A stretch of 64,000 nt of DNA. It comes from Flavobacteriaceae bacterium (GTDB lineage Bacteria > Bacteroidota > Bacteroidia > Flavobacteriales > Flavobacteriaceae). The stretch lies in the NCBI GenBank assembly GCA_014238425.1, contig JABABD010000040.1, positions 1 to 64,000 of the forward strand. The letters run 5' to 3'. How positions within the stretch are numbered: the stretch's first letter is position 1; each line of letters opens with the position of its first letter. Of this stretch, positions 1-64,000 are shown in pieces. Made by a program: the position numbers and the translations under genes. The notes under the pieces are model-generated. The model searched no databases and was not told where the DNA came from. It was given only the letters and a program-made list of their open reading frames with translations.

Positions 1-1811
1 GCAATATCTACAGTCACTGTACCATCCAATGTCGTTGGTGTGATGTCTGCGGTATAATTAGCGCCTGTTCCTGCAAAGTTGCCTGCTGTACCATTCACCA
101 CGACTAAATCTGTAATATCAAAGCCAGTCACATCCTCACTGAAGGTAATTGTTACGGGTATTGGTGAGACATTCGTTAATGGAGAAGCTGTTGATGCAAT
201 CACAACCGTTGGGTCTGTTTCATCAAAGGTCACTGAACTTGCATCTGTCGTTGCTACAACTTGAGTTGCCGCGTTTCCAAAAGTGTCTGTGAAATCTATC
301 GTGAAACCTACCAATCCTGCTGTATCTCCTGTTTGCATAGTATACGTCGCTGTCCAAGCTAATGGACCGCCACCTATGACAGCTGCATTACCATCAATCG
401 TGACAACTGGATTAGCTATCAATGTTTTACTCGTTGTAAAACTTAGTGTCACCACATCGCCTACCATAGCTAATGCTGTATTTGCATTATTTGAAGCAAT
501 ACTAACTGGAGAAGCAGTTGGTAACGTTCCGTTATAATCTATGCTAAACTGTGTTGCCGCTGAATTTCCATTCATTGCAGTATCTACCCCTGCATCCGCT
601 GCAATATCCACTGTTACTATACCATCTGTTGTTGGTGTGATGTCTGCTGTATAAACAGCACCCGTTCCTGCAAAATTCCCAGCGGATCCATTACCTACTG
701 CCAAATCTGTTACATCAAAACCGGTAACATCCTCGCTAAAAGTAATTGTCACTGGAATAGGTGTTGCATTCGTTGGAGATATTTCTGTAGAAGTAATCAC
801 TACGGTTGGTGCTGCATTATATGCTATACTAAACTGGGTAGCAGCTGTATTTTGATTTTTATGAAATGTATCAATAGCAACATTCGCAGCTACGTCTACT
901 GTTACTGCTCCATCTCCTGCTGGTGTAATATCTACTGTATATATAGACCCTATTCCTCCAAAATTGCTAGTTGTACCATTTCCTACAGTCAAATCGCCTA
1001 CATCAAAGCCAGTCACATCCTCACTAAAAGTGATCGTTACTGGTATAGGGGATATACTTGTTGATGGAGAAGCCGTTGAGGTAATCGTAACCGTTGGCGC
1101 TGTGATATCTGTATCACAAACATCTGGTCCAGTAACCCATAAAAGTTCTGTTGGAGGATTCGTGTTGACTATAGTTCCATCATTCCCATTTGTAGTTGAA
1201 TCTGAAACCGTAACTCCTGATCCATCTTCAAAATGGTAAAGTGCAACTAATCCGCTTTCTGTTCCAGTCAAACATTGATTAAAATTCGCTGCTATTTCAG
1301 CAGGAGTCCTAACGTCATCCCAAATACGGACATCATCTAAATCACCTTCAAAAAAGAGGCTAGGAGTTCCAGTTCCACTAAGATCATAAGCACCAATAGT
1401 AAATACAGTAGCCACAAATCCTGGGGTTTCGAATCCTGTGCTTTTTAAAACACCATTTCTATATAATGCCATTTCGCCAGTTGTTCCATCATATGAAATC
1501 GCCCAATGTTCCCAGACATCCTTTATCATAGGGTCAAAATCAATAACAGTACTAAAACTAGTGGCATGACCACCTCTCATTCGTGCCCCTGGAGCGTAAA
1601 AGGCGTGCTTATTGGTACTAGACCCTGAAAGTATATTATTAGCACTTGCAATATCTGCCCAATTAACCCATGCTTCTTTAGTATAACTAGTTAAGGAAAT
1701 ACCTGTTCCAAGATCAACGTAACCGTCATCAAAGGCAATTTGAGTTTGAGCATTTAAGCTAAAAGTAAAAGATGCAGCTAGCAGAGCCACAACAAATAGA
1801 GCTTTTTTCAT
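1..1811 (-). CDS. Secreted LamG protein with tandem Ig-like modules (3' end outside window)
   Basis: I read this frame by hand from an ATG at 1809-1811 leftward; it stays open to the window edge (603 complete codons), so the C-terminus is missing. The product begins with a Sec signal peptide (KKALFVVALLAASF, then SLNAQ, about residues 1-22). A LamG/concanavalin-A-like domain follows at about 23-215 (DDVRIWDDVRTPAEI). From about residue 234 come repeated Ig-like modules, three of them with the core PIPVTITFSEDVTGFD and one divergent. Such proteins are usually exported adhesins or carbohydrate binders with a type IX sorting domain at the C-terminus; that end cannot be seen. The LamG half is a close paralogue of the next gene upstream at 2105-3094, which suggests duplication followed by a change of the C-terminal part. 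The ligand is unknown. Confidence 0.85.
   Translation of the reverse strand, partial: MKKALFVVALLAASFTFSLNAQTQIAFDDGYVDLGTGISLTSYTKEAWVNWADIASANNILSGSSTNKHAFYAPGARMRGGHATSFSTVIDFDPMIKDVWEHWAISYDGTTGEMALYRNGVLKSTGFETPGFVATVFTIGAYDLSGTGTPSLFFEGDLDDVRIWDDVRTPAEIAANFNQCLTGTESGLVALYHFEDGSGVTVSDSTTNGNDGTIVNTNPPTELLWVTGPDVCDTDITAPTVTITSTASPSTSISPIPVTITFSEDVTGFDVGDLTVGNGTTSNFGGIGSIYTVDITPAGDGAVTVDVAANVAIDTFHKNQNTAATQFSIAYNAAPTVVITSTEISPTNATPIPVTITFSEDVTGFDVTDLAVGNGSAGNFAGTGAVYTADITPTTDGIVTVDIAADAGVDTAMNGNSAATQFSIDYNGTLPTASPVSIASNNANTALAMVGDVVTLSFTTSKTLIANPVVTIDGNAAVIGGGPLAWTATYTMQTGDTAGLVGFTIDFTDTFGNAATQVVATTDASSVTFDETDPTVVIASTASPLTNVSPIPVTITFSEDVTGFDITDLVVVNGTAGNFAGTGANYTADITPTTLDGTVTVDI
124..1045 (-). 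repeat. Three near-identical repeat cores in the Ig-like module array
   Basis: Stretches at about 124-160, 721-757 and 1009-1045 are close copies of each other and encode the same core (VTITFSEDVTGFD). They recur at intervals of 597 and 288 bases; the long interval contains one divergent module. The repeats are protein-domain repeats in frame with the gene, not a CRISPR or mobile repeat. Further copies may lie left of the window. Confidence 0.8.
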
Positions 1812-2043
1812 TATTAGTTCAATTAAGATTTGAGGGTCGAATATATACCTTAATTTCCTTTGAATTGTTAGGCAAACCCAAGTTAATACTAACAAATAGA
1901 TGAAATGTAACTAATTTAAGATGAAGTGATTCAAAAAAAGAAAAGACTTTATTTTCAATAACTAAGTACAAAAAAATATCATAAATCTGTAATGAAGTTT
2001 AATAATTCAGATTCAATTTTTGGATAGAAATAAAATATGAAAC

Positions 2044-2073
2044 AAAAAAGCCACTAAAGATAGTGGCTTTTTT
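2044..2073 (-). terminator. Intrinsic terminator behind the second LamG gene
   Basis: A perfect 13-bp stem (AAAAAAGCCACTA / TAGTGGCTTTTTT) closes a 4-nt loop. It lies 31 bases beyond the stop of the LamG gene at 2105-3094, with a U-run on either strand. The rest of the 293-base gap 1812-2104 shows nothing else that I recognise. Confidence 0.85.
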
Positions 2074-2104
2074 GTTTTGTTATTTTAAAGTATTGCAAAC
2101 CTTC

Positions 2105-3094
2105 TTAGCAGTAATAACCTCTTTTATAGACTCTAACATAGTCATATTTCCAAGTCTCACAATCAAGGACTAGCACATAGTAATAACCTCTTGAAAGGCC
2201 TCTTAAGCTAGCATATACCTTATCTGTTGGACCACTAACATACTTGCCTCTTACATAATATCCGTAACTATTATAAACTCTTACTTGCAAGCTATTATAG
2301 TTAGCATTAAGGTTTAAATAAACTCTATTCCAGGTTGGATTAGGATAGAAACTTGTAATTTCAATACATTCTGGCTCAGAAGTATCTTCTCCACAGTTGA
2401 TACCTTCAACCCAGTCATTATCGATATCAAAATCAATCAAAGTACCATCATGTCCATTTCCAGTTAAATCAGATGCAACACTGCTTCCAGCACCATCCTC
2501 AAAATCATAAAAAGCCACAAGTCCCTCTTCAGTTCCATCTAGACATGCTTGATAGTTATCATTGATTTCGTCTGGAGTTCTAACATGATCCCATATTCTA
2601 ACATCGTCTAGTTGACCTCCGAGAAGATTTAAATCTCCTGGGCTACCTGGTTCTTTACGGAATGCTCCTAACAATACATGACTAACAACAAATCCTGTCT
2701 TATCTATACCTCTCGCAACTTCAACACCGTTTTTATACAACACCATTTCTGCGGTATTTCCATCATAAGTAACAGCAGCATGTACCCATTCATTAACTGG
2801 TAATGTTTCCGGATCGATCACTGTACCAAATGGCTCACCATGTCCTGCTCTTAGTTGGCCACTACGCGCCCAAAAAGCATGATCATTTTCATCTAACGTA
2901 CCCGATACGAGATTGTTTTGGTTACTTACTCCATCCCAATTAACCCAAACTTCTTTGGTATAACTAGTAAGGTTAAAGCTTGTTCCTGCATTGACGTAGT
3001 TATTTTCGCCATCGAAGTTTAATGCAGTTTGTGCGTTTGAAGTATTACCCCAGCACAACAGAGCCGGAATAACCAATAGTAAAAGTCTTTTCAT
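2105..3094 (-). CDS. Secreted LamG protein with tyrosine-rich C-terminal sorting-like domain
   Basis: The 329-residue product has a signal peptide ending near residue 22 (WGNTSNAQ) and a LamG domain at about 23-215 carrying the typical DDVRIWDHVRTPDEI and FYDFEDG signatures. The last 88 residues look like a type IX secretion type A sorting domain: an FYPNP start, an RVYNSYGYYV strand and a final GYYYVLVLD segment. It is very unusual in composition: 17 of the 88 residues are tyrosine, and the protein ends in GYYC. The LamG half matches the neighbouring gene at 1-1811. Expected role: exported, surface-attached or released binding protein; the ligand cannot be told. Its own terminator lies at 2044-2073. 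Confidence 0.85.
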   Translation of the reverse strand: MKRLLLLVIPALLCWGNTSNAQTALNFDGENNYVNAGTSFNLTSYTKEVWVNWDGVSNQNNLVSGTLDENDHAFWARSGQLRAGHGEPFGTVIDPETLPVNEWVHAAVTYDGNTAEMVLYKNGVEVARGIDKTGFVVSHVLLGAFRKEPGSPGDLNLLGGQLDDVRIWDHVRTPDEINDNYQACLDGTEEGLVAFYDFEDGAGSSVASDLTGNGHDGTLIDFDIDNDWVEGINCGEDTSEPECIEITSFYPNPTWNRVYLNLNANYNSLQVRVYNSYGYYVRGKYVSGPTDKVYASLRGLSRGYYYVLVLDCETWKYDYVRVYKRGYYC

Positions 3095-3242
3095 GTTTAA
3101 ATTAAATTAGATTAATAGCACTTCAAAGATTGAAAATCAGTTCACTTCGACAAAATAAAATAGATAAAATGCTAATAAAACTGTTAACATGTGGGAATAT
3201 TCATATGTTATCGTTTAGGTGTAGTTTTCGGTTATTATCAAT

Positions 3243-3283
3243 AAAAAACAGGAAAAGCAAGCTCTAAGACGAGCTCGCTTTCC
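3243..3283 (-). terminator. Intrinsic terminator behind tRNA-Arg
   Basis: On the minus strand GGAAAGCGAGCTC pairs with GAGCTTGCTTTTCC (one bulge and a G-U pair) and is followed by TG and six T. It begins 10 bases after the tRNA 3' end. Confidence 0.75.
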
Positions 3284-3292
3284 TATGATTAG

Positions 3293-3366
3293 TGACCGCG
3301 GAGGGATTCAAACCCCCAACCCTCAGAGCCGAAATCTGATGCGCTATTCAGTTGCGCCACGCGGCC
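3293..3366 (-). tRNA. tRNA-Arg (anticodon TCG)
   Basis: The reverse complement folds as a cloverleaf. The acceptor arms are GGCCGCG and CGCGGTC with one G-U pair. The anticodon stem TCAGA/TCTGA encloses the loop TTTCGGC, whose middle bases TCG are the anticodon. The T arm contains GGTTTGAATCC, and the discriminator base is A. The 74 bases fit the normal length. The 3' CCA is not encoded, so it must be added after transcription. An intrinsic terminator follows. Confidence 0.95.
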
Positions 3367-3375
3367 GTTAAATAT

Positions 3376-3825
3376 TTATGCCAATTTTTGCCGAACAATT
3401 GTAGATATGGTTTTTCCATCAGCTTGGCCTGCCAATTGCTGACTAACAATACCCATCACTTTACCCATATCTTTCATTCCTTCTGCTCCAATAGATTCAA
3501 TTGTCATCATAACTACTTTCTCTATTTCTTCTTCACTCAAAGCTTCTGGCAGGAACTGACTAATCACTTCAGCCTCATCAATTTCGGGTAAGGCCAAATC
3601 TTTTCTATTCTGTTCCAAATATATCGCAGCACTATCCTTACGCTGTTTCACCAACTTCTGGAGTATTTTTAATTCTTGTTCCTCTGTTAATTCTTCTCCA
3701 GCTCCAGTCTCAGTCTGTACTAATAAAATAGCCGATTTAACTGCTCTTAATGCTGTTAATGCTGTTTTGTTTTTTGCTTTCATGGCAGTTTTTATAGCTG
3801 TCATGACATTTTGTTGTAAACTCAT
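3376..3825 (-). CDS. GatB/YqeY domain protein
   Basis: The 149-residue protein is full length for the YqeY family, which resembles the C-terminal helical tRNA-contacting tail of the GatB subunit of the Asp/Glu-tRNA amidotransferase. Visible family segments are an N-terminal helix (MKAKNKTALTALRAVKSAI), ISQFLPEALSEEEIE in the middle, and GKVMGIVSQQLAGQADGK at the end. The cellular role of the family is not settled; a link with aminoacyl-tRNA is inferred from the fold. It sits just after ftsZ on the same strand but behind the ftsZ terminator, with its own -7 element at 3846-3853, so it is probably transcribed separately. Confidence 0.88.
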   Translation of the reverse strand: MSLQQNVMTAIKTAMKAKNKTALTALRAVKSAILLVQTETGAGEELTEEQELKILQKLVKQRKDSAAIYLEQNRKDLALPEIDEAEVISQFLPEALSEEEIEKVVMMTIESIGAEGMKDMGKVMGIVSQQLAGQADGKTISTIVRQKLA

Positions 3826-3845
3826 GTTTATAGATATATAAGGTG

Positions 3846-3853
3846 CAAAGATA
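3846..3853 (-). promoter_or_regulatory. -7 promoter element of the YqeY gene
   Basis: The minus strand reads TATCTTTG, an exact match to the Bacteroidota -7 consensus TAnnTTTG, 20 bases before the start codon. No TTG is seen at the usual -33 distance; the upstream side is occupied by the ftsZ terminator. Confidence 0.6.
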
Positions 3854-3856
3854 AAA

Positions 3857-3895
3857 ATAAACCCAAGAAGCTTGAGGGAATCTTCTCGGGTTTAT
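3857..3895 (-). terminator. Terminator closing the dcw cluster behind ftsZ
   Basis: AAACCCGAGAAG and CTTCTTGGGTTT (minus strand) form a 12-14-bp stem with one G-U pair, followed by a U-rich stretch. It starts about 22 bases after the ftsZ stop codon. Confidence 0.75.
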
Positions 3896-3917
3896 AAGGA
3901 TTTGGATTAATTATATA

Positions 3918-5897
3918 TTAGTCTGGTCTATCATGTAAGAAAGAGTTGTTATTTCTCATCTGTAAATCATCATTTTCGTCTACTCCTAAAGTTGTTCTAG
4001 AAGAATTGGTTTCAGAAGAGTGCTGCGCATCTTCTAAATCCACGCCTTGACGTTTGTACGCTGGAATTTTTTCTATATCTTCAATCTTTGAGTTATTGAA
4101 TTTATAGTTGAAATCCTTCATCTTCCGTCGACGCTCATCTGCTCTTTCTTTTAGTAATGCCGAAATCGGGCTATTCATTGGATCCACTTCTTCTGATGGG
4201 ACTTCAGATTGCTCGGTCTCAGCCACAATCTTTTTCTCAAAAACAATCTCTTCCTCATTGCCACCATCTGGCTCAGCAGAATTTATGGAAGATTCTAATT
4301 CAATATAATCTTCAAGTACATAACGCTTTTCTCCATCCTCATTTGCCTCAGTAACAGGAATCAATTCAATATGATCATGTACTTTCATGTCTTTCACTTC
4401 ATCGTCCAATTCAAAAGTTACTTTTTCTTCGATTATAATCTGCGTTTCTACTTGTTTTTCTTCAGCTGTCGCGCTTAATGGCAAATCAAATGTTAATGTG
4501 ATTTGCTCTTCCTCTTCTTCATAATTTGCAATTTCTTCAACTACATCCTCTTCAACGGAAGTGATTAGAAACTCTTCTTCAATAGCACTTGCATCTGCCA
4601 TAACCTCATCATAAGTCACAGAAATATTTCTTAGAACTTCAGTAGTCGGAACTATATCCATAGATTCTTCTACATCAATCTCTGGCATCAATGTTTGTCT
4701 ATTAATTAAATTCTTCTCAAAATCACTTAACTCTTCTATATTTTCATCTAAATCAAGTGTGTGACGAACAATTGTTTCTTTTTCTAAAATAATATCTGGT
4801 CGTATAATTGCTGGCTCTACTTCCTTTTGCGTTAAATCCTGCTCCATAGGTTGGTCATCTTCTAAAGAATGAATGACTTTTTTAACTTCCGTATTAGTGA
4901 TTTCATCTTGTTGTTCGACATTAAACCCAGTAGCTATAATCGTCACAGAAATAGCTTCACCAAGGTCTTGATCTTCACCAACTCCCATAATGATATTAGC
5001 GCCATGACCAGCTTCATTCTGAATATGATCATTAATCTCACCTATTTCATCAATAGTGATTTCTTGTGTTCCTGAAACAATAAGTAATAAGACATTCTTC
5101 GCTCCAGTAATCTTATTATCATTTAACAATGGAGAATCTAATGCTTTTATAATTGCTTCATGCGCTCTTTCTTGTCCTGATGACGTTGATGAGCCCATGA
5201 TTGCAGTTCCACTATCGCTAAGCACCGTTTTAGCATCTCTTAAATCAATGTTTTGTGTGTAATGATGCGTAATAACTTCTGCTATACCTCGAGCAGCTGT
5301 AGACAATACCTCATCGGCTTTTGCAAACCCTGCTTTAAAGCCAAGATTTCCATACACCTCACGAAGTTTATTATTATTAATTACAATTAAAGAGTCCACT
5401 TGATTACGTAGGTTTTCAATACCTATTTGAGCTTGTTCGCAACGCATTTTTCCTTCAAACTGAAAAGGCATAGTTACTATCCCAACCGTAAGGATATTTA
5501 ACTCTTTTGCCATTTTAGCAATAATTGGAGCGGCTCCAGTACCAGTACCTCCACCCATTCCAGCAGTAATGAAGATCATTTTAGTATTAGTATCTAACAT
5601 ACGTTGAATGTCTTCAAAACTCTCAACTGCAGATTTTTCTCCTACCTCTGGATTTGCTCCTGCGCCAAGCCCTTCTGTTAAATTAAGGCCCAACTGTATT
5701 TTGTTTGGTACGCCACTATTTTGGAGTGCTTGGGCATCGGTATTGCAGATGACAAAATCCACCCCTTTAATACCTTGTTGAAACATGTAGTTGATGGCAT
5801 TGCTACCACCACCTCCAACACCAATAACTTTGATTACGTTCGATTGATTTTTGGGTAAATCGAAAGCTATGCCTCCGAAGTCTTTTTTACTGCTCAT
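3918..5897 (-). CDS. ftsZ: Cell division protein FtsZ
   Basis: FtsZ is the tubulin-like GTPase that polymerises into the division ring. The GTP-binding loop GGGGSN is at residues 28-33, and the tubulin signature GGGTGTG is at 115-121. At 659 residues it is far longer than the ~380 of E. coli FtsZ. After the globular part (to about 330) comes an acidic, glutamate-rich linker of some 300 residues. The last residues, [13 protein letters not shown], form the conserved C-terminal peptide that in other bacteria binds FtsA and similar membrane anchors. A long linker is usual in this phylum. It is the last gene of the dcw cluster, 39 bases after ftsA, with a terminator behind it. Confidence 0.98.
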
Positions 5898-5936
5898 AAA
5901 TTCTTGTTTATCGGTTGTATGTGTCTTATATTAATA

Positions 5937-7262
5937 TTATTCTGCATTATCAAGAAAATCCTTGACACGCTCTGTTAACTTATCTAAAAACGAACGACGC
6001 TCTCTTGAAGGCTCATTATCATTCTCAGTACCTACATTTTCTTTATTCGAAGCATCTCCATTGGATTCCATAACATTTACCACTTGCTCAGAGCGTTTAC
6101 GGTCCTGTCGTTTAACGCCATCCATTACCAATCCTACTGCAGTAGCAAATAACGGACTTGTAACATCTTCTTCATTTCCTCCAGCTAAGTGTTCGTTTGG
6201 ATAACCTACACGGGTGTCCATACCTGTTATATATTCTACAAGTTGTTTTAAATGCTTTAGCTGACTTCCTCCTCCAGTTAACACAATACCAGCGATAAGC
6301 TTTTTCTTCTGCTCTTCATGTCCGTAATTCTTGATTTCTACATACACTTGCTCAACAATTTCCACAACTCTAGCGTGAATTATTTTAGATAAATTTTTAA
6401 GTGTAATTTCTTTTGGCTCTCTTCCTCTTAATCCAGGAATGGATACAATTTCATTATCCTTGTTTTCTCCTGGCCAGGCAGAACCAAACTTTATTTTAAG
6501 AAGTTCAGCTTGCTTTTCAATAATAGAACATCCCTCTTTTATATCCTCTGTAATCACATTACCTCCAAATGGTATAACTGCTGTATGGCGGATAATCCCA
6601 TCTCTAAAAATGGCTAAATCTGTTGTTCCTCCACCTATATCAATAAGTGCTACACCGGCTTCCTTTTCTTCTTGACTCAACACTGCATTTGCAGACGCTA
6701 ATGGTTCCAGTGTAATCCCTTCTAACTGTAATCCTGCACTCTTAACACAGCGACCAATATTCCTTATAGATGACACTTGACCAACTACTACATGAAAATT
6801 GGCTTCTAATCGGCCTCCATACATTCCTACTGGTTCTTTAATTTCAGCTTGCCCATCTACTTTGTATTCTTGAGGCAATACATGAATAATCTCTTCTCCC
6901 GGAAGCATTACTAATTTGTGAACTTGATTAATTAAACGCTCTATATCATCTTCATCAATAACCAATTCTGAATTTGCTCGGGTGATATAATCACTGTGCT
7001 GAAGACTACGTATGTGTTGCCCTGCAATACCAACCGTCACCTCTTCAATTTTTAGGCCTGCTTCAGCTTCAGCTTCCTGAACAGCCTGTTGAATAGATTG
7101 AATAGTTTGCGTAATATTATTTACTACACCTCGATGTACGCCCAGGCTCCTAGACTTACCTATACCCAAAATTTCTAGCTTGCCGTACTCATTCTTGCGA
7201 CCAATCATGGCCACAATCTTGGTGGTACCTATATCTAATCCAACTGATATATTTTGTTCCAT
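5937..7262 (-). CDS. ftsA: Cell division protein FtsA
   Basis: FtsA is the actin-like ATPase that ties FtsZ filaments to the membrane. The phosphate-1 motif is at the start (VGLDIGTTKIVAMIG), phosphate 2 is in ALIDIGGGTTDLAIF, and an adenosine motif follows near VLTGGGSQLKHL. The final segment RRSFLDKLTERVKDFLDNAE is a basic amphipathic helix that fits the family's membrane-binding tail. At 441 residues the length is normal. It lies between ftsQ (3 bases upstream) and ftsZ. Confidence 0.97.
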   Translation of the reverse strand: MEQNISVGLDIGTTKIVAMIGRKNEYGKLEILGIGKSRSLGVHRGVVNNITQTIQSIQQAVQEAEAEAGLKIEEVTVGIAGQHIRSLQHSDYITRANSELVIDEDDIERLINQVHKLVMLPGEEIIHVLPQEYKVDGQAEIKEPVGMYGGRLEANFHVVVGQVSSIRNIGRCVKSAGLQLEGITLEPLASANAVLSQEEKEAGVALIDIGGGTTDLAIFRDGIIRHTAVIPFGGNVITEDIKEGCSIIEKQAELLKIKFGSAWPGENKDNEIVSIPGLRGREPKEITLKNLSKIIHARVVEIVEQVYVEIKNYGHEEQKKKLIAGIVLTGGGSQLKHLKQLVEYITGMDTRVGYPNEHLAGGNEEDVTSPLFATAVGLVMDGVKRQDRKRSEQVVNVMESNGDASNKENVGTENDNEPSRERRSFLDKLTERVKDFLDNAE

Positions 7263-7265
7263 AGT

Positions 7266-7985
7266 TTATTTTTTGGTGCACACGACTTGATTTCCAAATC
7301 GCAGGTTTACATTACTGTAACTATTTAATGTTTTGTCTTTTAATGCCTTTTGATAAAAGGCTTTAAGATTATTTATTTTTTTCTCAAGTTCCTTTGTATT
7401 ACCTAGCAATACATTAAAACTGTATTTACGCAGCTTTAAGGATATCTCTTTATTTTTGGTTTGATAAATTTCAACTACATGTTTCTTTAAAAATTCATCT
7501 TCCTGCACTTTCTTCGCCATTATAAAAACCTGTTTTAAATCATTCTTCAAAACTGTTCCTGTAATCAATGGTACTCTCGCCGTATAATTTGATGACAAAG
7601 GCATGTACAAACCTTCATCATCAATATAATATGATGCATTTGTGCTAACTCTTGCTATAGGTTTTTTTTGAATGATTTCAGCCGTAAGCACTCCATTTAC
7701 AGCAACATACACCTCTGCATGTTTAATCATTGGATTGGAATTTAGGGCAGTTTCCAATTCATTCAAATCTAAAATTTCTTTACGCACACTCGTAACGTTC
7801 TGCTTATTTTGTATTAACAATTTACTAACAGTCTCATGAGTTACGTAGAGCGTATTTTCTCCTTGGAATTTTATGTTTGTCTTGGCGATTGTTCGTTTCA
7901 AATTTTTTGTTGAAGAAAACGCATAAAGAAACACTACCAATGCTAGTAGTAAACCAATTTTTATATAATTCCAATTAACTCGCAA
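7266..7985 (-). CDS. ftsQ: Cell division protein FtsQ
   Basis: This bitopic inner-membrane divisome protein has a short cytoplasmic start, one membrane helix at about residues 9-25 (IGLLLALVVFLYAFSS) and a periplasmic part with the POTRA-like region expected of FtsQ. Sequence identity across the family is low, so the call rests on size (239 aa), topology and its place between murC and ftsA. The start used is a TTG that overlaps the end of murC by 11 bases; no ATG occurs before the membrane segment in this frame. Translational coupling to murC is likely. Confidence 0.9.
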   Translation of the reverse strand: MRVNWNYIKIGLLLALVVFLYAFSSTKNLKRTIAKTNIKFQGENTLYVTHETVSKLLIQNKQNVTSVRKEILDLNELETALNSNPMIKHAEVYVAVNGVLTAEIIQKKPIARVSTNASYYIDDEGLYMPLSSNYTARVPLITGTVLKNDLKQVFIMAKKVQEDEFLKKHVVEIYQTKNKEISLKLRKYSFNVLLGNTKELEKKINNLKAFYQKALKDKTLNSYSNVNLRFGNQVVCTKK

Positions 7986-9327
7986 TACTTAAACTTTGTT
8001 TAATATGTTTTACTTCTTCTCCAATATCTCCAGCGCCTAATGTCAAAATTATTGTCGCTTCCGATTTTTGTATTTCCGAAATAATTTCGGACTTACTAAT
8101 TAATTTCTTATTTGGATTATTAATCTTATCTAATAACCACTCTGATGTAATACCCGGTATAGGCAATTCTCTTGCTGGATAAATGTCTAGCAACAAGACT
8201 TCATCAAACTGTTGAAGGCTTTCAGCAAATTCATTTGCAAAGTCTTTTGTGCGACTAAATAAATGCGGTTGAAAAATCGCTAACACTTGCTTTCCTGGAT
8301 ACATTTCTCTTACAGCATTATACACGGCTTTTATTTCACTAGGATGATGTGCATAATCATCTACATACACTAATTCATTAGTTTTAATCTGATAGGTAAA
8401 TCGTCGTTTCACACCTTTATAAGATGCTAAAGCCTCAGCGAGCTGTTCAGGAGGGCGTCCATACTCCACAGCCATCGCTAAGGCTATTATTGCATTCGAC
8501 AAATTATGTCTGCCAGGTAGGTTAAATTGTATATTATTAATGGTTTCTAATGGTGTTTTCACATCAAAAACATAGTGTCCGTTCTCTATTCTGATATTTT
8601 GCGCCGAATAATCAGCGTCCTCTTCAATTCCATAAGTGATTCCTTTTAGCGGTAATCCGTTTCGAACGAACAACTTTCCGTTTGGCTTTATTTTTTTAGT
8701 AAAGGCTTTGAAAGATTCTATCAAAGCATCTGCTGTACCGTAAATATCTAAATGATCAGCATCCATAGATGTAATACATGCCAAGTTTGGTGACAAAGTC
8801 AAGAATGATCTATCAAATTCGTCAGCTTCAACAACAGTAACATCGTTTCCGTTAAGAATTAAATTAGAATTATAGTTTTCGCTAATGCCACCAAGAAAAG
8901 CAGTTAATGCCACATCGGTTTCATTTAATATATGGCCAAGAATACTGGTCGTAGTAGTCTTACCATGAGTTCCAGCAACTGCAAAACAAAACGTGTTTTC
9001 GGTAATCATACCTAAAACTTCAGAACGCTTCCTGATAGTAAAGTGATTATTCCTAAAATATGTAAGCTCTTTATGACTTTTTGGAATGGCTGGCGTGTAA
9101 ACCACCAACGTTGTATCTGGATTTAAGAATCTATCATCAATATTGGTTACAAGGTCTTCAAAATGAATCTTCACACCTTGATTCTTCAAATTATCGGTAA
9201 TACTAGTTTTAGTTTTATCATAACCAGCTACATATTTGTTAGTTGCGTTAAAATATAAGGCAAGGGCACTCATACCAATACCTCCAATACCAACAAAGTA
9301 AATATTATGTATGCTGCTGAAATTCAT
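7975..9327 (-). CDS. murC: UDP-N-acetylmuramate--L-alanine ligase
   Basis: MurC adds L-alanine to UDP-MurNAc, the first amino acid of the peptidoglycan stem peptide, in the cytoplasm. The N-terminal Rossmann motif [11 protein letters not shown] is at residues 13-23, the ATP loop GTHGKTTTT at 119-127, and [12 protein letters not shown] lies in the C-terminal domain. The last two motifs are typical of MurC as against MurD/E/F. At 450 residues it is complete. It overlaps murG by 4 bases and ftsQ by 11. Confidence 0.97.
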
Positions 9328-10418
9328 ATATTTAATAATTTTTCAACTTCGTCCGCAATCTCTTTAGTGGCATTTACCAATGCTAATTTCTTTATATTCT
9401 CTCCTAAAGACTCTTGCTTTTCATTTGATGCCATTAATTGCGAAAACATATTCTTGAAATCAACATCCAGTTCATCTTCTTTTATTAGTATGGCCGCATC
9501 ATTCTTTACAATAGCCATTGCATTCTTAGTTTGATGATCCTCTGCTACATTTGGAGATGGAATAAATATTACTGGCTTGCCAACAATACACAATTCTGAA
9601 ACTGACCCAGCTCCAGCTCTCGAAATAATAATATCTGCAGCGGCATAAGCTAAATCCATATCATTTATAAATGCATGGACTTGTACATGTTTTTCATGTC
9701 CGCAAATCTTGTAAGCGTCATAATAAAGTTTCCCACATTGCCAGATGACTTCAACCTTTTGGGTGTTTAGAAAATCTAGCTCTTGTTTCATTAATTGATT
9801 AATCCGTCTAGCACCTAAGCTTCCTCCAATTACTAACAATGTCTTTTTTTTGGGGTCTTGTTTAAAAAAGATCTTACCCTCTTCTCTTTTAGAGTTTATT
9901 TTCAACAAATCTTGCCTCACCGGATTACCAGTTTTAATCAACTTCTCTTTAGGGAAGAATCGCTCTAAATCATCATAAGCCACGCAGATTTTCTTAGCCT
10001 TTTTTGCTAATAGCTTATTAGTAATTCCTGGATATGAATTCTGCTCTTGAATAAGGCTAGGAATTCCATTTGAAGATGCCATTTTCAATAGTGGTCCACT
10101 AGCAAATCCTCCTGTACCTATCGCAACATCTGGCTGAAACTCTTTCACTATCTTCCTAGCTTTTAACAAACTACTAATTAACTTAAACGGAAACATCAAA
10201 TTCTTTAATGTTAACTTACGTTGAACACCAGAAATCCAAAGGCCTTCAATATTATAACCGGCTTGTGGCACCTTCTCCATTTCCATTCTATCTTTTGCTC
10301 CCACAAACAAGAACTCAGCATTATTATGTCTCGCCTTTAATTCGTTTGCAATGGCTATCGCTGGGTAAATATGACCTCCTGTTCCTCCGCCTGATAGTAT
10401 GATTTTAAAATGCTTCAT
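9324..10418 (-). CDS. murG: UDP-GlcNAc transferase forming lipid II
   Basis: MurG is a GT28 glycosyltransferase on the inner face of the membrane that adds GlcNAc to lipid I. The N-terminal glycine-rich loop GGGTGGH is at residues 10-16. The donor-binding motif near [20 protein letters not shown] and the tail [16 protein letters not shown] are standard for MurG. At 364 residues it has the normal length. It directly follows ftsW and overlaps murC by 4 bases. Confidence 0.97.
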
Positions 10419-11612
10419 TTATATGGTTTCAGAAAGAATTTCCAACGGATTCTCCTGATTATTTTCTTGTTCTTTTATTTCTTGACGCTTAGCACTAACA
10501 CTTAAAATAATTCCTATTGCTAAGCACGTCATCCAAATAGACGTTCCTCCACTACTTATTAATGGTAAGGTTTGTCCCGTAACTGGAAACAGCTCTACCG
10601 CTACCGCCATATTAATAAGTGCCTGAAATACTATTGGTAACCCAACACCTATTGCTAATAGTTTTCCGAAAAAAGAATCTGATTTCTGAGCTACAATGAC
10701 TATTCTAAATAATAACCACAGATACAATAGCATCAAAAACAAACCTCCAGCCAATCCATACTCCTCAATAATAATCGCAAATATGAAATCTGAAGATGAC
10801 TGAGGTAAAAAATTCTTTTGTCTACTTTTTCCAGGCCCAACACCTTGCAGTCCTCCTGAAGCAATAGCTATTTTTGCTTTTTCAATTTGATAATCAGCTT
10901 CAGCATCTTCCCCATCAAAGAAGCTTTTAAACCTACTCTCCCAAGTATCTATTCTATTGTCTACTATTTCCGGAAATGCTTTTGCAACAAGTACAAAAAG
11001 CGTTAACCCTATAAGACCTAAACCTAATATTGCCATTAAATAACGAACTGGATAACCGCCAAGGAAAGTTAATACAACTACCATCACAAAAATGATAGCT
11101 GTAGTTGAAAAATTAGCAGGAAGAATTAATGCCAAAATAATGAATACTGGTGCCCATAATGGTAATAATGTCTCTTTAAAAGATACTTTCTTATCCTTGA
11201 TCCTTGATAAATAACGCGCTACATATACCATCAAAACTACAGATGCCAACGTAGAGGTCTGAAATGACATTCCAACTAAAGGTATTTGTATCCAACGACT
11301 GGCATTGGCACCCTCAATTGTTGTTCCTTGAAGTACTGTAACTACCAATAACACTAATACAATTGGTATCATGATTATGGACAAACCTCTAAAATACCTG
11401 TATGGAATCTTATGTACTCCATACATTATAGCAAATCCTAAAAACAGGTGCATAAAATGCTTAATGAAATAACTAAAGGTATTGCCATTACCGCCAGTAT
11501 ATGCCAAATTACTTGCAGCGCTGTAGACAGGCAAGAATGAGAAAATTGCCAACAACGCTGCAATTGCCCAAATTAACCTATCTCCCTTTATGTTATTAAA
11601 TACTGTTTTCAC
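10419..11612 (-). CDS. ftsW: Peptidoglycan glycosyltransferase FtsW
   Basis: FtsW is the SEDS-family polytopic membrane enzyme that polymerises lipid II at the septum together with FtsI. Ten or so membrane segments are visible. The family signatures are GGLQGVGPGKSRQKNFLPQSSSDF (shown here only as the loop near residue 255) and the C-terminal LPLISSGGTS. At 397 residues it is complete. It shares one base with murD upstream and ends just before murG. Confidence 0.96.
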   Translation of the reverse strand: MKTVFNNIKGDRLIWAIAALLAIFSFLPVYSAASNLAYTGGNGNTFSYFIKHFMHLFLGFAIMYGVHKIPYRYFRGLSIIMIPIVLVLLVVTVLQGTTIEGANASRWIQIPLVGMSFQTSTLASVVLMVYVARYLSRIKDKKVSFKETLLPLWAPVFIILALILPANFSTTAIIFVMVVVLTFLGGYPVRYLMAILGLGLIGLTLFVLVAKAFPEIVDNRIDTWESRFKSFFDGEDAEADYQIEKAKIAIASGGLQGVGPGKSRQKNFLPQSSSDFIFAIIIEEYGLAGGLFLMLLYLWLLFRIVIVAQKSDSFFGKLLAIGVGLPIVFQALINMAVAVELFPVTGQTLPLISSGGTSIWMTCLAIGIILSVSAKRQEIKEQENNQENPLEILSETI

Positions 11613-12943
11613 TATAGTTTTCTAACCGCTTCTTTAAATTGGCGCCCTCTATCTTCATAATTATTAAATAAATCAAAACTAGCACACGCTGGAGAAAGCA
11701 ATACATTATCTCCTGCTTCAGCTACCTTATATGCAATTTTAATGGCTTCACTCATAAATTGAGTCTCAACAATAATATCTACCATATTTCCAAAGGTGTT
11801 CATTAGTTTTTCATTATCAACCCCTAAACAAATAATCGCTTTCACCTTTTCATTGACGAAAGAAAACAACTCTTGATAATCATTGCCTTTGTCTTCTCCT
11901 CCAACAATCCAAACTGTTGGTGACTCCATACTCTCTAATGCATAATATGTTGCATTCACATTAGTTGCCTTAGAATCATTGATATATTGCACCTTATTAA
12001 TTTTAAGAACATGCTCCAAGCGGTGTTCTACACCTTGAAAATTCTCTAAGCATTCACGAATTGCTGATTTCCTGATTCCCAAAAGACTGGCAATAGTAGA
12101 AGCCGCCATGGCATTCTTGATATTATGATTTCCTTTGAGTACTAAGTTTGCTGTTGGCATAATTATTTGATTATTATTTAGTGTTATATAAATATTGTTA
12201 TTCTTGTAATACGCTCCATTGTCTATGACTCTTGTCAACGAAAATGGTAACAATGTTGATTGAACTGGATTAACTTTGAGCCAATTTGAAATAACTTCAT
12301 CATCTGCATCATAAATGAGATAATCTTCTTTTGTCTGATTCTTTACAATTCTGAACTTTGAATTGATATAGTTTTCAAATTTGTAATCATATCTATCTAA
12401 ATGATCTGGTGTTATGTTTGTAATAACCGCAATATGCGGTTTAAAGTCCTCAATCCCGTCTAATTGAAAACTACTGATCTCTAAAACATAGTTGCTATGG
12501 TTTTCTTCAAAGATTTGCTTTGCAAAACTATCTCCAATATTACCTGCAAGTCCAATGTCTAAATCATTCTTTAGTACATGATGTGCCAATGTTGCCGTAG
12601 TCGTTTTTCCATTGCTCCCAGTTATTCCGATGAGTGTCGCTTCTGTAAACTTTGAAGCAAATTCTATTTCGGAAACAACAGACACATCTTTTTCAATCAA
12701 TTGCATCACTAAAGGCGCTTTGTCAGGAATTCCTGGGCTTTTCATTACTACATTAGCGTTCAAAATTTTATCTTCTGAATGCAGGTGTTCTTCCCATTCA
12801 ATCTCATTATGTATAAGAACGTCTTTGTACTTTTTCTTTATGTTTCCATTATCAGAAACAAATACTTCAAATCCTTTTTCCTTTCCTAGCAATGCTGTGC
12901 CAATACCACTTTCTCCTCCTCCTAAGATGACTAGCAGCTTCAT
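11612..12943 (-). CDS. murD: UDP-MurNAc-L-Ala--D-glutamate ligase
   Basis: MurD adds D-glutamate to UDP-MurNAc-L-alanine. The ATP loop GSNGKTTT is at residues 109-116, the central-domain ITPDHLDRYDYKFENY is the usual MurD segment, and VQYINDSKATNVNAT, a MurD hallmark, lies before the C-terminal domain. The product is 443 residues and complete. It starts immediately after mraY and overlaps ftsW by one base, so it is part of one tightly packed operon. Confidence 0.97.
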   Translation of the reverse strand: MKLLVILGGGESGIGTALLGKEKGFEVFVSDNGNIKKKYKDVLIHNEIEWEEHLHSEDKILNANVVMKSPGIPDKAPLVMQLIEKDVSVVSEIEFASKFTEATLIGITGSNGKTTTATLAHHVLKNDLDIGLAGNIGDSFAKQIFEENHSNYVLEISSFQLDGIEDFKPHIAVITNITPDHLDRYDYKFENYINSKFRIVKNQTKEDYLIYDADDEVISNWLKVNPVQSTLLPFSLTRVIDNGAYYKNNNIYITLNNNQIIMPTANLVLKGNHNIKNAMAASTIASLLGIRKSAIRECLENFQGVEHRLEHVLKINKVQYINDSKATNVNATYYALESMESPTVWIVGGEDKGNDYQELFSFVNEKVKAIICLGVDNEKLMNTFGNMVDIIVETQFMSEAIKIAYKVAEAGDNVLLSPACASFDLFNNYEDRGRQFKEAVRKL

Positions 12944-14185
12944 TTATCTCAACTTTAACGTCACGATTGTTAACAACGCAAGCAAAATTCCAATAATCCA
13001 AAATCGTGTGACTATTTTACTCTCATGATATCCGCCTTTTTGAAAATGATGATGTAATGGAGACATCTTAAAAATGCGCCGTCCTTCACCATGCTTCTTT
13101 CTTGTATACTTGAACCAACTTACTTGCAACATCACCGATAATGTCTCTGCGAAGAATATTCCGCATAGAAGTGGAATCAACAGTTCTTTTCTAATAGCAA
13201 TAGCTATAACAGCAATGACACCTCCAATCGTCAAACTCCCCGTATCTCCCATGAATACTTGCGCTGGATAGGTATTATACCAAAGAAACCCAATCAATGC
13301 TCCAACAAATGCAGCGATATACACCACTAATTCTCCAAGTCTTGGAATGAACATAATATCGAGGTAATCAGAAAACACAATATTACCGGACACCCATGCA
13401 AAAATGGCAAGAGTGAACACAATGATTGCTGAAGTTCCAGCTGCCAAACCATCTATACCATCAGTCAGGTTAGCACCATTTGATACTGCTGTTACGATAA
13501 AAATGACAATAGGAATAAATATTAACCATGCATATTTTGTTGATTCAGGGCTAATCCAAGACACTAAATCCGAATAGTTGAATTCATTATCCTTTACAAA
13601 CGGAATAGTTGTTTCAGTAGATTTTCCTGCCTCCATAAACAATTTTGATTGCTCAATATTCGGGTTTTCAGCTAAAAGTTCTTGCTGTTGTGCGAGAGGC
13701 AATTTTTCCTTAATTGTTATTCCAGGATGAAAGTACATTATCGCACCAACAAAAACTCCCAATACAACCTGTCCCAACACTTTGAATTTTCCGCTTAAAC
13801 CAGCTTTGTCTTTTTTAAACACCTTGATGTAATCATCAGCAAACCCAACTAACCCCATCCACAACATTGTAACTATAAGCATCACCACATAAATGTTATC
13901 TAATTTTGCTAAAAGCAACACCGGAATAAGTGTCGAAAGGATAATGATAATACCACCCATTGTTGGTGTTCCTGCCTTTTCAACTTGACCTTCTAAACCA
14001 AGATCTCTTACAGATTCTCCAACTTGTTGACGCTGCAAATAATTGATGATTTTCTTACCGAATATTGTAGAGAATAACAACGATAATATAATCGCCAAAG
14101 CCGCTCTGAACGTAATGAACTGAAATACACTCGCCCCAGGAAACTGATACTGCTTTTCTAAATATTCAAATAAGTAATACAACAT
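12944..14185 (-). CDS. mraY: Phospho-MurNAc-pentapeptide transferase
   Basis: MraY is the polytopic membrane enzyme that transfers phospho-MurNAc-pentapeptide to undecaprenyl phosphate, making lipid I. The catalytic aspartates are in FADDY (117-119), the nucleotide site in [11 protein letters not shown] (236-246), and the [11 protein letters not shown] loop is near the end. At 413 residues it is about 50 longer than the E. coli enzyme (about 360). The excess is a hydrophilic stretch at about 155-215 between membrane segments; similar insertions are common in this phylum. It sits 4 bases after murE. Confidence 0.97.
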
Positions 14186-14189
14186 ATTA

Positions 14190-15653
14190 TTATCCTTGTA
14201 ACTGTTTTAAATAATCTTCTACTATCCTAAAATCATCAAAATCTGTCCGTTTGCCATTTACTTCTTGATAGGTTTCATGACCTTTTCCCGCTATTAGGAT
14301 AATATCTCCTGGTTGAGCGAGTTGGCACGCCGTTTTTATGGCTTGACCTCTATCTATTATTGATAATGTTTTTTTATAATTTATAGGTTCAACTCCTTTT
14401 TCCATATCGGTAATGATATCCCCTGGAACTTCTGTTCTTGGGTTATCACTAGTAAAAATTGCTTTTGTGCTAAGCGCCGATGCTATATGCGCCATTTTTG
14501 GGCGTTTTGTCTTATCTCTATCACCTCCACAACCAACAACTGTAATAAGTTGTTCATTTTTTGTTCGAATGCTGTTAATGGTTTCTAGTACATTCTTCAA
14601 GGCATCTGGTGTATGTGCGTAATCAACAATAGCTGTAATCTTGTCCTCTGAAATCATGTATTGAAAACGTCCACTAACACTTTTCAATTCGCTTATAAGT
14701 TGAAGAATTTCAACTTTCTCAAGTCCAAGCAAATCTGCCGCTGCATAAATTGCCAAGATGTTGTAGGCATTGAAATTTCCTATTAATCTTGTCCAAACCT
14801 CGCTATCATTAATTTTTAATAAAAGCCCACTGAATTGATTTTCTAAGATTTGTGCTTTATAATCTGCATAAGTTTTTAAAGCGTATCCATACTTTTTAGC
14901 CTTGGTGTTTTGAAGCATTATAGCTCCATTCTTATCATCACTATTAGTAAGAGCAAACGCATTAGCTGGCAACTGATCGAAGAATTTTTTCTTTACATCT
15001 CTATATTCAGCAAATGTTGTATGATAATCTAAATGATCATGTGACAAATTGGTGAAAATCCCACCTGCAAAATTTAATCCCTCAGTACGTTTTTGATGAA
15101 TACCATGAGAGCTCACTTCCATGAAGCAATACTCAATGCCTTCATCATTCATTTCTCTTAAATAACGATTTATAGTCAATGGATCTGGAGTTGTATGAGT
15201 TGCGTCATATACCATATCATTCACTAAGATCTTCACAGTAGAAAGCAATCCCACTTTATAACCAGCTTTCTTAAAGAGCGCATACAATAAAGAAGCTACA
15301 GTAGTTTTACCATTCGTGCCTGTAACTCCAATAAGCTTTAAATTTTCAGAAGGAACACCATAAAAATTAGAAGACATGATTGCCAAAGCCTTACTAGTAT
15401 CGTCAGTCTGTATATATGTTATTCTATCTTTCCTTTTTTGAGGTATTCTTTCACAAACAACTGCAAGAGCTCCTTGTTTTACAGCCATTTCTATAAAATC
15501 ATGACCATCGACACTTGAGCCTTTTACAGCAACAAAAACATCGTTCATAGCTGTTTTCTTGGAATTGAATTCAACATTACGAACGTAAATTCCTGTACTA
15601 CCAATTACCTTATTAATAGTGACTTTGTATAATATGTCTTTTAATGAAATCAA
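14190..15653 (-). CDS. murE: UDP-MurNAc-tripeptide synthetase
   Basis: MurE adds the third stem-peptide residue. The ATP loop TGTNGKTT is at residues 111-118. The DNPR motif (SDNPRTEVP) near residue 403 is the signature of enzymes that use meso-diaminopimelate rather than lysine, so a DAP-type wall is inferred. At 487 residues it is complete. It overlaps the end of ftsI by 4 bases (ATGA type) and precedes mraY by 4. Confidence 0.97.
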
Positions 15654-17665
15654 GATGCTTCGATTGTTATAATTTGTCCTTTTTTCAATTTTGTTCCTTT
15701 ATTTACAGACTGTTTTTTTATAGTACCAGACCCTATCATTTTTACTTTCACCTTTACAGACATGTTTTCCAATAATGCTAAAGCATCCATAGCAGGAAGG
15801 CCAACAACTCTGGGCATAATTGTTTTGTATGTTTGTGCAGTGGTATAAAATTCTTCATATTGCTTTTCCGCAAAGGCATTCTTCACTTTAAGAGATGCTA
15901 TCTCATCAACAATTGGTGTATCCGTATAGATTTTTTGCGCGATGGTTTTAAATACAGGTCCAGACACATCTGCTCCGTAATAACCAACACTTTTATCAGG
16001 TTCATGAATGACAACTATACAAGAATACTTAGGATTATCTGCAGGGAAATATCCTGCGAACGAAGAGATATAATTTAGTTTATCCTTATTTGCATAATCC
16101 TTTTGACAAGTACCTGTTTTACCCGCCATTGAGAAATTTTCAGAATACAACCTATTACCTGTCCCATGCTTTTTCTCAACAACATTTTTAAGAAGTTTTT
16201 GAACTTTAGCAACTGTCGCCTTAGAGCAAACTTGCTTATTAATTACCTCTCTTTTAAATGGCACCACAACCTCATCAAATTCCCTAACTTCCTTCAAGAA
16301 TTGCGGTTTAACCATTACACCATCATTGGCAATGGCGTTGTAAAATGTTAGTGTCTGCAATGGTGTAAATGAGACCCCATATCCAAAAGCCATCCATGGT
16401 AGGGCTATTCCGCTCCATCGTTTGTTCTTGATTCGTGGATCTGGAATAATTGATTTCCCTTCTCCTATAATTGGAAGGCCCAAGCTATCTTTAAGGTTCA
16501 TTGCATATAAACGATCCACAAATCTTGATGGTTTATCCTTATAAGCGTTATATATAGCTTTTACAATTCCTGTATTAGATGATACTTCAAAGGCTTCAGA
16601 AACACTAATTTTACCATAACCTCTCTTGTTAGAATCTTCCACGACCTCTCCATAAAAGCTAATCCTTCCTTTTTCTGTATCAACAACGTCACTCGTATCA
16701 ATAACTTTATCTTCTAAACCAGCTGTTACTGCCATTAATTTAAAAGTAGATCCCGGTTCATGAGATTCTCCAACAGCATAATTCAAACGTTCGTAATAAT
16801 AACCCTGACTATTTCTTCCTAAGTTGGAAATCGCTTTTACTTCTCCCGTTTTTACATCCATAACTACAACACATCCATGATCAGCTTTGTATTTCTCTAA
16901 CTGTTGCAATAATGAATGATGAGCAATGTCTTGAATGTTGACATCTATGGTGGTCACCACATCATACCCATCTTTGGGCTCCACTTGATTAAAATCTGCT
17001 ACAGGTTTCCATTGGCCTTTTCCTATTTTTTGTTTTAATCGATGCCCATCAACACCCCTTAAGTACTTGGCACCAAAAGCACCATCAATTCCTGGTCTTG
17101 TCACATTGCCATCTTCATCAAAACGCTCGTAACCTATGGTTCTTTGGGCAATACCACCCATGGGATGCTCGCGCTTGGTTGTTTGTTCGACAATTAATCC
17201 ACCCTTAAAAGCTCCTAAATTGAGAAGTGGAAATGAACGGAAGCGTATATAATCTGTATAACTCAAATTTCGACCTAACAAGAAATAGCGATTTTTATTA
17301 GTTCTTGCCTTTCCAAGGATATTTTGATAATAGCTAGTAGGTTTTCCAAAATATGCAGAGAGCGAATCGCTTAAGCCTTTTGCATGTTTATTAAAATTTC
17401 TTTTAGATGGTGTGATAGCATCAAACCTTACATCGTATTTAGGAACAGATGTTGCCAACAAACTCCCATCAGCTGCATAAACGTTTCCACGATTTGCAGG
17501 AATAGTAACATTCTTGACCGTTCGCTTTTCTGCCAAGTCACGATACTTGTCACCTTGTATAAATTGAATACTAAAAAGTTTAAACACAACTGCAATAGCG
17601 AAGACAAACATACATCCTGCTATAAAATACAATCGGTTCAATATGCGGTTTTCCTTAGTTTCCAA
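15650..17665 (-). CDS. ftsI: Septal peptidoglycan transpeptidase with PASTA domain (FtsI/PBP3)
   Basis: This class B penicillin-binding protein cross-links septal peptidoglycan with FtsW. One membrane helix is at about residues 12-32, the dimerisation domain follows, and the transpeptidase domain has STFK (306-309, catalytic serine 306), SSN (362-364) and KTG (516-518). A single PASTA domain occupies about 612-671 (MPRVVGLPAMDALALLE). E. coli FtsI lacks PASTA; in this phylum the domain is usual. At 671 residues it is complete. It lies 7 bases after ftsL and overlaps murE by 4. Confidence 0.96.
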   Translation of the reverse strand: METKENRILNRLYFIAGCMFVFAIAVVFKLFSIQFIQGDKYRDLAEKRTVKNVTIPANRGNVYAADGSLLATSVPKYDVRFDAITPSKRNFNKHAKGLSDSLSAYFGKPTSYYQNILGKARTNKNRYFLLGRNLSYTDYIRFRSFPLLNLGAFKGGLIVEQTTKREHPMGGIAQRTIGYERFDEDGNVTRPGIDGAFGAKYLRGVDGHRLKQKIGKGQWKPVADFNQVEPKDGYDVVTTIDVNIQDIAHHSLLQQLEKYKADHGCVVVMDVKTGEVKAISNLGRNSQGYYYERLNYAVGESHEPGSTFKLMAVTAGLEDKVIDTSDVVDTEKGRISFYGEVVEDSNKRGYGKISVSEAFEVSSNTGIVKAIYNAYKDKPSRFVDRLYAMNLKDSLGLPIIGEGKSIIPDPRIKNKRWSGIALPWMAFGYGVSFTPLQTLTFYNAIANDGVMVKPQFLKEVREFDEVVVPFKREVINKQVCSKATVAKVQKLLKNVVEKKHGTGNRLYSENFSMAGKTGTCQKDYANKDKLNYISSFAGYFPADNPKYSCIVVIHEPDKSVGYYGADVSGPVFKTIAQKIYTDTPIVDEIASLKVKNAFAEKQYEEFYTTAQTYKTIMPRVVGLPAMDALALLENMSVKVKVKMIGSGTIKKQSVNKGTKLKKGQIITIEAS

Positions 17666-17672
17666 TTCCGAT

Positions 17673-17993
17673 TCAGTCTTTTTGCGATTTTACTTTTATT
17701 TTTTTTGGTGGAATATCAGAAGGCTTTAATCCTTTGTCTGCCATTTTTTTCTGTATGGACGATTCCATTTTTAATCTCATAAGCTTAGAGCGTCCATCCA
17801 CAAATTTGGATCGCAATTCTTTCACCTCGTTATTAAGCTTTGCTATTTCATGCACCTTTCTGTCAGCACTATGAGAACTGGCTATCATAATTATTGCGAG
17901 TACAGAAAAGAATATGATAACTCTCCAATTTTTAAACGAGTCATCGCTTATAAGAAACTTTCCTTTTAATATGCTATAAATCCCTTTCTTCAT
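17673..17993 (-). CDS. ftsL: FtsL-like divisome protein
   Basis: This small bitopic protein of 106 residues has one membrane helix at about 24-42 (RVIIFFSVLAIIMIA) followed by a short coiled-coil-like periplasmic part (EIAKLNNEVKELRSKF) and a lysine-rich end. Sequence conservation in FtsL is weak; the call rests on topology and on the position between rsmH and ftsI, where ftsL belongs. It starts directly after the rsmH stop codon. Confidence 0.85.
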   Translation of the reverse strand: MKKGIYSILKGKFLISDDSFKNWRVIIFFSVLAIIMIASSHSADRKVHEIAKLNNEVKELRSKFVDGRSKLMRLKMESSIQKKMADKGLKPSDIPPKKIKVKSQKD

Positions 17994-18902
17994 TTACAAT
18001 TTCTCTGCTATGCGTAATTTTGCGCTTCGCGCCCTATTATTTTTTTGTATTTCTTCAGAAGATGGAACAACTAATTTTCCAACCTTTTTTAAAGGGACTT
18101 CAAAATTTCCAAAGACATCTCTTTCTGGTTCTCCATCAAACATGCCATTTTTTATGAATCGCTTTACCAATCTATCTTCTAATGAATGATAGGATATGAC
18201 ACTTAAACGGCCTTCTTTAGTCAATAATTCTGGCGTTTGTGTTAAAAATTCTTTTAAAGCTTCTATTTCTTGATTTACTTCTATTCTAATTGCTTGATAT
18301 ATTTGTGCCAATATTTTATTCTCTTTTCTTGCAGGCAAATACTTTTTAATCGCACTTTTAAGCTCTGTGCTTGTTTTTATTAGTTTTTCAGATCTTTTCT
18401 CAACGATGGCTCGTGCCAAGGCTGGAGCAGAACGTAATTCGCCATAATCATAAAACACGCGTTTCAAATCCATTTCCTCATAATCGTTAACCACATTGTA
18501 CGCTGACAACTGGTCATCTCGATTCATTCGCATATCTAAATTTGCTTCAAAGCGGGTAGAAAATCCCCGTTCAGCAACATCAAACTGATGCGATGACACG
18601 CCAAAATCTGCCAAAACCCCATTCACTTCCTTAACTCCGTGAAACCTTAAAAAACGTTTCATATATCTGAAATTTTCATTTATCAGAGTAAACCGATTAT
18701 CACTTATAGTATTCAAGAGAGCATCTTTGTCTTGATCAAATGCGAATAGTTTTCCGTCAGGGCCAAGCCTATTTAAGATTTCATTGCTGTGGCCTCCACC
18801 TCCAAATGTCACATCTACATAAACGCCATCAGAAACTATATTGAGTCCATCAACAGTTTCATTTAATAAAACAGGGTTATGATATTCCATTGTCGTCGTC
18901 AT
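17994..18902 (-). CDS. rsmH: 16S rRNA (cytosine-1402-N4)-methyltransferase
   Basis: RsmH (MraW) methylates N4 of C1402 in the 16S rRNA decoding site. The SAM-binding motif VDVTFGGGGHS is at residues 28-38, and further family segments are DFGVSSHQFD, ERGFSTRFEANLDMRM and VISYHSLEDRLVKRF. At 302 residues it is complete. The listed ATG overlaps mraZ by 26 bases; a second ATG four codons on (18888-18890, MEYHNPVLL) is equally good and would leave a 14-base overlap. Confidence 0.96.
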   Translation of the reverse strand: MTTTMEYHNPVLLNETVDGLNIVSDGVYVDVTFGGGGHSNEILNRLGPDGKLFAFDQDKDALLNTISDNRFTLINENFRYMKRFLRFHGVKEVNGVLADFGVSSHQFDVAERGFSTRFEANLDMRMNRDDQLSAYNVVNDYEEMDLKRVFYDYGELRSAPALARAIVEKRSEKLIKTSTELKSAIKKYLPARKENKILAQIYQAIRIEVNQEIEALKEFLTQTPELLTKEGRLSVISYHSLEDRLVKRFIKNGMFDGEPERDVFGNFEVPLKKVGKLVVPSSEEIQKNNRARSAKLRIAEKL

Positions 18903-19347
18903 CTTGTCCCATAACTTCTTCGGCTAGATCAGCAAAATCTACAGTTGCATCATCTATCGCTTGTTCATATTTCTGTTTATCCCAAATTTCAACGATATTC
19001 ACAGCAGAAGAAACAACCACTTCCTTTGTGATACCCGCAAAAGCAATAAGATCTTTTGGCACAAGCAATCGTCCAGAACCGTCTAACTCTACGATTTTCA
19101 CACCAGCAGTGAAGCGACGAATAAAATCGTTGTTCTTTTTCTTAAAACGATTGAGTTTATTGATTTTCTGCATAAGAGTTTCCCATTCTAACATAGGATA
19201 TAACTCCAAACACGTTTGGAAAACCGCTCTTTTTATCACGAAACCATTTTGCAACACAGGTGACAATTGCTTCTTTAAGGCAATTGGAAGCATCAACCTA
19301 CCTTTGGCATCAGCTTTACATTCGTATGTTCCAATCAATGAATTCAC
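18877..19347 (-). CDS. mraZ: Transcriptional regulator MraZ
   Basis: MraZ is an AbrB-fold DNA-binding protein that forms rings and usually represses its own dcw operon. Two SpoVT/AbrB-like repeats are visible: GTYECKADAKGRLMLP near the start and TAGVKIVELDGSGRLLVP near residue 84. Each carries the DxxGR motif that contacts DNA. The tail is very acidic (MGQDDDDNGIS). The start is a GTG at 19345-19347. The gene heads the dcw cluster. Just upstream are three GTGGTAAA repeats at exact 10-base spacing (19395-19422), the expected target of this protein. Confidence 0.95.
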   Translation of the reverse strand: MNSLIGTYECKADAKGRLMLPIALKKQLSPVLQNGFVIKRAVFQTCLELYPMLEWETLMQKINKLNRFKKKNNDFIRRFTAGVKIVELDGSGRLLVPKDLIAFAGITKEVVVSSAVNIVEIWDKQKYEQAIDDATVDFADLAEEVMGQDDDDNGIS

Positions 19348-19378
19348 TACAAAAAATCCTTTTAGGATGTATAAGTTT

Positions 19379-19386
19379 CAAATATA
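19379..19386 (-). promoter_or_regulatory. -7 promoter element for the dcw cluster
   Basis: The minus strand reads TATATTTG, an exact TAnnTTTG match, about 31 bases before the mraZ start. The -33 region has no clear TTG and is covered by the MraZ-box-like repeats, which suggests a promoter open to repression by MraZ. Confidence 0.6.
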
Positions 19387-19394
19387 TTGAAATT

Positions 19395-19435
19395 TTTACC
19401 ACTATTTACCACATTTTACCACTTTATTTTATCAC
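19395..19435 (-). promoter_or_regulatory. MraZ-box operator array
   Basis: On the minus strand GTGGTAAA occurs three times with its first base at 19402, 19412 and 19422, a period of exactly 10 bases, and a fourth variant GTGATAAA begins at 19435. Known MraZ targets are direct repeats of a GTGG(G/T)-like box about one helical turn apart, read by the MraZ ring. The first two boxes overlap the -33/-7 promoter zone. Self-repression of the dcw cluster is therefore the likely purpose; this is inferred, not shown. Confidence 0.85.
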
Positions 19436-19530
19436 TTTATTGACAAACTATTAGTCTGAATTTGTACAACTCGTTGCTTTGAGTGTTTTCATCTCCTAAT
19501 ATTTGATTCAAAATATCATTATGAATTGAT

Positions 19531-19538
19531 TATATTTG
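19531..19538 (+). promoter_or_regulatory. -7 promoter element of the alpha/beta hydrolase gene
   Basis: TATATTTG matches TAnnTTTG exactly and lies 25 bases before the hydrolase ATG. A TTTG at 19502-19505 is the only candidate for -33, but its spacing of 25 bases is longer than the usual 19-21. Confidence 0.5.
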
Positions 19539-19563
19539 CCATTGATTTTATGACTAATCATCC

Positions 19564-20328
19564 ATGAAGCACACCCTTAAAAAAGAAAGTAAATTCAGTT
19601 ACATTGAAGTAGGTGAAGGCACTCCAATTATCATACTTCATGGACTCATGGGCGGGTTGAGTAATTTTGACGGAGTCACTGATTTCTTTAGTGAAAAAGG
19701 ATATAAGGTGGTTATTCCAGAACTTCCTATTTATGATATGTCTTTGCTAAAAACAAACGTTAAGACATTTGCAAAATACTTGCACGATTTTATAAAATTC
19801 AAGGGGTATGATGAAGTCATTGTTCTTGGCAATTCGCTCGGTGGACATATAGGTTTATTACACACAAAATTGTTTCCTGAAAAAGTAAAAGCTTTGGTTA
19901 TTACTGGAAGTTCAGGGCTATATGAAAGTGCTATGGGAAGTAGTTATCCAAGACGTGGTGATTATGAGGTCATTAAGAAGAAAGCGCAAGAAGTTTTTTA
20001 TGACCCTGCTGTAGCGACTAAAGAAATCGTTGACGAAGTGTTTGCTACTATAAATGACAGAAACAAACTCATTAAAACCTTAGCAATTGCTAAAAGCGCC
20101 ATTAGACACAATATGGGTAAAGATCTTCCAAAAATGACAACGCCAACGTGTATTATTTGGGGAAAGAACGACAATGTTACACCCCCAGAAGTTGCTGAAG
20201 AATTTAACGAAAAACTTCCTGATTCAGATCTATTTTGGATTGATAAATGTGGCCATGCTGCTATGATGGAACATCCTGAAGAATTCAACCAAATACTTTA
20301 TGATTGGTTGACAGCTCGACAATTCTAA
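19564..20328 (+). CDS. Alpha/beta-fold hydrolase
   Basis: This 254-residue cytoplasmic hydrolase has the full alpha/beta set: an oxyanion loop HGLMGG near residues 26-31, the nucleophile elbow GNSLGG with serine 91, an acid in WGKNDNVTP, and the catalytic histidine in KCGHAAMMEHP. No signal peptide is present. The substrate cannot be told from the sequence; related proteins act on esters, epoxides or C-C bonds. It is divergent from mraZ and is followed after 9 bases by engB, so the two probably share a transcript. Confidence 0.9.
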   Translation: MKHTLKKESKFSYIEVGEGTPIIILHGLMGGLSNFDGVTDFFSEKGYKVVIPELPIYDMSLLKTNVKTFAKYLHDFIKFKGYDEVIVLGNSLGGHIGLLHTKLFPEKVKALVITGSSGLYESAMGSSYPRRGDYEVIKKKAQEVFYDPAVATKEIVDEVFATINDRNKLIKTLAIAKSAIRHNMGKDLPKMTTPTCIIWGKNDNVTPPEVAEEFNEKLPDSDLFWIDKCGHAAMMEHPEEFNQILYDWLTARQF

Positions 20329-20337
20329 GTTTTTAAT

Positions 20338-20946
20338 ATGAAAATCACTTCTGCTGAATTTGTAATGAGTAATTCTGATGTTGCCAAGTGTCCAAAAGGC
20401 AATATTCCTGAATACGCTTTTATTGGGAGAAGTAATGTTGGCAAGTCTTCTCTAATCAATATGCTAACAAGCAGAAAGAGTTTAGCCAAAACATCTGGAA
20501 GACCTGGTAAAACACAACTTATCAATCATTTTATAATCAACAAATACTGGCATTTAGTCGATTTACCTGGTTATGGGTATGCTCGTGTTTCAAAATCTTC
20601 AAAAAAAACCTTCCAAAAATTCATTACAGATTATTTTCAACAACGTAAGCAATTGATTTCGGCATTTGTCTTGATTGACATTAGACATGAACCACAACCT
20701 ATAGATTTAGAGTTCATGCAATGGATGGGCGAGAAACAAATTCCGTTTGCAATTATTTTTACAAAAGCTGACAAGCTTAAGCCAAAAGCCATTGAACGAC
20801 ATGTCGAAGACTATAAGAACATCTTGCTAGAAACTTGGGAAGAAACGCCAAATTATTTTGTGACTTCTTCAACGAAAAACTTAGGAAAAGATGAGCTTCT
20901 AAACTACATAGGTCAAATCAACGCCGATATAAATTCTTCAAAATAA
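20338..20946 (+). CDS. engB: Ribosome biogenesis GTPase EngB/YsxC
   Basis: EngB is a small TrmE-Era-type GTPase needed for 50S subunit assembly. G1 is GRSNVGKSS (30-38), G3 DLPGYGYA, and G4 TKADK. At 202 residues it matches the family. It follows the alpha/beta hydrolase by 9 bases on the same strand and converges with the RhlE-type helicase, whose stop lies only 6 bases away. Confidence 0.96.
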   Translation: MKITSAEFVMSNSDVAKCPKGNIPEYAFIGRSNVGKSSLINMLTSRKSLAKTSGRPGKTQLINHFIINKYWHLVDLPGYGYARVSKSSKKTFQKFITDYFQQRKQLISAFVLIDIRHEPQPIDLEFMQWMGEKQIPFAIIFTKADKLKPKAIERHVEDYKNILLETWEETPNYFVTSSTKNLGKDELLNYIGQINADINSSK

Positions 20947-20952
20947 AAGACC

Positions 20953-22254
20953 CTATCGTTGTCGCCTCTTATTTCTATTTCGACGGCTTTTTCCTGACTT
21001 TGAATCATTATTATTTCCAGTCCTACCAGAATTAGAACTTCGTGAATTCGAGTTTTTCTGCCTATTATTACGTCCACCTCTTTGCCCTTGTTTTATAGGC
21101 GTTGTTGATGCATTAGGATCAGGCTCGAAACCTTCAACTATTTCTACTGGTATTTTCTCACCTACTAATTTTTCAATATCACGTAGATAAGTCGTTTCAT
21201 CTGCACTGACTAAAGAAATAGCCTCTCCACGTGCTCCTGCTCTTCCTGTTCTGCCAATCCTATGCACATAATCTTCAGAAATATTAGGCAATTCAAAATT
21301 AATAACGTGGGGTAATAACGGAATATCCAATCCGCGCGCGGCAATATCAGTGGCCACTAAAGCACTAACATTTCCGCTTTTAAATCCAGCTAGCGCTTTC
21401 GTTCTAGCACCCTGACTCTTATTTCCATGAATGGCTGCTGCTGTAATTCCAGCACCAATCATTTTTTTGCAAAGCTTATTTGCACCATGTTTAGTTCTGG
21501 TAAATACTAATACTTGTTGCCAATTACCATCAGAAATTAGTTTAATAATCAATCCTGTTTTCTTTCCTTTAGCTACACGATAGATTTTCTGACTAATAGC
21601 CTCTACAGTTGAATTCTCTGGTGTGGCCTCTACTTGTACAGGGTGGTGCAAAATACCATTAGCGAGTTTCTTTATCTCTTTTGAAAAAGTTGCCGAAAAC
21701 ATTAAATTTTGTCTTCGACTAGGCATGAGTTTCATAATGCGCTCTATATCGCGTAAAAACCCCATATCCAACATCCTGTCAGCCTCATCAAGTACAAGAA
21801 TATCTATTTTAGAAAGCGACAAAAAACCTTGGTTTTGAAGATCTAATAACCTACCTGGAGTTGCAACTAAAATATCTACTCCTTGTCGCAATTTGGCCAC
21901 CTGAGGTCTTTGGTTAACTCCTCCAAAAATAACAGCTGAACGTAAATCTAAAAACTCACTGTACTCTTTTACATTAGCAAACACTTGTGCTGCTAATTCT
22001 CTAGTTGGTGTTAATACCAATGCTCTAACTGGTCGATGTCTTAGTATGTTTTTTTGAGATAATAATTGCAATAATGGCAAGGTAAACCCTGCAGTTTTTC
22101 CAGTACCAGTTTGAGCGGATGCTAAAACATCTTTTCCCTCAAGAATTGGAGGTATTGCTTTTGTTTGAATAGGGCTTGGAGTAGTATATCCTTTTTTGCT
22201 GATTGCTTTCAACAAGGCATCAGATAGGCCTAGTGATTTAAATGACATATACAT
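20953..22254 (-). CDS. rhlE: DEAD-box RNA helicase, RhlE type
   Basis: This ATP-dependent RNA helicase probably acts in ribosome assembly or RNA decay. It has the Q motif ([12 protein letters not shown]), motif I AQTGTGKT (47-54), motif II DEAD, motif III SAT and the helicase C-terminal motif [15 protein letters not shown]. After about residue 385 the tail is rich in Arg, Asn and Ser ([14 protein letters not shown]), typical of an RNA-binding extension. The subfamily name is by similarity of the core start [10 protein letters not shown] second ATG two codons in may be the real start. A -7 element lies at 22304-22311. Confidence 0.92.
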
Positions 22255-22303
22255 TGTTTATGAAATGACAATCCATATGTTGAGGCCACTTCCTTAAGTT
22301 AAG

Positions 22304-22311
22304 CAAATGTA
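22304..22311 (-). promoter_or_regulatory. -7 promoter element of the helicase gene
   Basis: The minus strand reads TACATTTG, an exact TAnnTTTG match, about 50 bases before the helicase start codon. It overlaps the only upstream ATG (22307) of the divergent AraC gene, which supports the later AraC start at 22382. Confidence 0.55.
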
Positions 22312-22381
22312 CATTGATTTTTTACTAAAGACTATTTATTATTTAAATGTAACAATTCAGATTTCTAAAAGTCTTATTTAT

Positions 22382-23185
22382 ATGAAGGTTCTAACTAAAG
22401 GCATATACTATGGAGAAAAGAAGTTAGAGCTTGATAATAAAGGAGTTATAATTTCAGAATACGATTACACACTTCCAGAAACAGATTGGCATTTTCATGA
22501 AAACCCTTATTTTATGTATGTCATACAGGGGAATGTGTTAGATATCAACAAAAAACAAAAGACTTTATGTCCACCAGGAAGCTTCCTATTACATAACTGG
22601 AATGATGCTCATCAGAACACCAAAGAATCATCATTTGCTCGAGGTTTTCATATAGAATTTGAGCGTTCTTGGTTCGACAACAAAAAACTAAATATCAATC
22701 TTTGGGAAGGGAGTCGGCTTATAGAAAACCAAAAAATGCATCATCTGCTTTGGAAATTATATCTTGAGTTTAGAAATCAAGACGCCTATTCTAAAGTTTC
22801 CATAGATCTCTTATTACTTGAACTATGCGAAACAACTCAATCGGATGAAACACTTGAAAGCAAAAAACAACCTTCTTGGATAACTCCGTTAAAAGAGTTA
22901 CTTCATGAGCATACTGAGTCTCTAAGTCTTGAATACCTTTCAGAGCAACTGGGCGTACATCCAGTACATCTTTCTCGCTCCATACCTAAATACCTATCGA
23001 CTACTTTGGGAGACTATATGCGTCAGCAAAAAATAAAGAAAGCACTGTCTTATCTTATGAATCCAAATCATTCATTAACAGATGTAGCTTATCTTAGCGG
23101 TTTTTCTGATCAAAGTCATTTCATCCGCACTTTTAAATCTTATTTTAATAAAACACCAAAAGTGTTTAGAAGTGAGTTATCTTAA
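22382..23185 (+). CDS. AraC-family transcriptional regulator
   Basis: The product is 267 residues from the chosen ATG; an in-frame ATG at 22307 is rejected because it lies on the helicase promoter and adds a stretch unlike the family. The N-terminal half is a cupin-like sensing domain (WHFHENPYFMYVIQGN, PPGSFLLHNWNDAH), and the last 100 residues hold two helix-turn-helix motifs ending in the AraC signature (LTDVAYLSGFSDQSHFIRTF). It probably controls the serine hydrolase gene that starts 71 bases downstream on the same strand; the effector is unknown. Confidence 0.9.
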   Translation: MKVLTKGIYYGEKKLELDNKGVIISEYDYTLPETDWHFHENPYFMYVIQGNVLDINKKQKTLCPPGSFLLHNWNDAHQNTKESSFARGFHIEFERSWFDNKKLNINLWEGSRLIENQKMHHLLWKLYLEFRNQDAYSKVSIDLLLLELCETTQSDETLESKKQPSWITPLKELLHEHTESLSLEYLSEQLGVHPVHLSRSIPKYLSTTLGDYMRQQKIKKALSYLMNPNHSLTDVAYLSGFSDQSHFIRTFKSYFNKTPKVFRSELS

Positions 23186-23256
23186 AGATGTTAATTTCAT
23201 TCTATTTTGGCAGAATTGATCTCACTACTTTTGAATCAATTAAAAACATCAATCTT

Positions 23257-24330
23257 ATGAATCACAACATTTCAATTTTATTATGCTACTTATTACTGAG
23301 TTTTTCGGTCTCCGCCCAATTAAATTTCGACACAAGCAATTCATTTTCACATCCATTATTAACTACTATGGACAGCCTAGTGAATTCAGGAAAATACAAA
23401 CGCATTACAAGTATTTTGGTTGCTAAAGGAGGAGATGTCCTTTTTGAAAAATATTATAATGGAAACGACATGACCTCAAAACATAATACGCGTTCTGGAA
23501 CAAAAACAATTGCCACTTTCTTAACAGGAATAGCCATTGACAAGGGTTTCATAAATTCAGAAAAAGACAAAATATTTACATATTTACAGCACAAACTCCC
23601 AGTAAAAAATCCTGACAAAAGAAAAGAAAACATAACGATTGAGGATTTATTGACCATGAGTTCCGTATTAGAATGTGATGATAGTAATCACTTCTCTAGA
23701 GGTCAAGAAGAACGTATGTACTTTATAGAAGATTGGACCCAGTTTCTTCTTGATTTACCCATTCGCTCATATCCTTTTGGCCCAAAACCAAAAAGCCAAC
23801 CTTACGGAAGAGCTTTTGCTTACGCCTCTGCCAAAGCAGCAGCCGTAGCGGAAATTGTTGAATCGGCCATTGGAATGAAAGCTGATAAATTTCTTAAGGA
23901 AAACTTATTCAAGCCTTTAAAAATCAGCAATTATACGCTTCATTACACACCCATGAATATTTTGAATACTGCTGGCGGCAGTGAATATAGAAGTCGTGAT
24001 TTTTTAAAGCTCATTCAATTATGCTTAAATAAAGGAAAATGGGAAGGCAAACAGATTATTTCTTCTAATTGGATCAAAAAAGCATCGACTCCAAAGGCAA
24101 ATGCTCGAGAAAATGTGGATTACGGCTACTTCCTATGGATTAATGACTTTGGTGCAGATAAGAAATTTTATAGCTACTATATGTCTGGTAATGGCGGTAA
24201 TAAAATGGTTGCAATTCCAGAATTGGAATTAACTGTAGTCATTACCACCACAAACTACAATAATCGTAATGCCCATGGCTATACAAACGAACTTATGAAT
24301 AACTATATCGTTCCAGCAATGATGAATTAA
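23257..24330 (+). CDS. Exported serine hydrolase, beta-lactamase class C / S12 type
   Basis: I chose the ATG at 23257 because it opens a clean signal peptide (MNHNISILLCYLLLSFSVSAQ); an upstream in-frame ATG at 23188 would bury it. The mature part has the SxxK motif as SGTK (RSGTKTIATFL), a YAS triad in RAFAYASAKAAA and a GNGGNK segment in place of KTG. This fits the broad beta-lactamase/DD-peptidase-like serine hydrolase family (PF00144), whose members are more often esterases or peptidases than true beta-lactamases. The length is 357 residues. Its stop codon overlaps that of the convergent amidinohydrolase gene inside TTAA (24327-24330). Confidence 0.87.
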   Translation: MNHNISILLCYLLLSFSVSAQLNFDTSNSFSHPLLTTMDSLVNSGKYKRITSILVAKGGDVLFEKYYNGNDMTSKHNTRSGTKTIATFLTGIAIDKGFINSEKDKIFTYLQHKLPVKNPDKRKENITIEDLLTMSSVLECDDSNHFSRGQEERMYFIEDWTQFLLDLPIRSYPFGPKPKSQPYGRAFAYASAKAAAVAEIVESAIGMKADKFLKENLFKPLKISNYTLHYTPMNILNTAGGSEYRSRDFLKLIQLCLNKGKWEGKQIISSNWIKKASTPKANARENVDYGYFLWINDFGADKKFYSYYMSGNGGNKMVAIPELELTVVITTTNYNNRNAHGYTNELMNNYIVPAMMN

Positions 24331-25241
24331 TCTCTTATTAGCGGTAAGGTACTACAACGTAATAGTCCTTCTTGTTTAGCAATTTCAGCATAAGGCACTT
24401 CTTCAACTGTGAATCCGTTTTCTCTTAGCCAAGCATTAAGGCGCAAAAAATTCTTTTCAGAAATAATAACGTCTTCAGAAATAGAAAAGACATTACTATT
24501 CATATTATACATTTCATCTTTAGAAATTTCGAATGTATTTTCTTTTCCGAAGAAATTAACCAACCATTCATATTCTTCTTCTACCAAAAAGCCGTTCTTA
24601 TGAAGAATGGCTTTGTCTTTCCCTATAGGTTGAAAACAGCAATCCAAATGCAATGCATTTTCTTTGGGCTCTGTATTAGATTTTCGCAATTCGAAAGGCT
24701 TTACTGTTTTATCTGGAAATAATTCTTGAATGGCGATAACAGCATCCAAATTTGTTCGTGCTGTAATATAATCTGGATAATCCTCTCCAGAATAGGTTCC
24801 GATAAATATATAATCGTTCCACGGCATCACATCTCCACCTTCTACATGGCACTCTTCCGGGAGCTCTATAATGCATTCTTGGTTTATGTCATCAAGAACA
24901 TATTGAATAGCATCCAATTCCCGTTCTCTATCAGGAAGTATATTCGCTTTTATAAATTTATTTTCTATAACAAATCCGATATCTCTTGAAAATATTTGAT
25001 TGTAATCTTTAATTTCTTTTGGTCTATATACGCTAACATCATATTTCTTAAAAACTTTTGCAACAGCTTCCATTTCCTTAATCATATCCTCATTTTTAGG
25101 ATACGTTCCTGCTACTATATGTTGCAATGATTTTGGGTCATACGCATCTTCAAGCTTTGGAATTGGTCCGTTACTATTTGCGGTACCTAGTACTACCGCT
25201 TTCAGTCGTGCTGTTTCGTTTTTTATATTGAGTTTCAACAT
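24327..25241 (-). CDS. Amidinohydrolase/amidinotransferase of the DDAH-arginine deiminase superfamily
   Basis: This 304-residue cytoplasmic protein of the guanidine-modifying fold has the acid motif EGGD at 134-137, the catalytic histidine at 198 (NALHLDCCF) and the catalytic cysteine at 296 near the end (LLRCSTLPL). These three fit dimethylarginine dimethylaminohydrolase (DDAH)-like and related enzymes that act on arginine derivatives. Whether the substrate is methylarginine, arginine or another guanidino compound cannot be decided. It lies behind the citrate synthase terminator (25256-25285) on the same strand, and it ends tail to tail with the serine hydrolase with 4 shared bases. Confidence 0.85.
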   Translation of the reverse strand: MLKLNIKNETARLKAVVLGTANSNGPIPKLEDAYDPKSLQHIVAGTYPKNEDMIKEMEAVAKVFKKYDVSVYRPKEIKDYNQIFSRDIGFVIENKFIKANILPDRERELDAIQYVLDDINQECIIELPEECHVEGGDVMPWNDYIFIGTYSGEDYPDYITARTNLDAVIAIQELFPDKTVKPFELRKSNTEPKENALHLDCCFQPIGKDKAILHKNGFLVEEEYEWLVNFFGKENTFEISKDEMYNMNSNVFSISEDVIISEKNFLRLNAWLRENGFTVEEVPYAEIAKQEGLLRCSTLPLIRD

Positions 25242-25253
25242 GATATATCAATG

Positions 25254-25285
25254 AAAAAAGAGCTTCAAATACATGAAGCTCTTTT
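25254..25285 (-). terminator. Intrinsic terminator behind citrate synthase
   Basis: A 12-bp perfect stem AAAAGAGCTTCA / TGAAGCTCTTTT with a 6-nt loop is followed by a U-run on the minus strand. It lies 17 bases after the gltA stop codon. Confidence 0.85.
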
Positions 25286-25302
25286 GGCTTATTTAATAAA
25301 AG

Positions 25303-26589
25303 TTATCGCTTATTTATTGATTTGAATTCTCTTAGAGTTTCTCCAATGTACATTTGTCTTGGACGACCTATTGGTTCTTTACGCAAACGCATTTCACGCC
25401 ATTGTGCAATCCATCCTGGTAGACGACCTAAAGCAAACATAACGGTAAACATTTCAGTAGGAATACCCATAGCTCGGTAAATAATTCCAGAATAAAAATC
25501 AACATTAGGATACAATTTTCTATCTACAAAATACTGGTCTTCTAAGGCTTCTTTTTCTAAGCCTTTAGCTATATCTAGGATTGGGTCTTCTACGCCTAGA
25601 TCTCCAAGCACCTCATCAGCCGCCTTTTTAATAATCCTAGCTCTTGGGTCAAAGTTTTTATAAACCCTATGTCCGAAGCCCATTAGACGAAATGAATCGT
25701 TTTTATCTTTAGCTTTAGCCATATATTTTTTTGTGTCTCCATCATCTGCTTTAATAGCTTCGAGCATTTCTAGAACCGCTTGATTAGCACCACCATGAAG
25801 CGGCCCCCATAACGCTGATATACCAGCTGAAAGAGATGCAAATAATCCAGCGTGAGAAGAACCAACGATTCTAACAGTAGACGTTGAACAATTTTGCTCG
25901 TGATCTGCATGTAAAATCAATAGTTTATCTAACGCATTAACTAATATTTCGTTCTGAACATACTCTTCATTTGGCTTCCTAAACATCATCTTTAGGACAT
26001 TCTCTACGTAACCTAAACTATTATCTCCATAATCAAGAGGCAATCCTTGTTTTTTACGCATGGTCCATGCTACCAGAACTGGAAACTTGCCTAGTATCTT
26101 TACAACTGTGTTGTACATATCTTCTTCAGAATCCACATTGACAGAAGTCGGGTTGAAGGCTGTTAAAGCACTTGTAAGCGAAGATAACACGCCCATTGGA
26201 TGTGCCGTTTTAGGAAATGCATCCAGTATTTTCTTTACATCATCATCAACAATAGATTTTGCTTTAATATCTGTATGAAATTTATCTAATTGCTCTTGTG
26301 TTGGCAAGTTTCCGAAAATCAAAAGATAAACCACTTCCAAGAAGTCTGCCTTTTCAGCCAGTTCTTCAATTGAATAACCGCGATATCTTAATATCCCTTT
26401 CTCGCCATCTAGAAACGTAATTGAACTCTCACATGCTCCAGTATTTTTATATCCTGGATCAATAGTTGTAATACCTCCTGTATCTGAACGTAACGTTTTA
26501 ATATTTATGGCCGTTTCATTTTCAGTTCCTCTGACTAATGGAAATTCATGTTTAGAGCCGTTGATTTCTAATATCGCTTTATCTGACAT
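25303..26589 (-). CDS. gltA: Citrate synthase
   Basis: The enzyme condenses oxaloacetate and acetyl-CoA at the entry of the citric acid cycle. At 428 residues it has the size of the long, Gram-negative type II form. The active-site segments are LHADHEQNCSTSTVR, WGPLHGGANQAV and GFGHRVYKNFDPRA, and the C-terminal part contains RLPGWIAQW. It is followed by an intrinsic terminator. Upstream, a terminator behind enolase (26717-26744) separates the two genes, so gltA is probably transcribed alone. Confidence 0.98.
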   Translation of the reverse strand: MSDKAILEINGSKHEFPLVRGTENETAINIKTLRSDTGGITTIDPGYKNTGACESSITFLDGEKGILRYRGYSIEELAEKADFLEVVYLLIFGNLPTQEQLDKFHTDIKAKSIVDDDVKKILDAFPKTAHPMGVLSSLTSALTAFNPTSVNVDSEEDMYNTVVKILGKFPVLVAWTMRKKQGLPLDYGDNSLGYVENVLKMMFRKPNEEYVQNEILVNALDKLLILHADHEQNCSTSTVRIVGSSHAGLFASLSAGISALWGPLHGGANQAVLEMLEAIKADDGDTKKYMAKAKDKNDSFRLMGFGHRVYKNFDPRARIIKKAADEVLGDLGVEDPILDIAKGLEKEALEDQYFVDRKLYPNVDFYSGIIYRAMGIPTEMFTVMFALGRLPGWIAQWREMRLRKEPIGRPRQMYIGETLREFKSINKR

Positions 26590-26716
26590 ATTTTTGTTTA
26601 ATGAAATTATTGGGTATTCAGTCGAAGTTGACTCAGTAAATTTACAAAATATAGGACGATTATTAAAGTATAGCCATTAATATTCCTCCTAGAATACATT
26701 CGTTATTCTTAGAAAC

Positions 26717-26744
26717 AAAAAAAGCGACATTTTCATGTCGCTTT
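26717..26744 (-). terminator. Intrinsic terminator behind enolase
   Basis: A perfect 10-bp stem AAAGCGACAT / ATGTCGCTTT with a TTTC loop (plus-strand reading) is followed on the minus strand by a run of T. It begins 19 bases after the eno stop. Confidence 0.88.
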
Positions 26745-26763
26745 CGATAATTGAAATCTATGT

Positions 26764-28107
<1,344 letters not shown>

Positions 28108-28175
28108 CTAAAAATTAGTATAGCGATGATTTTTGACTAAAACGTTTTAGTAAAAAAATTATAATCCAAAGTGAG

Positions 28176-29300
28176 TTAAACCAATTTAACTTGTTTCTGG
28201 CTTTTAATATTCTCTATGAACTGGTCAAACAAATAGGACGAATCATGTGGTCCAGGGCTCGCTTCAGGATGATACTGTACAGAAAAACAATTCTTGTTCT
28301 TCATCTTAATACCTGCAACGGTATCGTCATTAAGGTGTAGATGTGTAACTTCAACCTCTTGATGAGCTTCTGTCTCTTCTTTATTAATTGCAAATCCATG
28401 ATTTTGAGAAGTGATTTCTCCCTTACCAGTTTGAAGATTCATAACTGGATGATTAATCCCTCTATGTCCATTATGCATTTTATACGTCGAGATACCATTG
28501 GCTAGTCCAATGACTTGATGTCCAAGACAAATACCAAATAATGGTAAATTTCTTTTGATAATTTCTTTTGCCACCTCTTTTGCACTAGTTAATGGTTCTG
28601 GATCTCCAGGTCCATTTGACAAAAAATAACCGTCAGGATTCCAAGTATGCATTTCTTTAAAAGATGTATTATAAGGGAATACTTTTATATAAGCACCTCT
28701 CTTGGCTAGGTTACGAAGTATATTTTTCTTGATTCCTATATCTAAGGCCGCAATTTTGTATGTTGCATCTTCTTCACCGAAAAAATATGATTCTTTTGTT
28801 GAAACTTTTGAAGCTAGCTCTAAACCATTCATATCTGGCACTTCAGAGAGTTTCTTCTTTAAACCTTCTAAGTTGTTTACCTCTGTTGAAATAACAGCAT
28901 TCATAGCACCATTATCTCTTATATAACTCACTAAAGCTCTTGTATCGACATCTGATATCGCTAGTAAACTATTTTTATTCAAAAAATCTTCTAACGAATC
29001 ATCAGCTGCGTCTCTAGAATAGGTGTAACTGAAATTCCGGCAAATGAGGCCTGCAATCTTTACAGAATCTGACTCAACATCGTCCTCATTAACACCATAA
29101 TTACCGATGTGAGCATTAGTTGTTACCATGAGTTGTCCAAAGTAAGAAGGGTCAGTGAAAATTTCTTGATAACCAGTCATACCAGTATTAAAGCACACTT
29201 CTCCAAAAGCGCTTCCTTCTTTATTACCAACAGCTTTACCATAAAAAACAGTACCATCAGCTAATAAGATCAATGCTTTTTTTCGTTTACTATATTTCAT
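28176..29300 (-). CDS. carA: Carbamoyl-phosphate synthase small subunit
   Basis: CarA is the glutaminase subunit that passes ammonia to CarB for carbamoyl phosphate used in pyrimidine and arginine synthesis. The N-terminal small-subunit domain is followed by a class I glutamine amidotransferase domain with the nucleophile in GICLGHQ (about residue 259) and the catalytic histidine in YHPEASPGP. I chose the ATG at 29298-29300 (MKYSKRKKALILLADG, 374 aa): a TTG at 29316-29318 further upstream overlaps the -7 element. carB is not in the window. Confidence 0.97.
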   Translation of the reverse strand: MKYSKRKKALILLADGTVFYGKAVGNKEGSAFGEVCFNTGMTGYQEIFTDPSYFGQLMVTTNAHIGNYGVNEDDVESDSVKIAGLICRNFSYTYSRDAADDSLEDFLNKNSLLAISDVDTRALVSYIRDNGAMNAVISTEVNNLEGLKKKLSEVPDMNGLELASKVSTKESYFFGEEDATYKIAALDIGIKKNILRNLAKRGAYIKVFPYNTSFKEMHTWNPDGYFLSNGPGDPEPLTSAKEVAKEIIKRNLPLFGICLGHQVIGLANGISTYKMHNGHRGINHPVMNLQTGKGEITSQNHGFAINKEETEAHQEVEVTHLHLNDDTVAGIKMKNKNCFSVQYHPEASPGPHDSSYLFDQFIENIKSQKQVKLV

Positions 29301-29315
29301 GAGAATTTGTTTGCA

Positions 29316-29323
29316 CAAAAATA
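29316..29323 (-). promoter_or_regulatory. -7 promoter element of carA
   Basis: The minus strand reads TATTTTTG, matching TAnnTTTG, 15 bases before the carA ATG. No TTG is seen at the -33 distance. Its position argues against the upstream TTG start. Confidence 0.55.
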
Positions 29324-29347
29324 ATTTATAATTATAGAAAAACGCAT

Positions 29348-29377
29348 AAAAAAAGGAGCTAACTTATTAACTCCTTT
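29348..29377 (-). terminator. Intrinsic terminator behind the three-paralogue array
   Basis: AAAGGAG and CTCCTTT pair over 7 bp; after one mismatch 3 more pairs close a 4-nt loop. Seven T follow on the minus strand. It separates the array at 29403-31727 from carA. Confidence 0.75.
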
Positions 29378-29402
29378 AATTTTTAAATTATAGCTTGAGA
29401 AA

Positions 29403-30137
29403 CTAACTTCTAGTTACTATACGTCTGTTTATTCTACTCTGTATTTCTTTTTTAAGCATTTCATGATTGTCTTCATCAAGAAGATTCATCAATTTATTCT
29501 TGCCAATCCTTATTTTACTTAATTGGTCAGCACTTCTTGAATAAAACACTTCTTTTTTCTTGATTTTATTTGATTTACGATTTACCATTGGGTTGGGCGA
29601 AGCTTCGATAAACACTAATTCGAAACCTTTTAGTATTTCTATGCCGTCATCATCATGCATAACTTGAAATAATTCATAATTACCACTCATATTATTCAAG
29701 ACTGTTTTATACACGTTATTATTAATAACAACTTTATCGATTTTGCTCGTTGTAAACGAATATAATTCACCATCCTTATCCTTTATTACGAACTCTCCCT
29801 TTTTGATATCAAAATTAACTCCATCTAAAAGGAATTTGCTATTATCAGAATATATAGCACCGCTGTTATTCCAATTATCAAATAAGAGCGTTGTTCCAGT
29901 CGTATTAGCACTCACAGTTTTAGCACTATTAGAAGTGACAAAATCATAAAAACCTTCTATTTTTCCAATAGCATGCTGAGCACCAGCAATAACTTGAGAC
30001 ATTTCATCAGTTTTCAATCCAGCACTATTTGTGGGGTCTCCACTAATACATGTACTCCCTGGAGCGCCACCGCCGCACTGACTATAACTGCTTACACCAA
30101 ATGTAAGGCACATTAATAACATTACAATTTTTTTCAT
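29403..30137 (-). CDS. Unrecognised secreted protein, paralogue 1 of 3
   Basis: I do not recognise this family. The 244-residue product has a signal peptide (KKIVMLLMCLTFGVSSYSQ), then a Gly/Cys-rich stretch (CGGGAPGSTC), and a predicted mostly beta body. It shares with its two upstream neighbours an ordered set of segments: LLFDNWNN, the hydrophobic VVINNNVYKTV, ILKGFELVFIEASPNPMVNRK with KIKKKEVFY directly after, and a lysine-rich helical end. The SPNPMVNRK motif resembles the PNP start of type IX sorting domains but lies well inside the protein. The last of three tandem genes; a terminator follows. No function is proposed beyond export. Confidence 0.8.
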   Translation of the reverse strand: MKKIVMLLMCLTFGVSSYSQCGGGAPGSTCISGDPTNSAGLKTDEMSQVIAGAQHAIGKIEGFYDFVTSNSAKTVSANTTGTTLLFDNWNNSGAIYSDNSKFLLDGVNFDIKKGEFVIKDKDGELYSFTTSKIDKVVINNNVYKTVLNNMSGNYELFQVMHDDDGIEILKGFELVFIEASPNPMVNRKSNKIKKKEVFYSRSADQLSKIRIGKNKLMNLLDEDNHEMLKKEIQSRINRRIVTRS

Positions 30138-30202
30138 GATTGTTCATTTTTTGGTTAGTAATTAACGATAAAATTCCTTGTCTAAGAATACATCTGTAGA
30201 TA

Positions 30203-30955
30203 CTATAGATTTCCAGCAAAGGCAAGAATCTTCTTAAGGTCAGCTTCATTTTTATAAGACATTTTATTGTCTTTAACAAAAGATTCTAGCGCAGTTATAT
30301 TTTCATTTCCAACGCTCAATGCTTTAAGAACACCTTTTTTATTCAGTTTTATTTTACTAAGATTATCGCCCTTCTTCATGAAATAAATCACATCTTTCTT
30401 TATCTTATGTTTTTTCCTATTTACCATAGGATTTGGAGACCCCTGCACAACCTTAACATTATAACTCTTTAACAAAGATTGAGTATCATCTTTATGAATA
30501 ACTTCATAAATAATGTTTGAATTTGTTTTATAATTAAACAGGCTAATGAATTGCCTTCCATTTATCGTCATGCTGCTTATGCTAGGCAAATCATAAACAA
30601 ATAGTGATTTATTATCTTCAACTTGAGATTCAAAACGTTGCAACCTCACATTATAGTTAATGTTATTGATGGTGTACTTCTTTTGACCAGCAACTATAAG
30701 GGCGTGATTTTTCCAACTATCAAATAAGTAATTAGACCCTTGCACTCCAACTTTAGCAAACGATATATTATCAAAATCTGTAACACTCGCAAAAGAGGCT
30801 ATTTTAGAAATGTCGTTTGCACTACCCGTTAAAGAATTGTATTCTGCATCGGTGGCACCAGTAGTGTTTTGATACGTAGGTACGCCACCACCTTGAGAGA
30901 AAACAAAGCCGTTAATTCCTATTAAGACTGCTAAAAACAATTTAAATCTTTTCAT
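30203..30955 (-). CDS. Unrecognised secreted protein, paralogue 2 of 3
   Basis: The 250-residue product begins at the ATG 30953-30955, which opens the signal peptide MKRFKLFLAVLIG, then INGFVFSQ; an in-frame ATG 13 codons upstream would spoil it. The body carries the shared set: YLFDSWKN, SMTINGRQFISLF, IIYEVIHKDD, VKVVQGSPNPMVNRKKH with KIKKDVIYF after it, and the end KMSYKNEADLKKILAFA. The end segment is matched by paralogue 3 (KLSYKNEFDVNKILSYG). It lies 64 bases after paralogue 3 and 65 bases before paralogue 1. Function unknown. Confidence 0.8.
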   Translation of the reverse strand: MKRFKLFLAVLIGINGFVFSQGGGVPTYQNTTGATDAEYNSLTGSANDISKIASFASVTDFDNISFAKVGVQGSNYLFDSWKNHALIVAGQKKYTINNINYNVRLQRFESQVEDNKSLFVYDLPSISSMTINGRQFISLFNYKTNSNIIYEVIHKDDTQSLLKSYNVKVVQGSPNPMVNRKKHKIKKDVIYFMKKGDNLSKIKLNKKGVLKALSVGNENITALESFVKDNKMSYKNEADLKKILAFAGNL

Positions 30956-31019
30956 AGTATTTTGGTTTTTGTTATTTAAGGTAGTGAATTTCAATGAATT
31001 CCGCTGGAATAATTAATAA

Positions 31020-31727
31020 TTAATCATTCATGCCATAGCTCAAAATTTTATTAACATCAAATTCATTCTTATATGAAAGTTTTTTATCCTTTACATATTT
31101 CTGAACTTTATCTTGCTTGCTTTGATTATCACTAATGAGTCTTAAAATACGCTTCTTCCTTAATTTAAAAGGCTTAATGGCATCATCCGCAAACAGGTAA
31201 TAATTATCTTTCGTTAAGTACTTATCATCCTTGCGATTCAGCATTGGATTAGCAGAACCTTCAACAAGCTCTAACCTATAGCCCTTCAAAATCGCAAATT
31301 TCTCGGATTCATATATCAGTTCATAGATTCTATTATCTTCATCATAGTAAAAATTCTTATACGCTTTGTTATTAATAACAAATCTATCTAGATCACTGAA
31401 GCTAAAAGTAAATATTGAATCTCTATGAAACTTTGACTCGAATGTTTGATTTTTAAGATTAACATTAACATTCTTTACTTTAAATTTTTCTCCTTTTTCG
31501 GTAACAAGCACACCTCTATTCTCCCAATCTTTAAACAAGTGTATAGACCCCTTAATTTCTCTCTTAGGATTTGAAAAATAGAAGGAAGTACCACTTACAT
31601 TATTGGTGTTCAATGTATTTAAAGCTTGATCCATGTTCCTCACAAATGACTCGTTATTGGATGCCTCATCTTGAGCGTTTAAGGTTATAAAAGATAATAG
31701 CGTAATCAAGGCAAAATGTGTTCTCAT
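31020..31727 (-). CDS. Unrecognised secreted protein, paralogue 3 of 3
   Basis: The 235-residue product has a signal peptide (MRTHFALITLLSFITLNAQ) and the shared family segments HLFKDWENRG, RFVINNKAYKNFYY, ILKGYRLELVEGSANPMLNRK and KLSYKNEFDVNKILSYG. It is the first gene of the tandem array and the most diverged in the N-terminal third, lacking the Gly-rich stretch. It follows the terminator behind rplQ, so the array needs its own promoter; TATTTTTA at about 31750 is one base off the -7 consensus. Function unknown. Confidence 0.8.
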   Translation of the reverse strand: MRTHFALITLLSFITLNAQDEASNNESFVRNMDQALNTLNTNNVSGTSFYFSNPKREIKGSIHLFKDWENRGVLVTEKGEKFKVKNVNVNLKNQTFESKFHRDSIFTFSFSDLDRFVINNKAYKNFYYDEDNRIYELIYESEKFAILKGYRLELVEGSANPMLNRKDDKYLTKDNYYLFADDAIKPFKLRKKRILRLISDNQSKQDKVQKYVKDKKLSYKNEFDVNKILSYGMND

Positions 31728-31772
31728 ATCAGTTTTATTTTTTAAGGCTTAAAAATAAGGATTTGGGGCAAT

Positions 31773-31809
31773 AAAAAAGGGTAAACTTTATCCAAGTTTA
31801 CCCTTTTTT
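31773..31809 (-). terminator. Strong terminator ending the ribosomal superoperon
   Basis: A perfect 16-bp stem (AAAAAAGGGTAAACTT / AAGTTTACCCTTTTTT) with a 5-nt loop starts 20 bases after the rplQ stop codon, with a T-run on the minus strand. Confidence 0.92.
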
Positions 31810-31828
31810 ATGTTAAAGTTATCTAAAA

Positions 31829-32302
31829 TTACTCTTCTTCATTAGAAGCTTTAGTCTCAACTGGTGGAGTAACTGCTTTACTAGCACCTCCTCTACGACT
31901 TCTTCGAGTTGTTTTCTTTTTAGCTTTATCAGCATTATAGATCTCATTATAATCTACTAACTCTATCATTGCCATATCTGCATTATCTCCTAAACGATTA
32001 CCAAGTTTAATAATTCTTGTATAACCTCCTGGACGATCACCTACTTTAGCAGCAACATCTCTAAACAATTCTACAACAGCTTCTTTCTGCTTTAAACGAC
32101 TCATGACGATACGTCTATTATGTGTTGTATCTTCTTTAGATTTTGTTACTAAAGGCTCAACGAATTGCTTTAAAGCTTTAGCCTTAGCAACAGTGGTGTT
32201 AATACGTTTATGTTCAATCAAAGAACACGCCATGTTGGCCAACATCGCTTTTCTATGCGATTTAGTTCTTCCTAAATGATTTATTTTCTTTCCGTGTCTC
32301 AT
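31829..32302 (-). CDS. rplQ: Ribosomal protein L17
   Basis: The start [17 protein letters not shown] is the L17 signature; the protein binds 23S rRNA near the exit tunnel. At 157 residues it is longer than the ~120 of most L17 proteins owing to a C-terminal tail rich in Lys, Arg, Ala and Glu ([12 protein letters not shown]). It is the last gene of the alpha section, 61 bases after rpoA, and is followed by a strong terminator. Confidence 0.97.
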
Positions 32303-32363
32303 GACTTCTATTATTAACCATCATCTTGCTGCAACTCACTATTGAGGAGCAAAATATGATGTG

Positions 32364-33356
32364 TTAGTCTTTATCTAATTTGTATTTGCTCAAATCCATT
32401 CCAAAACTTAATCCTTTTACATTAACAAGCTCTTCAAGCTCTGTAAGCGATTTTTTTCCAAAGTTTCTAAATTTCATCAAGTCATTTTTGTTGAATGACA
32501 CCAAGTCTCCTAAAGTATCTACTTCAGCTGCCTTTAAGCAATTTAATGCACGAACAGAAAGATCCATATCAACTAGCTTAGTTTTAAGCAATTGTCTCAT
32601 ATGTAATGATTCTTCATCATATGTTTCTGTCTGAGCAATAACATCTGCCTCAAGCGTGATTCTCTCATCCGAGAACAACATGAAGTGATGTATTAATGTC
32701 TTAGCCGCTTCTGTTAAAGCATCTTGAGGATTTATAGACCCGTCTGTTTGAATTTCAAAAATCAACTTTTCATAATCCGTTTTTTGCTCTACACGATGAT
32801 TCTCGACACTATATTTTACATTCTTAATAGGTGTAAATATAGAATCCGTAAAAATCGTTCCGATAGCTGCAGAAGACTTTTTATTTTCTTCAGCAGGAAC
32901 ATAACCTCTACCTTTTTCGATAGTGATTTCCATATTGATACTCACTTTAGGGTCCATGTTACAGATTACTAAATCTGAATTTAACACTTGGAATCCTGAA
33001 ATAAATTTCTGGAAATCTCCAGCAACAATCTTATCTTGACCAGATATCGATACGGTTACAGTCTCATTATCAATCTCATCTATTTGTCTCTTGAAATTGA
33101 CTTGTTTCAAGTTCAAAATCATTTCTGTTACATCTTCAACAACACCTGCAATCGTAGAAAACTCATGATCTACACCTTCAATTCTTACTGAAGTGATTGC
33201 AAACCCTTCTAAAGAAGATAATAAAACCCTTCTCAAGGCATTACCTACTGTTAATCCATATCCTGGTTCTAAAGGTCTGAATTCGAATTTACCTTCGAAA
33301 TCAGTAGAATCAATCATGATTACTTTGTCGGGCTTCTGAAAATTTAATACTGCCAT
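32364..33356 (-). CDS. rpoA: RNA polymerase alpha subunit
   Basis: RpoA is the assembly platform of RNA polymerase. The N-terminal dimerisation domain has the usual [20 protein letters not shown] segment (about 31-50), and the C-terminal domain that contacts upstream DNA and activators is at about 255-320 ([29 protein letters not shown]). At 330 residues it is complete. It lies between rpsD and rplQ as in the alpha operon. The 95-base gap to rpsD shows no convincing stable hairpin. Confidence 0.98.
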
Positions 33357-33451
33357 ATTTTTCTTCGTTTTAATTGTTATTTAGTTGCGCGATCTATCAG
33401 TTTGAAGAAGACCAATAAACCCTTTGGCTAAACACCAATATGATTAATTTA

Positions 33452-34057
33452 TTATTTAGAGTATAATTCGACGATGAATTGCTCATTGATGTTTTCTGGA
33501 ATCTGAAGTCTTGCAGGAATAGAAACATATGTTCCCTCCTTTGTATCATCATTCCACGTAATCCATTCATATACATGACTAGCATTAGAAAGTGATCTTT
33601 CGATAGCTTCTAATGACTTTGATTTCTCTCTTACTGCCACTACATCTCCAGCTTTCATATTATAAGATGGGATGTTAACGAGTTCTCCGTTAACTGTAAT
33701 ATGTCTGTGAGAGACTAATTGTCTCGCGCCACTTCTTGAAGGCGCTATTCCCATTCTGAAAACCACGTTATCTAAACGCGATTCACACAATTGAAGTAAT
33801 ACTTCACCTGTAATTCCAGGTGCAGCCGTAGCCTTTTTAAATAAATTTCTAAATTGACGCTCTAGAATACCATATGTATACTTAGCTTTTTGCTTCTCCA
33901 TTAACTGGATAGCGTATTCAGATTTTTTTCCACGTCTTCTGTTGTTTCCGTGTTGACCTGGAGGATAATTTCTTTTCTCAAAAGCTTTATCGTCTCCAAA
34001 AATAGCTTCGCCAAATTTTCGTGCTATTTTAGTTTTAGGACCAGTATATCTTGCCAT
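33452..34057 (-). CDS. rpsD: Ribosomal protein S4
   Basis: uS4 nucleates 30S assembly and in several phyla represses its own operon by binding the mRNA. The N-terminal region lacks the zinc cysteines found in some S4 proteins; the S4 RNA-binding domain is at about 93-155 ([33 protein letters not shown]). At 201 residues it is complete. It is preceded by a 93-base gap that folds well (34071-34126), a likely autoregulatory leader. Confidence 0.97.
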
Positions 34058-34070
34058 TAGTTTGTTTTTT

Positions 34071-34126
34071 GAGAGTAGTTATGAATTAAGGTCTTACGTT
34101 TAATCCTTCGATAACTAGTGTCTCCC
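34071..34126 (-). ncRNA. Structured leader before rpsD (candidate S4-binding RNA)
   Basis: In the minus-strand RNA, GAGA (34124-34121) pairs with UCUC (34074-34071). After a small internal loop, AGUUAU (34116-34111) pairs with AUAACU (34082-34077). Above a second internal loop, AAGG (34108-34105) pairs with CCUU (34091-34088), topped by a 3-bp stem with an AACG loop. The element ends 13 bases before the rpsD ATG inside an otherwise tightly packed operon. Autoregulatory S4 leaders are established in other bacteria, and I recall leader families described for flavobacterial S4, but I cannot confirm that this is one of them. Confidence 0.6.
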
Positions 34127-34150
34127 GTTTGTTATACTTAATTATAATTA

Positions 34151-34534
34151 TTAAACTCTTCTTCTTTTAGGAGGTCTACATCCGTTATGCGGTAATGGCG
34201 TAACATCGATAATTTCTGTTACTTCGATTCCAGAATTATGAATCGCACGAATCGCTGATTCTCTTCCGTTCCCAGGACCTTTAACATATACCTTTACTTT
34301 CTTAAGCCCTGCTTCTTGAGCAATTTTCGCTGCATCTTCCGACGCCAATTGAGCCGCGTAAGGTGTGTTTTTCTTAGAACCTCTAAAACCCATCTTACCA
34401 GCAGATGACCAAGAGATTACGTCTCCTTTTTTATTAGTAAGCGATATGATGATGTTGTTAAAAGAAGCAGTAACATGTGCTTGTCCAACAGACTCAACTA
34501 TAACTTTACGTTTTTTAGTACTTGTCTTTGCCAT
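34151..34534 (-). CDS. rpsK: Ribosomal protein S11
   Basis: uS11 forms part of the 30S platform near the mRNA exit. The 127-residue sequence shows the family signatures [37 protein letters not shown] and the C-terminal [18 protein letters not shown]. It is 8 bases after rpsM; behind it comes the folded gap before rpsD. Confidence 0.98.
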
Positions 34535-34542
34535 ACTATTTA

Positions 34543-34917
34543 TTATTTAGTTACTTTTTTCTTATTAGCAACTGTTTTTCTTCTACCTTTTCTAGTTCTC
34601 GAGTTATTCTTAGTTCTTTGACCTCTTAATGGAAGTCCAGCTCTATGACGAATTCCTCTATAACAGCCAATATCCATTAAACGCTTAATGTTCAACTGAG
34701 TTTCTGAACGCAATTCACCTTCAATTTTGAAGGTAGATACAGCATCACGTATTTTACTGATGTCATCATCTGTCCAATCATCAACTTTTGTACTTTCATC
34801 AACTTTAGCAGTTGCTAAAATGTCTTTTGCTCTACTTCTACCTATTCCGAAGATATAAGTAAGGGAAATAACGCCTCTTTTCTGTTTTGGTATATCTACA
34901 CCTGCAATTCTTGCCAT
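34543..34917 (-). CDS. rpsM: Ribosomal protein S13
   Basis: uS13 sits in the 30S head and contacts the P-site tRNA and the 50S subunit. The start [19 protein letters not shown], the helix-two-turns-helix centre and the tail [18 protein letters not shown] are standard. At 124 residues it is complete. It follows rpmJ by 3 bases and opens the alpha section of the superoperon. Confidence 0.98.
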
Positions 34918-34920
34918 AGC

Positions 34921-35037
34921 TTATCCTTGTCTTTGTTTGAATCTAGGATTCTTTTTGTTAATTACGTAAAGTCTACCTTTTCTTCGCACGATCTTACAAT
35001 CTGCGCTTCTTTTCTTAACTGATGCTCTTACTTTCAT
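34921..35037 (-). CDS. rpmJ: Ribosomal protein L36
   Basis: This 38-residue gene was read by hand: [20 protein letters not shown], then [18 protein letters not shown] and stop. It is bL36, a tiny 50S protein. The zinc ligands are incomplete: only one cysteine (Cys14) remains and the C-terminal His/Cys pair is absent, so it is the zinc-free form. It sits between infA (6 bases) and rpsM (3 bases), its usual place. Confidence 0.95.
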
Positions 35038-35043
35038 CTGTTC

Positions 35044-35259
35044 TTAGTATCTATAAGTTATACGAGCCTTCGTTAAATCGTAAGGACTCATTTCTAATTT
35101 TACCTTATCACCAGGTAATAGTTTGATATAATGCATCCGCATTTTACCAGAAATATGTGCTGTCACAATGTGACCATTTTCTAATTCTACACGAAACATA
35201 GCATTTGATAATGCTTCTATAATCGTTCCGTCTTGTTCTATTGCTGCTTGCTTTGCCAT
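35044..35259 (-). CDS. infA: Translation initiation factor IF-1
   Basis: IF-1 is a single OB-fold protein that binds the 30S A site at initiation. All 71 residues match the family: [39 protein letters not shown] and the end [12 protein letters not shown]. It lies between secY (6 bases) and rpmJ, the common position in this phylum. Confidence 0.97.
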
Positions 35260-35265
35260 ATTATG

Positions 35266-36609
35266 TTATGCTACTGCTTTTCTATTCTTTCCAGTTTTCA
35301 TCAAGCCATCATAATGCTTGTTCAATAAATATGAGTTCACTTGCTGCATTGTATCAATCGCTACACCTACCATGATGAGGAGTGATGTTCCTCCAAAAAA
35401 CAATGCCCAACCTTGTTGAATACCCATTAGCTTTACTATAATTGCTGGAAATACAGCTATCAATGCTAAGAATATAGAACCTGGCAATGTAATTTGAGAC
35501 ATTATCTTATCTAAGTATTCTGAAGTTTCCGAACCTGGACGAATACCAGGAATAAAACCACCACTTCTTTTTAAATCATCAGCCATTTTATTTGTTGGCA
35601 CTGTAATCGCAGTATAGAAATATGTAAATACAATAATCAACAATGCAAACACTACGTTGTACCAAAATCCGAAGAGATCAGAAAATGCAGTTTGCATCCA
35701 GGCCCCAACAGTCGTATCACTTAAAGAATTACCAATTAAACTTGGCACGAACATGATTGCTTGTGCAAAAATAATTGGCATTACGCCAGAAGCGTTCAAT
35801 TTTAATGGAAGAAATTGTCGAGATCCAAAAACATTTTTCTCGTAGCCTCCAGATTGTGTACGTCTTGCATATTGTACGGCAATTTTTCTTACTGCCATAA
35901 CTAACATTACAGACGCTAATATGATAACGAACCAAACAATTAATTCAATTAATATTAACATTGGCCCACCGTTATTATCAGTCACTCTTGATGTAAATTC
36001 TTGAACAAATGATTGCGGTAACGTTGCAATAATACCAACCATAATCAATAATGAAATACCATTACCAATTCCTTTATCAGTAATTTTCTCTCCTAACCAC
36101 ATCGCAAAAATACAACCAGTAACGAGTATAACCACTGATGAGAAATAGAATGTAAAGGTCTGACCTAATAAGAACGCTGACTGAGGAATACCCAAACCAG
36201 GTAAACTAGCTAAATATCCAGGTGCTTGAACTAAACAGATGCCGATAGTTAACCAACGTGTGATTTGAGTGATTTTCTTTTGCCCACTAGCACCTTCTTT
36301 TTGTAGTTTTTGAAGATATGGAATCGCAATTCCCATCAACTGAACAACAATAGATGCTGAAATATAAGGCATAATACCTAAGGCAAACACAGATGCATTA
36401 GCAAATGCTCCGCCAGTAAAAGCGTTAAGTAAGCCTAAAAGACCTCCGTCTGTAGAATCCTGTAAACCACCTAATTGGGCAGCATCTATTCCAGGAAGTA
36501 CTACTTGGGCGCCAAAACGGTACACTAGTAATAGTCCAAGAGTCAAGATGATACGATCACGCAGTTCCTCAATTTTCCAAACGTTTTTTAATGTCTCTAT
36601 AAATTTCAT
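35266..36609 (-). CDS. secY: Protein translocase subunit SecY
   Basis: SecY is the channel of the Sec translocon in the inner membrane. Ten membrane segments can be traced in 447 residues. Family marks are ALGIMPYISASIVVQL, the plug region near the N-terminus, and FKRSGG-like LKRSGGFIPGIRPG before the later helices. It follows rplO by 13 bases in the spc section, its conserved place. Confidence 0.97.
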   Translation of the reverse strand: MKFIETLKNVWKIEELRDRIILTLGLLLVYRFGAQVVLPGIDAAQLGGLQDSTDGGLLGLLNAFTGGAFANASVFALGIMPYISASIVVQLMGIAIPYLQKLQKEGASGQKKITQITRWLTIGICLVQAPGYLASLPGLGIPQSAFLLGQTFTFYFSSVVILVTGCIFAMWLGEKITDKGIGNGISLLIMVGIIATLPQSFVQEFTSRVTDNNGGPMLILIELIVWFVIILASVMLVMAVRKIAVQYARRTQSGGYEKNVFGSRQFLPLKLNASGVMPIIFAQAIMFVPSLIGNSLSDTTVGAWMQTAFSDLFGFWYNVVFALLIIVFTYFYTAITVPTNKMADDLKRSGGFIPGIRPGSETSEYLDKIMSQITLPGSIFLALIAVFPAIIVKLMGIQQGWALFFGGTSLLIMVGVAIDTMQQVNSYLLNKHYDGLMKTGKNRKAVA

Positions 36610-36622
36610 TCTATATTGGTTC

Positions 36623-37075
36623 TTATAACGTTACAGCTTCTCCTCCTGCAGCTTCGATAGCAGCTTTTGCCGATGCTGTAAACTTATGTGCAGTTACTTT
36701 TAATTTAGCCTTCAATTCGCCTCTACCCATAATCTTAACAAGATCATTTTTTCCAGCAAGTCTCAGTGTAACAAAAGCATCAAGATCCGCAGAACCTTTT
36801 ATCTTTTTGTCGTCAACCATTTGCTGAAGCGTATCTAAATTGATGCCTTGATATTCTTTTCTATTGATGTTTGTGAAACCAAATTTAGGCACACGTCTTT
36901 GAAGTGGCATTTGCCCACCTTCAAAACCAATCTTACGAGAATAACCAGATCTAGATTTAGCTCCTTTATGTCCTCTTGTAGCAGTACCACCTTTACCAGA
37001 ACCTTGACCTCTACCTACTCGTTTTCCTTGAGTTTTATTCGAACCTTCTGCAGGTTTTAAATTACTTAAATTCAT
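36623..37075 (-). CDS. rplO: Ribosomal protein L15
   Basis: uL15 is an early 50S assembly protein. The start MNLSNLKPAEGSNKTQGKR and the glycine-rich GRGQGSGKGGTATRGHKG are typical, and the C-terminal globular part ends in VTL. It has 150 residues and lies between rpmD and secY. Confidence 0.97.
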   Translation of the reverse strand: MNLSNLKPAEGSNKTQGKRVGRGQGSGKGGTATRGHKGAKSRSGYSRKIGFEGGQMPLQRRVPKFGFTNINRKEYQGINLDTLQQMVDDKKIKGSADLDAFVTLRLAGKNDLVKIMGRGELKAKLKVTAHKFTASAKAAIEAAGGEAVTL

Positions 37076-37086
37076 TTCAGTTCTTA

Positions 37087-37269
37087 TTATTTTGTTTCTT
37101 CAACAGAAACTAAATGTTTTACTTTATTCACCATACCAAGGATGTTTGGTGTGGCATCATGTTCTACAACTTGACCAATCTTTTTTAAACCTAAAGCTTC
37201 TAATGTTCTTTTTTGGTTCTTAGTGCGATTGATTGCGCTTTTTGTCTTTGTTACTTTGATTTTTGCCAT
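37087..37269 (-). CDS. rpmD: Ribosomal protein L30
   Basis: The 60-residue protein is uL30 of the short bacterial type, with [20 protein letters not shown] at the start and [15 protein letters not shown] at the end. It lies between rpsE and rplO, where it is expected. Confidence 0.95.
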
Positions 37270-37280
37270 CTTATCCTTAA

Positions 37281-37805
37281 TTATCCTTTAAATACTTTCT
37301 CTACAGAAATACCTCTTTCTCTAGCTATAGTTCTTGCATCTCTTAATTGCAGCAATGCATCAAAGGTAGCTTTTACTACATTATGGGGATTAGAAGACCC
37401 TTGAGATTTAGATAATACATCATGTACTCCAACCGCCTCTAAAACAGTTCTAACAGCTCCACCAGCAATAACTCCTGTACCAGCTGCAGCAGGAATGATA
37501 TTTACTCTAGCTCCGCCATATTTCCCTTTTTGTTCATGAGGTAATGTTCCTTTTATAATAGGAATACGTACCAAATTTTTCTTAGCATCTTCAATGGCTT
37601 TTGCTATTGCACTAGCCACATCTTTAGATTTTCCTAAACCATGACCAACAACGCCTGCCTCATCTCCAACAACAACAATAGCTGAAAATCCGAAAGCTCG
37701 TCCACCTTTTGTAACTTTAGTTACTCTTTGAACACCAACTAAACGATCTTTAAGATCTAATCCACCTGGTTTTACTAATTCTGCACTTTTATATTTTTGA
37801 TACAT
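37281..37805 (-). CDS. rpsE: Ribosomal protein S5
   Basis: uS5 guards decoding accuracy in the 30S body. Visible are the N-terminal double-stranded-RNA-like domain ([20 protein letters not shown]) and the C-terminal [20 protein letters not shown] segment. At 174 residues it is complete. It overlaps nothing and follows rplR by 6 bases. Confidence 0.97.
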
Positions 37806-37811
37806 ATTTCC

Positions 37812-38165
37812 TTAGAATTTTAATCCGGCTTCTCTTGCGCCTTCAGCTAATGATTTCACTCTACCATGATATAAATAACCACCTCTATCAAAAGAAATAG
37901 TTTCAACACCAGCTTTAAGTGCTTTTTCTCCAACCGCTTTTCCTACCTGAGCAGCAACTTCGATTTTAGATCCTTTAGCCTTAATACCTTTATCTCTTGA
38001 AGATGCTGCAGCTAAAGTTTTACCTGTAACATCATCAACGATTTGAGCATATATCTCTTTATTACTTCTAAAAACAGCCAATCTTGGTCTCGTTTCTGTA
38101 CCAGAAACAACCTTACGGATTCTGTTTTTTATTCTTATTCTTCTTTCGTTTTTAGTCAATGCCAT
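37812..38165 (-). CDS. rplR: Ribosomal protein L18
   Basis: uL18 binds 5S rRNA. The basic N-terminus ([19 protein letters not shown]), [20 protein letters not shown] and the final [20 protein letters not shown] are family marks. It has 117 residues and lies between rplF and rpsE. Confidence 0.97.
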
Positions 38166-38176
38166 AACGTCTATTA

Positions 38177-38719
38177 TTAAGCAGATTTACCTGCTTTTCT
38201 TCTTAATACTTCTCCAACGAACTTAACACCTTTTCCTTTGTACGGCTCAGGTCTACGGAAACCGCGGATCTTAGCTGCTACTTGTCCGACTAATTGCTTG
38301 TCGTGAGATGTTAGCTTTATAATTGGATTCTTTCCTTTTTCAGAAATCGTTTCCACTTTAACTTCAGGTGCGATATTCAACACAATATTGTGTGAAAAAC
38401 CTAAAGCTAAATCCAATTTTTGTCCTTGGTTGTTAGCTCTATAACCTACACCAACCAATTCTAGTTCTTTAGTCCATCCTTTAGATACACCTGCAACCAT
38501 ATTGTTCATAAGCGATCTATAAAGACCATGCTTAGCTTTTTGATCTTTGCTATCAGAAGAACGAGTAACCATTATGTTTCCGTCCTCAACTTTGATGCCA
38601 ACTGAATCAAAATTTTGAGTTAATTCTCCCATTTTTCCTTTAACCGTTACTACACCGTCTTTAATATCAACGGTAACGCCTTCTGGAATTGCTACTGGGT
38701 TATTTCCTATTCTTGACAT
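38177..38719 (-). CDS. rplF: Ribosomal protein L6
   Basis: uL6 lies near the factor-binding centre of the 50S subunit. The start [15 protein letters not shown] and the final [21 protein letters not shown] are the usual signatures, with two repeated alpha/beta domains between. It has 180 residues and follows rpsH by 21 bases. Confidence 0.97.
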
Positions 38720-38740
38720 GATTTTCTTGTCTTTAGATAA

Positions 38741-39139
38741 TTAGTAAACGTAACATAATACTTCTCCACCAACATTCTCTCTTTGGGCTTGCTTACCTGT
38801 CATTACACCATGAGATGTTGAAACGATGGCAATACCAAGACCATTAAGAATTCGTGGATGGTCTCCTGAACCTGAATATTTACGTAAACCTGGTTTACTT
38901 ATTCTCTGTAATTTCTTGATTACAGGCTCCTTTGTTTCTTTATTATACTTTAGTGCAATCTTGATTGTACCTTGTACTGAAGAATCATCGAACTTGTAAC
39001 TTAAGATATATCCTTGATCGAATAATATCTTAGTGATTTCTTTTTTTAGATTAGATGCAGGAATCTCTACCACTCTGTGGTTAGCTCTAACAGCATTTCT
39101 AATTCTTGTTAAGTAATCCGCTATTGGATCTGTATACAT
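38741..39139 (-). CDS. rpsH: Ribosomal protein S8
   Basis: uS8 is a primary 16S rRNA binder, and in E. coli it represses the spc operon. The start DPIADYLTRIRNAVRANH and the end GIAIVSTSHGVMTGKQAQ are diagnostic. It has 132 residues. A 60-base gap separates it from rpsN, longer than most in this operon, but no stable fold is obvious there. Confidence 0.97.
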   Translation of the reverse strand: MYTDPIADYLTRIRNAVRANHRVVEIPASNLKKEITKILFDQGYILSYKFDDSSVQGTIKIALKYNKETKEPVIKKLQRISKPGLRKYSGSGDHPRILNGLGIAIVSTSHGVMTGKQAQRENVGGEVLCYVY

Positions 39140-39199
39140 ATATATTAATTTGCGGTTTCAGTTTTCAACATCTGTCGAACTTAAAGCCAATTTATAATC

Positions 39200-39469
39200 T
39201 TACCAACTTGCTTTTCTAACACCAGGTATTAACCCTTCATTCGCCATTTTCCTAAACGTCACACGTGAGATTCCAAACGTACGCATATACCCTTTAGGTC
39301 TTCCTGTTAACTTACATCTGTTATGCATTCTTACAGGAGATGCGTTCTTTGGCAATTTTTGTAATGCTTCGTAATCTCCAGCTTCTTTTAAAGCCTTTCT
39401 CTTTTCAGCATATTTTGCAACTGTCGCAGCTCTTTTTCTCTCACGAGCTTTCATTGATTCTTTAGCCAT
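39200..39469 (-). CDS. rpsN: Ribosomal protein S14 (zinc-free form)
   Basis: At 89 residues this is the long uS14 without the CxxC zinc motifs. The end [20 protein letters not shown] and [15 protein letters not shown] is typical. It follows rplE by 6 bases. Confidence 0.97.
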
Positions 39470-39475
39470 AACTAA

Positions 39476-40024
39476 TTATTTTTTAAAAGGTATTCCTAGT
39501 TCTGTTAACAATGATTTTGCTTCTTTATCTGTATCGGCAGAAGTCACAAATGTAATATCCATTCCAGATATTTTGTTCACTTTATCGATATCGATTTCAG
39601 GGAAAATGATTTGTTCAGTAATACCCAAATTGTAATTACCCCTTCCATCAAATCCAGTAGCCTTTATTCCGCCAAAGTCTCTTACTCGAGGTAATGCCGA
39701 TGTTACAAGCCTATCTAAAAACTCATACATACGTTCTCCTCTTAAAGTCACTTTAACACCAATTGGCATACCTTTTCTTAATTTGAAAGATGCAACATCC
39801 TTCTTAGATATAGTAGCCACGGCTCTTTGACCTGTGATATTCGTTATCTCTTCTATTGAATGATCGATAAGTTTTTTGTCAGAAACAGCTCCTCCAACAC
39901 CTCGAGAAAGTACTATTTTCTCAAGCTTTGGCACTTGCATGACATTATCATATCCAAATTCTTCCTTAAGAGCAGAAACGACTCTGTCTTTATACTCTTG
40001 TTTTAATCTTGGTGTATAGCTCAT
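39476..40024 (-). CDS. rplE: Ribosomal protein L5
   Basis: uL5 binds 5S rRNA and forms a bridge to the 30S head. Segments [40 protein letters not shown] and [20 protein letters not shown] are diagnostic. It has 182 residues and follows rplX by 2 bases. Confidence 0.97.
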
Positions 40025-40026
40025 AA

Positions 40027-40341
40027 TTAAACTACTTGATCAGATTTTTTTGCAATTCTCTCTTTCTTGTCACCATCAATTCTATAGCCTACTCTTGTTG
40101 TCTCACCACTTTTTGGATCGATTAAGGACAGGTTAGAAATATGCATTGGCGCTTCTTTCTCTACGATACCACCTTGAGGATTTTGTGCACTTGGCTTGGT
40201 GTGTTTTTTCACCATGTTAATGCCCTCTACTATGGCCTTGTTCTTATCAGCGAATACTTGAAGAATTGCTCCTTCGCTACCTTTATGGTCGCCAGCGATA
40301 ACTCTTACTGTATCTCCTGATTTTATTTTAAGTTTTCCCAT
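40027..40341 (-). CDS. rplX: Ribosomal protein L24
   Basis: uL24 starts 50S assembly. The KOW motif is near the start ([19 protein letters not shown]), followed by [20 protein letters not shown]. It has 104 residues and lies between rplN and rplE. Confidence 0.97.
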
Positions 40342-40359
40342 TTTATTAAAATGTTTGTA

Positions 40360-40728
40360 TTAAAGCACCTCTGGTGCTAATGATACAATTTTCATGAATT
40401 GTTTGTCACGAAGCTCTCTAGCAACAGGTCCGAAAACACGAGTTCCTCTCATTTCGCCAGTTGGATTTAGAAGCACACAGGCATTATCATCAAATCTGAT
40501 ATATGATCCATCTGGTCTTCTTACTTCTTTTACAGTACGTACAACAACAGCTGTTGAAACAGCGCCTTTCTTGATACTTCCGTTAGGCGTAGCATCTTTA
40601 ATAGATACGACGATTTTATCTCCAACTGAAGCATACCGTCTTTTTGTACCACCTAAAACTCTGATAGTCAAAACTTCTTTCGCTCCTGTATTATCGGCTA
40701 CTTTTAATCTTGATTCTTGTTGTAACAT
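40360..40728 (-). CDS. rplN: Ribosomal protein L14
   Basis: uL14 is a 50S interface protein. The start [19 protein letters not shown] and the end [20 protein letters not shown] are diagnostic. It has 122 residues and lies 2 bases after rpsQ. Confidence 0.98.
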
Positions 40729-40730
40729 AA

Positions 40731-40988
40731 TTACTTAGCTCTTTCAATGATTTCTACTAGTCTCCAACATTTAGATTTACTCATAGGACGTGTTTCCATA
40801 ATCCTAACGGTATCTCCTTCGTTACAGTCGTTTGTTTCGTCGTGAGCAACGTACTTCTTAGTTTTCAAAACGAACTTTCCGTACATTGGGTGTTTTACTT
40901 TCTTGACTTCAGCAACCACAATTGATTTCTGCATCTTGTTACTTGTAACAACACCTATACGCTCTTTTCTTAAATTTCTTTTTTCCAT
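40731..40988 (-). CDS. rpsQ: Ribosomal protein S17
   Basis: uS17 is an OB-fold primary binder of 16S r[23 protein letters not shown] and [20 protein letters not shown] match the family. It has 85 residues and lies between rpmC and rplN. Confidence 0.97.
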
Positions 40989-41000
40989 CTTCTAATACAG

Positions 41001-41192
41001 TTACTGTGTATCACGATTATTTAATTCTGTTGCCACTCTAGCTACACTTCTTCTAATAGAACGTAACTGAATAGGATTTTCTAACGGAGAAATAGCATGC
41101 GCCATTTTTAAGTCAGTATAACTCTTCTTTAATTCTCCAAGCTTCTCCTGTAACTCAGCCGTAGCCAATTCTTTAATCTCTGATTGTTTCAT
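41001..41192 (-). CDS. rpmC: Ribosomal protein L29
   Basis: uL29 is a small helical protein at the tunnel exit. MKQSEIKELATAELQEKLGE and the end IRRSVARVATELNNRD are typical. It has 63 residues and lies between rplP and rpsQ. Confidence 0.95.
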   Translation of the reverse strand: MKQSEIKELATAELQEKLGELKKSYTDLKMAHAISPLENPIQLRSIRRSVARVATELNNRDTQ

Positions 41193-41204
41193 AATAATAC
41201 TTGA

Positions 41205-41624
41205 TTAAGCTTCGTAATCGCGAGCGACAATGAATTTAGTTTTTACAGGTAATTTCTGAGCTGCTAAACGCAATGCTTCTTTAGCAACCTCCATAGGTAC
41301 ACCAGAAACTTCAAAAATAATGCGTCCTGGTTTTACAACAGCTGCCCAATATTCTACAGCACCTTTACCTTTACCCATACGTACTTCAAGAGGTTTCTTT
41401 GTAATAGGTTTGTCTGGAAATATCTTGATCCATAACTGACCTTCTCTTTTCATATAACGAGTAGCGGCAATACGTGCAGCTTCTATTTGACGTGATGTCA
41501 AGAAATTAGAATCCAAGGATTTAATTCCGAACATTCCATTAGAAAGTAAATGTCCTCTTCCGGAATTACCTTTCATACGGCCTTTTTGCTGCTTACGGAA
41601 CTTTGTTCTTTTAGGTTGTAACAT
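41205..41624 (-). CDS. rplP: Ribosomal protein L16
   Basis: uL16 is needed for the A site of the 50S subunit. The start [20 protein letters not shown] and the motif [20 protein letters not shown] are diagnostic. It has 139 residues and follows rpsC by 19 bases. Confidence 0.98.
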
Positions 41625-41643
41625 TTTTCTTTACTTTAAAAAA

Positions 41644-42357
41644 TTACTTTCTACGACGATTTTTGTTTCCTCTATCATTTCCACCTTTACCTTTTTGCTT
41701 GGATAACCCAACAAGAGGAGAAAGTTCTCTCTTACCATAAACTTCGCCTTTCATGATCCACACTTTAACACCTAATCTACCGTAAGTAGTATGTGCTTCA
41801 ACTAGTGCATAATCGATATCAGCTCTAAAAGTTGATAAAGGAATACGTCCGTCTTTATAATGTTCTTGACGAGCCATTTCAGCGCCATTTAAACGACCGC
41901 TAATCTGAACCTTGATTCCTTCAGCATTCATACGCATTGTAGCAGCAATAGCCATTTTGATTGCTCTTCTATATGAGATTCTACTCTCAATTTGACGTGC
42001 AATACTAGATCCTACTAAAAATGCATCCAGTTCAGGTCTCTTGATCTCAAAGATGTTAATCTGAACTTCTTTATCTGTAATCTTCTTAAGCTCTTCTTTT
42101 AACTTATCTACCTCTTGTCCACCTTTTCCAATAATGATACCAGGTCTAGCAGTAGTGATAGTAACGGTTATAAGTTTAAGAGTTCTTTCGATGATTACTC
42201 TAGACACACTAGCTTTAGATAAACGAGCGTGAATATACTTTCTAATCTTATCGTCTTCAGCAAGCTTGTCGCCGTAGTCGTTACCACCGTACCAGTTAGA
42301 TTCCCAACCTCTGATGATTCCTAAACGATTTCCGATAGGGTTTGTCTTCTGTCCCAT
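41644..42357 (-). CDS. rpsC: Ribosomal protein S3
   Basis: uS3 lines the mRNA entry tunnel. It has the KH domain with its loop ([20 protein letters not shown]), and the C-terminal domain [17 protein letters not shown] basic tail ([14 protein letters not shown]) closes it. It has 237 residues and follows rplV by 3 bases. Confidence 0.98.
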
Positions 42358-42360
42358 TTA

Positions 42361-42771
42361 TTAATTGCTTTGTGTGTTATTTTTAGCTCCTAATACCACA
42401 GTTACATGGTTGGAACGTTTTCTAATTCTGTGAGCACGACCTTGTGGTGCTGGACGCAATCTCTTAAGCATTGATCCGCTATCCACTTTGATCTCTTTTA
42501 CGAATAACTCAGCTTCTTCAACATTAGCATCTTCATTTTTTGCTTGCCAGTTAGCAACCGCAGATAATACTAATTTCTCTAAACGTCTTGACGCTTCTTT
42601 TTGACTGAATCTTAAAAGGTTAAGTGCCTTATCAACATTTTCTCCTCTTACTAGGTCAGCAACTAAACGCATTTTTCTTGGAGACGTTGGGCAGTTATTA
42701 AGCTTTGCAAATGCAATTTGCTTCTTCCCTTCCTTAATAGCGTCAGCCATTTCTTTTTTACGACTTCCCAT
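42361..42771 (-). CDS. rplV: Ribosomal protein L22
   Basis: uL22 spans the exit tunnel. [20 protein letters not shown], the central helix and the extended loop [20 protein letters not shown] are diagnostic. It has 136 residues with a short extra N-terminus. It follows rpsS by 5 bases. Confidence 0.97.
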
Positions 42772-42776
42772 TGCTC

Positions 42777-43055
42777 TTATTTTTTGCCTTTATTTTTTGC
42801 TCCTGCATGACCTCTAAATGATCTTGTTGGAGAAAATTCACCTAATTTATGTCCTACCATGTTTTCAGTAACATATACTGGAACAAATTGGCGTCCGTTG
42901 TGAACTGCAATTGTTTGACCAACAAAATCTGGAGTGATCATACTTGCTCTTGACCAAGTCTTGATAACTGTTTTTTTGTTAGCGTCTACATTAGCAGCAA
43001 CTTTTCTTTCTAATTTATAATGAACGTAAGGTCCTTTTTTTAATGATCTTGCCAT
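42777..43055 (-). CDS. rpsS: Ribosomal protein S19
   Basis: uS19 forms a complex with S13 in the 30S head. [19 protein letters not shown] and [19 protein letters not shown] are diagnostic. It has 92 residues and follows rplB by 6 bases. Confidence 0.98.
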
Positions 43056-43061
43056 GATATA

Positions 43062-43889
43062 TTATTTGTTTCTACGTTCTACAATATATTTGTTACTTGC
43101 TTTTGTTTTAGAACGGGTTCTATAACCTTTAGCAGGTATACCGTTTCTAGAACGTGGATGTCCACCAGAAGATTTCCCTTCACCACCACCCATTGGGTGA
43201 TCAACAGGATTCATTACTACTGGTCTTGTTCTTGGACGTCTTCCTAACCATCTTGATCTACCTGCTTTACCAGACACTAACAATTGATGATCAGAGTTAG
43301 ATACAACTCCAATAGTTGCCATACAATCTGCAAGAATCAATCTTGTTTCACCAGAAGGTAATTTAACTGTTGCAAACTTACCGTCTTTCGCCATTAACTG
43401 AGCAAAAGAACCAGCACTTCTCGCCATTACCGCTCCTTGACCAGGACGTAATTCTAAACAAGAAACGATTGTTCCTAATGGAACTTCACTTAAAGGCATC
43501 GCATTTCCAATTTCCGGAGCAACATTGCTATTACCAGAAACTATATTTTGACCTACTTTAAGACCATTTTGAGCAATAACATATCTTTTTTCGCCATCTT
43601 GATAATTCAATAATGCGATGAAAGCTGTTCTGTTCGGATCGTATTGGATAGACGCAATTTCAGCAGGAATGCCTTGTTTGTCGCGTTTGAAATCGATAAT
43701 ACGATATCTTTTTTTATGACCACCACCTTTATAGCGCATAGTCATTTTACCTCGATTGTTTCTACCACCAGTACGTTTTTTCGGAGCTAATAAGCTTTTT
43801 TCCGGCTTGTCAGTAGTAATGGCATCGAACCCATTTACTACTCTAAATCGCTGTCCTGGTGTGATCGGTTTTAATTTTCTTACTGACAT
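43062..43889 (-). CDS. rplB: Ribosomal protein L2
   Basis: uL2 is required for subunit joining and lies near the peptidyl transferase centre. [20 protein letters not shown] at about 42-61 and [20 protein letters not shown] near 226-245 (with the conserved histidine) are diagnostic. It has 275 residues and follows rplW by 10 bases. Confidence 0.98.
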
Positions 43890-43899
43890 TGTTGTCTAA

Positions 43900-44190
43900 T
43901 TACATGTTACTGTATAAATCAATCACTTCACCTTCCGCCAGTTGTACAATTGCTTTTTTAACAGCATTTGTTTTACCATGTTGAACACCAGTTTTAGTAA
44001 ACTTAGTGCTTCTATCTGGACGGACATTTATAGTACGAACTTTATCAACAGAAACGCCATAAGCTGCTTCAACAGCCTTTTTGATTTCTACCTTATTCGC
44101 CTTTGTATTCACCTGAAATGTATAGCAGTTATTCAACTCGCTATCAGCTGTCGCCTTTTCTGTGATTATCGGTTTAATTAAGATACTCAT
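43900..44190 (-). CDS. rplW: Ribosomal protein L23
   Basis: uL23 forms the docking site for nascent-chain factors at the tunnel exit. MSILIKPIITEKATADSELN and the helix VEIKKAVEAAYGVSVDKVRT match the family. It has 96 residues and lies between rplD and rplB. Confidence 0.97.
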   Translation of the reverse strand: MSILIKPIITEKATADSELNNCYTFQVNTKANKVEIKKAVEAAYGVSVDKVRTINVRPDRSTKFTKTGVQHGKTNAVKKAIVQLAEGEVIDLYSNM

Positions 44191-44197
44191 CTCGTTT

Positions 44198-44827
44198 CTA
44201 TTTACTTAAGTTCGATTCAATTCCTTCTAATGCGCTCTCTAAAAGAATTACTTGATTTGCATTTAAAATCTTGTAAGTACTTAATTCTGAATTCATTATG
44301 ACTTCAGAACTTTTCAAATTGCGTGACGACAAATATACGTTATTATTTGACCCACCCAACACGAAGAGAGACTTTTTGTTTTCAAGACCTAAAGCCTTTA
44401 AAACTGCTTTAAAATCCTTTGTCTTTGGAGCATCAAAATTGAAGTCCTCCAACACAACAATTGACTTTTCATTTGCCTTGATACTCAAAGCAGATTTACG
44501 AGCCAAACGCTTTAGGTTTTTGTTAAGCTTGAAACCGTAATTTCTTGGTCTTGGACCGAAAATTCGTCCACCACCTCTAAATAAGCCAGACTTGATACTA
44601 CCAGCACGAGCCGTTCCAGTTCCTTTTTGCTTCTTAATCTTACGCGTACTACCAACAATCTCAGCTCTTTCCTTAGCCTTGTGCGTTCCTTGACGTTGAT
44701 TAGCAAGATATTGCTTAACATCAAGATATACTGCATGATTATTAGGCTCGATTGCGAACACATCCTTAGAAAGCTCTGCTTTCCTTCCAGTGTCTTTTCC
44801 TTTTATGTCTAATACTGCTACCTTCAT
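44198..44827 (-). CDS. rplD: Ribosomal protein L4
   Basis: uL4 reaches into the exit tunnel; in E. coli it also represses the S10 operon. I chose the ATG at 44825-44827 ([16 protein letters not shown], 209 aa), which overlaps the rplC stop by one base (TAATG); an upstream in-frame start would add 15 unrelated residues. The loop KKQKGTGTARAGSIKSGLFR is diagnostic. Because the attenuator-like hairpin lies before rplC in the same operon, L4 is one candidate controller. Confidence 0.97.
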   Translation of the reverse strand: MKVAVLDIKGKDTGRKAELSKDVFAIEPNNHAVYLDVKQYLANQRQGTHKAKERAEIVGSTRKIKKQKGTGTARAGSIKSGLFRGGGRIFGPRPRNYGFKLNKNLKRLARKSALSIKANEKSIVVLEDFNFDAPKTKDFKAVLKALGLENKKSLFVLGGSNNNVYLSSRNLKSSEVIMNSELSTYKILNANQVILLESALEGIESNLSK

Positions 44828-45444
44828 TACTTCTGAATAGTTACATAAGTGTTCTTGTGACCAGGAATACATCCTTTAACAACAAGTAGGTTCTTTTCAG
44901 CAACCACTTTCAAGACTCTTAGATTTTGAACTTTTACTTTTTCGTTACCCATTTGACCTGCCATTTTCATTCCTTTAAAAACTCTAGCAGGATAAGAAGC
45001 AGCTCCAATAGAACCTGGCGCTCTTAAACGGTTATGCTGACCATGAGTAGCTTGTCCTACACCAGCAAATCCGTGACGCTTGACAACTCCTTGGAATCCT
45101 TTACCTTTTGATGTGCCAGCCACATCAACGAATTCGCCTTCATTAAAATGCTCTACTGTAATTGTATCGCCTAATTTGTACTCCTCATCATAACCTTGAA
45201 ATTCAGCAACTTGACGTTTAACAGTAGTACCAGCTTTCTTGGCATGACCCAATTCTGCTTTTGTGGCACTTTTCTCTGTCTTGTCATCGAAACCTAACTG
45301 AAGAGCTTCATACCCATCAATTTCATTAGTTCTGACTTGGGTAACAACGCATGGCCCAGCTTGTATGACAGTACAAGGGATATTTTTCCCGTTCTCATCA
45401 AAGATGCTGGTCATTCCGACTTTTTTTCCTATTAACCCAGACAT
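44827..45444 (-). CDS. rplC: Ribosomal protein L3
   Basis: uL3 is an early 50S assembly protein near the peptidyl transferase centre. [20 protein letters not shown] at the start and [20 protein letters not shown] in the centre are diagnostic. It has 205 residues. Unlike its neighbours it is separated from the gene before it (rpsJ) by 143 bases with two strong hairpins. Confidence 0.98.
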
Positions 45445-45478
45445 AATTATTTATTAATTTATTATTACTTATTTATTT

Positions 45479-45513
45479 AAAAAAACTCAGGGCCGAAATA
45501 CGTTCAGCCCTGA
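45479..45513 (-). terminator. Attenuator-like intrinsic terminator between rpsJ and rplC
   Basis: On the minus strand UCAGGGC (45513-45507) pairs with GCCCUGA (45493-45487). The loop adds a 3-bp GAA/UUC extension, and G plus seven U follow (45485-45479). This is a textbook intrinsic terminator, 34 bases before the rplC start and inside a superoperon whose downstream genes need high expression. Partial read-through or regulated attenuation is therefore inferred. No new promoter is visible between the hairpin and rplC. Confidence 0.75.
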
Positions 45514-45553
45514 ATGTATTTTTACCGTTTTTCCTTCGCACGCAGCTTAGGAC

Positions 45554-45582
45554 ATGTATTCAAGGAAAATTCCTTGATGCAT
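45554..45582 (-). other. Stable hairpin just behind rpsJ
   Basis: TCAAGGAA (45560-45567) and TTCCTTGA (45570-45577) are perfect inverted repeats, and five flanking pairs (45554-45558 with 45578-45582, one G-U) extend the stem past a single bulged base. There is no U-run, so it is not a terminator. It could be an mRNA-processing or stability element, or part of the regulatory fold with the terminator-like hairpin at 45479-45513. Confidence 0.6.
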
Positions 45583-45587
45583 TTTAC

Positions 45588-45893
45588 TTATACTTTAATT
45601 TCTACTTCAACGCCACTTGGCAATTCAAGTTTCATCAACGCGTCAATCGTTTTAGAAGAAGAACTATAGATATCCAATAATCTCTTATAAGAACTTAATT
45701 GGAATTGTTCTCTAGACTTCTTGTTTACGTGCGGTGAACGCAATACTGTGAAAATTTTCTTATGTGTTGGTAATGGAATTGGTCCAGTAACAACAGCACC
45801 TGTACTCTTTACAGTTTTAACAATCTTATCAGCAGACTTATCTACTAAATTGTGATCGTAAGATTTTAATTTTATTCTGATTTTTTGACTCAT
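45588..45893 (-). CDS. rpsJ: Ribosomal protein S10
   Basis: uS10 lies in the 30S head and doubles as NusE in antitermination. [20 protein letters not shown] and [20 protein letters not shown] are diagnostic. It has 101 residues. It follows fusA by 11 bases with no tuf gene between them, and is followed by the hairpin-rich gap before rplC. Confidence 0.98.
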
Positions 45894-45904
45894 TTTATTA
45901 AGAT

Positions 45905-48031
45905 TTACGATTCAACACCTTTAGCAGCTTTAATGACCTCTTCTGATATATTCGAAGGCGTTTCAGCATAATGTGAAAATTCCATAGTTGACGTTGCACG
46001 TCCAGATGATAATGTTCTTAAGGTTGTTACATAACCAAACATTTCTGAAAGTGGCACAGTTGCTTTTACAGTTTTTGCTCCAGCTCTATCACCCATATCA
46101 CTTACTTGTCCTCTACGACGATTCAAATCTCCTACGATGTCACCCATATTTTCTTCAGGTGTAATAACCTCAAGCTTCATAATAGGTTCCATGATAACTG
46201 CTTTAGCCGCTTTTGCTGAATTCTTGAATCCAAGCTTTGCTGCTAATTCGAATGACAATTGATCCGAATCCACATCGTGATAAGAACCATCTGTCAATGT
46301 TACTTTCATAGCATCCACTTCATATCCTGCTAATGGCCCATTGACCATTGCCATTTTGAAACCTTTCTCTACAGAAGGAACAAATTCTTTTGGCACATTA
46401 CCACCTTTTATCTTATTGATAAATTCAAGACCAGTTTTACCTTCTTCAGCTGGCTCTAGCGTAAAGACAATATCTGCAAATTTACCACGACCACCAGACT
46501 GTTTTTTATAAGTTTCTCTGTGTTGAGCAAGACGCGTAATAGCTTCTTTGTACTCTACCTGTGGTTGTCCTTGGTTTACTTCAACCTTGAACTCACGTCT
46601 TAAACGATCTACGATAACATCCAAGTGAAGTTCACCCATTCCTGATATAATAGTCTGGCCTGAAGCCTCGTCTGAACGTACTGTAAATGTTGGATCTTCT
46701 TCTGCTAATTTAGCTAAGCCCATACCTAATTTATCAACATCCGCCTTAGTTTTAGGCTCAACCGCAATACCAATTACTGGATCTGGGAAGTCCATAGATT
46801 CTAAAACAATAGGATGTTTTTCTGCAGAAAGTGTATCTCCAGTCTTGATAGATTTAAATCCAACAGCAGCTCCAATATCTCCAGCTTCTATATAGTCAAT
46901 TGCATTTTGTTTGTTAGCATGCATTTGATAGATACGTGAGATACGTTCTTTTTTACCTGAACGATTATTTAATACATAAGAACCTGCATCTAAACGACCA
47001 GAATATGCTCTAAAGAATGCTAAACGACCTACAAAAGGATCTGTAGCAATTTTAAATGCTAGAGCAGCAAATGGCTCATTTACACTTGGCTTACGAATTT
47101 CTTCTTGTTCTGTTTCTGGGTTCACTCCAACAATACCTTCCTTATCCATTGGAGAAGGTAAGTAACGACATACAGCATCTAATAAAAACTGAACACCTTT
47201 GTTTTTAAACGCAGAACCACATATCATAGGAATGATAGCCATATCCATTACAGCAGCTCTCAATGCAGCATGCACTTCGTCTTCGGTAATAGAATCTTCA
47301 TCTTCCATGAACTTCTCAAGAAGGTTCTCATCGTATCCTGCAACTTCTTCAATTAAAAGTGCACGATACTTATGAGCTTCTTCTTTCATATCTTCTGGAA
47401 TGTCAATAACATCAAAAGTTGCCCCCTGAGTCTCATCATGCCAAACGATAGCTCTGTTTTTTACTAAATCAATGATACCTTTAAAATCTTCTTCATCACC
47501 AATATTTAAAACAATAGGCACAGCATTTGAACCTAACATTTCCTTAACTTGGTCGCACACCATCATAAAATCAGATCCTTGACGGTCCATTTTATTTACG
47601 AAACCAATACGAGGCACATTATAATTGTCAGCTAGTCTCCAATTAGTTTCAGATTGTGGTTCAACACCATCAACTGCACTAAATAAAAACACCAATCCAT
47701 CAAGTACACGTAGTGAACGGTTTACTTCAACCGTAAAATCAACGTGACCTGGTGTATCTATAATATTAAAGTGATATCCTTTAGTTTCTGGCGTAGATTC
47801 TCCATTTTCTAATGGAAACTCCCATGTACAGGTTGTTGCAGCAGAAGTAATTGTAATACCTCTTTCTTGCTCTTGCTCCATCCAGTCCATGGTTGCAGCA
47901 CCATCATGTACTTCACCAATCTTGTGAGAAACACCTGTATAATAAAGAATACGCTCAGTCTTAGTAGTTTTACCAGCATCAATATGCGCAGCAATACCTA
48001 TATTTCTTGTGAATTTTAAATCTCTTGCCAG
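45905..48031 (-). CDS. fusA: Elongation factor G, with an apparent CTG start codon
   Basis: EF-G is the GTPase that drives ribosomal translocation. Domains I-V are complete in 708 residues: P-loop AHIDAGKT (15-22), GITITSAAT of switch I, the G3 motif DTPGHVDF, and [10 protein letters not shown] for G4. Between the rpsG stop and codon 48 (ATG in [13 protein letters not shown]) there is no ATG, GTG or TTG in this frame, yet the family's N-terminus [13 protein letters not shown] is fully encoded. The codon where Met belongs is CTG at 48029-48031, preceded by GTA and an in-frame TAA. So translation starts at CTG, or the base is a sequencing error for ATG. It lies 6 bases after rpsG. Confidence 0.95.
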
Positions 48032-48037
48032 TACTTA

Positions 48038-48514
48038 CTAAAATCTAAAATGTGAGAACGCTTTGTTTGCTTCTGCCATTTTGTGAGTATCCACTTTTTT
48101 CTTGACAGCAGCACCTTCTTCTTTAGCAGCAGCTAATACTTCTGATGCTAAACGTTGCGCCATAGATTTTTCATTTCTTTTTCTTGAGTAGCCAATAAGC
48201 CACTTCATCGCCGTAGATATTTTTCTGTCCGGACGAATCTGCATTGGAATTTGAAAAGTCGCTCCGCCAACTCTACGACTACGTACTTCTACGTGAGGCA
48301 TAACATTAGACAATGCATCTTTCCATAATTCTAAAGCTGTTTTTTCTTCGTCAGTTTTCTTTTCTTCTACAATATCAATCGCATCATAGAATACTTTAAA
48401 AGCTACTGCTTTTTTCCCATCCCACATCATCATATTAACGAAACGAGTTACTAACTGGTCGTTAAAACGTGGATCTGGTAAAATCGGTCTTTTTTTCGCC
48501 GCTCTTTTTCTCAT
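48038..48514 (-). CDS. rpsG: Ribosomal protein S7
   Basis: uS7 organises the 30S head near the E site. [20 protein letters not shown] and [20 protein letters not shown] are diagnostic. It has 158 residues and follows rpsL by 22 bases; its TAG stop is 6 bases before the fusA CTG, which suggests coupled translation. Confidence 0.98.
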
Positions 48515-48536
48515 GTCTTCTTCTTAAAGTTTTTAA

Positions 48537-48911
48537 TTACTTCTTAGGGCGTTTTGCACCGTATTTAGATCTACGTTGTGTTCTACCTGAAACACCAGCG
48601 GTGTCTAAAGCTCCACGAACGATATGATACCTCACACCTGGCAAATCTTTTACCCTTCCACCTCTAACCAATACTATCGAATGCTCTTGTAAGTTGTGAC
48701 CTTCACCGCCGATGTATGCATTAACCTCGTTGCCGTTTGTTAAACGAACCCTTGCCACCTTTCTCATTGCTGAGTTTGGTTTTTTAGGAGTTGTTGTATA
48801 AACACGAGTACATACACCACGTCTTTGTGGACACGAATTTAAAGCAGCCGATTTACTCTTCTTGGTTATTTTGGCTCTACCTTTTCGTACTAATTGTGAA
48901 ATTGTTGGCAT
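48537..48911 (-). CDS. rpsL: Ribosomal protein S12
   Basis: uS12 controls decoding accuracy and is the classic streptomycin target. [40 protein letters not shown] and [20 protein letters not shown] are present. Lysines at the streptomycin positions (TPKKPN and GRVKDLPG) are the sensitive wild type. It has 124 residues and is the first gene of the superoperon, with a clear promoter at 48956-48986. Confidence 0.98.
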
Positions 48912-48955
48912 ATTATTTATATACTGTTTTATATGATCCCTTGTTAAAAGGGCTG

Positions 48956-48986
48956 CAAAGGTAGAAATTAATATGAATTATTCAAA
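48956..48986 (-). promoter_or_regulatory. Promoter of the rpsL-to-rplQ superoperon
   Basis: The minus strand reads TTTG (48986-48983), 19 bases, then TACCTTTG (48963-48956). Both elements and the spacing match the Bacteroidota housekeeping consensus (TTTG, 19-21 bases, TAnnTTTG). Transcription should start near 48950, giving a leader of about 40 bases. Confidence 0.85.
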
Positions 48987-49021
48987 CCTTCAAGAATTAA
49001 TTTTCAAACATATTTAAAAAA

Positions 49022-49029
49022 TAGTTTTG
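49022..49029 (+). promoter_or_regulatory. -7 promoter element of the Omp85-like gene
   Basis: TAGTTTTG matches TAnnTTTG, 61 bases before the TTG start of the gene at 49091. It is divergent from the rpsL promoter in the same 179-base gap. No clear -33 TTG is seen. Confidence 0.45.
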
Positions 49030-49090
49030 CCGCTATATTATAAGTGTATAAATTCCGTTAGTTTTAACACACAAATCAACGCTACTTAGA

Positions 49091-50782
49091 TTGAGAAAAT
49101 CGAATATTTTATTCCTTATTATATATGTATTTGTTTTTACAAGTTCTTTTTCTCAAAATGTCTTATTGAAAATCGAAGGAGAAACCAGTAAAGAAACTGA
49201 CATTATTGATTCGCTTTCTTATAATAAGAAATTTAAAGATATTGAAAGTTTCAATCTAGAAAAGAATGCGTTTGAAAATAAGATTTATAGATTGGGGTAT
49301 ATTGACAGTAAAGAAGTCACAAAGACAAAGACAAACGATTCGACTTACCTTATTACTTACTCTCTTAACAAATTATACAAGGCAATTCATATTTACTATG
49401 ACAAACAACTTGTGCCAAGAGAGATTCTTGAAACAGTTTCAGATGAATTATACGGCGACTATTTTTCTATTCCTTTCTCACTTGTTGAAGCAAAGCTTAA
49501 TGATTTAAATCAACACCTAGCAAATCAAGGCTCTCCTTTTAAAACACTTCAATTACAAAATATCAAAAAAAAAGAATCTGATATTTTAAGCGCCACACTT
49601 TTAATTAGTGACGAGTCTAAAAGAATCATAAACAAAATTGTTGTTAATGGTTATAAAAAATTTCCAAAGTCTTTTTTGAAGCGCTATCTTAAAATTAAGA
49701 AAAATGAGGAATTCAACCTTACTGAGATAAAGAGCAAAACTAGCGCCCTAAACGAATTATCATTTGCGTCACAAATAAAACCTCCTGAAGTGCTGTTTAC
49801 TGAAGATTCAACTACCTTATATATGTATCTAGAAAAAAGATCAAGTAATACATTTGATGGGTTCTTAGGTTTTGGTACAAATGAAAACACAAATAAAATT
49901 GAGTTTGATGGATATTTGAATCTTAATTTAATAAACAACTTAAATTATGGAGAATCGTTTAGACTACTTTATAAAAGCGATGAGAATGAACAAAAAACTT
50001 TTGAGGGGCAAATTGAGTTGCCATATATTTTTGGAACTCCAATAGGTACGGAGCTACAACTCAATATTTTTAAGAAGGATTCATCTTTTACTACAGTAAA
50101 TCAATTTGCAAAGGTGTTTTATCAACTGAATCCAAAAAGCAAATTACTTATTGGCATTAATTCTACACAGTCTAATAATTTATTAGATGAAACCGCAACA
50201 TTATTAGTAGATGATTACAATACTACATTCTATAATATAGGTTACAGCTATCTTTCTAAAGAAAGTTACAATTCACTTTTTCCAGTCAATTTTAATTTCT
50301 ATTTAGAGGCAGGTACTGGAAGTAGGGTTTTTGAAAATAACAACCTAAAACAAACTAACGTTCACTTTGACACGTTTAAGATATTCAATCTAAATAATAA
50401 AAACAGCATATATATAAGGACAACTGGTTCTCTCCTTTTTTCAGATAATTATTTTTTTAACGAGCTATATCGTTTCGGAGGTATAAACTCTATAAGAGGT
50501 TTTGAAGAAAACAGTCTATTTGCTTCAACTTATGCATTAATCAATACCGAGTATCGTTATAAACTATCTAATAGCATTTATATAAACTCCATAATTGATG
50601 GTGCTTATTATGAAAATGACATCTCAGCCTCAAAAGAAAAATTGTTTGGTTTTGGATTTGGGTTTGGTCTACTAACAAATTCTGGCTTATTGAAATTTAA
50701 TTATGCCAACGGCAAAAGTGAAAACCAGAAATTCAAATTTTCCGATTCGAAAATTCATATCAGCTTGACAGCTAGGTTTTAA
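49091..50782 (+). CDS. Omp85-family outer-membrane protein (BamA/TamA-like)
   Basis: The product is 563 residues from a TTG start, needed to include the signal peptide (RKSNILFLIIYVFVFTSSFSQ). Residues of about 25-235 look like POTRA-type domains (IINKIVVNGYKKFPKSFLKR is a POTRA strand-helix start). The rest is a beta barrel with the Omp85 loop motif in RFGGINSIRGFEE (about 467-471) and a C-terminal Phe (SLTARF). The family inserts or exports outer-membrane proteins and lipids; with two or three POTRA units this fits TamA or a patatin-less relative better than BamA itself. The substrate is unknown. Confidence 0.85.
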   Translation: MRKSNILFLIIYVFVFTSSFSQNVLLKIEGETSKETDIIDSLSYNKKFKDIESFNLEKNAFENKIYRLGYIDSKEVTKTKTNDSTYLITYSLNKLYKAIHIYYDKQLVPREILETVSDELYGDYFSIPFSLVEAKLNDLNQHLANQGSPFKTLQLQNIKKKESDILSATLLISDESKRIINKIVVNGYKKFPKSFLKRYLKIKKNEEFNLTEIKSKTSALNELSFASQIKPPEVLFTEDSTTLYMYLEKRSSNTFDGFLGFGTNENTNKIEFDGYLNLNLINNLNYGESFRLLYKSDENEQKTFEGQIELPYIFGTPIGTELQLNIFKKDSSFTTVNQFAKVFYQLNPKSKLLIGINSTQSNNLLDETATLLVDDYNTTFYNIGYSYLSKESYNSLFPVNFNFYLEAGTGSRVFENNNLKQTNVHFDTFKIFNLNNKNSIYIRTTGSLLFSDNYFFNELYRFGGINSIRGFEENSLFASTYALINTEYRYKLSNSIYINSIIDGAYYENDISASKEKLFGFGFGFGLLTNSGLLKFNYANGKSENQKFKFSDSKIHISLTARF

Positions 50783-50902
50783 TTTACAACTCCCTTTTGT
50801 TTAACCCTTTCCAAAAAAAAATTGAAATTTTAAGTGTTTATTATTGGTTAATTAACTTTTTATTAAGATTTTTGGGCTAGGCTAATTCAAATAAATCATA
50901 AA

Positions 50903-53900
50903 ATGAAAACAAAGTTTAGTGGAATTTTAACGCTATTGCTAGCGTTTGTTGTGCAACTAACGTTCGCACAAGAGAAAACAATTTCAGGAAATGTGACTGA
51001 CCAAGCTGGTCTTCCACTACCTGGAGTTAATATTATTGTAAAGGGCACTACAAATGGTACTCAATCAGATTTTGATGGTAATTATACCATCAGTGCGAGT
51101 ACAGGAAGTGTATTAACCTTTAGTTATGTAGGTCTTACTACGCAAGAAGCTACTGTTGGTTCTGCCAACACTCTTAATGTGACTATGCAAGAAGATTTAG
51201 AAACATTAACTGAGGTTATTGTAACTGCCCAAGGTATTAAGAGAGAGAAAAAAGCTCTTGGTTATGCCGTATCGGAAGTAAAATCAGAAGACTTAGAGCA
51301 ACGTACCGAAGGTGATGTTGCCAGAGTACTTTCTGGAAAGGCTTCGGGAGTTCAAATAACTTCTCAGAGTGGTACTTCTGGATCTGGTACTAATGTTGTA
51401 ATTCGTGGTTACAGTTCGATTAACGGAAGTAATCAAGCACTCTTTGTGGTTGATGGTGTTCCTTTTAGTAGTGACACGAATGCTCAAGGTAATTTCTTAG
51501 ATGGTAACGTTGGTTCTTCAAGATTCTTGGATCTTGATCCAAACAACATTGAAAGCGTAAACGTCCTTAAAGGACTTGCAGCTGCCACTCTTTATGGTAC
51601 TGCTGGTAGAAATGGAGTTATCGTAATTACTACTAAATCTGGTGCTTCCGGATCTGCTAAGAAGAAAAGTGAAATCACGATCAACCAATCTTATTTCTTT
51701 AATGAAATAGCATCGACTCCTGATTACCAGGATTCTTTTGGTGGTGGATTTAACCAATCTTTTGGATGGTTCTTCAGTAACTGGGGTCCTTCATTCAATC
51801 CAGGTGGTGTTGCAGGATATCTTAATGACCCTGCTACGAGATTACCAAGTAACCCAGCAGGAGAATTTGGTATTCAACCTGATGGCACTGTTTTACACCC
51901 ATATCACACATCAGCTTTCTTAAATGGTCCTAATGCCAATAACGGTAATAACCTTTTGAGACAGGAATTTAATAATGTACGTTACGAATGGAGAGCTTAT
52001 GATAGTTTTCAAAATTTCTTCAGAACGGGTGGTGTAAGCAATACATCTCTTAATATGAGAGGTTCTTCTGATGATGGTAAAATAAGCTATAATGTAAATT
52101 ATGGTCATCTTGATGAGAAAGGATTTACTCCAGGTAACGGTCTTAGAAGAAATACGTTATCTATTGGTGGTACAGCAAAATTAAGTAATAAGTTTACGAT
52201 AAACGCTTCTTTGAATTTCTCAAGGAATGACGTAAAATCTCCGCCAGTTGCGGCAAGTAGAGGTAATGGTACTTTAGGTTTCTCTGTATTCGCTAATGTA
52301 TTCTTTACACCTAGAAACGTTGACTTATTAGGTTTACCTTTCGAAATTCCAGAAACAAGCGGAAGTATCTATTATCGTAATGGTAACGACATAATAAACC
52401 CAAGATGGACTGTTAAGAACGCTGGAAGTCAGCAATTAACTAACCGTTTATTTGGAACGACATCATTAACGTATGAGTTCAATGATAATTTAAACCTAAC
52501 ATACCGTGCTGGTGTAGATTTCTACAATGAAAGAAACCAAGCCTTCTCTAACAAGAATGGTGTCAACTTCCAACAAGCCGTATTAGGTTACTATGAAACT
52601 TGGGATAACAATGTTAGAATATGGGATCATTATCTTGCTATAGGTGGTGATTATAATTTGTCTGATGATGTAGGAGTAACTTTTACTGCTGGTGGAACAA
52701 GTCGTTCTAGAGTATTTGATCGTAAAGGTCTTTCTAGTTCTCAACAAATATCTTTTGGAGTTTTAAAACATTTTAATTTCTTGACACAATCCACTACATT
52801 TTTTAATAGTGGTGCGCAAATTGAGTTTTTAGATGAACAAAATATCATCGGTGTATTTGGCGAAGCTGCCATTGATTACAAGAACTTACTTTTCGTAACA
52901 TTATCCGGTCGTAATGATTGGGTGTCAAATCTCCCAACAGAAAACAACGGCCAGTTCTATCCAAGTGTAAGTGTATCATTCTTACCTACGGCAGCTTTTG
53001 ATGGACTTAAGTCTGAAAATGGAGTGAATTATTTAAAAGTAAGAGCCGGTCTTGGACAATCAGCTGGTTTCCCTACTGGGTATCCAACGTTCAATACAGT
53101 TAATCAAACCACAACTGCCAATGGTGGGAATAATGGTTCACTTGTTACTAACTCTGTTAGTAATTTCTTAGCGAATCCAAACTTAAAGCCTGAGCTTATC
53201 AGTGAATTTGAAGTTGGTTTCGATTCTAGATTTTTGAATAATCGTGTGAATTTGAATGTGTCTTATTTTGATAGACAAACAAAAGACCTGATTGTATTCA
53301 AGCCATTAGCACCAAGTTCTGGTTTTACACAAACACAAGAAAATGTTGGTAAAGTTGAAGGCGACGGATTTGAAGTTGACTTAGGTGTTGATTTGTTTAG
53401 AAATGATGACAATGGGTTCAACTGGAATTCTAGAGTGAATTTCACGACAAGTGAGCAAATAGTTACTGAACAAGATGATGATCAGATTATCTATGCAGGA
53501 TCTACAGCATCTTTCTTAGGTGGTAATGCTGCCATAAGAGGAGAGCAATTAGGAGTTATTGTTGGAGATAGAATTGAAAGAGATGCAAATGGCAACTTTG
53601 TTGTTGATGCCAATGGAAACTATAAAACTCAGAGTCAGATCAATTTACCTGATGGGCGTTCTATTACACCAATCATTGGAGATCCAAACCCTGATTACGT
53701 AATGAATTTCATCAACAACCTTTCTTATAAAAACTGGAATTTAGGTTTCCAAGTAAGTCATACAAAAGGTGGTGACATATCATCTGCGACTATAGGTGTA
53801 CTTTTAGGACGTGGACTGATTGTTGAAACTGAAGATAGAGAAAATACGTTTGTACTTCCTGGTGTAAATGAAACAACGGGACAACCAAATAATGTTCAAA

Positions 53901-54220
53901 TAAATAACTCTACCTACTATTTTGGTAATGTATTATTTGGTCCTAAGGAACTACAAATTTATGACGGATCCGTTGTAAGATTACAAGAAATGTCTTTAGG
54001 ATATAGTATTCCGCAAAAGTGGCTAGAAAGAACACCTTTTGGTTCTGTAACATTTACTGCTACCGGATTTAACTTGTGGTATGATGCTTATAACACCCCT
54101 GAGGGTGCTAATTTTGACCCTAATGTAGCTGGTGTAGGAATTGGTAATGGTCGTGGATTCGATTATATCAATGGACCTAGTTCAAGAAGATACGGATTTA
54201 GCGTTAAAGCATCATTTTAA
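50903..54220 (+). CDS. SusC/RagA-type TonB-dependent outer-membrane transporter
   Basis: The 1105-residue product has a signal peptide ending in QLTFAQ (residue 23), a carboxypeptidase-D regulatory-like domain at about 26-105 (ISGNVTDQAGLPLPGVNIIV), a plug with the TonB-box-like region (TLTEVIVTAQGIKREKKALG) and SusC hallmarks (VVIRGYSSINGSNQALFVVDGVPF), and a 22-strand barrel ending in Phe. It works with the SusD lipoprotein encoded next, taking up oligosaccharides, peptides or other large nutrients. No glycoside hydrolase, protease or sigma/anti-sigma pair accompanies it, so the substrate cannot be predicted. Confidence 0.95.
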   Translation: MKTKFSGILTLLLAFVVQLTFAQEKTISGNVTDQAGLPLPGVNIIVKGTTNGTQSDFDGNYTISASTGSVLTFSYVGLTTQEATVGSANTLNVTMQEDLETLTEVIVTAQGIKREKKALGYAVSEVKSEDLEQRTEGDVARVLSGKASGVQITSQSGTSGSGTNVVIRGYSSINGSNQALFVVDGVPFSSDTNAQGNFLDGNVGSSRFLDLDPNNIESVNVLKGLAAATLYGTAGRNGVIVITTKSGASGSAKKKSEITINQSYFFNEIASTPDYQDSFGGGFNQSFGWFFSNWGPSFNPGGVAGYLNDPATRLPSNPAGEFGIQPDGTVLHPYHTSAFLNGPNANNGNNLLRQEFNNVRYEWRAYDSFQNFFRTGGVSNTSLNMRGSSDDGKISYNVNYGHLDEKGFTPGNGLRRNTLSIGGTAKLSNKFTINASLNFSRNDVKSPPVAASRGNGTLGFSVFANVFFTPRNVDLLGLPFEIPETSGSIYYRNGNDIINPRWTVKNAGSQQLTNRLFGTTSLTYEFNDNLNLTYRAGVDFYNERNQAFSNKNGVNFQQAVLGYYETWDNNVRIWDHYLAIGGDYNLSDDVGVTFTAGGTSRSRVFDRKGLSSSQQISFGVLKHFNFLTQSTTFFNSGAQIEFLDEQNIIGVFGEAAIDYKNLLFVTLSGRNDWVSNLPTENNGQFYPSVSVSFLPTAAFDGLKSENGVNYLKVRAGLGQSAGFPTGYPTFNTVNQTTTANGGNNGSLVTNSVSNFLANPNLKPELISEFEVGFDSRFLNNRVNLNVSYFDRQTKDLIVFKPLAPSSGFTQTQENVGKVEGDGFEVDLGVDLFRNDDNGFNWNSRVNFTTSEQIVTEQDDDQIIYAGSTASFLGGNAAIRGEQLGVIVGDRIERDANGNFVVDANGNYKTQSQINLPDGRSITPIIGDPNPDYVMNFINNLSYKNWNLGFQVSHTKGGDISSATIGVLLGRGLIVETEDRENTFVLPGVNETTGQPNNVQINNSTYYFGNVLFGPKELQIYDGSVVRLQEMSLGYSIPQKWLERTPFGSVTFTATGFNLWYDAYNTPEGANFDPNVAGVGIGNGRGFDYINGPSSRRYGFSVKASF

Positions 54221-54238
54221 AATTTAACTATAACGGAC

Positions 54239-54260
54239 GCAACCTTTTTAAAAAGGTTGC
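54239..54260 (+). repeat. Perfect 22-base inverted repeat between susC- and susD-like genes
   Basis: GCAACCTTTTT is followed directly by its exact complement AAAAAGGTTGC. In RNA it would form a hairpin of about 7-9 bp with an A/U-rich loop. There is no U-run behind it, so it is not a normal terminator. It may stabilise the susC mRNA end or tune the SusC:SusD ratio. Confidence 0.75.
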
Positions 54261-54283
54261 ATCTAATTAAAGAATTACAGATT

Positions 54284-55963
54284 ATGAAAAAAATATATAA
54301 ATTCTTATTACTGGCGATTGTTTCGGCTGGTATGATCTCACTCAACTCTTGTGAGACCATTGAATTGGAGAAATTGGTTGATCCCAATCAATTAGCTGAA
54401 GGAGATTCTCAGTTCTTGTTCAACTCCATTCAAAATTCTTATAGAGGAGCTCAAGTGACATTTAATGATAGAAGTTCTGAATTGACCAGAATTGATTTCA
54501 TGGCTGGAACTGATTATTTTTCCAATTATAATTCAGCAACACTTAATGGGCCTTGGAATACCTTGTATAGTACTATCAATCCTGATATTGCTGCAATGGA
54601 AGCCTTAGAAACTCCAGACAATGACTTATCTTATGTTATAGGTGCTTCTAAAATTATGCAAGCTCATGTAATGATGCAACTTGTAGATTACTTGGGAGAT
54701 ATTCCTTGGACAGAGGCTAATCAACCAGATACGTTTCCTACGCCCGTTTTAGATGATGATGCATCGGTATATGCTGCTGCTCTTGCTCTTTTAGATGAAG
54801 GTATCGCAAGATTGAATTCGGCATCCGTTCCTGTAAGTAATGTAACTGATTTGTTTTACGGAGCCCTTGGCTCTTCGTCTCAAACAGCTGCTCAAGTAAC
54901 CAATTGGGTTAAAGTAGCCAATACATTAAAAATGAGAGCTGCTATAACTACTGGAGATATGGCAACGTTTAATAGCATCGCTGCTAATGATGCAAATTAT
55001 ATTTCTAGTACTGCAGATGATTTTCAATTTAATTTTGGAACTCAATTAGCACCTGTAAATACACAGCATCAAGATTATCAAAACGATTACACAACATCTG
55101 GAGCTAACATTTACCAGAATAACTGGTTAATGTATACAATGGTCAATTTGGATGACCCAAGAATGCGCTATTATTTTTACCGTCAAAAGAATTGTGTACC
55201 AGGAGCTAGCTGTCAGCCTGATGGCCAGACCGATGTATTACAATGCTCAACTGATGGTGTACCACCACATATTCAAGGAACTGAATCAGAAAATTGGTGG
55301 TGTTACCTAGAAAATGGTTACTGGGGTAGAATGCACGCTAACCCTAGAGGTATTCCACCAGATGGAAATGAAAGAGTAGCAGTAGGTGTTTATCCTGCAG
55401 CAGGTTTGTTTGATGATGATGACTTTAGTGATGTAACACTTGGTCTTGGAGGTAATGGAGCTGGTATCGAACCATTTATTTTAGCATCTTATGTAGATTT
55501 TTGGAAAGCTGAAGTGGCACTGTCTCCTGGTGGAGCTGGCGCTGCAGTAGCAGCCACTAATATTCAAGCTGGTCTTGAAAAATCGATAGCAAAAGTACAA
55601 ACTTTTATTTCTGTAGATCCTGGTGCCACTGCAAGTTTTGCGCCAACAGCAGCTGATAATACAGCATATGTCGCTGGTGTAGTAGCAGATTTTACTGCAG
55701 CAACTGGAGCTGACCAATGGAACATTTTAGCTGAACAATACTGGATTACTATGTTTGGTGGTGGAGCTGATGCGTTCAACTTCTACAGAAGAACTGGTTT
55801 CCCAACAACTGTTGGTTTAGGCTTTGGGCCAGCTCTAGGGAATTTCCCTAGAACATTCTTGTATCCACAGAATGAGGTAATCGCCAATCCAAATATCATG
55901 CAACGTACTAATAATGACGATGCGGTGTTCTGGAATACGCAACCTTTACCTATAGCCAACTAA
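54284..55963 (+). CDS. SusD/RagB-like surface lipoprotein
   Basis: I chose the ATG at 54284, which opens the lipoprotein signal MKKIYKFLLLAIVSAGMISL then NSCE (lipidated Cys23). The mature protein resembles the second SusD family (PF12771-like): helical TPR-type parts with NQLAEGDSQFLFNSIQNSYR, LVDYLGDIPWTEANQPD, LKMRAAITTGD and EQYWITMFGGGADAFNFYRR. It caps the SusC barrel and captures the ligand. It has 559 residues, and its gene lies 63 bases after the susC-like gene and 14 before the next lipoprotein gene, in one operon. Confidence 0.93.
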   Translation: MKKIYKFLLLAIVSAGMISLNSCETIELEKLVDPNQLAEGDSQFLFNSIQNSYRGAQVTFNDRSSELTRIDFMAGTDYFSNYNSATLNGPWNTLYSTINPDIAAMEALETPDNDLSYVIGASKIMQAHVMMQLVDYLGDIPWTEANQPDTFPTPVLDDDASVYAAALALLDEGIARLNSASVPVSNVTDLFYGALGSSSQTAAQVTNWVKVANTLKMRAAITTGDMATFNSIAANDANYISSTADDFQFNFGTQLAPVNTQHQDYQNDYTTSGANIYQNNWLMYTMVNLDDPRMRYYFYRQKNCVPGASCQPDGQTDVLQCSTDGVPPHIQGTESENWWCYLENGYWGRMHANPRGIPPDGNERVAVGVYPAAGLFDDDDFSDVTLGLGGNGAGIEPFILASYVDFWKAEVALSPGGAGAAVAATNIQAGLEKSIAKVQTFISVDPGATASFAPTAADNTAYVAGVVADFTAATGADQWNILAEQYWITMFGGGADAFNFYRRTGFPTTVGLGFGPALGNFPRTFLYPQNEVIANPNIMQRTNNDDAVFWNTQPLPIAN

Positions 55964-55977
55964 TTAAACGCATTAAA

Positions 55978-56952
55978 ATGAACAAATTTAATATAACAAC
56001 AAAAGCTATGAGAAATTCATTAAAAATGGGAGCTCTTGCATTAATTACCTGTCTAGGCATGATTTCATGTCAGGAGAGCGATAATGTAATTGATACTGTT
56101 CTAGAAACCACGCAACAAGGAGCAGTACTTAGAACTCTAGAAGTTGTTTCAGGTACTATGAATTCAAGTCTTCCAGACTCAGAGTTCGCAGTGATGGTTG
56201 AAGAACAAGATAATCAAGGAGGTAATTTGCTTGAGCAAGTTAATTTATACGTGACTATCGATGACAACACACCAGCTAATGGTACAACAGCAGGGGTTAA
56301 AACACTTGTTAAATCATTCATGCCAAGTGACTTTACTCCTGGTCCGTTTGGGTTACCTAGAGCAACACTTTCTACAACTTTCGGAGAATCTGCTGCAGCT
56401 TTAGGATTAACTTTCGCTGATTACGCTCCTGGCGATATTTTCGTCGTAGATTTAGAACTTCTTTTAACAGATGGAAGAGTTTTTGATAACTCAAGTGCTT
56501 CTGGTTCTACATCTGGTGGTTTTTATTCTTCGCCTTTTAGATATAGCGTACCTTTAGTATGTTCACCTGCACCTGGAGTTTATACCGTAAATATGGTAGA
56601 TTCTTATGGTGATGGCTGGCAAACTACCTCAAGTGGAGGTGGTGAAGGTCTTACAATAGATGTTGATGGAACAATTCTTATGGTAGGCATGTGCTCACCT
56701 TACGGTAGTGCTGGAGGATCATTCTTAGAATCAGGTGCTGGGACAGGCTGTACTGAAAATGCTGGTTCTGCAGCTACAGGTACAATAACGATTCCAGCTG
56801 GAGCGGTTTCTGCAGAATGGACATTCCCTGGAGATTTTTGGGGAGAAATCGGTTTTGATATCATAGCGCCAGATGGCACGACTGTTTTATTTAGCGGTGC
56901 CCCAGGCTCAGTAGCACCAGGTATTGTACCAGTGGTATTCTGTGCAATGTAA
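55978..56952 (+). CDS. Lipoprotein of unknown function in the Sus-like operon
   Basis: The 324-residue product has a lipoprotein signal (LKMGALALITCLGMISC, lipidated Cys31; Cys21 if the second ATG at 56008 is used). The first half is beta-rich and of no recognised family. From about residue 195 it contains PGVYTVNMVDSYGDGWQTTS, a DSYGDGW-type segment seen in many exported Bacteroidota proteins, with four cysteines in the second half. As the third gene of a susC-susD operon it may help bind the ligand, like SusE/SusF, but no homology to these is claimed. A terminator follows. Confidence 0.8.
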   Translation: MNKFNITTKAMRNSLKMGALALITCLGMISCQESDNVIDTVLETTQQGAVLRTLEVVSGTMNSSLPDSEFAVMVEEQDNQGGNLLEQVNLYVTIDDNTPANGTTAGVKTLVKSFMPSDFTPGPFGLPRATLSTTFGESAAALGLTFADYAPGDIFVVDLELLLTDGRVFDNSSASGSTSGGFYSSPFRYSVPLVCSPAPGVYTVNMVDSYGDGWQTTSSGGGEGLTIDVDGTILMVGMCSPYGSAGGSFLESGAGTGCTENAGSAATGTITIPAGAVSAEWTFPGDFWGEIGFDIIAPDGTTVLFSGAPGSVAPGIVPVVFCAM

Positions 56953-56982
56953 TAAATACATTAACTATAATATTTTAAAAAG

Positions 56983-57009
56983 AGCTGCCTTATATAGGCA
57001 GCTTTTTTT
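56983..57009 (+). terminator. Intrinsic terminator ending the Sus-like operon
   Basis: The stem AGCTGCCT / AGGCAGCT with a 5-nt loop is followed by six T. It lies 30 bases after the third gene's stop and 26 before the next gene's start. Confidence 0.88.
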
Positions 57010-57034
57010 ATTTTTAAGCTCAACTAATTACTGT

Positions 57035-60000
57035 ATGAGATATCCGTTTCCTCTACTGATTATTATTATTCCTTTTTTAGGGTGCAAGGACGACACAGAT
57101 CCTGAGAAAGTAACCGATTCAGTTTCTTTAGAAATAGAAGCCAATACCCAAAATCGAATTCTCAAAAAAATACCAACCTCATCTAGCCATCTTAACTTCA
57201 GTAATACTATAACTGGTAATGTTAACACTAAAGAAAACTTATTTGATTATGATTTCTTTTATAATGGCGCAGGAGTGGGTATAGAAGACATTAATAATGA
57301 TGGCCTAAAAGATATTTTTTTCTGTGGTAATCAAGTACCCAATAAACTATTCTTGAATAAAGGCAACTTTGTATTTGAAGATATTACGGAATCAGCAAAT
57401 GTGAACACTAAAAAATTCTGGTCCAATGGCGTGACCTTTGTTGACATTAACCAAGACGGATGGATGGACATCTACATATCTCAAGGTGGTCCTAAATCGG
57501 CTGAACAAAGAAAAAACATCCTGCTCATAAATCAACACAATAATACTTTTAAAGAACAGTCTTCTACTTATGGATTAGATGATTATGGTATTAGCACACA
57601 ATCCGCCTTTTTCGATTTTGATAAAGATGGAGATTTAGATTGTATAGTCATGAACGAAAATGATTATTATGGTAACGATCCTTCCACGTTCTACAAAATT
57701 CTAGAAGATAAAGAGATACTAAGGAACAACTCAAGTCATTTATATAGAAATGACAATGGAAAATTCAAAGATATTACAGAACAAGCCGGCCTTCTAAAAC
57801 CAACATTTGGGTTAGGTCTTTGTGTTAGCGACATAAACAATGATAATTGGTTAGACATATATATAGCTAATGATTATTATGTGCCAGATGCTCAATACAT
57901 AAATAATAAGAACGGAACATTTACAGATCAGATTAAAGAGCATACTAATCAGGTCTCTTTTTATGGAATGGGTGTGGATATTAGTGATATTAATAATGAT
58001 AATCTTCAAGATGTATTTGTTCTTGACATGGCATCAAGCGACCATGTGAGATCAAAGACCTTAATGGCTTCTATGGATGAAGACAATTTTAAATTATTAG
58101 TAGATAACCTCAATCTACAACATCAGTACATGTTCAACTCACTACAACTTAATATGGGAGAGAACAAGTTTCATAATATTTCTCAATTGACTAAAATGTC
58201 GAAAACAGATTGGAGCTGGGCTGGTCTTATGCTAGATATTGATAACAATGAAACTAAAGATATTTTTGTAACTAATGGCTATAGAAAGTATGCATTAGAC
58301 AACGATGTACGTCAAAAAATACTCACGGCTAAACGTCAATATCGTGGAAATGTGCCTATAAACATTAAAGAAGAAATTTATAAAAATCTACCCTCTGAAA
58401 AGCTTGCCAATAAGCTCTTTATAAATCAAGGTGATTTGAAATTTATCGATGAATCAACTGACTCTGGCATTGTTGAACCTTCCTTTTCGAATGGAGCAGC
58501 ATATGCCGATTTAGATAACGATGGTGATTTAGACCTTGTTATCAACAATATAGATGAAGATGCTTTTTTATATAAAAACATGAGTACCGAAAGTGAATTA
58601 GGAAATTTTCTGAAGGTGAAATGTGATGGTAATCTTTCGGAATCGTTTGCTAAAGTCTCTATTAAATATAGTGGAAGCAGTCAGTTTAGAGAAGTTAAAA
58701 GAGTGAGAGGTTATTTATCATCGGTTGACAATATTGCTCATTTCGGTTTGGCTTCTAATAAAACTATTGATACCGTGACAGTAGAATGGCTTTCGGGAAA
58801 AATCGAAGAGCGCTATAATATAATATCTAATCAAACAATTACATTCTTGGAGAAAGACGCTTCTAAAGCGTCTAAACATTCAAATAAAAATCAACCTATA
58901 TTTAATAAAAATAAAAACCTTCTCGCTTTTAATCATAAAGAGAATACCTATAACGATTTTGCTAAAGAAGTGTTATTGCCATATAAACAATCGTCATTAG
59001 GTCCAATCATTAGTAAAGGTGATGTCAATGCTGATGGCAAAATAGATCTTTATATAGGAGGTGCTTCTGGTCAGCCTGGAGCGTTATTTACCCAAACCAG
59101 TAACGGTTTCATGAAAAATACCATTCAGGCATTTATACAAGATGCTGCACATGAAGATATGGAAGCTGTGTTTTTCGACTCAGACAACGATGGTGATCAA
59201 GATTTGTACGTTACTAGTGGAGGCAATGAATTTATAGAGTTCTCCCCATTATATAAAGATCGTCTATACTTGAATGATGGCAATGGAAACTTTACCAAAT
59301 CAGAGCAAAGTTTTTATAATTCAAGTGCTAAATCTGTTGCTACTATTGATTATGACAAAGATGGTGATCTAGATATTATTGTTGGTAACAGAATTGTTGC
59401 ACAGAAATATCCAATACATACCGAATCTATTATTTACCAAAATAATAATGGAAAGTTCAAAAATGTTGCCTCATTGATTGCTCCAGAATTGAGGGATTTT
59501 GGAATAGTGAACAAAGTAATTTCAACGGACTTCAATAATGATGGTTGGCAAGATTTTATTACCGTTGGGGAATGGACACACGTTGGTATGTTCCAGAACA
59601 ACAATGGCACTTTTACTGAAGTATCAAAAAAGTATGGTCTAGATACTGAAAAAGGTTGGTGGCTCTCTATTATTGAAACTGATTTGAACAAGGATGGCCA
59701 CAAAGACTATGTAGTTGGAAATATTGGAGAAAATATCAAATTTGACATTAGTAAAGACAAACCACTACGCGTTTATGGCGAGGATTTTGATAATAATGGC
59801 ACTCATGATATTGTTCTTAGCAATAAATATAAGGGCATGTTTGTGCCGGTTCGTGGTAAAGAATGTTCAACGCAGCAAATGCCTTTTATTTCAGAAAAAT
59901 TTCCAACCTATAATGAGTTTGCTAATTCTACACTCGAAGATATTTATGGTGATAAAATTCATACTGCCTACCAACGTGAAGTCAATCAATTTAAATCAAT

Positions 60001-60355
60001 TGTGCTACTAAATGATGGTAAAGGTGGTTTCAATAAAATAGAATTACCAAATATTGTTCAAACTATACCAGCATTAAGTATTGATATACTTGATTATAAT
60101 AATGATGGTTATGATGATCTTATTATAGCAGGTAATATTTTTGATACAGAAGTTGAGACACCAAGGCTAGACAACCCTTATGCGCTAATTCTTCAATCTA
60201 ATCAAAAAGATGGTTATATCCCTATACTTCCAAAAGACTCGGGATTATATACAAATGGAGATGTAAAATCAGTAATATCTATTGAAAAAGAAAATAAAAC
60301 GATCCTTATATTTGGAGAAAATAATGGCCCAGTTGAAATATTTAGTACCAACTAA
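57035..60355 (+). CDS. Large surface lipoprotein with VCBS/FG-GAP repeats and ASPIC/UnbV domain
   Basis: I chose the ATG at 57035 because it opens a lipoprotein signal (MRYPFPLLIIIIPFLGC, lipidated Cys17); an earlier in-frame ATG at 56924 would overlap the previous gene and run through the terminator. The 1106-residue product carries many FG-GAP/VCBS calcium loops (EDINNDGLKDIFF, VDINQDGWMDIYI, ADLDNDGDLDLVI), an ASPIC/UnbV domain at about 505-605 (VKRVRGYLSSVDNIAHFGL) and a second run of repeats. CKDD after the signal matches the K(D/E)2 surface-export signal of Bacteroidota lipoproteins. Probably a beta-propeller binding protein partnering the SusC/D system; the ligand is unknown. Confidence 0.9.
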   Translation: MRYPFPLLIIIIPFLGCKDDTDPEKVTDSVSLEIEANTQNRILKKIPTSSSHLNFSNTITGNVNTKENLFDYDFFYNGAGVGIEDINNDGLKDIFFCGNQVPNKLFLNKGNFVFEDITESANVNTKKFWSNGVTFVDINQDGWMDIYISQGGPKSAEQRKNILLINQHNNTFKEQSSTYGLDDYGISTQSAFFDFDKDGDLDCIVMNENDYYGNDPSTFYKILEDKEILRNNSSHLYRNDNGKFKDITEQAGLLKPTFGLGLCVSDINNDNWLDIYIANDYYVPDAQYINNKNGTFTDQIKEHTNQVSFYGMGVDISDINNDNLQDVFVLDMASSDHVRSKTLMASMDEDNFKLLVDNLNLQHQYMFNSLQLNMGENKFHNISQLTKMSKTDWSWAGLMLDIDNNETKDIFVTNGYRKYALDNDVRQKILTAKRQYRGNVPINIKEEIYKNLPSEKLANKLFINQGDLKFIDESTDSGIVEPSFSNGAAYADLDNDGDLDLVINNIDEDAFLYKNMSTESELGNFLKVKCDGNLSESFAKVSIKYSGSSQFREVKRVRGYLSSVDNIAHFGLASNKTIDTVTVEWLSGKIEERYNIISNQTITFLEKDASKASKHSNKNQPIFNKNKNLLAFNHKENTYNDFAKEVLLPYKQSSLGPIISKGDVNADGKIDLYIGGASGQPGALFTQTSNGFMKNTIQAFIQDAAHEDMEAVFFDSDNDGDQDLYVTSGGNEFIEFSPLYKDRLYLNDGNGNFTKSEQSFYNSSAKSVATIDYDKDGDLDIIVGNRIVAQKYPIHTESIIYQNNNGKFKNVASLIAPELRDFGIVNKVISTDFNNDGWQDFITVGEWTHVGMFQNNNGTFTEVSKKYGLDTEKGWWLSIIETDLNKDGHKDYVVGNIGENIKFDISKDKPLRVYGEDFDNNGTHDIVLSNKYKGMFVPVRGKECSTQQMPFISEKFPTYNEFANSTLEDIYGDKIHTAYQREVNQFKSIVLLNDGKGGFNKIELPNIVQTIPALSIDILDYNNDGYDDLIIAGNIFDTEVETPRLDNPYALILQSNQKDGYIPILPKDSGLYTNGDVKSVISIEKENKTILIFGENNGPVEIFSTN

Positions 60356-60396
60356 TCATTTGCCTATACATCAAGAATTTAGTTATGAATGTTTCA

Positions 60397-60404
60397 TACA
60401 TTTG
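60397..60404 (+). promoter_or_regulatory. -7 promoter element of rlmB
   Basis: TACATTTG is an exact TAnnTTTG match, ending 5 bases before the rlmB ATG at 60410. Transcription would begin at or next to the start codon. No -33 TTG at the normal distance. Confidence 0.5.
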
Positions 60405-60409
60405 CGGTC

Positions 60410-61144
60410 ATGGAAAAAAGCACACAAATATTTGGCATAAGAGCCGTTATAGAGGCTATTAATTCTGGTAAGACGATTGATAAGGTTTTTATCCAAAAAG
60501 GTCTTAGAGGTGAATTATTTCAGGAATTGGACACCTTAATAAGGCAAAGTTCTATAAACTCTTCATACGTTCCAATAGAAAAACTTAATAGACTCACTAA
60601 AAAAAATCATCAAGGTGTCGTTGCGAACATCTCCCCTATCGATTTTCATGATCTAGATGAATTGGTGATGTCTACCATTGAATCTGGACAAACACCCTTA
60701 TTTCTATTATTAGATCAAATAAGTGATGTTCGAAATTTTGGTGCCATTATGCGTACAGCAGAATGTACAGGCGTCCACGGAATTATTATTCAAAAAAAAG
60801 GTGGAGCTCCTATTAATGGTGACACCATTAAAACCAGTGCTGGTGCTGTTTTTAATATTCCCATTTGCAAAGTTGACCATATTAAGGATGCCATGTTTCA
60901 TTTACAAGCATCTGGAATAAAAGTGATAGCAGCTACTGAAAAAACAGAAAATCATCTTTATGACGTTGATTTTAAAGAACCTTGTGCAGTTATTATGGGG
61001 TCTGAGGGGCAAGGCATCACCCCTTCTATTTTAAAACTTTGTGACGCTAAGGCCAAACTCCCTATTCAAGGAACTATAAAATCCTTGAATGTATCTGTAG
61101 CTTGTGGCGCTTTTCTATATGAGGTTGTAAGACAACGTATTTAA
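60410..61144 (+). CDS. rlmB: 23S rRNA (guanosine-2'-O)-methyltransferase RlmB, TrmH family
   Basis: A SPOUT-class methyltransferase that modifies G2251 of 23S rRNA in E. coli. The L30e-like substrate-binding domain is at about residues 5-75 (QIFGIRAVIEAINSGKTIDK), and the trefoil-knot SAM site has DQISDVRNFGAIMRTAECTG, IMGSEGQGI and SLNVSVACGAFLYEVV. I chose the ATG at 60410 (MEKSTQIFG, 244 aa) over one at 60389, since the latter lies upstream of the -7 element. Its stop overlaps that of the rhomboid gene in TTAA (61141-61144). Confidence 0.93.
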   Translation: MEKSTQIFGIRAVIEAINSGKTIDKVFIQKGLRGELFQELDTLIRQSSINSSYVPIEKLNRLTKKNHQGVVANISPIDFHDLDELVMSTIESGQTPLFLLLDQISDVRNFGAIMRTAECTGVHGIIIQKKGGAPINGDTIKTSAGAVFNIPICKVDHIKDAMFHLQASGIKVIAATEKTENHLYDVDFKEPCAVIMGSEGQGITPSILKLCDAKAKLPIQGTIKSLNVSVACGAFLYEVVRQRI

Positions 61145-61863
61145 TCCTTGTGTTCTTTAAAATGATATTTGATATCTAGTTCATCATCTGGATCTTCATC
61201 AATACGTTCAATAAAATTACCATGTTCATCAAAATGTTTCATGAAATCATCCTCTTCTTCATCATAATGTTCTTCTTCCCAAATGTATTTCCTAGGCTTG
61301 GCAATTTCTTTTCTAAAAACAATAGCGAACAATAATCCAGTAATCATTCCACTTAAATGACCTTCCCAAGAAATTCCTTCTTTAATAGGTAAAGTTCCCC
61401 AAATCATACTTCCATAAAGAAACACTACAATTAAAGACAATGCTATCAATCTATAATGCTTAGCGAAGATGCCCTTAAAAAAGGTAAAGCTGACCAATAC
61501 ATATATCAACCCACTAGCGCCAATATGATTTGCTGGCCTACCAATAACCCATGTTAATAATCCTGATAACAATATTCCAAAAATAATTACTTTCCAGGCT
61601 ATCTTTCTATAGAAATAAAATAAGGCAACAGATAACACAAATAAAGGAATTGTATTGCTATATAAATGATCAATTCCGCTATGTATAAATGGGCTGAAAA
61701 AAATCCCTCGCAATCCTTTAAGAGTTCCTGGGTGAACACCATAAGAATTAAATGCTACACCAAAACGTATTTCAAACCAGAATACAAGCCAAATACTTAA
61801 TACAAAAGCAATAGGGTAAGCTAATACGCCGGTTGAAAACTTAAACTGATGTTGATCGCTCAT
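61141..61863 (-). CDS. Rhomboid-family intramembrane serine protease
   Basis: The 240-residue product has six or so membrane segments and the rhomboid catalytic pair: GASG with Ser117 and His169 in WEGHLSGMITG. HSGIDHLYSN provides the conserved histidine/asparagine loop. The C-terminal 50 residues are cytoplasmic and strikingly acidic (EEEHYDEEEDDFMKHFDEHG). Substrates are unknown. It converges with rlmB with 4 shared bases and is divergent from rarA. Confidence 0.93.
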   Translation of the reverse strand: MSDQHQFKFSTGVLAYPIAFVLSIWLVFWFEIRFGVAFNSYGVHPGTLKGLRGIFFSPFIHSGIDHLYSNTIPLFVLSVALFYFYRKIAWKVIIFGILLSGLLTWVIGRPANHIGASGLIYVLVSFTFFKGIFAKHYRLIALSLIVVFLYGSMIWGTLPIKEGISWEGHLSGMITGLLFAIVFRKEIAKPRKYIWEEEHYDEEEDDFMKHFDEHGNFIERIDEDPDDELDIKYHFKEHKD

Positions 61864-61937
61864 TCGTTAAATTTAAATATTATACCGCAAAAAAGTGTCC
61901 ATTTAATGTTTTAGTGAAATATTGTCACAACCTTTCG

Positions 61938-61945
61938 TAATTTTG
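61938..61945 (+). promoter_or_regulatory. -7 promoter element of rarA
   Basis: TAATTTTG matches TAnnTTTG and ends 4 bases before the rarA ATG at 61950, which points to a transcript with little or no leader. Confidence 0.5.
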
Positions 61946-61949
61946 CATT

Positions 61950-63227
61950 ATGAATGCACCTTTAGCAGAACGTTTACGTCCTAGAACTTTAGACGATTAC
62001 ATCAGCCAAAAACATCTAGTTGGAGTTTCCGGTTCTTTGACGCAACATATAAAGCAAGGACTTATTCCATCCATGATACTTTGGGGCCCTCCAGGCATTG
62101 GAAAAACCACTTTAGCTAATATTATTGCTGAAGCATCTAAGCGTCCTTTTTATACGTTAAGTGCTATCAATTCTGGCGTGAAGGATGTTCGTGACGTTAT
62201 AGACAAAGCAAAACAAAGTGGCGGTTTATTTACAACAAAGAACCCTATTTTATTCATAGATGAAATTCATAGATTTAGTAAATCTCAACAAGATTCTTTA
62301 TTGCAAGCGGTTGAAAAAGGCTGGGTAACACTTATAGGTGCTACAACCGAAAATCCAAGTTTTGAAGTTATTCCTGCATTATTATCGCGCTGTCAGGTTT
62401 ATATTTTGAATTCATTTGATAAAAACGATTTAGAGACTCTTTTAAAACGTGCTATAAAAGAAGATGAGCATATTTCTAAGAAAAGCATAAAACTAAAGGA
62501 GACAGATGCATTATTGCGCTTATCTGGAGGAGATGCTCGTAAATTGCTTAATATTTTTGAATTAATTGTTAATTCTGAAAATGGAAAGACTATAACTATA
62601 ACCAATGAAAGCGTTTTAAAGAAAGTACAAAGCAATACGGTTCGTTATGACAAAACTGGTGAGCAGCATTATGATATTATCTCTGCTTTTATAAAATCTA
62701 TAAGAGGTAGCGATCCCAATGCTGCAGTTTATTGGTTAGCAAGAATGGTTGAAGGTGGCGAAGACGTTAAATTTATTGCACGTCGCATGCTTATTTTAGC
62801 AAGTGAAGATATTGGAAATGCAAATCCTACGGCATTAGTGATCGCTAACAATACGTTTCAAGCGGTATCTGCCATAGGATATCCAGAATCCAGAATCATT
62901 TTAAGTCAATGTGCTACTTATTTAGCAAGTTCTCCCAAAAGCAATGCTGCTTATGAGGCCATTGGCAAAGCACAACAATTAGTTAAGGAAACTGGCGATC
63001 TATCGGTACCCTTGTCCATAAGAAATGCTCCAACCAAACTCATGAAGGAACTAGGCTATGGAGACAATTACAAATATGCTCATAACTACGAGCAGAATTT
63101 TACCGAGCATGAATTCTTGCCGGATGACATCAAGCATACCAAATTATATAACCCAGGAAATAATGCTCGTGAAAATGCTCAAAGAGACTTCTTAAAAAAA
63201 CGTTGGAAGGATAAATATGGATATTAA
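61950..63227 (+). CDS. rarA: Replication-associated recombination protein RarA (MgsA)
   Basis: This AAA+ ATPase of the clamp-loader type acts at stalled replication forks. [20 protein letters not shown] at the start, Walker A GPPGIGKT (46-53), Walker B LFIDEIH (101-107), sensor 1 [11 protein letters not shown] and the C-terminal tetramerisation part ([29 protein letters not shown]) are all present. It has 425 residues. The stop overlaps that of the next, convergent gene in TTAA (63224-63227). Confidence 0.96.
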
Positions 63228-64000
63228 AACTTAATATCAAGACCTTTGACTAATAGATCTTTACCTCTAACTTCTGAGATTACCCAAACGCCATCTAGTT
63301 GATGAATAATAGCATCTTTTCCTAACACAATATAGACCTCTTTTATACCAGAGCTTGCAATCTTATAGATTACTTTGGGTGTACTATCTACAATCTGAAA
63401 TCCACCGTCAATAGCCTGAGCATATAGTATATTAGTGCTTTTCTTAACTTCCTTTAAAGGTCGTTCTACTTTAACAGTTTTAGGTTTTGCGATTTTTGGT
63501 TGTTTTGGTTTTGGCTGAGGTTTAGTAGGAATTGGTTCAGGACTTTTAGATTCGGATTGAGGGCTTTTTGATTCAGCCATAACAACTCCCGAATTAGCCC
63601 TGCTATATGCATAATTAGCTGTCTGAAAAGATTTAAATGCATCACGAAGTGCCAAATTATAAGCCGTCTTGAATTCCTTTTTTCGAGATTCGCCAATATC
63701 GGTTTTATAAACAATGGTATTGTTGCAGTCTTTTAGTTCTACTCCAAGTTTTGTAGTAAGTAAACCTCTTCCTTTACTTACGTTTGCTCTTAGCGCTAGA
63801 CAATTATTGTTTTGTAAATCTCGAGGGAATGCTTCATCTCCCATAAAAGCGGTAAACCCATGCTTATTAAATAAAAATTTCGTCAACGAATTCAATTGAA
63901 ATTTATCTGCTTCATTCAAGAAATCATACTTAGTTGGCACTATTATATATTTATAGTCATTAAGGCTTTTTTGTGAATATGCCTTATTAAAACCCAAACT
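63224..64000 (-). CDS. Secreted protein of unknown function (5' end outside window)
   Basis: The frame is open through the right edge, so the start is missing: the visible N-terminus GFNKAYSQKSLNDYKYIIVP looks like the end of a signal peptide with cleavage after YSQ. About 120 residues of alpha/beta sequence follow (IVPTKYDFLNEADKFQLNSL), then a Pro/Lys/Ser-rich linker (SKSPEPIPTKPQPKPKQPKI) and a small beta-rich C-terminal part (GIKEVYIVLGKDAIIHQLDG). I do not recognise the family. The linker suggests two separate domains, perhaps spanning part of the periplasm. Confidence 0.75.
   Translation of the reverse strand, partial: SLGFNKAYSQKSLNDYKYIIVPTKYDFLNEADKFQLNSLTKFLFNKHGFTAFMGDEAFPRDLQNNNCLALRANVSKGRGLLTTKLGVELKDCNNTIVYKTDIGESRKKEFKTAYNLALRDAFKSFQTANYAYSRANSGVVMAESKSPQSESKSPEPIPTKPQPKPKQPKIAKPKTVKVERPLKEVKKSTNILYAQAIDGGFQIVDSTPKVIYKIASSGIKEVYIVLGKDAIIHQLDGVWVISEVRGKDLLVKGLDIKF

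Follow-up and report, generated by a model that had tools for sequence, protein, structure and literature searches.

Introduction

Transcription of the Escherichia coli S10 operon is stopped at an attenuator by an excess of L4, and in Bacillus subtilis the binding of a ribosomal protein (r-protein) to the L10 (rplJL) and L20 leaders chooses between an antiterminator and a terminator hairpin (PMC10931766). A leader located directly upstream of rplC-rplD-rplW-rplB, L4-Archaeoglobi, has been predicted with L4 as the likely ligand (Eckert and Weinberg 2020, PMC7247131), and some r-protein leaders show no rRNA mimicry (PMC7247131). A leader survey that includes Flavobacteria lists S4, S15, S16 and L19 leaders, and none at the position described here (PMC7247131); Bacteroidetes are not mentioned in PMC2965389, and the rpsJ motif of PMC11109978 is reported in Peptostreptococcaceae only. 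Here, a conserved RNA element is described between rpsJ and rplC in a Flavobacteriaceae bacterium and its relatives, for which no published description was found in the open-access literature.

Results

The window (the whole 64,000-nt stretch of DNA analysed) encodes the ribosomal superoperon on its minus strand (Table 1), where transcription from the rpsL promoter passes through rpsL-rpsG-fusA-rpsJ and then P1, AT and T, the three hairpins of the element. A full TTTG-N17..21-TAnnTTTG promoter occurs once on the minus strand between 33.5 and 49.3 kb, before rpsL, and no TAnnTTTG -7 element lies within 45400-45950, leaving the rpsJ-rplC gap without a promoter. As no other consensus promoter feeds rplC, this gene and the next 20 genes, as far as secY, need read-through. 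The original prediction had placed an intrinsic terminator after rpsJ inside the superoperon with no promoter behind it, and both parts are confirmed; its location of the control point after rpsJ, instead of before it, is supported by the position of the element between rpsJ and rplC. Two further observations concern the annotation of this region. The stretch 34077-34116 on the minus strand matches the Rfam S4-Flavobacteria leader (RF03141) at 46 bits, which gives this superoperon a further control point, and the ATG listed for rplD at 44872 (minus strand) overlaps the end of rplC, making a start near 44824 likelier.

Table 1. Coordinates of the element and of the surrounding genes and signals in the window.
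Feature	Position	Strand	Description
Promoter	48986-48956	-	TTTG-N19-TACCTTTG, upstream of rpsL; sole consensus flavobacterial promoter of the operon
rpsJ (S10/NusE)	45893-45588	-	Gene upstream of the element; query for collecting the loci of relatives
rpsJ-rplC gap	45445-45587	-	143 nt
Variable hairpin	45554..45582	-	Folds after the rpsJ stop codon; hairpin frequent here, sequence not conserved
P1 domain	45525..45558	-	ACAUGUC, hairpin 45552-45532 and GGAAAAACGG (tail 45531-45525); alignments A2 and A3
AT hairpin	45521-45496	-	AAAUAC/GUAUUU outer stem, UUCA/UGAA inner stem, GGGC loop
Intrinsic terminator T	45515-45479	-	Stem 45515-45485, loop CGUAU, U tract 45485-45479
rplC (L3)	45444-44827	-	First gene behind the switch
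rplD (L4)	44198..44824	-	Candidate ligand gene; start inferred from translation

The gap folds with an energy of -36.9 kcal/mol, compared with -21.3 +/- 3.5 kcal/mol in dinucleotide shuffles (z -4.5; 0/200), and holds a conserved RNA of about 77 nt consisting of ACAUGUC, P1 and GGAAAAACGG, followed by the hairpins AT and T. In alignments A2 and A3, AUGUC is invariant in all 60 aligned sequences and GGAAA(A)ACGG is nearly invariant. The lower stem of P1, UCC/GGA, varies to UCU/AGA, its upper part can be anything between a GC-capped internal loop and a perfect helix, and the loop and upper stem vary freely. A covariance model of P1 (R2) finds a single copy in the window, at 49 bits. P1 with AAAACGG is the sole conserved part that is dispensable for termination, with the 5' arm of AT following 3 nt downstream, and the P1 domain is presumed to be the ligand-binding site. 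The possibility that the invariant AUG opens a leader peptide was considered and rejected, with 56 of 150 sequences stopping after two codons and the rest giving open reading frames of every length, as in noncoding sequence.

The terminator, AUUCAGGGCUGAA-CGUAU-UUCGGCCCUGAGU followed by U7, lies 34 nt upstream of the rplC start, and its stem of 13 pairs is the longest terminator-like stem on both strands of 34000-49100. AT takes up the 5' arm of T, making the two hairpins mutually exclusive. In the RNA of the window their energies are -5.3 kcal/mol for AT and -19.7 kcal/mol for T, a large difference that leaves AT a role only through kinetics or with assistance. AT can fold while the 3' arm of T is still untranscribed, and in step-by-step folding of the window's RNA it is complete at 62 nt and replaced by T by 68 nt.

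Compensatory change is found in all three hairpins. In alignment A2, 16 of the 18 pairs of P1 and T have changed on both sides (covariation 0.321, shuffled 0.162, 0/500), with double changes in 6 of 8 pairs of the P1 stem and in all 10 counted pairs of the T stem, and RNAalifold recovers both hairpins unaided. The value for AT, which was counted on the same alignment despite a shifting register, is 0.244 compared with 0.159 after shuffling (0/500), with double changes at columns 46-75, 47-74, 48-73 and 62-68. Because the shuffle controls ignore descent, compensatory events were also counted by parsimony on an rpsJ/rplC codon tree, giving 22 for P1, 46 for T and 29 for AT; the relatives share ancestry and the alignment counts are not independent, a kinship that the tree count addresses.

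Column 62 pairs with column 68 in AT and with column 90 in T, and the three are A-U-U in 37 sequences and G-C-C in 6. This joint change of one position and both its partners, seen in the aligned sequences, is the signature left when selection maintains two alternative folds. By eye, the outer arms of AT read AAAUAC/GUAUUU, AAACAAA/UUUGUUU, AAUAUA/UAUAUU and AAGAAAA/UUUUCUU in different sequences. When the AT 5' arm was swapped between species, the native arm was better in 92% of 125 sequences (mean -6.3 kcal/mol native, -3.1 kcal/mol swapped), averages that are approximate, as terminators were located in 125 of 150 sequences and the wrong hairpin was taken in a few.

The original prediction had also named a hairpin beside the terminator, and the conservation and covariation that it put forward as a test hold for T. 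The long stem that it proposed as the second partner fares differently: its sequence is unrelated between species, and a stable hairpin is lacking at this place in about 20 of the 150 sequences. The second hairpin that is conserved is instead P1, which had been overlooked together with its invariant flanks and with AT, the hairpin competing with the terminator. The interval between the rpsJ stop and ACAUGUC does contain a better-than-shuffled hairpin in about 80% of the relatives with at least 15 nt there; these hairpins keep their position, have unrelated sequences and in some cases resemble repetitive palindromes.

The element is present in 150 of 180 distinct rpsJ-rplC gaps extracted from Flavobacteriaceae and their neighbours, including named genomes; many of the carriers are marine relatives of Flavobacterium. 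The 30 gaps lacking it, often only 11-60 nt long, belong mostly to Flavobacterium itself, Nonlabens, streamlined marine genomes and more distant Flavobacteriales. Two of these loci (L096 and L192, one of them Nonlabens) have different, plain gap hairpins, GTTCCGC...GCGGAAC and GTTCCGTC...GGCGGAAC. On an L3 plus L4 protein tree the presence of the element needs four changes, a distribution compatible with one gain inside Flavobacteriaceae followed by a few losses. A covariance model of the element (R1) gave 17 strong matches in 395 Bacteroidota genomes, all of them in Flavobacteriaceae and between rpsJ and rplC, and matches weaker than 1e-9 lay away from rplC where inspected; across the order, 24 of 296 genomes matched, all in Flavobacteriaceae. 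No copies before other genes were found at strong scores in the phylum and order searches, and the P1 pattern, searched in ten genomes, occurs at one place in seven, at none in one and at one extra, chance-like place in two. In the sampled Bacteroidota the element is thus limited to part of Flavobacteriaceae and always stands before rplC.

A TAnnTTTG promoter element stands between rpsJ and P1 in 13 of the 150 gaps with the element, compared with an expectation of 4.4; the 13 include gaps from Polaribacter (L091, L097, L102), Tenacibaculum (L111), Maribacter (L077) and Aquimarina (L054, L056). In several of them, the Polaribacter and Tenacibaculum gaps among these, a hairpin carrying a T run is located ahead of the promoter. 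As the element remains at rplC where a promoter separates it from rpsJ, it belongs to the rplC unit and not to the 3' end of rpsJ. In the same three Polaribacter loci and the Tenacibaculum locus, rplC is also immediately preceded by another hairpin of a similar kind, AGACGCGCTGGATA...TATCGTCT.

Several possible pointers to the ligand were followed. Three L4 residues differ with the presence of the element, but they follow descent and were discarded, and no L3 residues that track its presence were found. The 23S stretch CAUGUCCGARAGGGAAA looks similar to the P1 domain and was rejected as rRNA mimicry, scoring within shuffles. Model R2 found nothing convincing in the rRNA operons of two relatives (best E 1.2), and pairwise alignments to the same operons were no better than shuffles.

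Discussion

The element combines a covarying structured RNA directly upstream of r-protein genes, as expected of an r-protein leader, with an intrinsic terminator and U tract before a gene and a conserved competing hairpin sharing one of its strands, as expected of an attenuator; the resemblance to an rRNA site that is often, though not always, seen in r-protein leaders was not found. On this comparative evidence, it is very probably a regulated attenuator. The best explanation, with a probability of roughly 0.6, is a new r-protein leader that acts by transcription attenuation inside the operon, before rplC.

In the absence of ligand, AT would form first and delay T long enough for read-through. 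An excess of an r-protein encoded downstream would lead to its binding P1 and AAAACGG, masking the 5' arm of AT and allowing T to form, which would lower expression of rplC and of 20 or more genes behind it, as far as secY, with S12, S7, EF-G and S10 still being made. The opposite sign, with a protein stabilising AT, could also apply.

The ligand is probably a ribosomal protein. L4 is the leading candidate, put forward tentatively by analogy, since the E. coli S10 operon is under its control and it has been proposed as the likely ligand of the predicted archaeal rplC leader (PMC7247131). L3, whose gene is the first behind the switch, comes next and is a less likely choice, with the other downstream proteins sharing what remains. 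It is rather unlikely that the switch reads a signal never seen in this operon, either L3, which is not known as an autoregulator, or the supply of S10/NusE, with read-through into the 20-plus r-protein genes licensed by the protein made just before.

Other functions for the element can be weighed against r-protein attenuation. The S10/NusE gene lies directly upstream, and the invariant single-stranded flanks suggest a protein reading sequence, as would be the case if P1 and AAAACGG recruited a Nus complex or a NusG-type factor that carries the polymerase past T, with termination when the factor is scarce. Such antitermination is improbable. Signals of the boxA type would be expected in rRNA operons, yet the P1 signature was not found in those of two relatives, leaders included, nor beyond chance elsewhere in ten genomes. 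A general antiterminator would also have no need of a covarying AT hairpin, and in gaps with a promoter between rpsJ and the element, the element is still kept at rplC. An unregulated partial terminator, holding a constant ratio between rpsL-rpsG-fusA-rpsJ and the remaining genes and using AT only to tune its strength, ranks next and is likewise improbable: it agrees with the strength and conservation of T and with the requirement for EF-G in excess over ribosomal proteins, but leaves the ACAUGUC/GGAAAAACGG signature and P1 unexplained, and it would only waste transcripts where rplC has a separate promoter, as in gaps in which the element is nevertheless present.

P1 with its flanks measures just 34 nt, a size known for small riboswitches, and has a conserved A-rich 3' tail, which would suit the binding of a metabolite or nucleotide by a small riboswitch or growth-rate sensor, ribosome synthesis being known to follow growth rate. 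The freely varying P1 loop and upper stem leave little room for a ligand pocket, however, and autoregulation fits better with an element tied to one gene in one clade, making such a sensor very unlikely. Least probable of all is an mRNA 3'-end or processing site, in which the hairpins would serve only to form the 3' end of the rpsJ mRNA and shield it, with no switch involved. Hairpins are indeed common immediately behind the rpsJ stop codon, but this variable structure lies outside the conserved element, which moves with rplC and not with rpsJ, and the mutual exclusion of AT and T would have no role.

Under the preferred reading, r-protein attenuation, the element probably sets the output of a ribosomal operon of 20-plus genes. 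Few genes of any cell are expressed as strongly as those of S10-spc-alpha, and little has been described of their control in Bacteroidota. A compact, conserved switch through which S12-S7-EF-G-S10 and the rest of the operon are uncoupled would supply the control point that has been missing for this clade, placing the control of the S10 operon differently from E. coli through what was seemingly a gain inside one family.

By its inferred function, the element is likely a new RNA of the ribosomal-leader kind. Rfam 15 gave nothing at the gathering threshold in the rpsJ-rplC gap, the best hit being to a snoRNA model at E 0.65, far below threshold, and known r-protein leaders are not matched there. 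The 'new arrangement' of the original prediction stands in so far as the RNA matches no known family, but r-protein attenuation and leaders inside operons were already known.

The E. coli S10 leader shares with the element the operon and the order of a hairpin followed by an intrinsic attenuator, the hairpin being bound by an r-protein in E. coli. Unlike the element, it is long and lies in the 5' UTR before rpsJ, with additional control of translation and NusA-dependent pausing, and it is limited to part of the gammaproteobacteria; the flavobacterial RNA lies after rpsJ, spans about 77 nt and has a covarying competing hairpin. The position of the flavobacterial RNA was tested and sets it outside the E. 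coli-type S10 leader. The L4-Archaeoglobi leader is archaeal, and the comparison with it consisted of the Rfam search, which gave no match. S4-Flavobacteria (RF03141) occurs in the same superoperon and lineage and is also a leader inside an operon; however, it controls rpsD-rpoA-rplQ and is modelled as a single hairpin of 33 positions that lacks a terminator switch. The L10 and L20 attenuators of B. subtilis involve other genes, ligands and structures, with no kink-turn shown here and no Rfam match. In its logic, the feedback proposed here would resemble these attenuators and the control of the E. coli S10 operon by L4.
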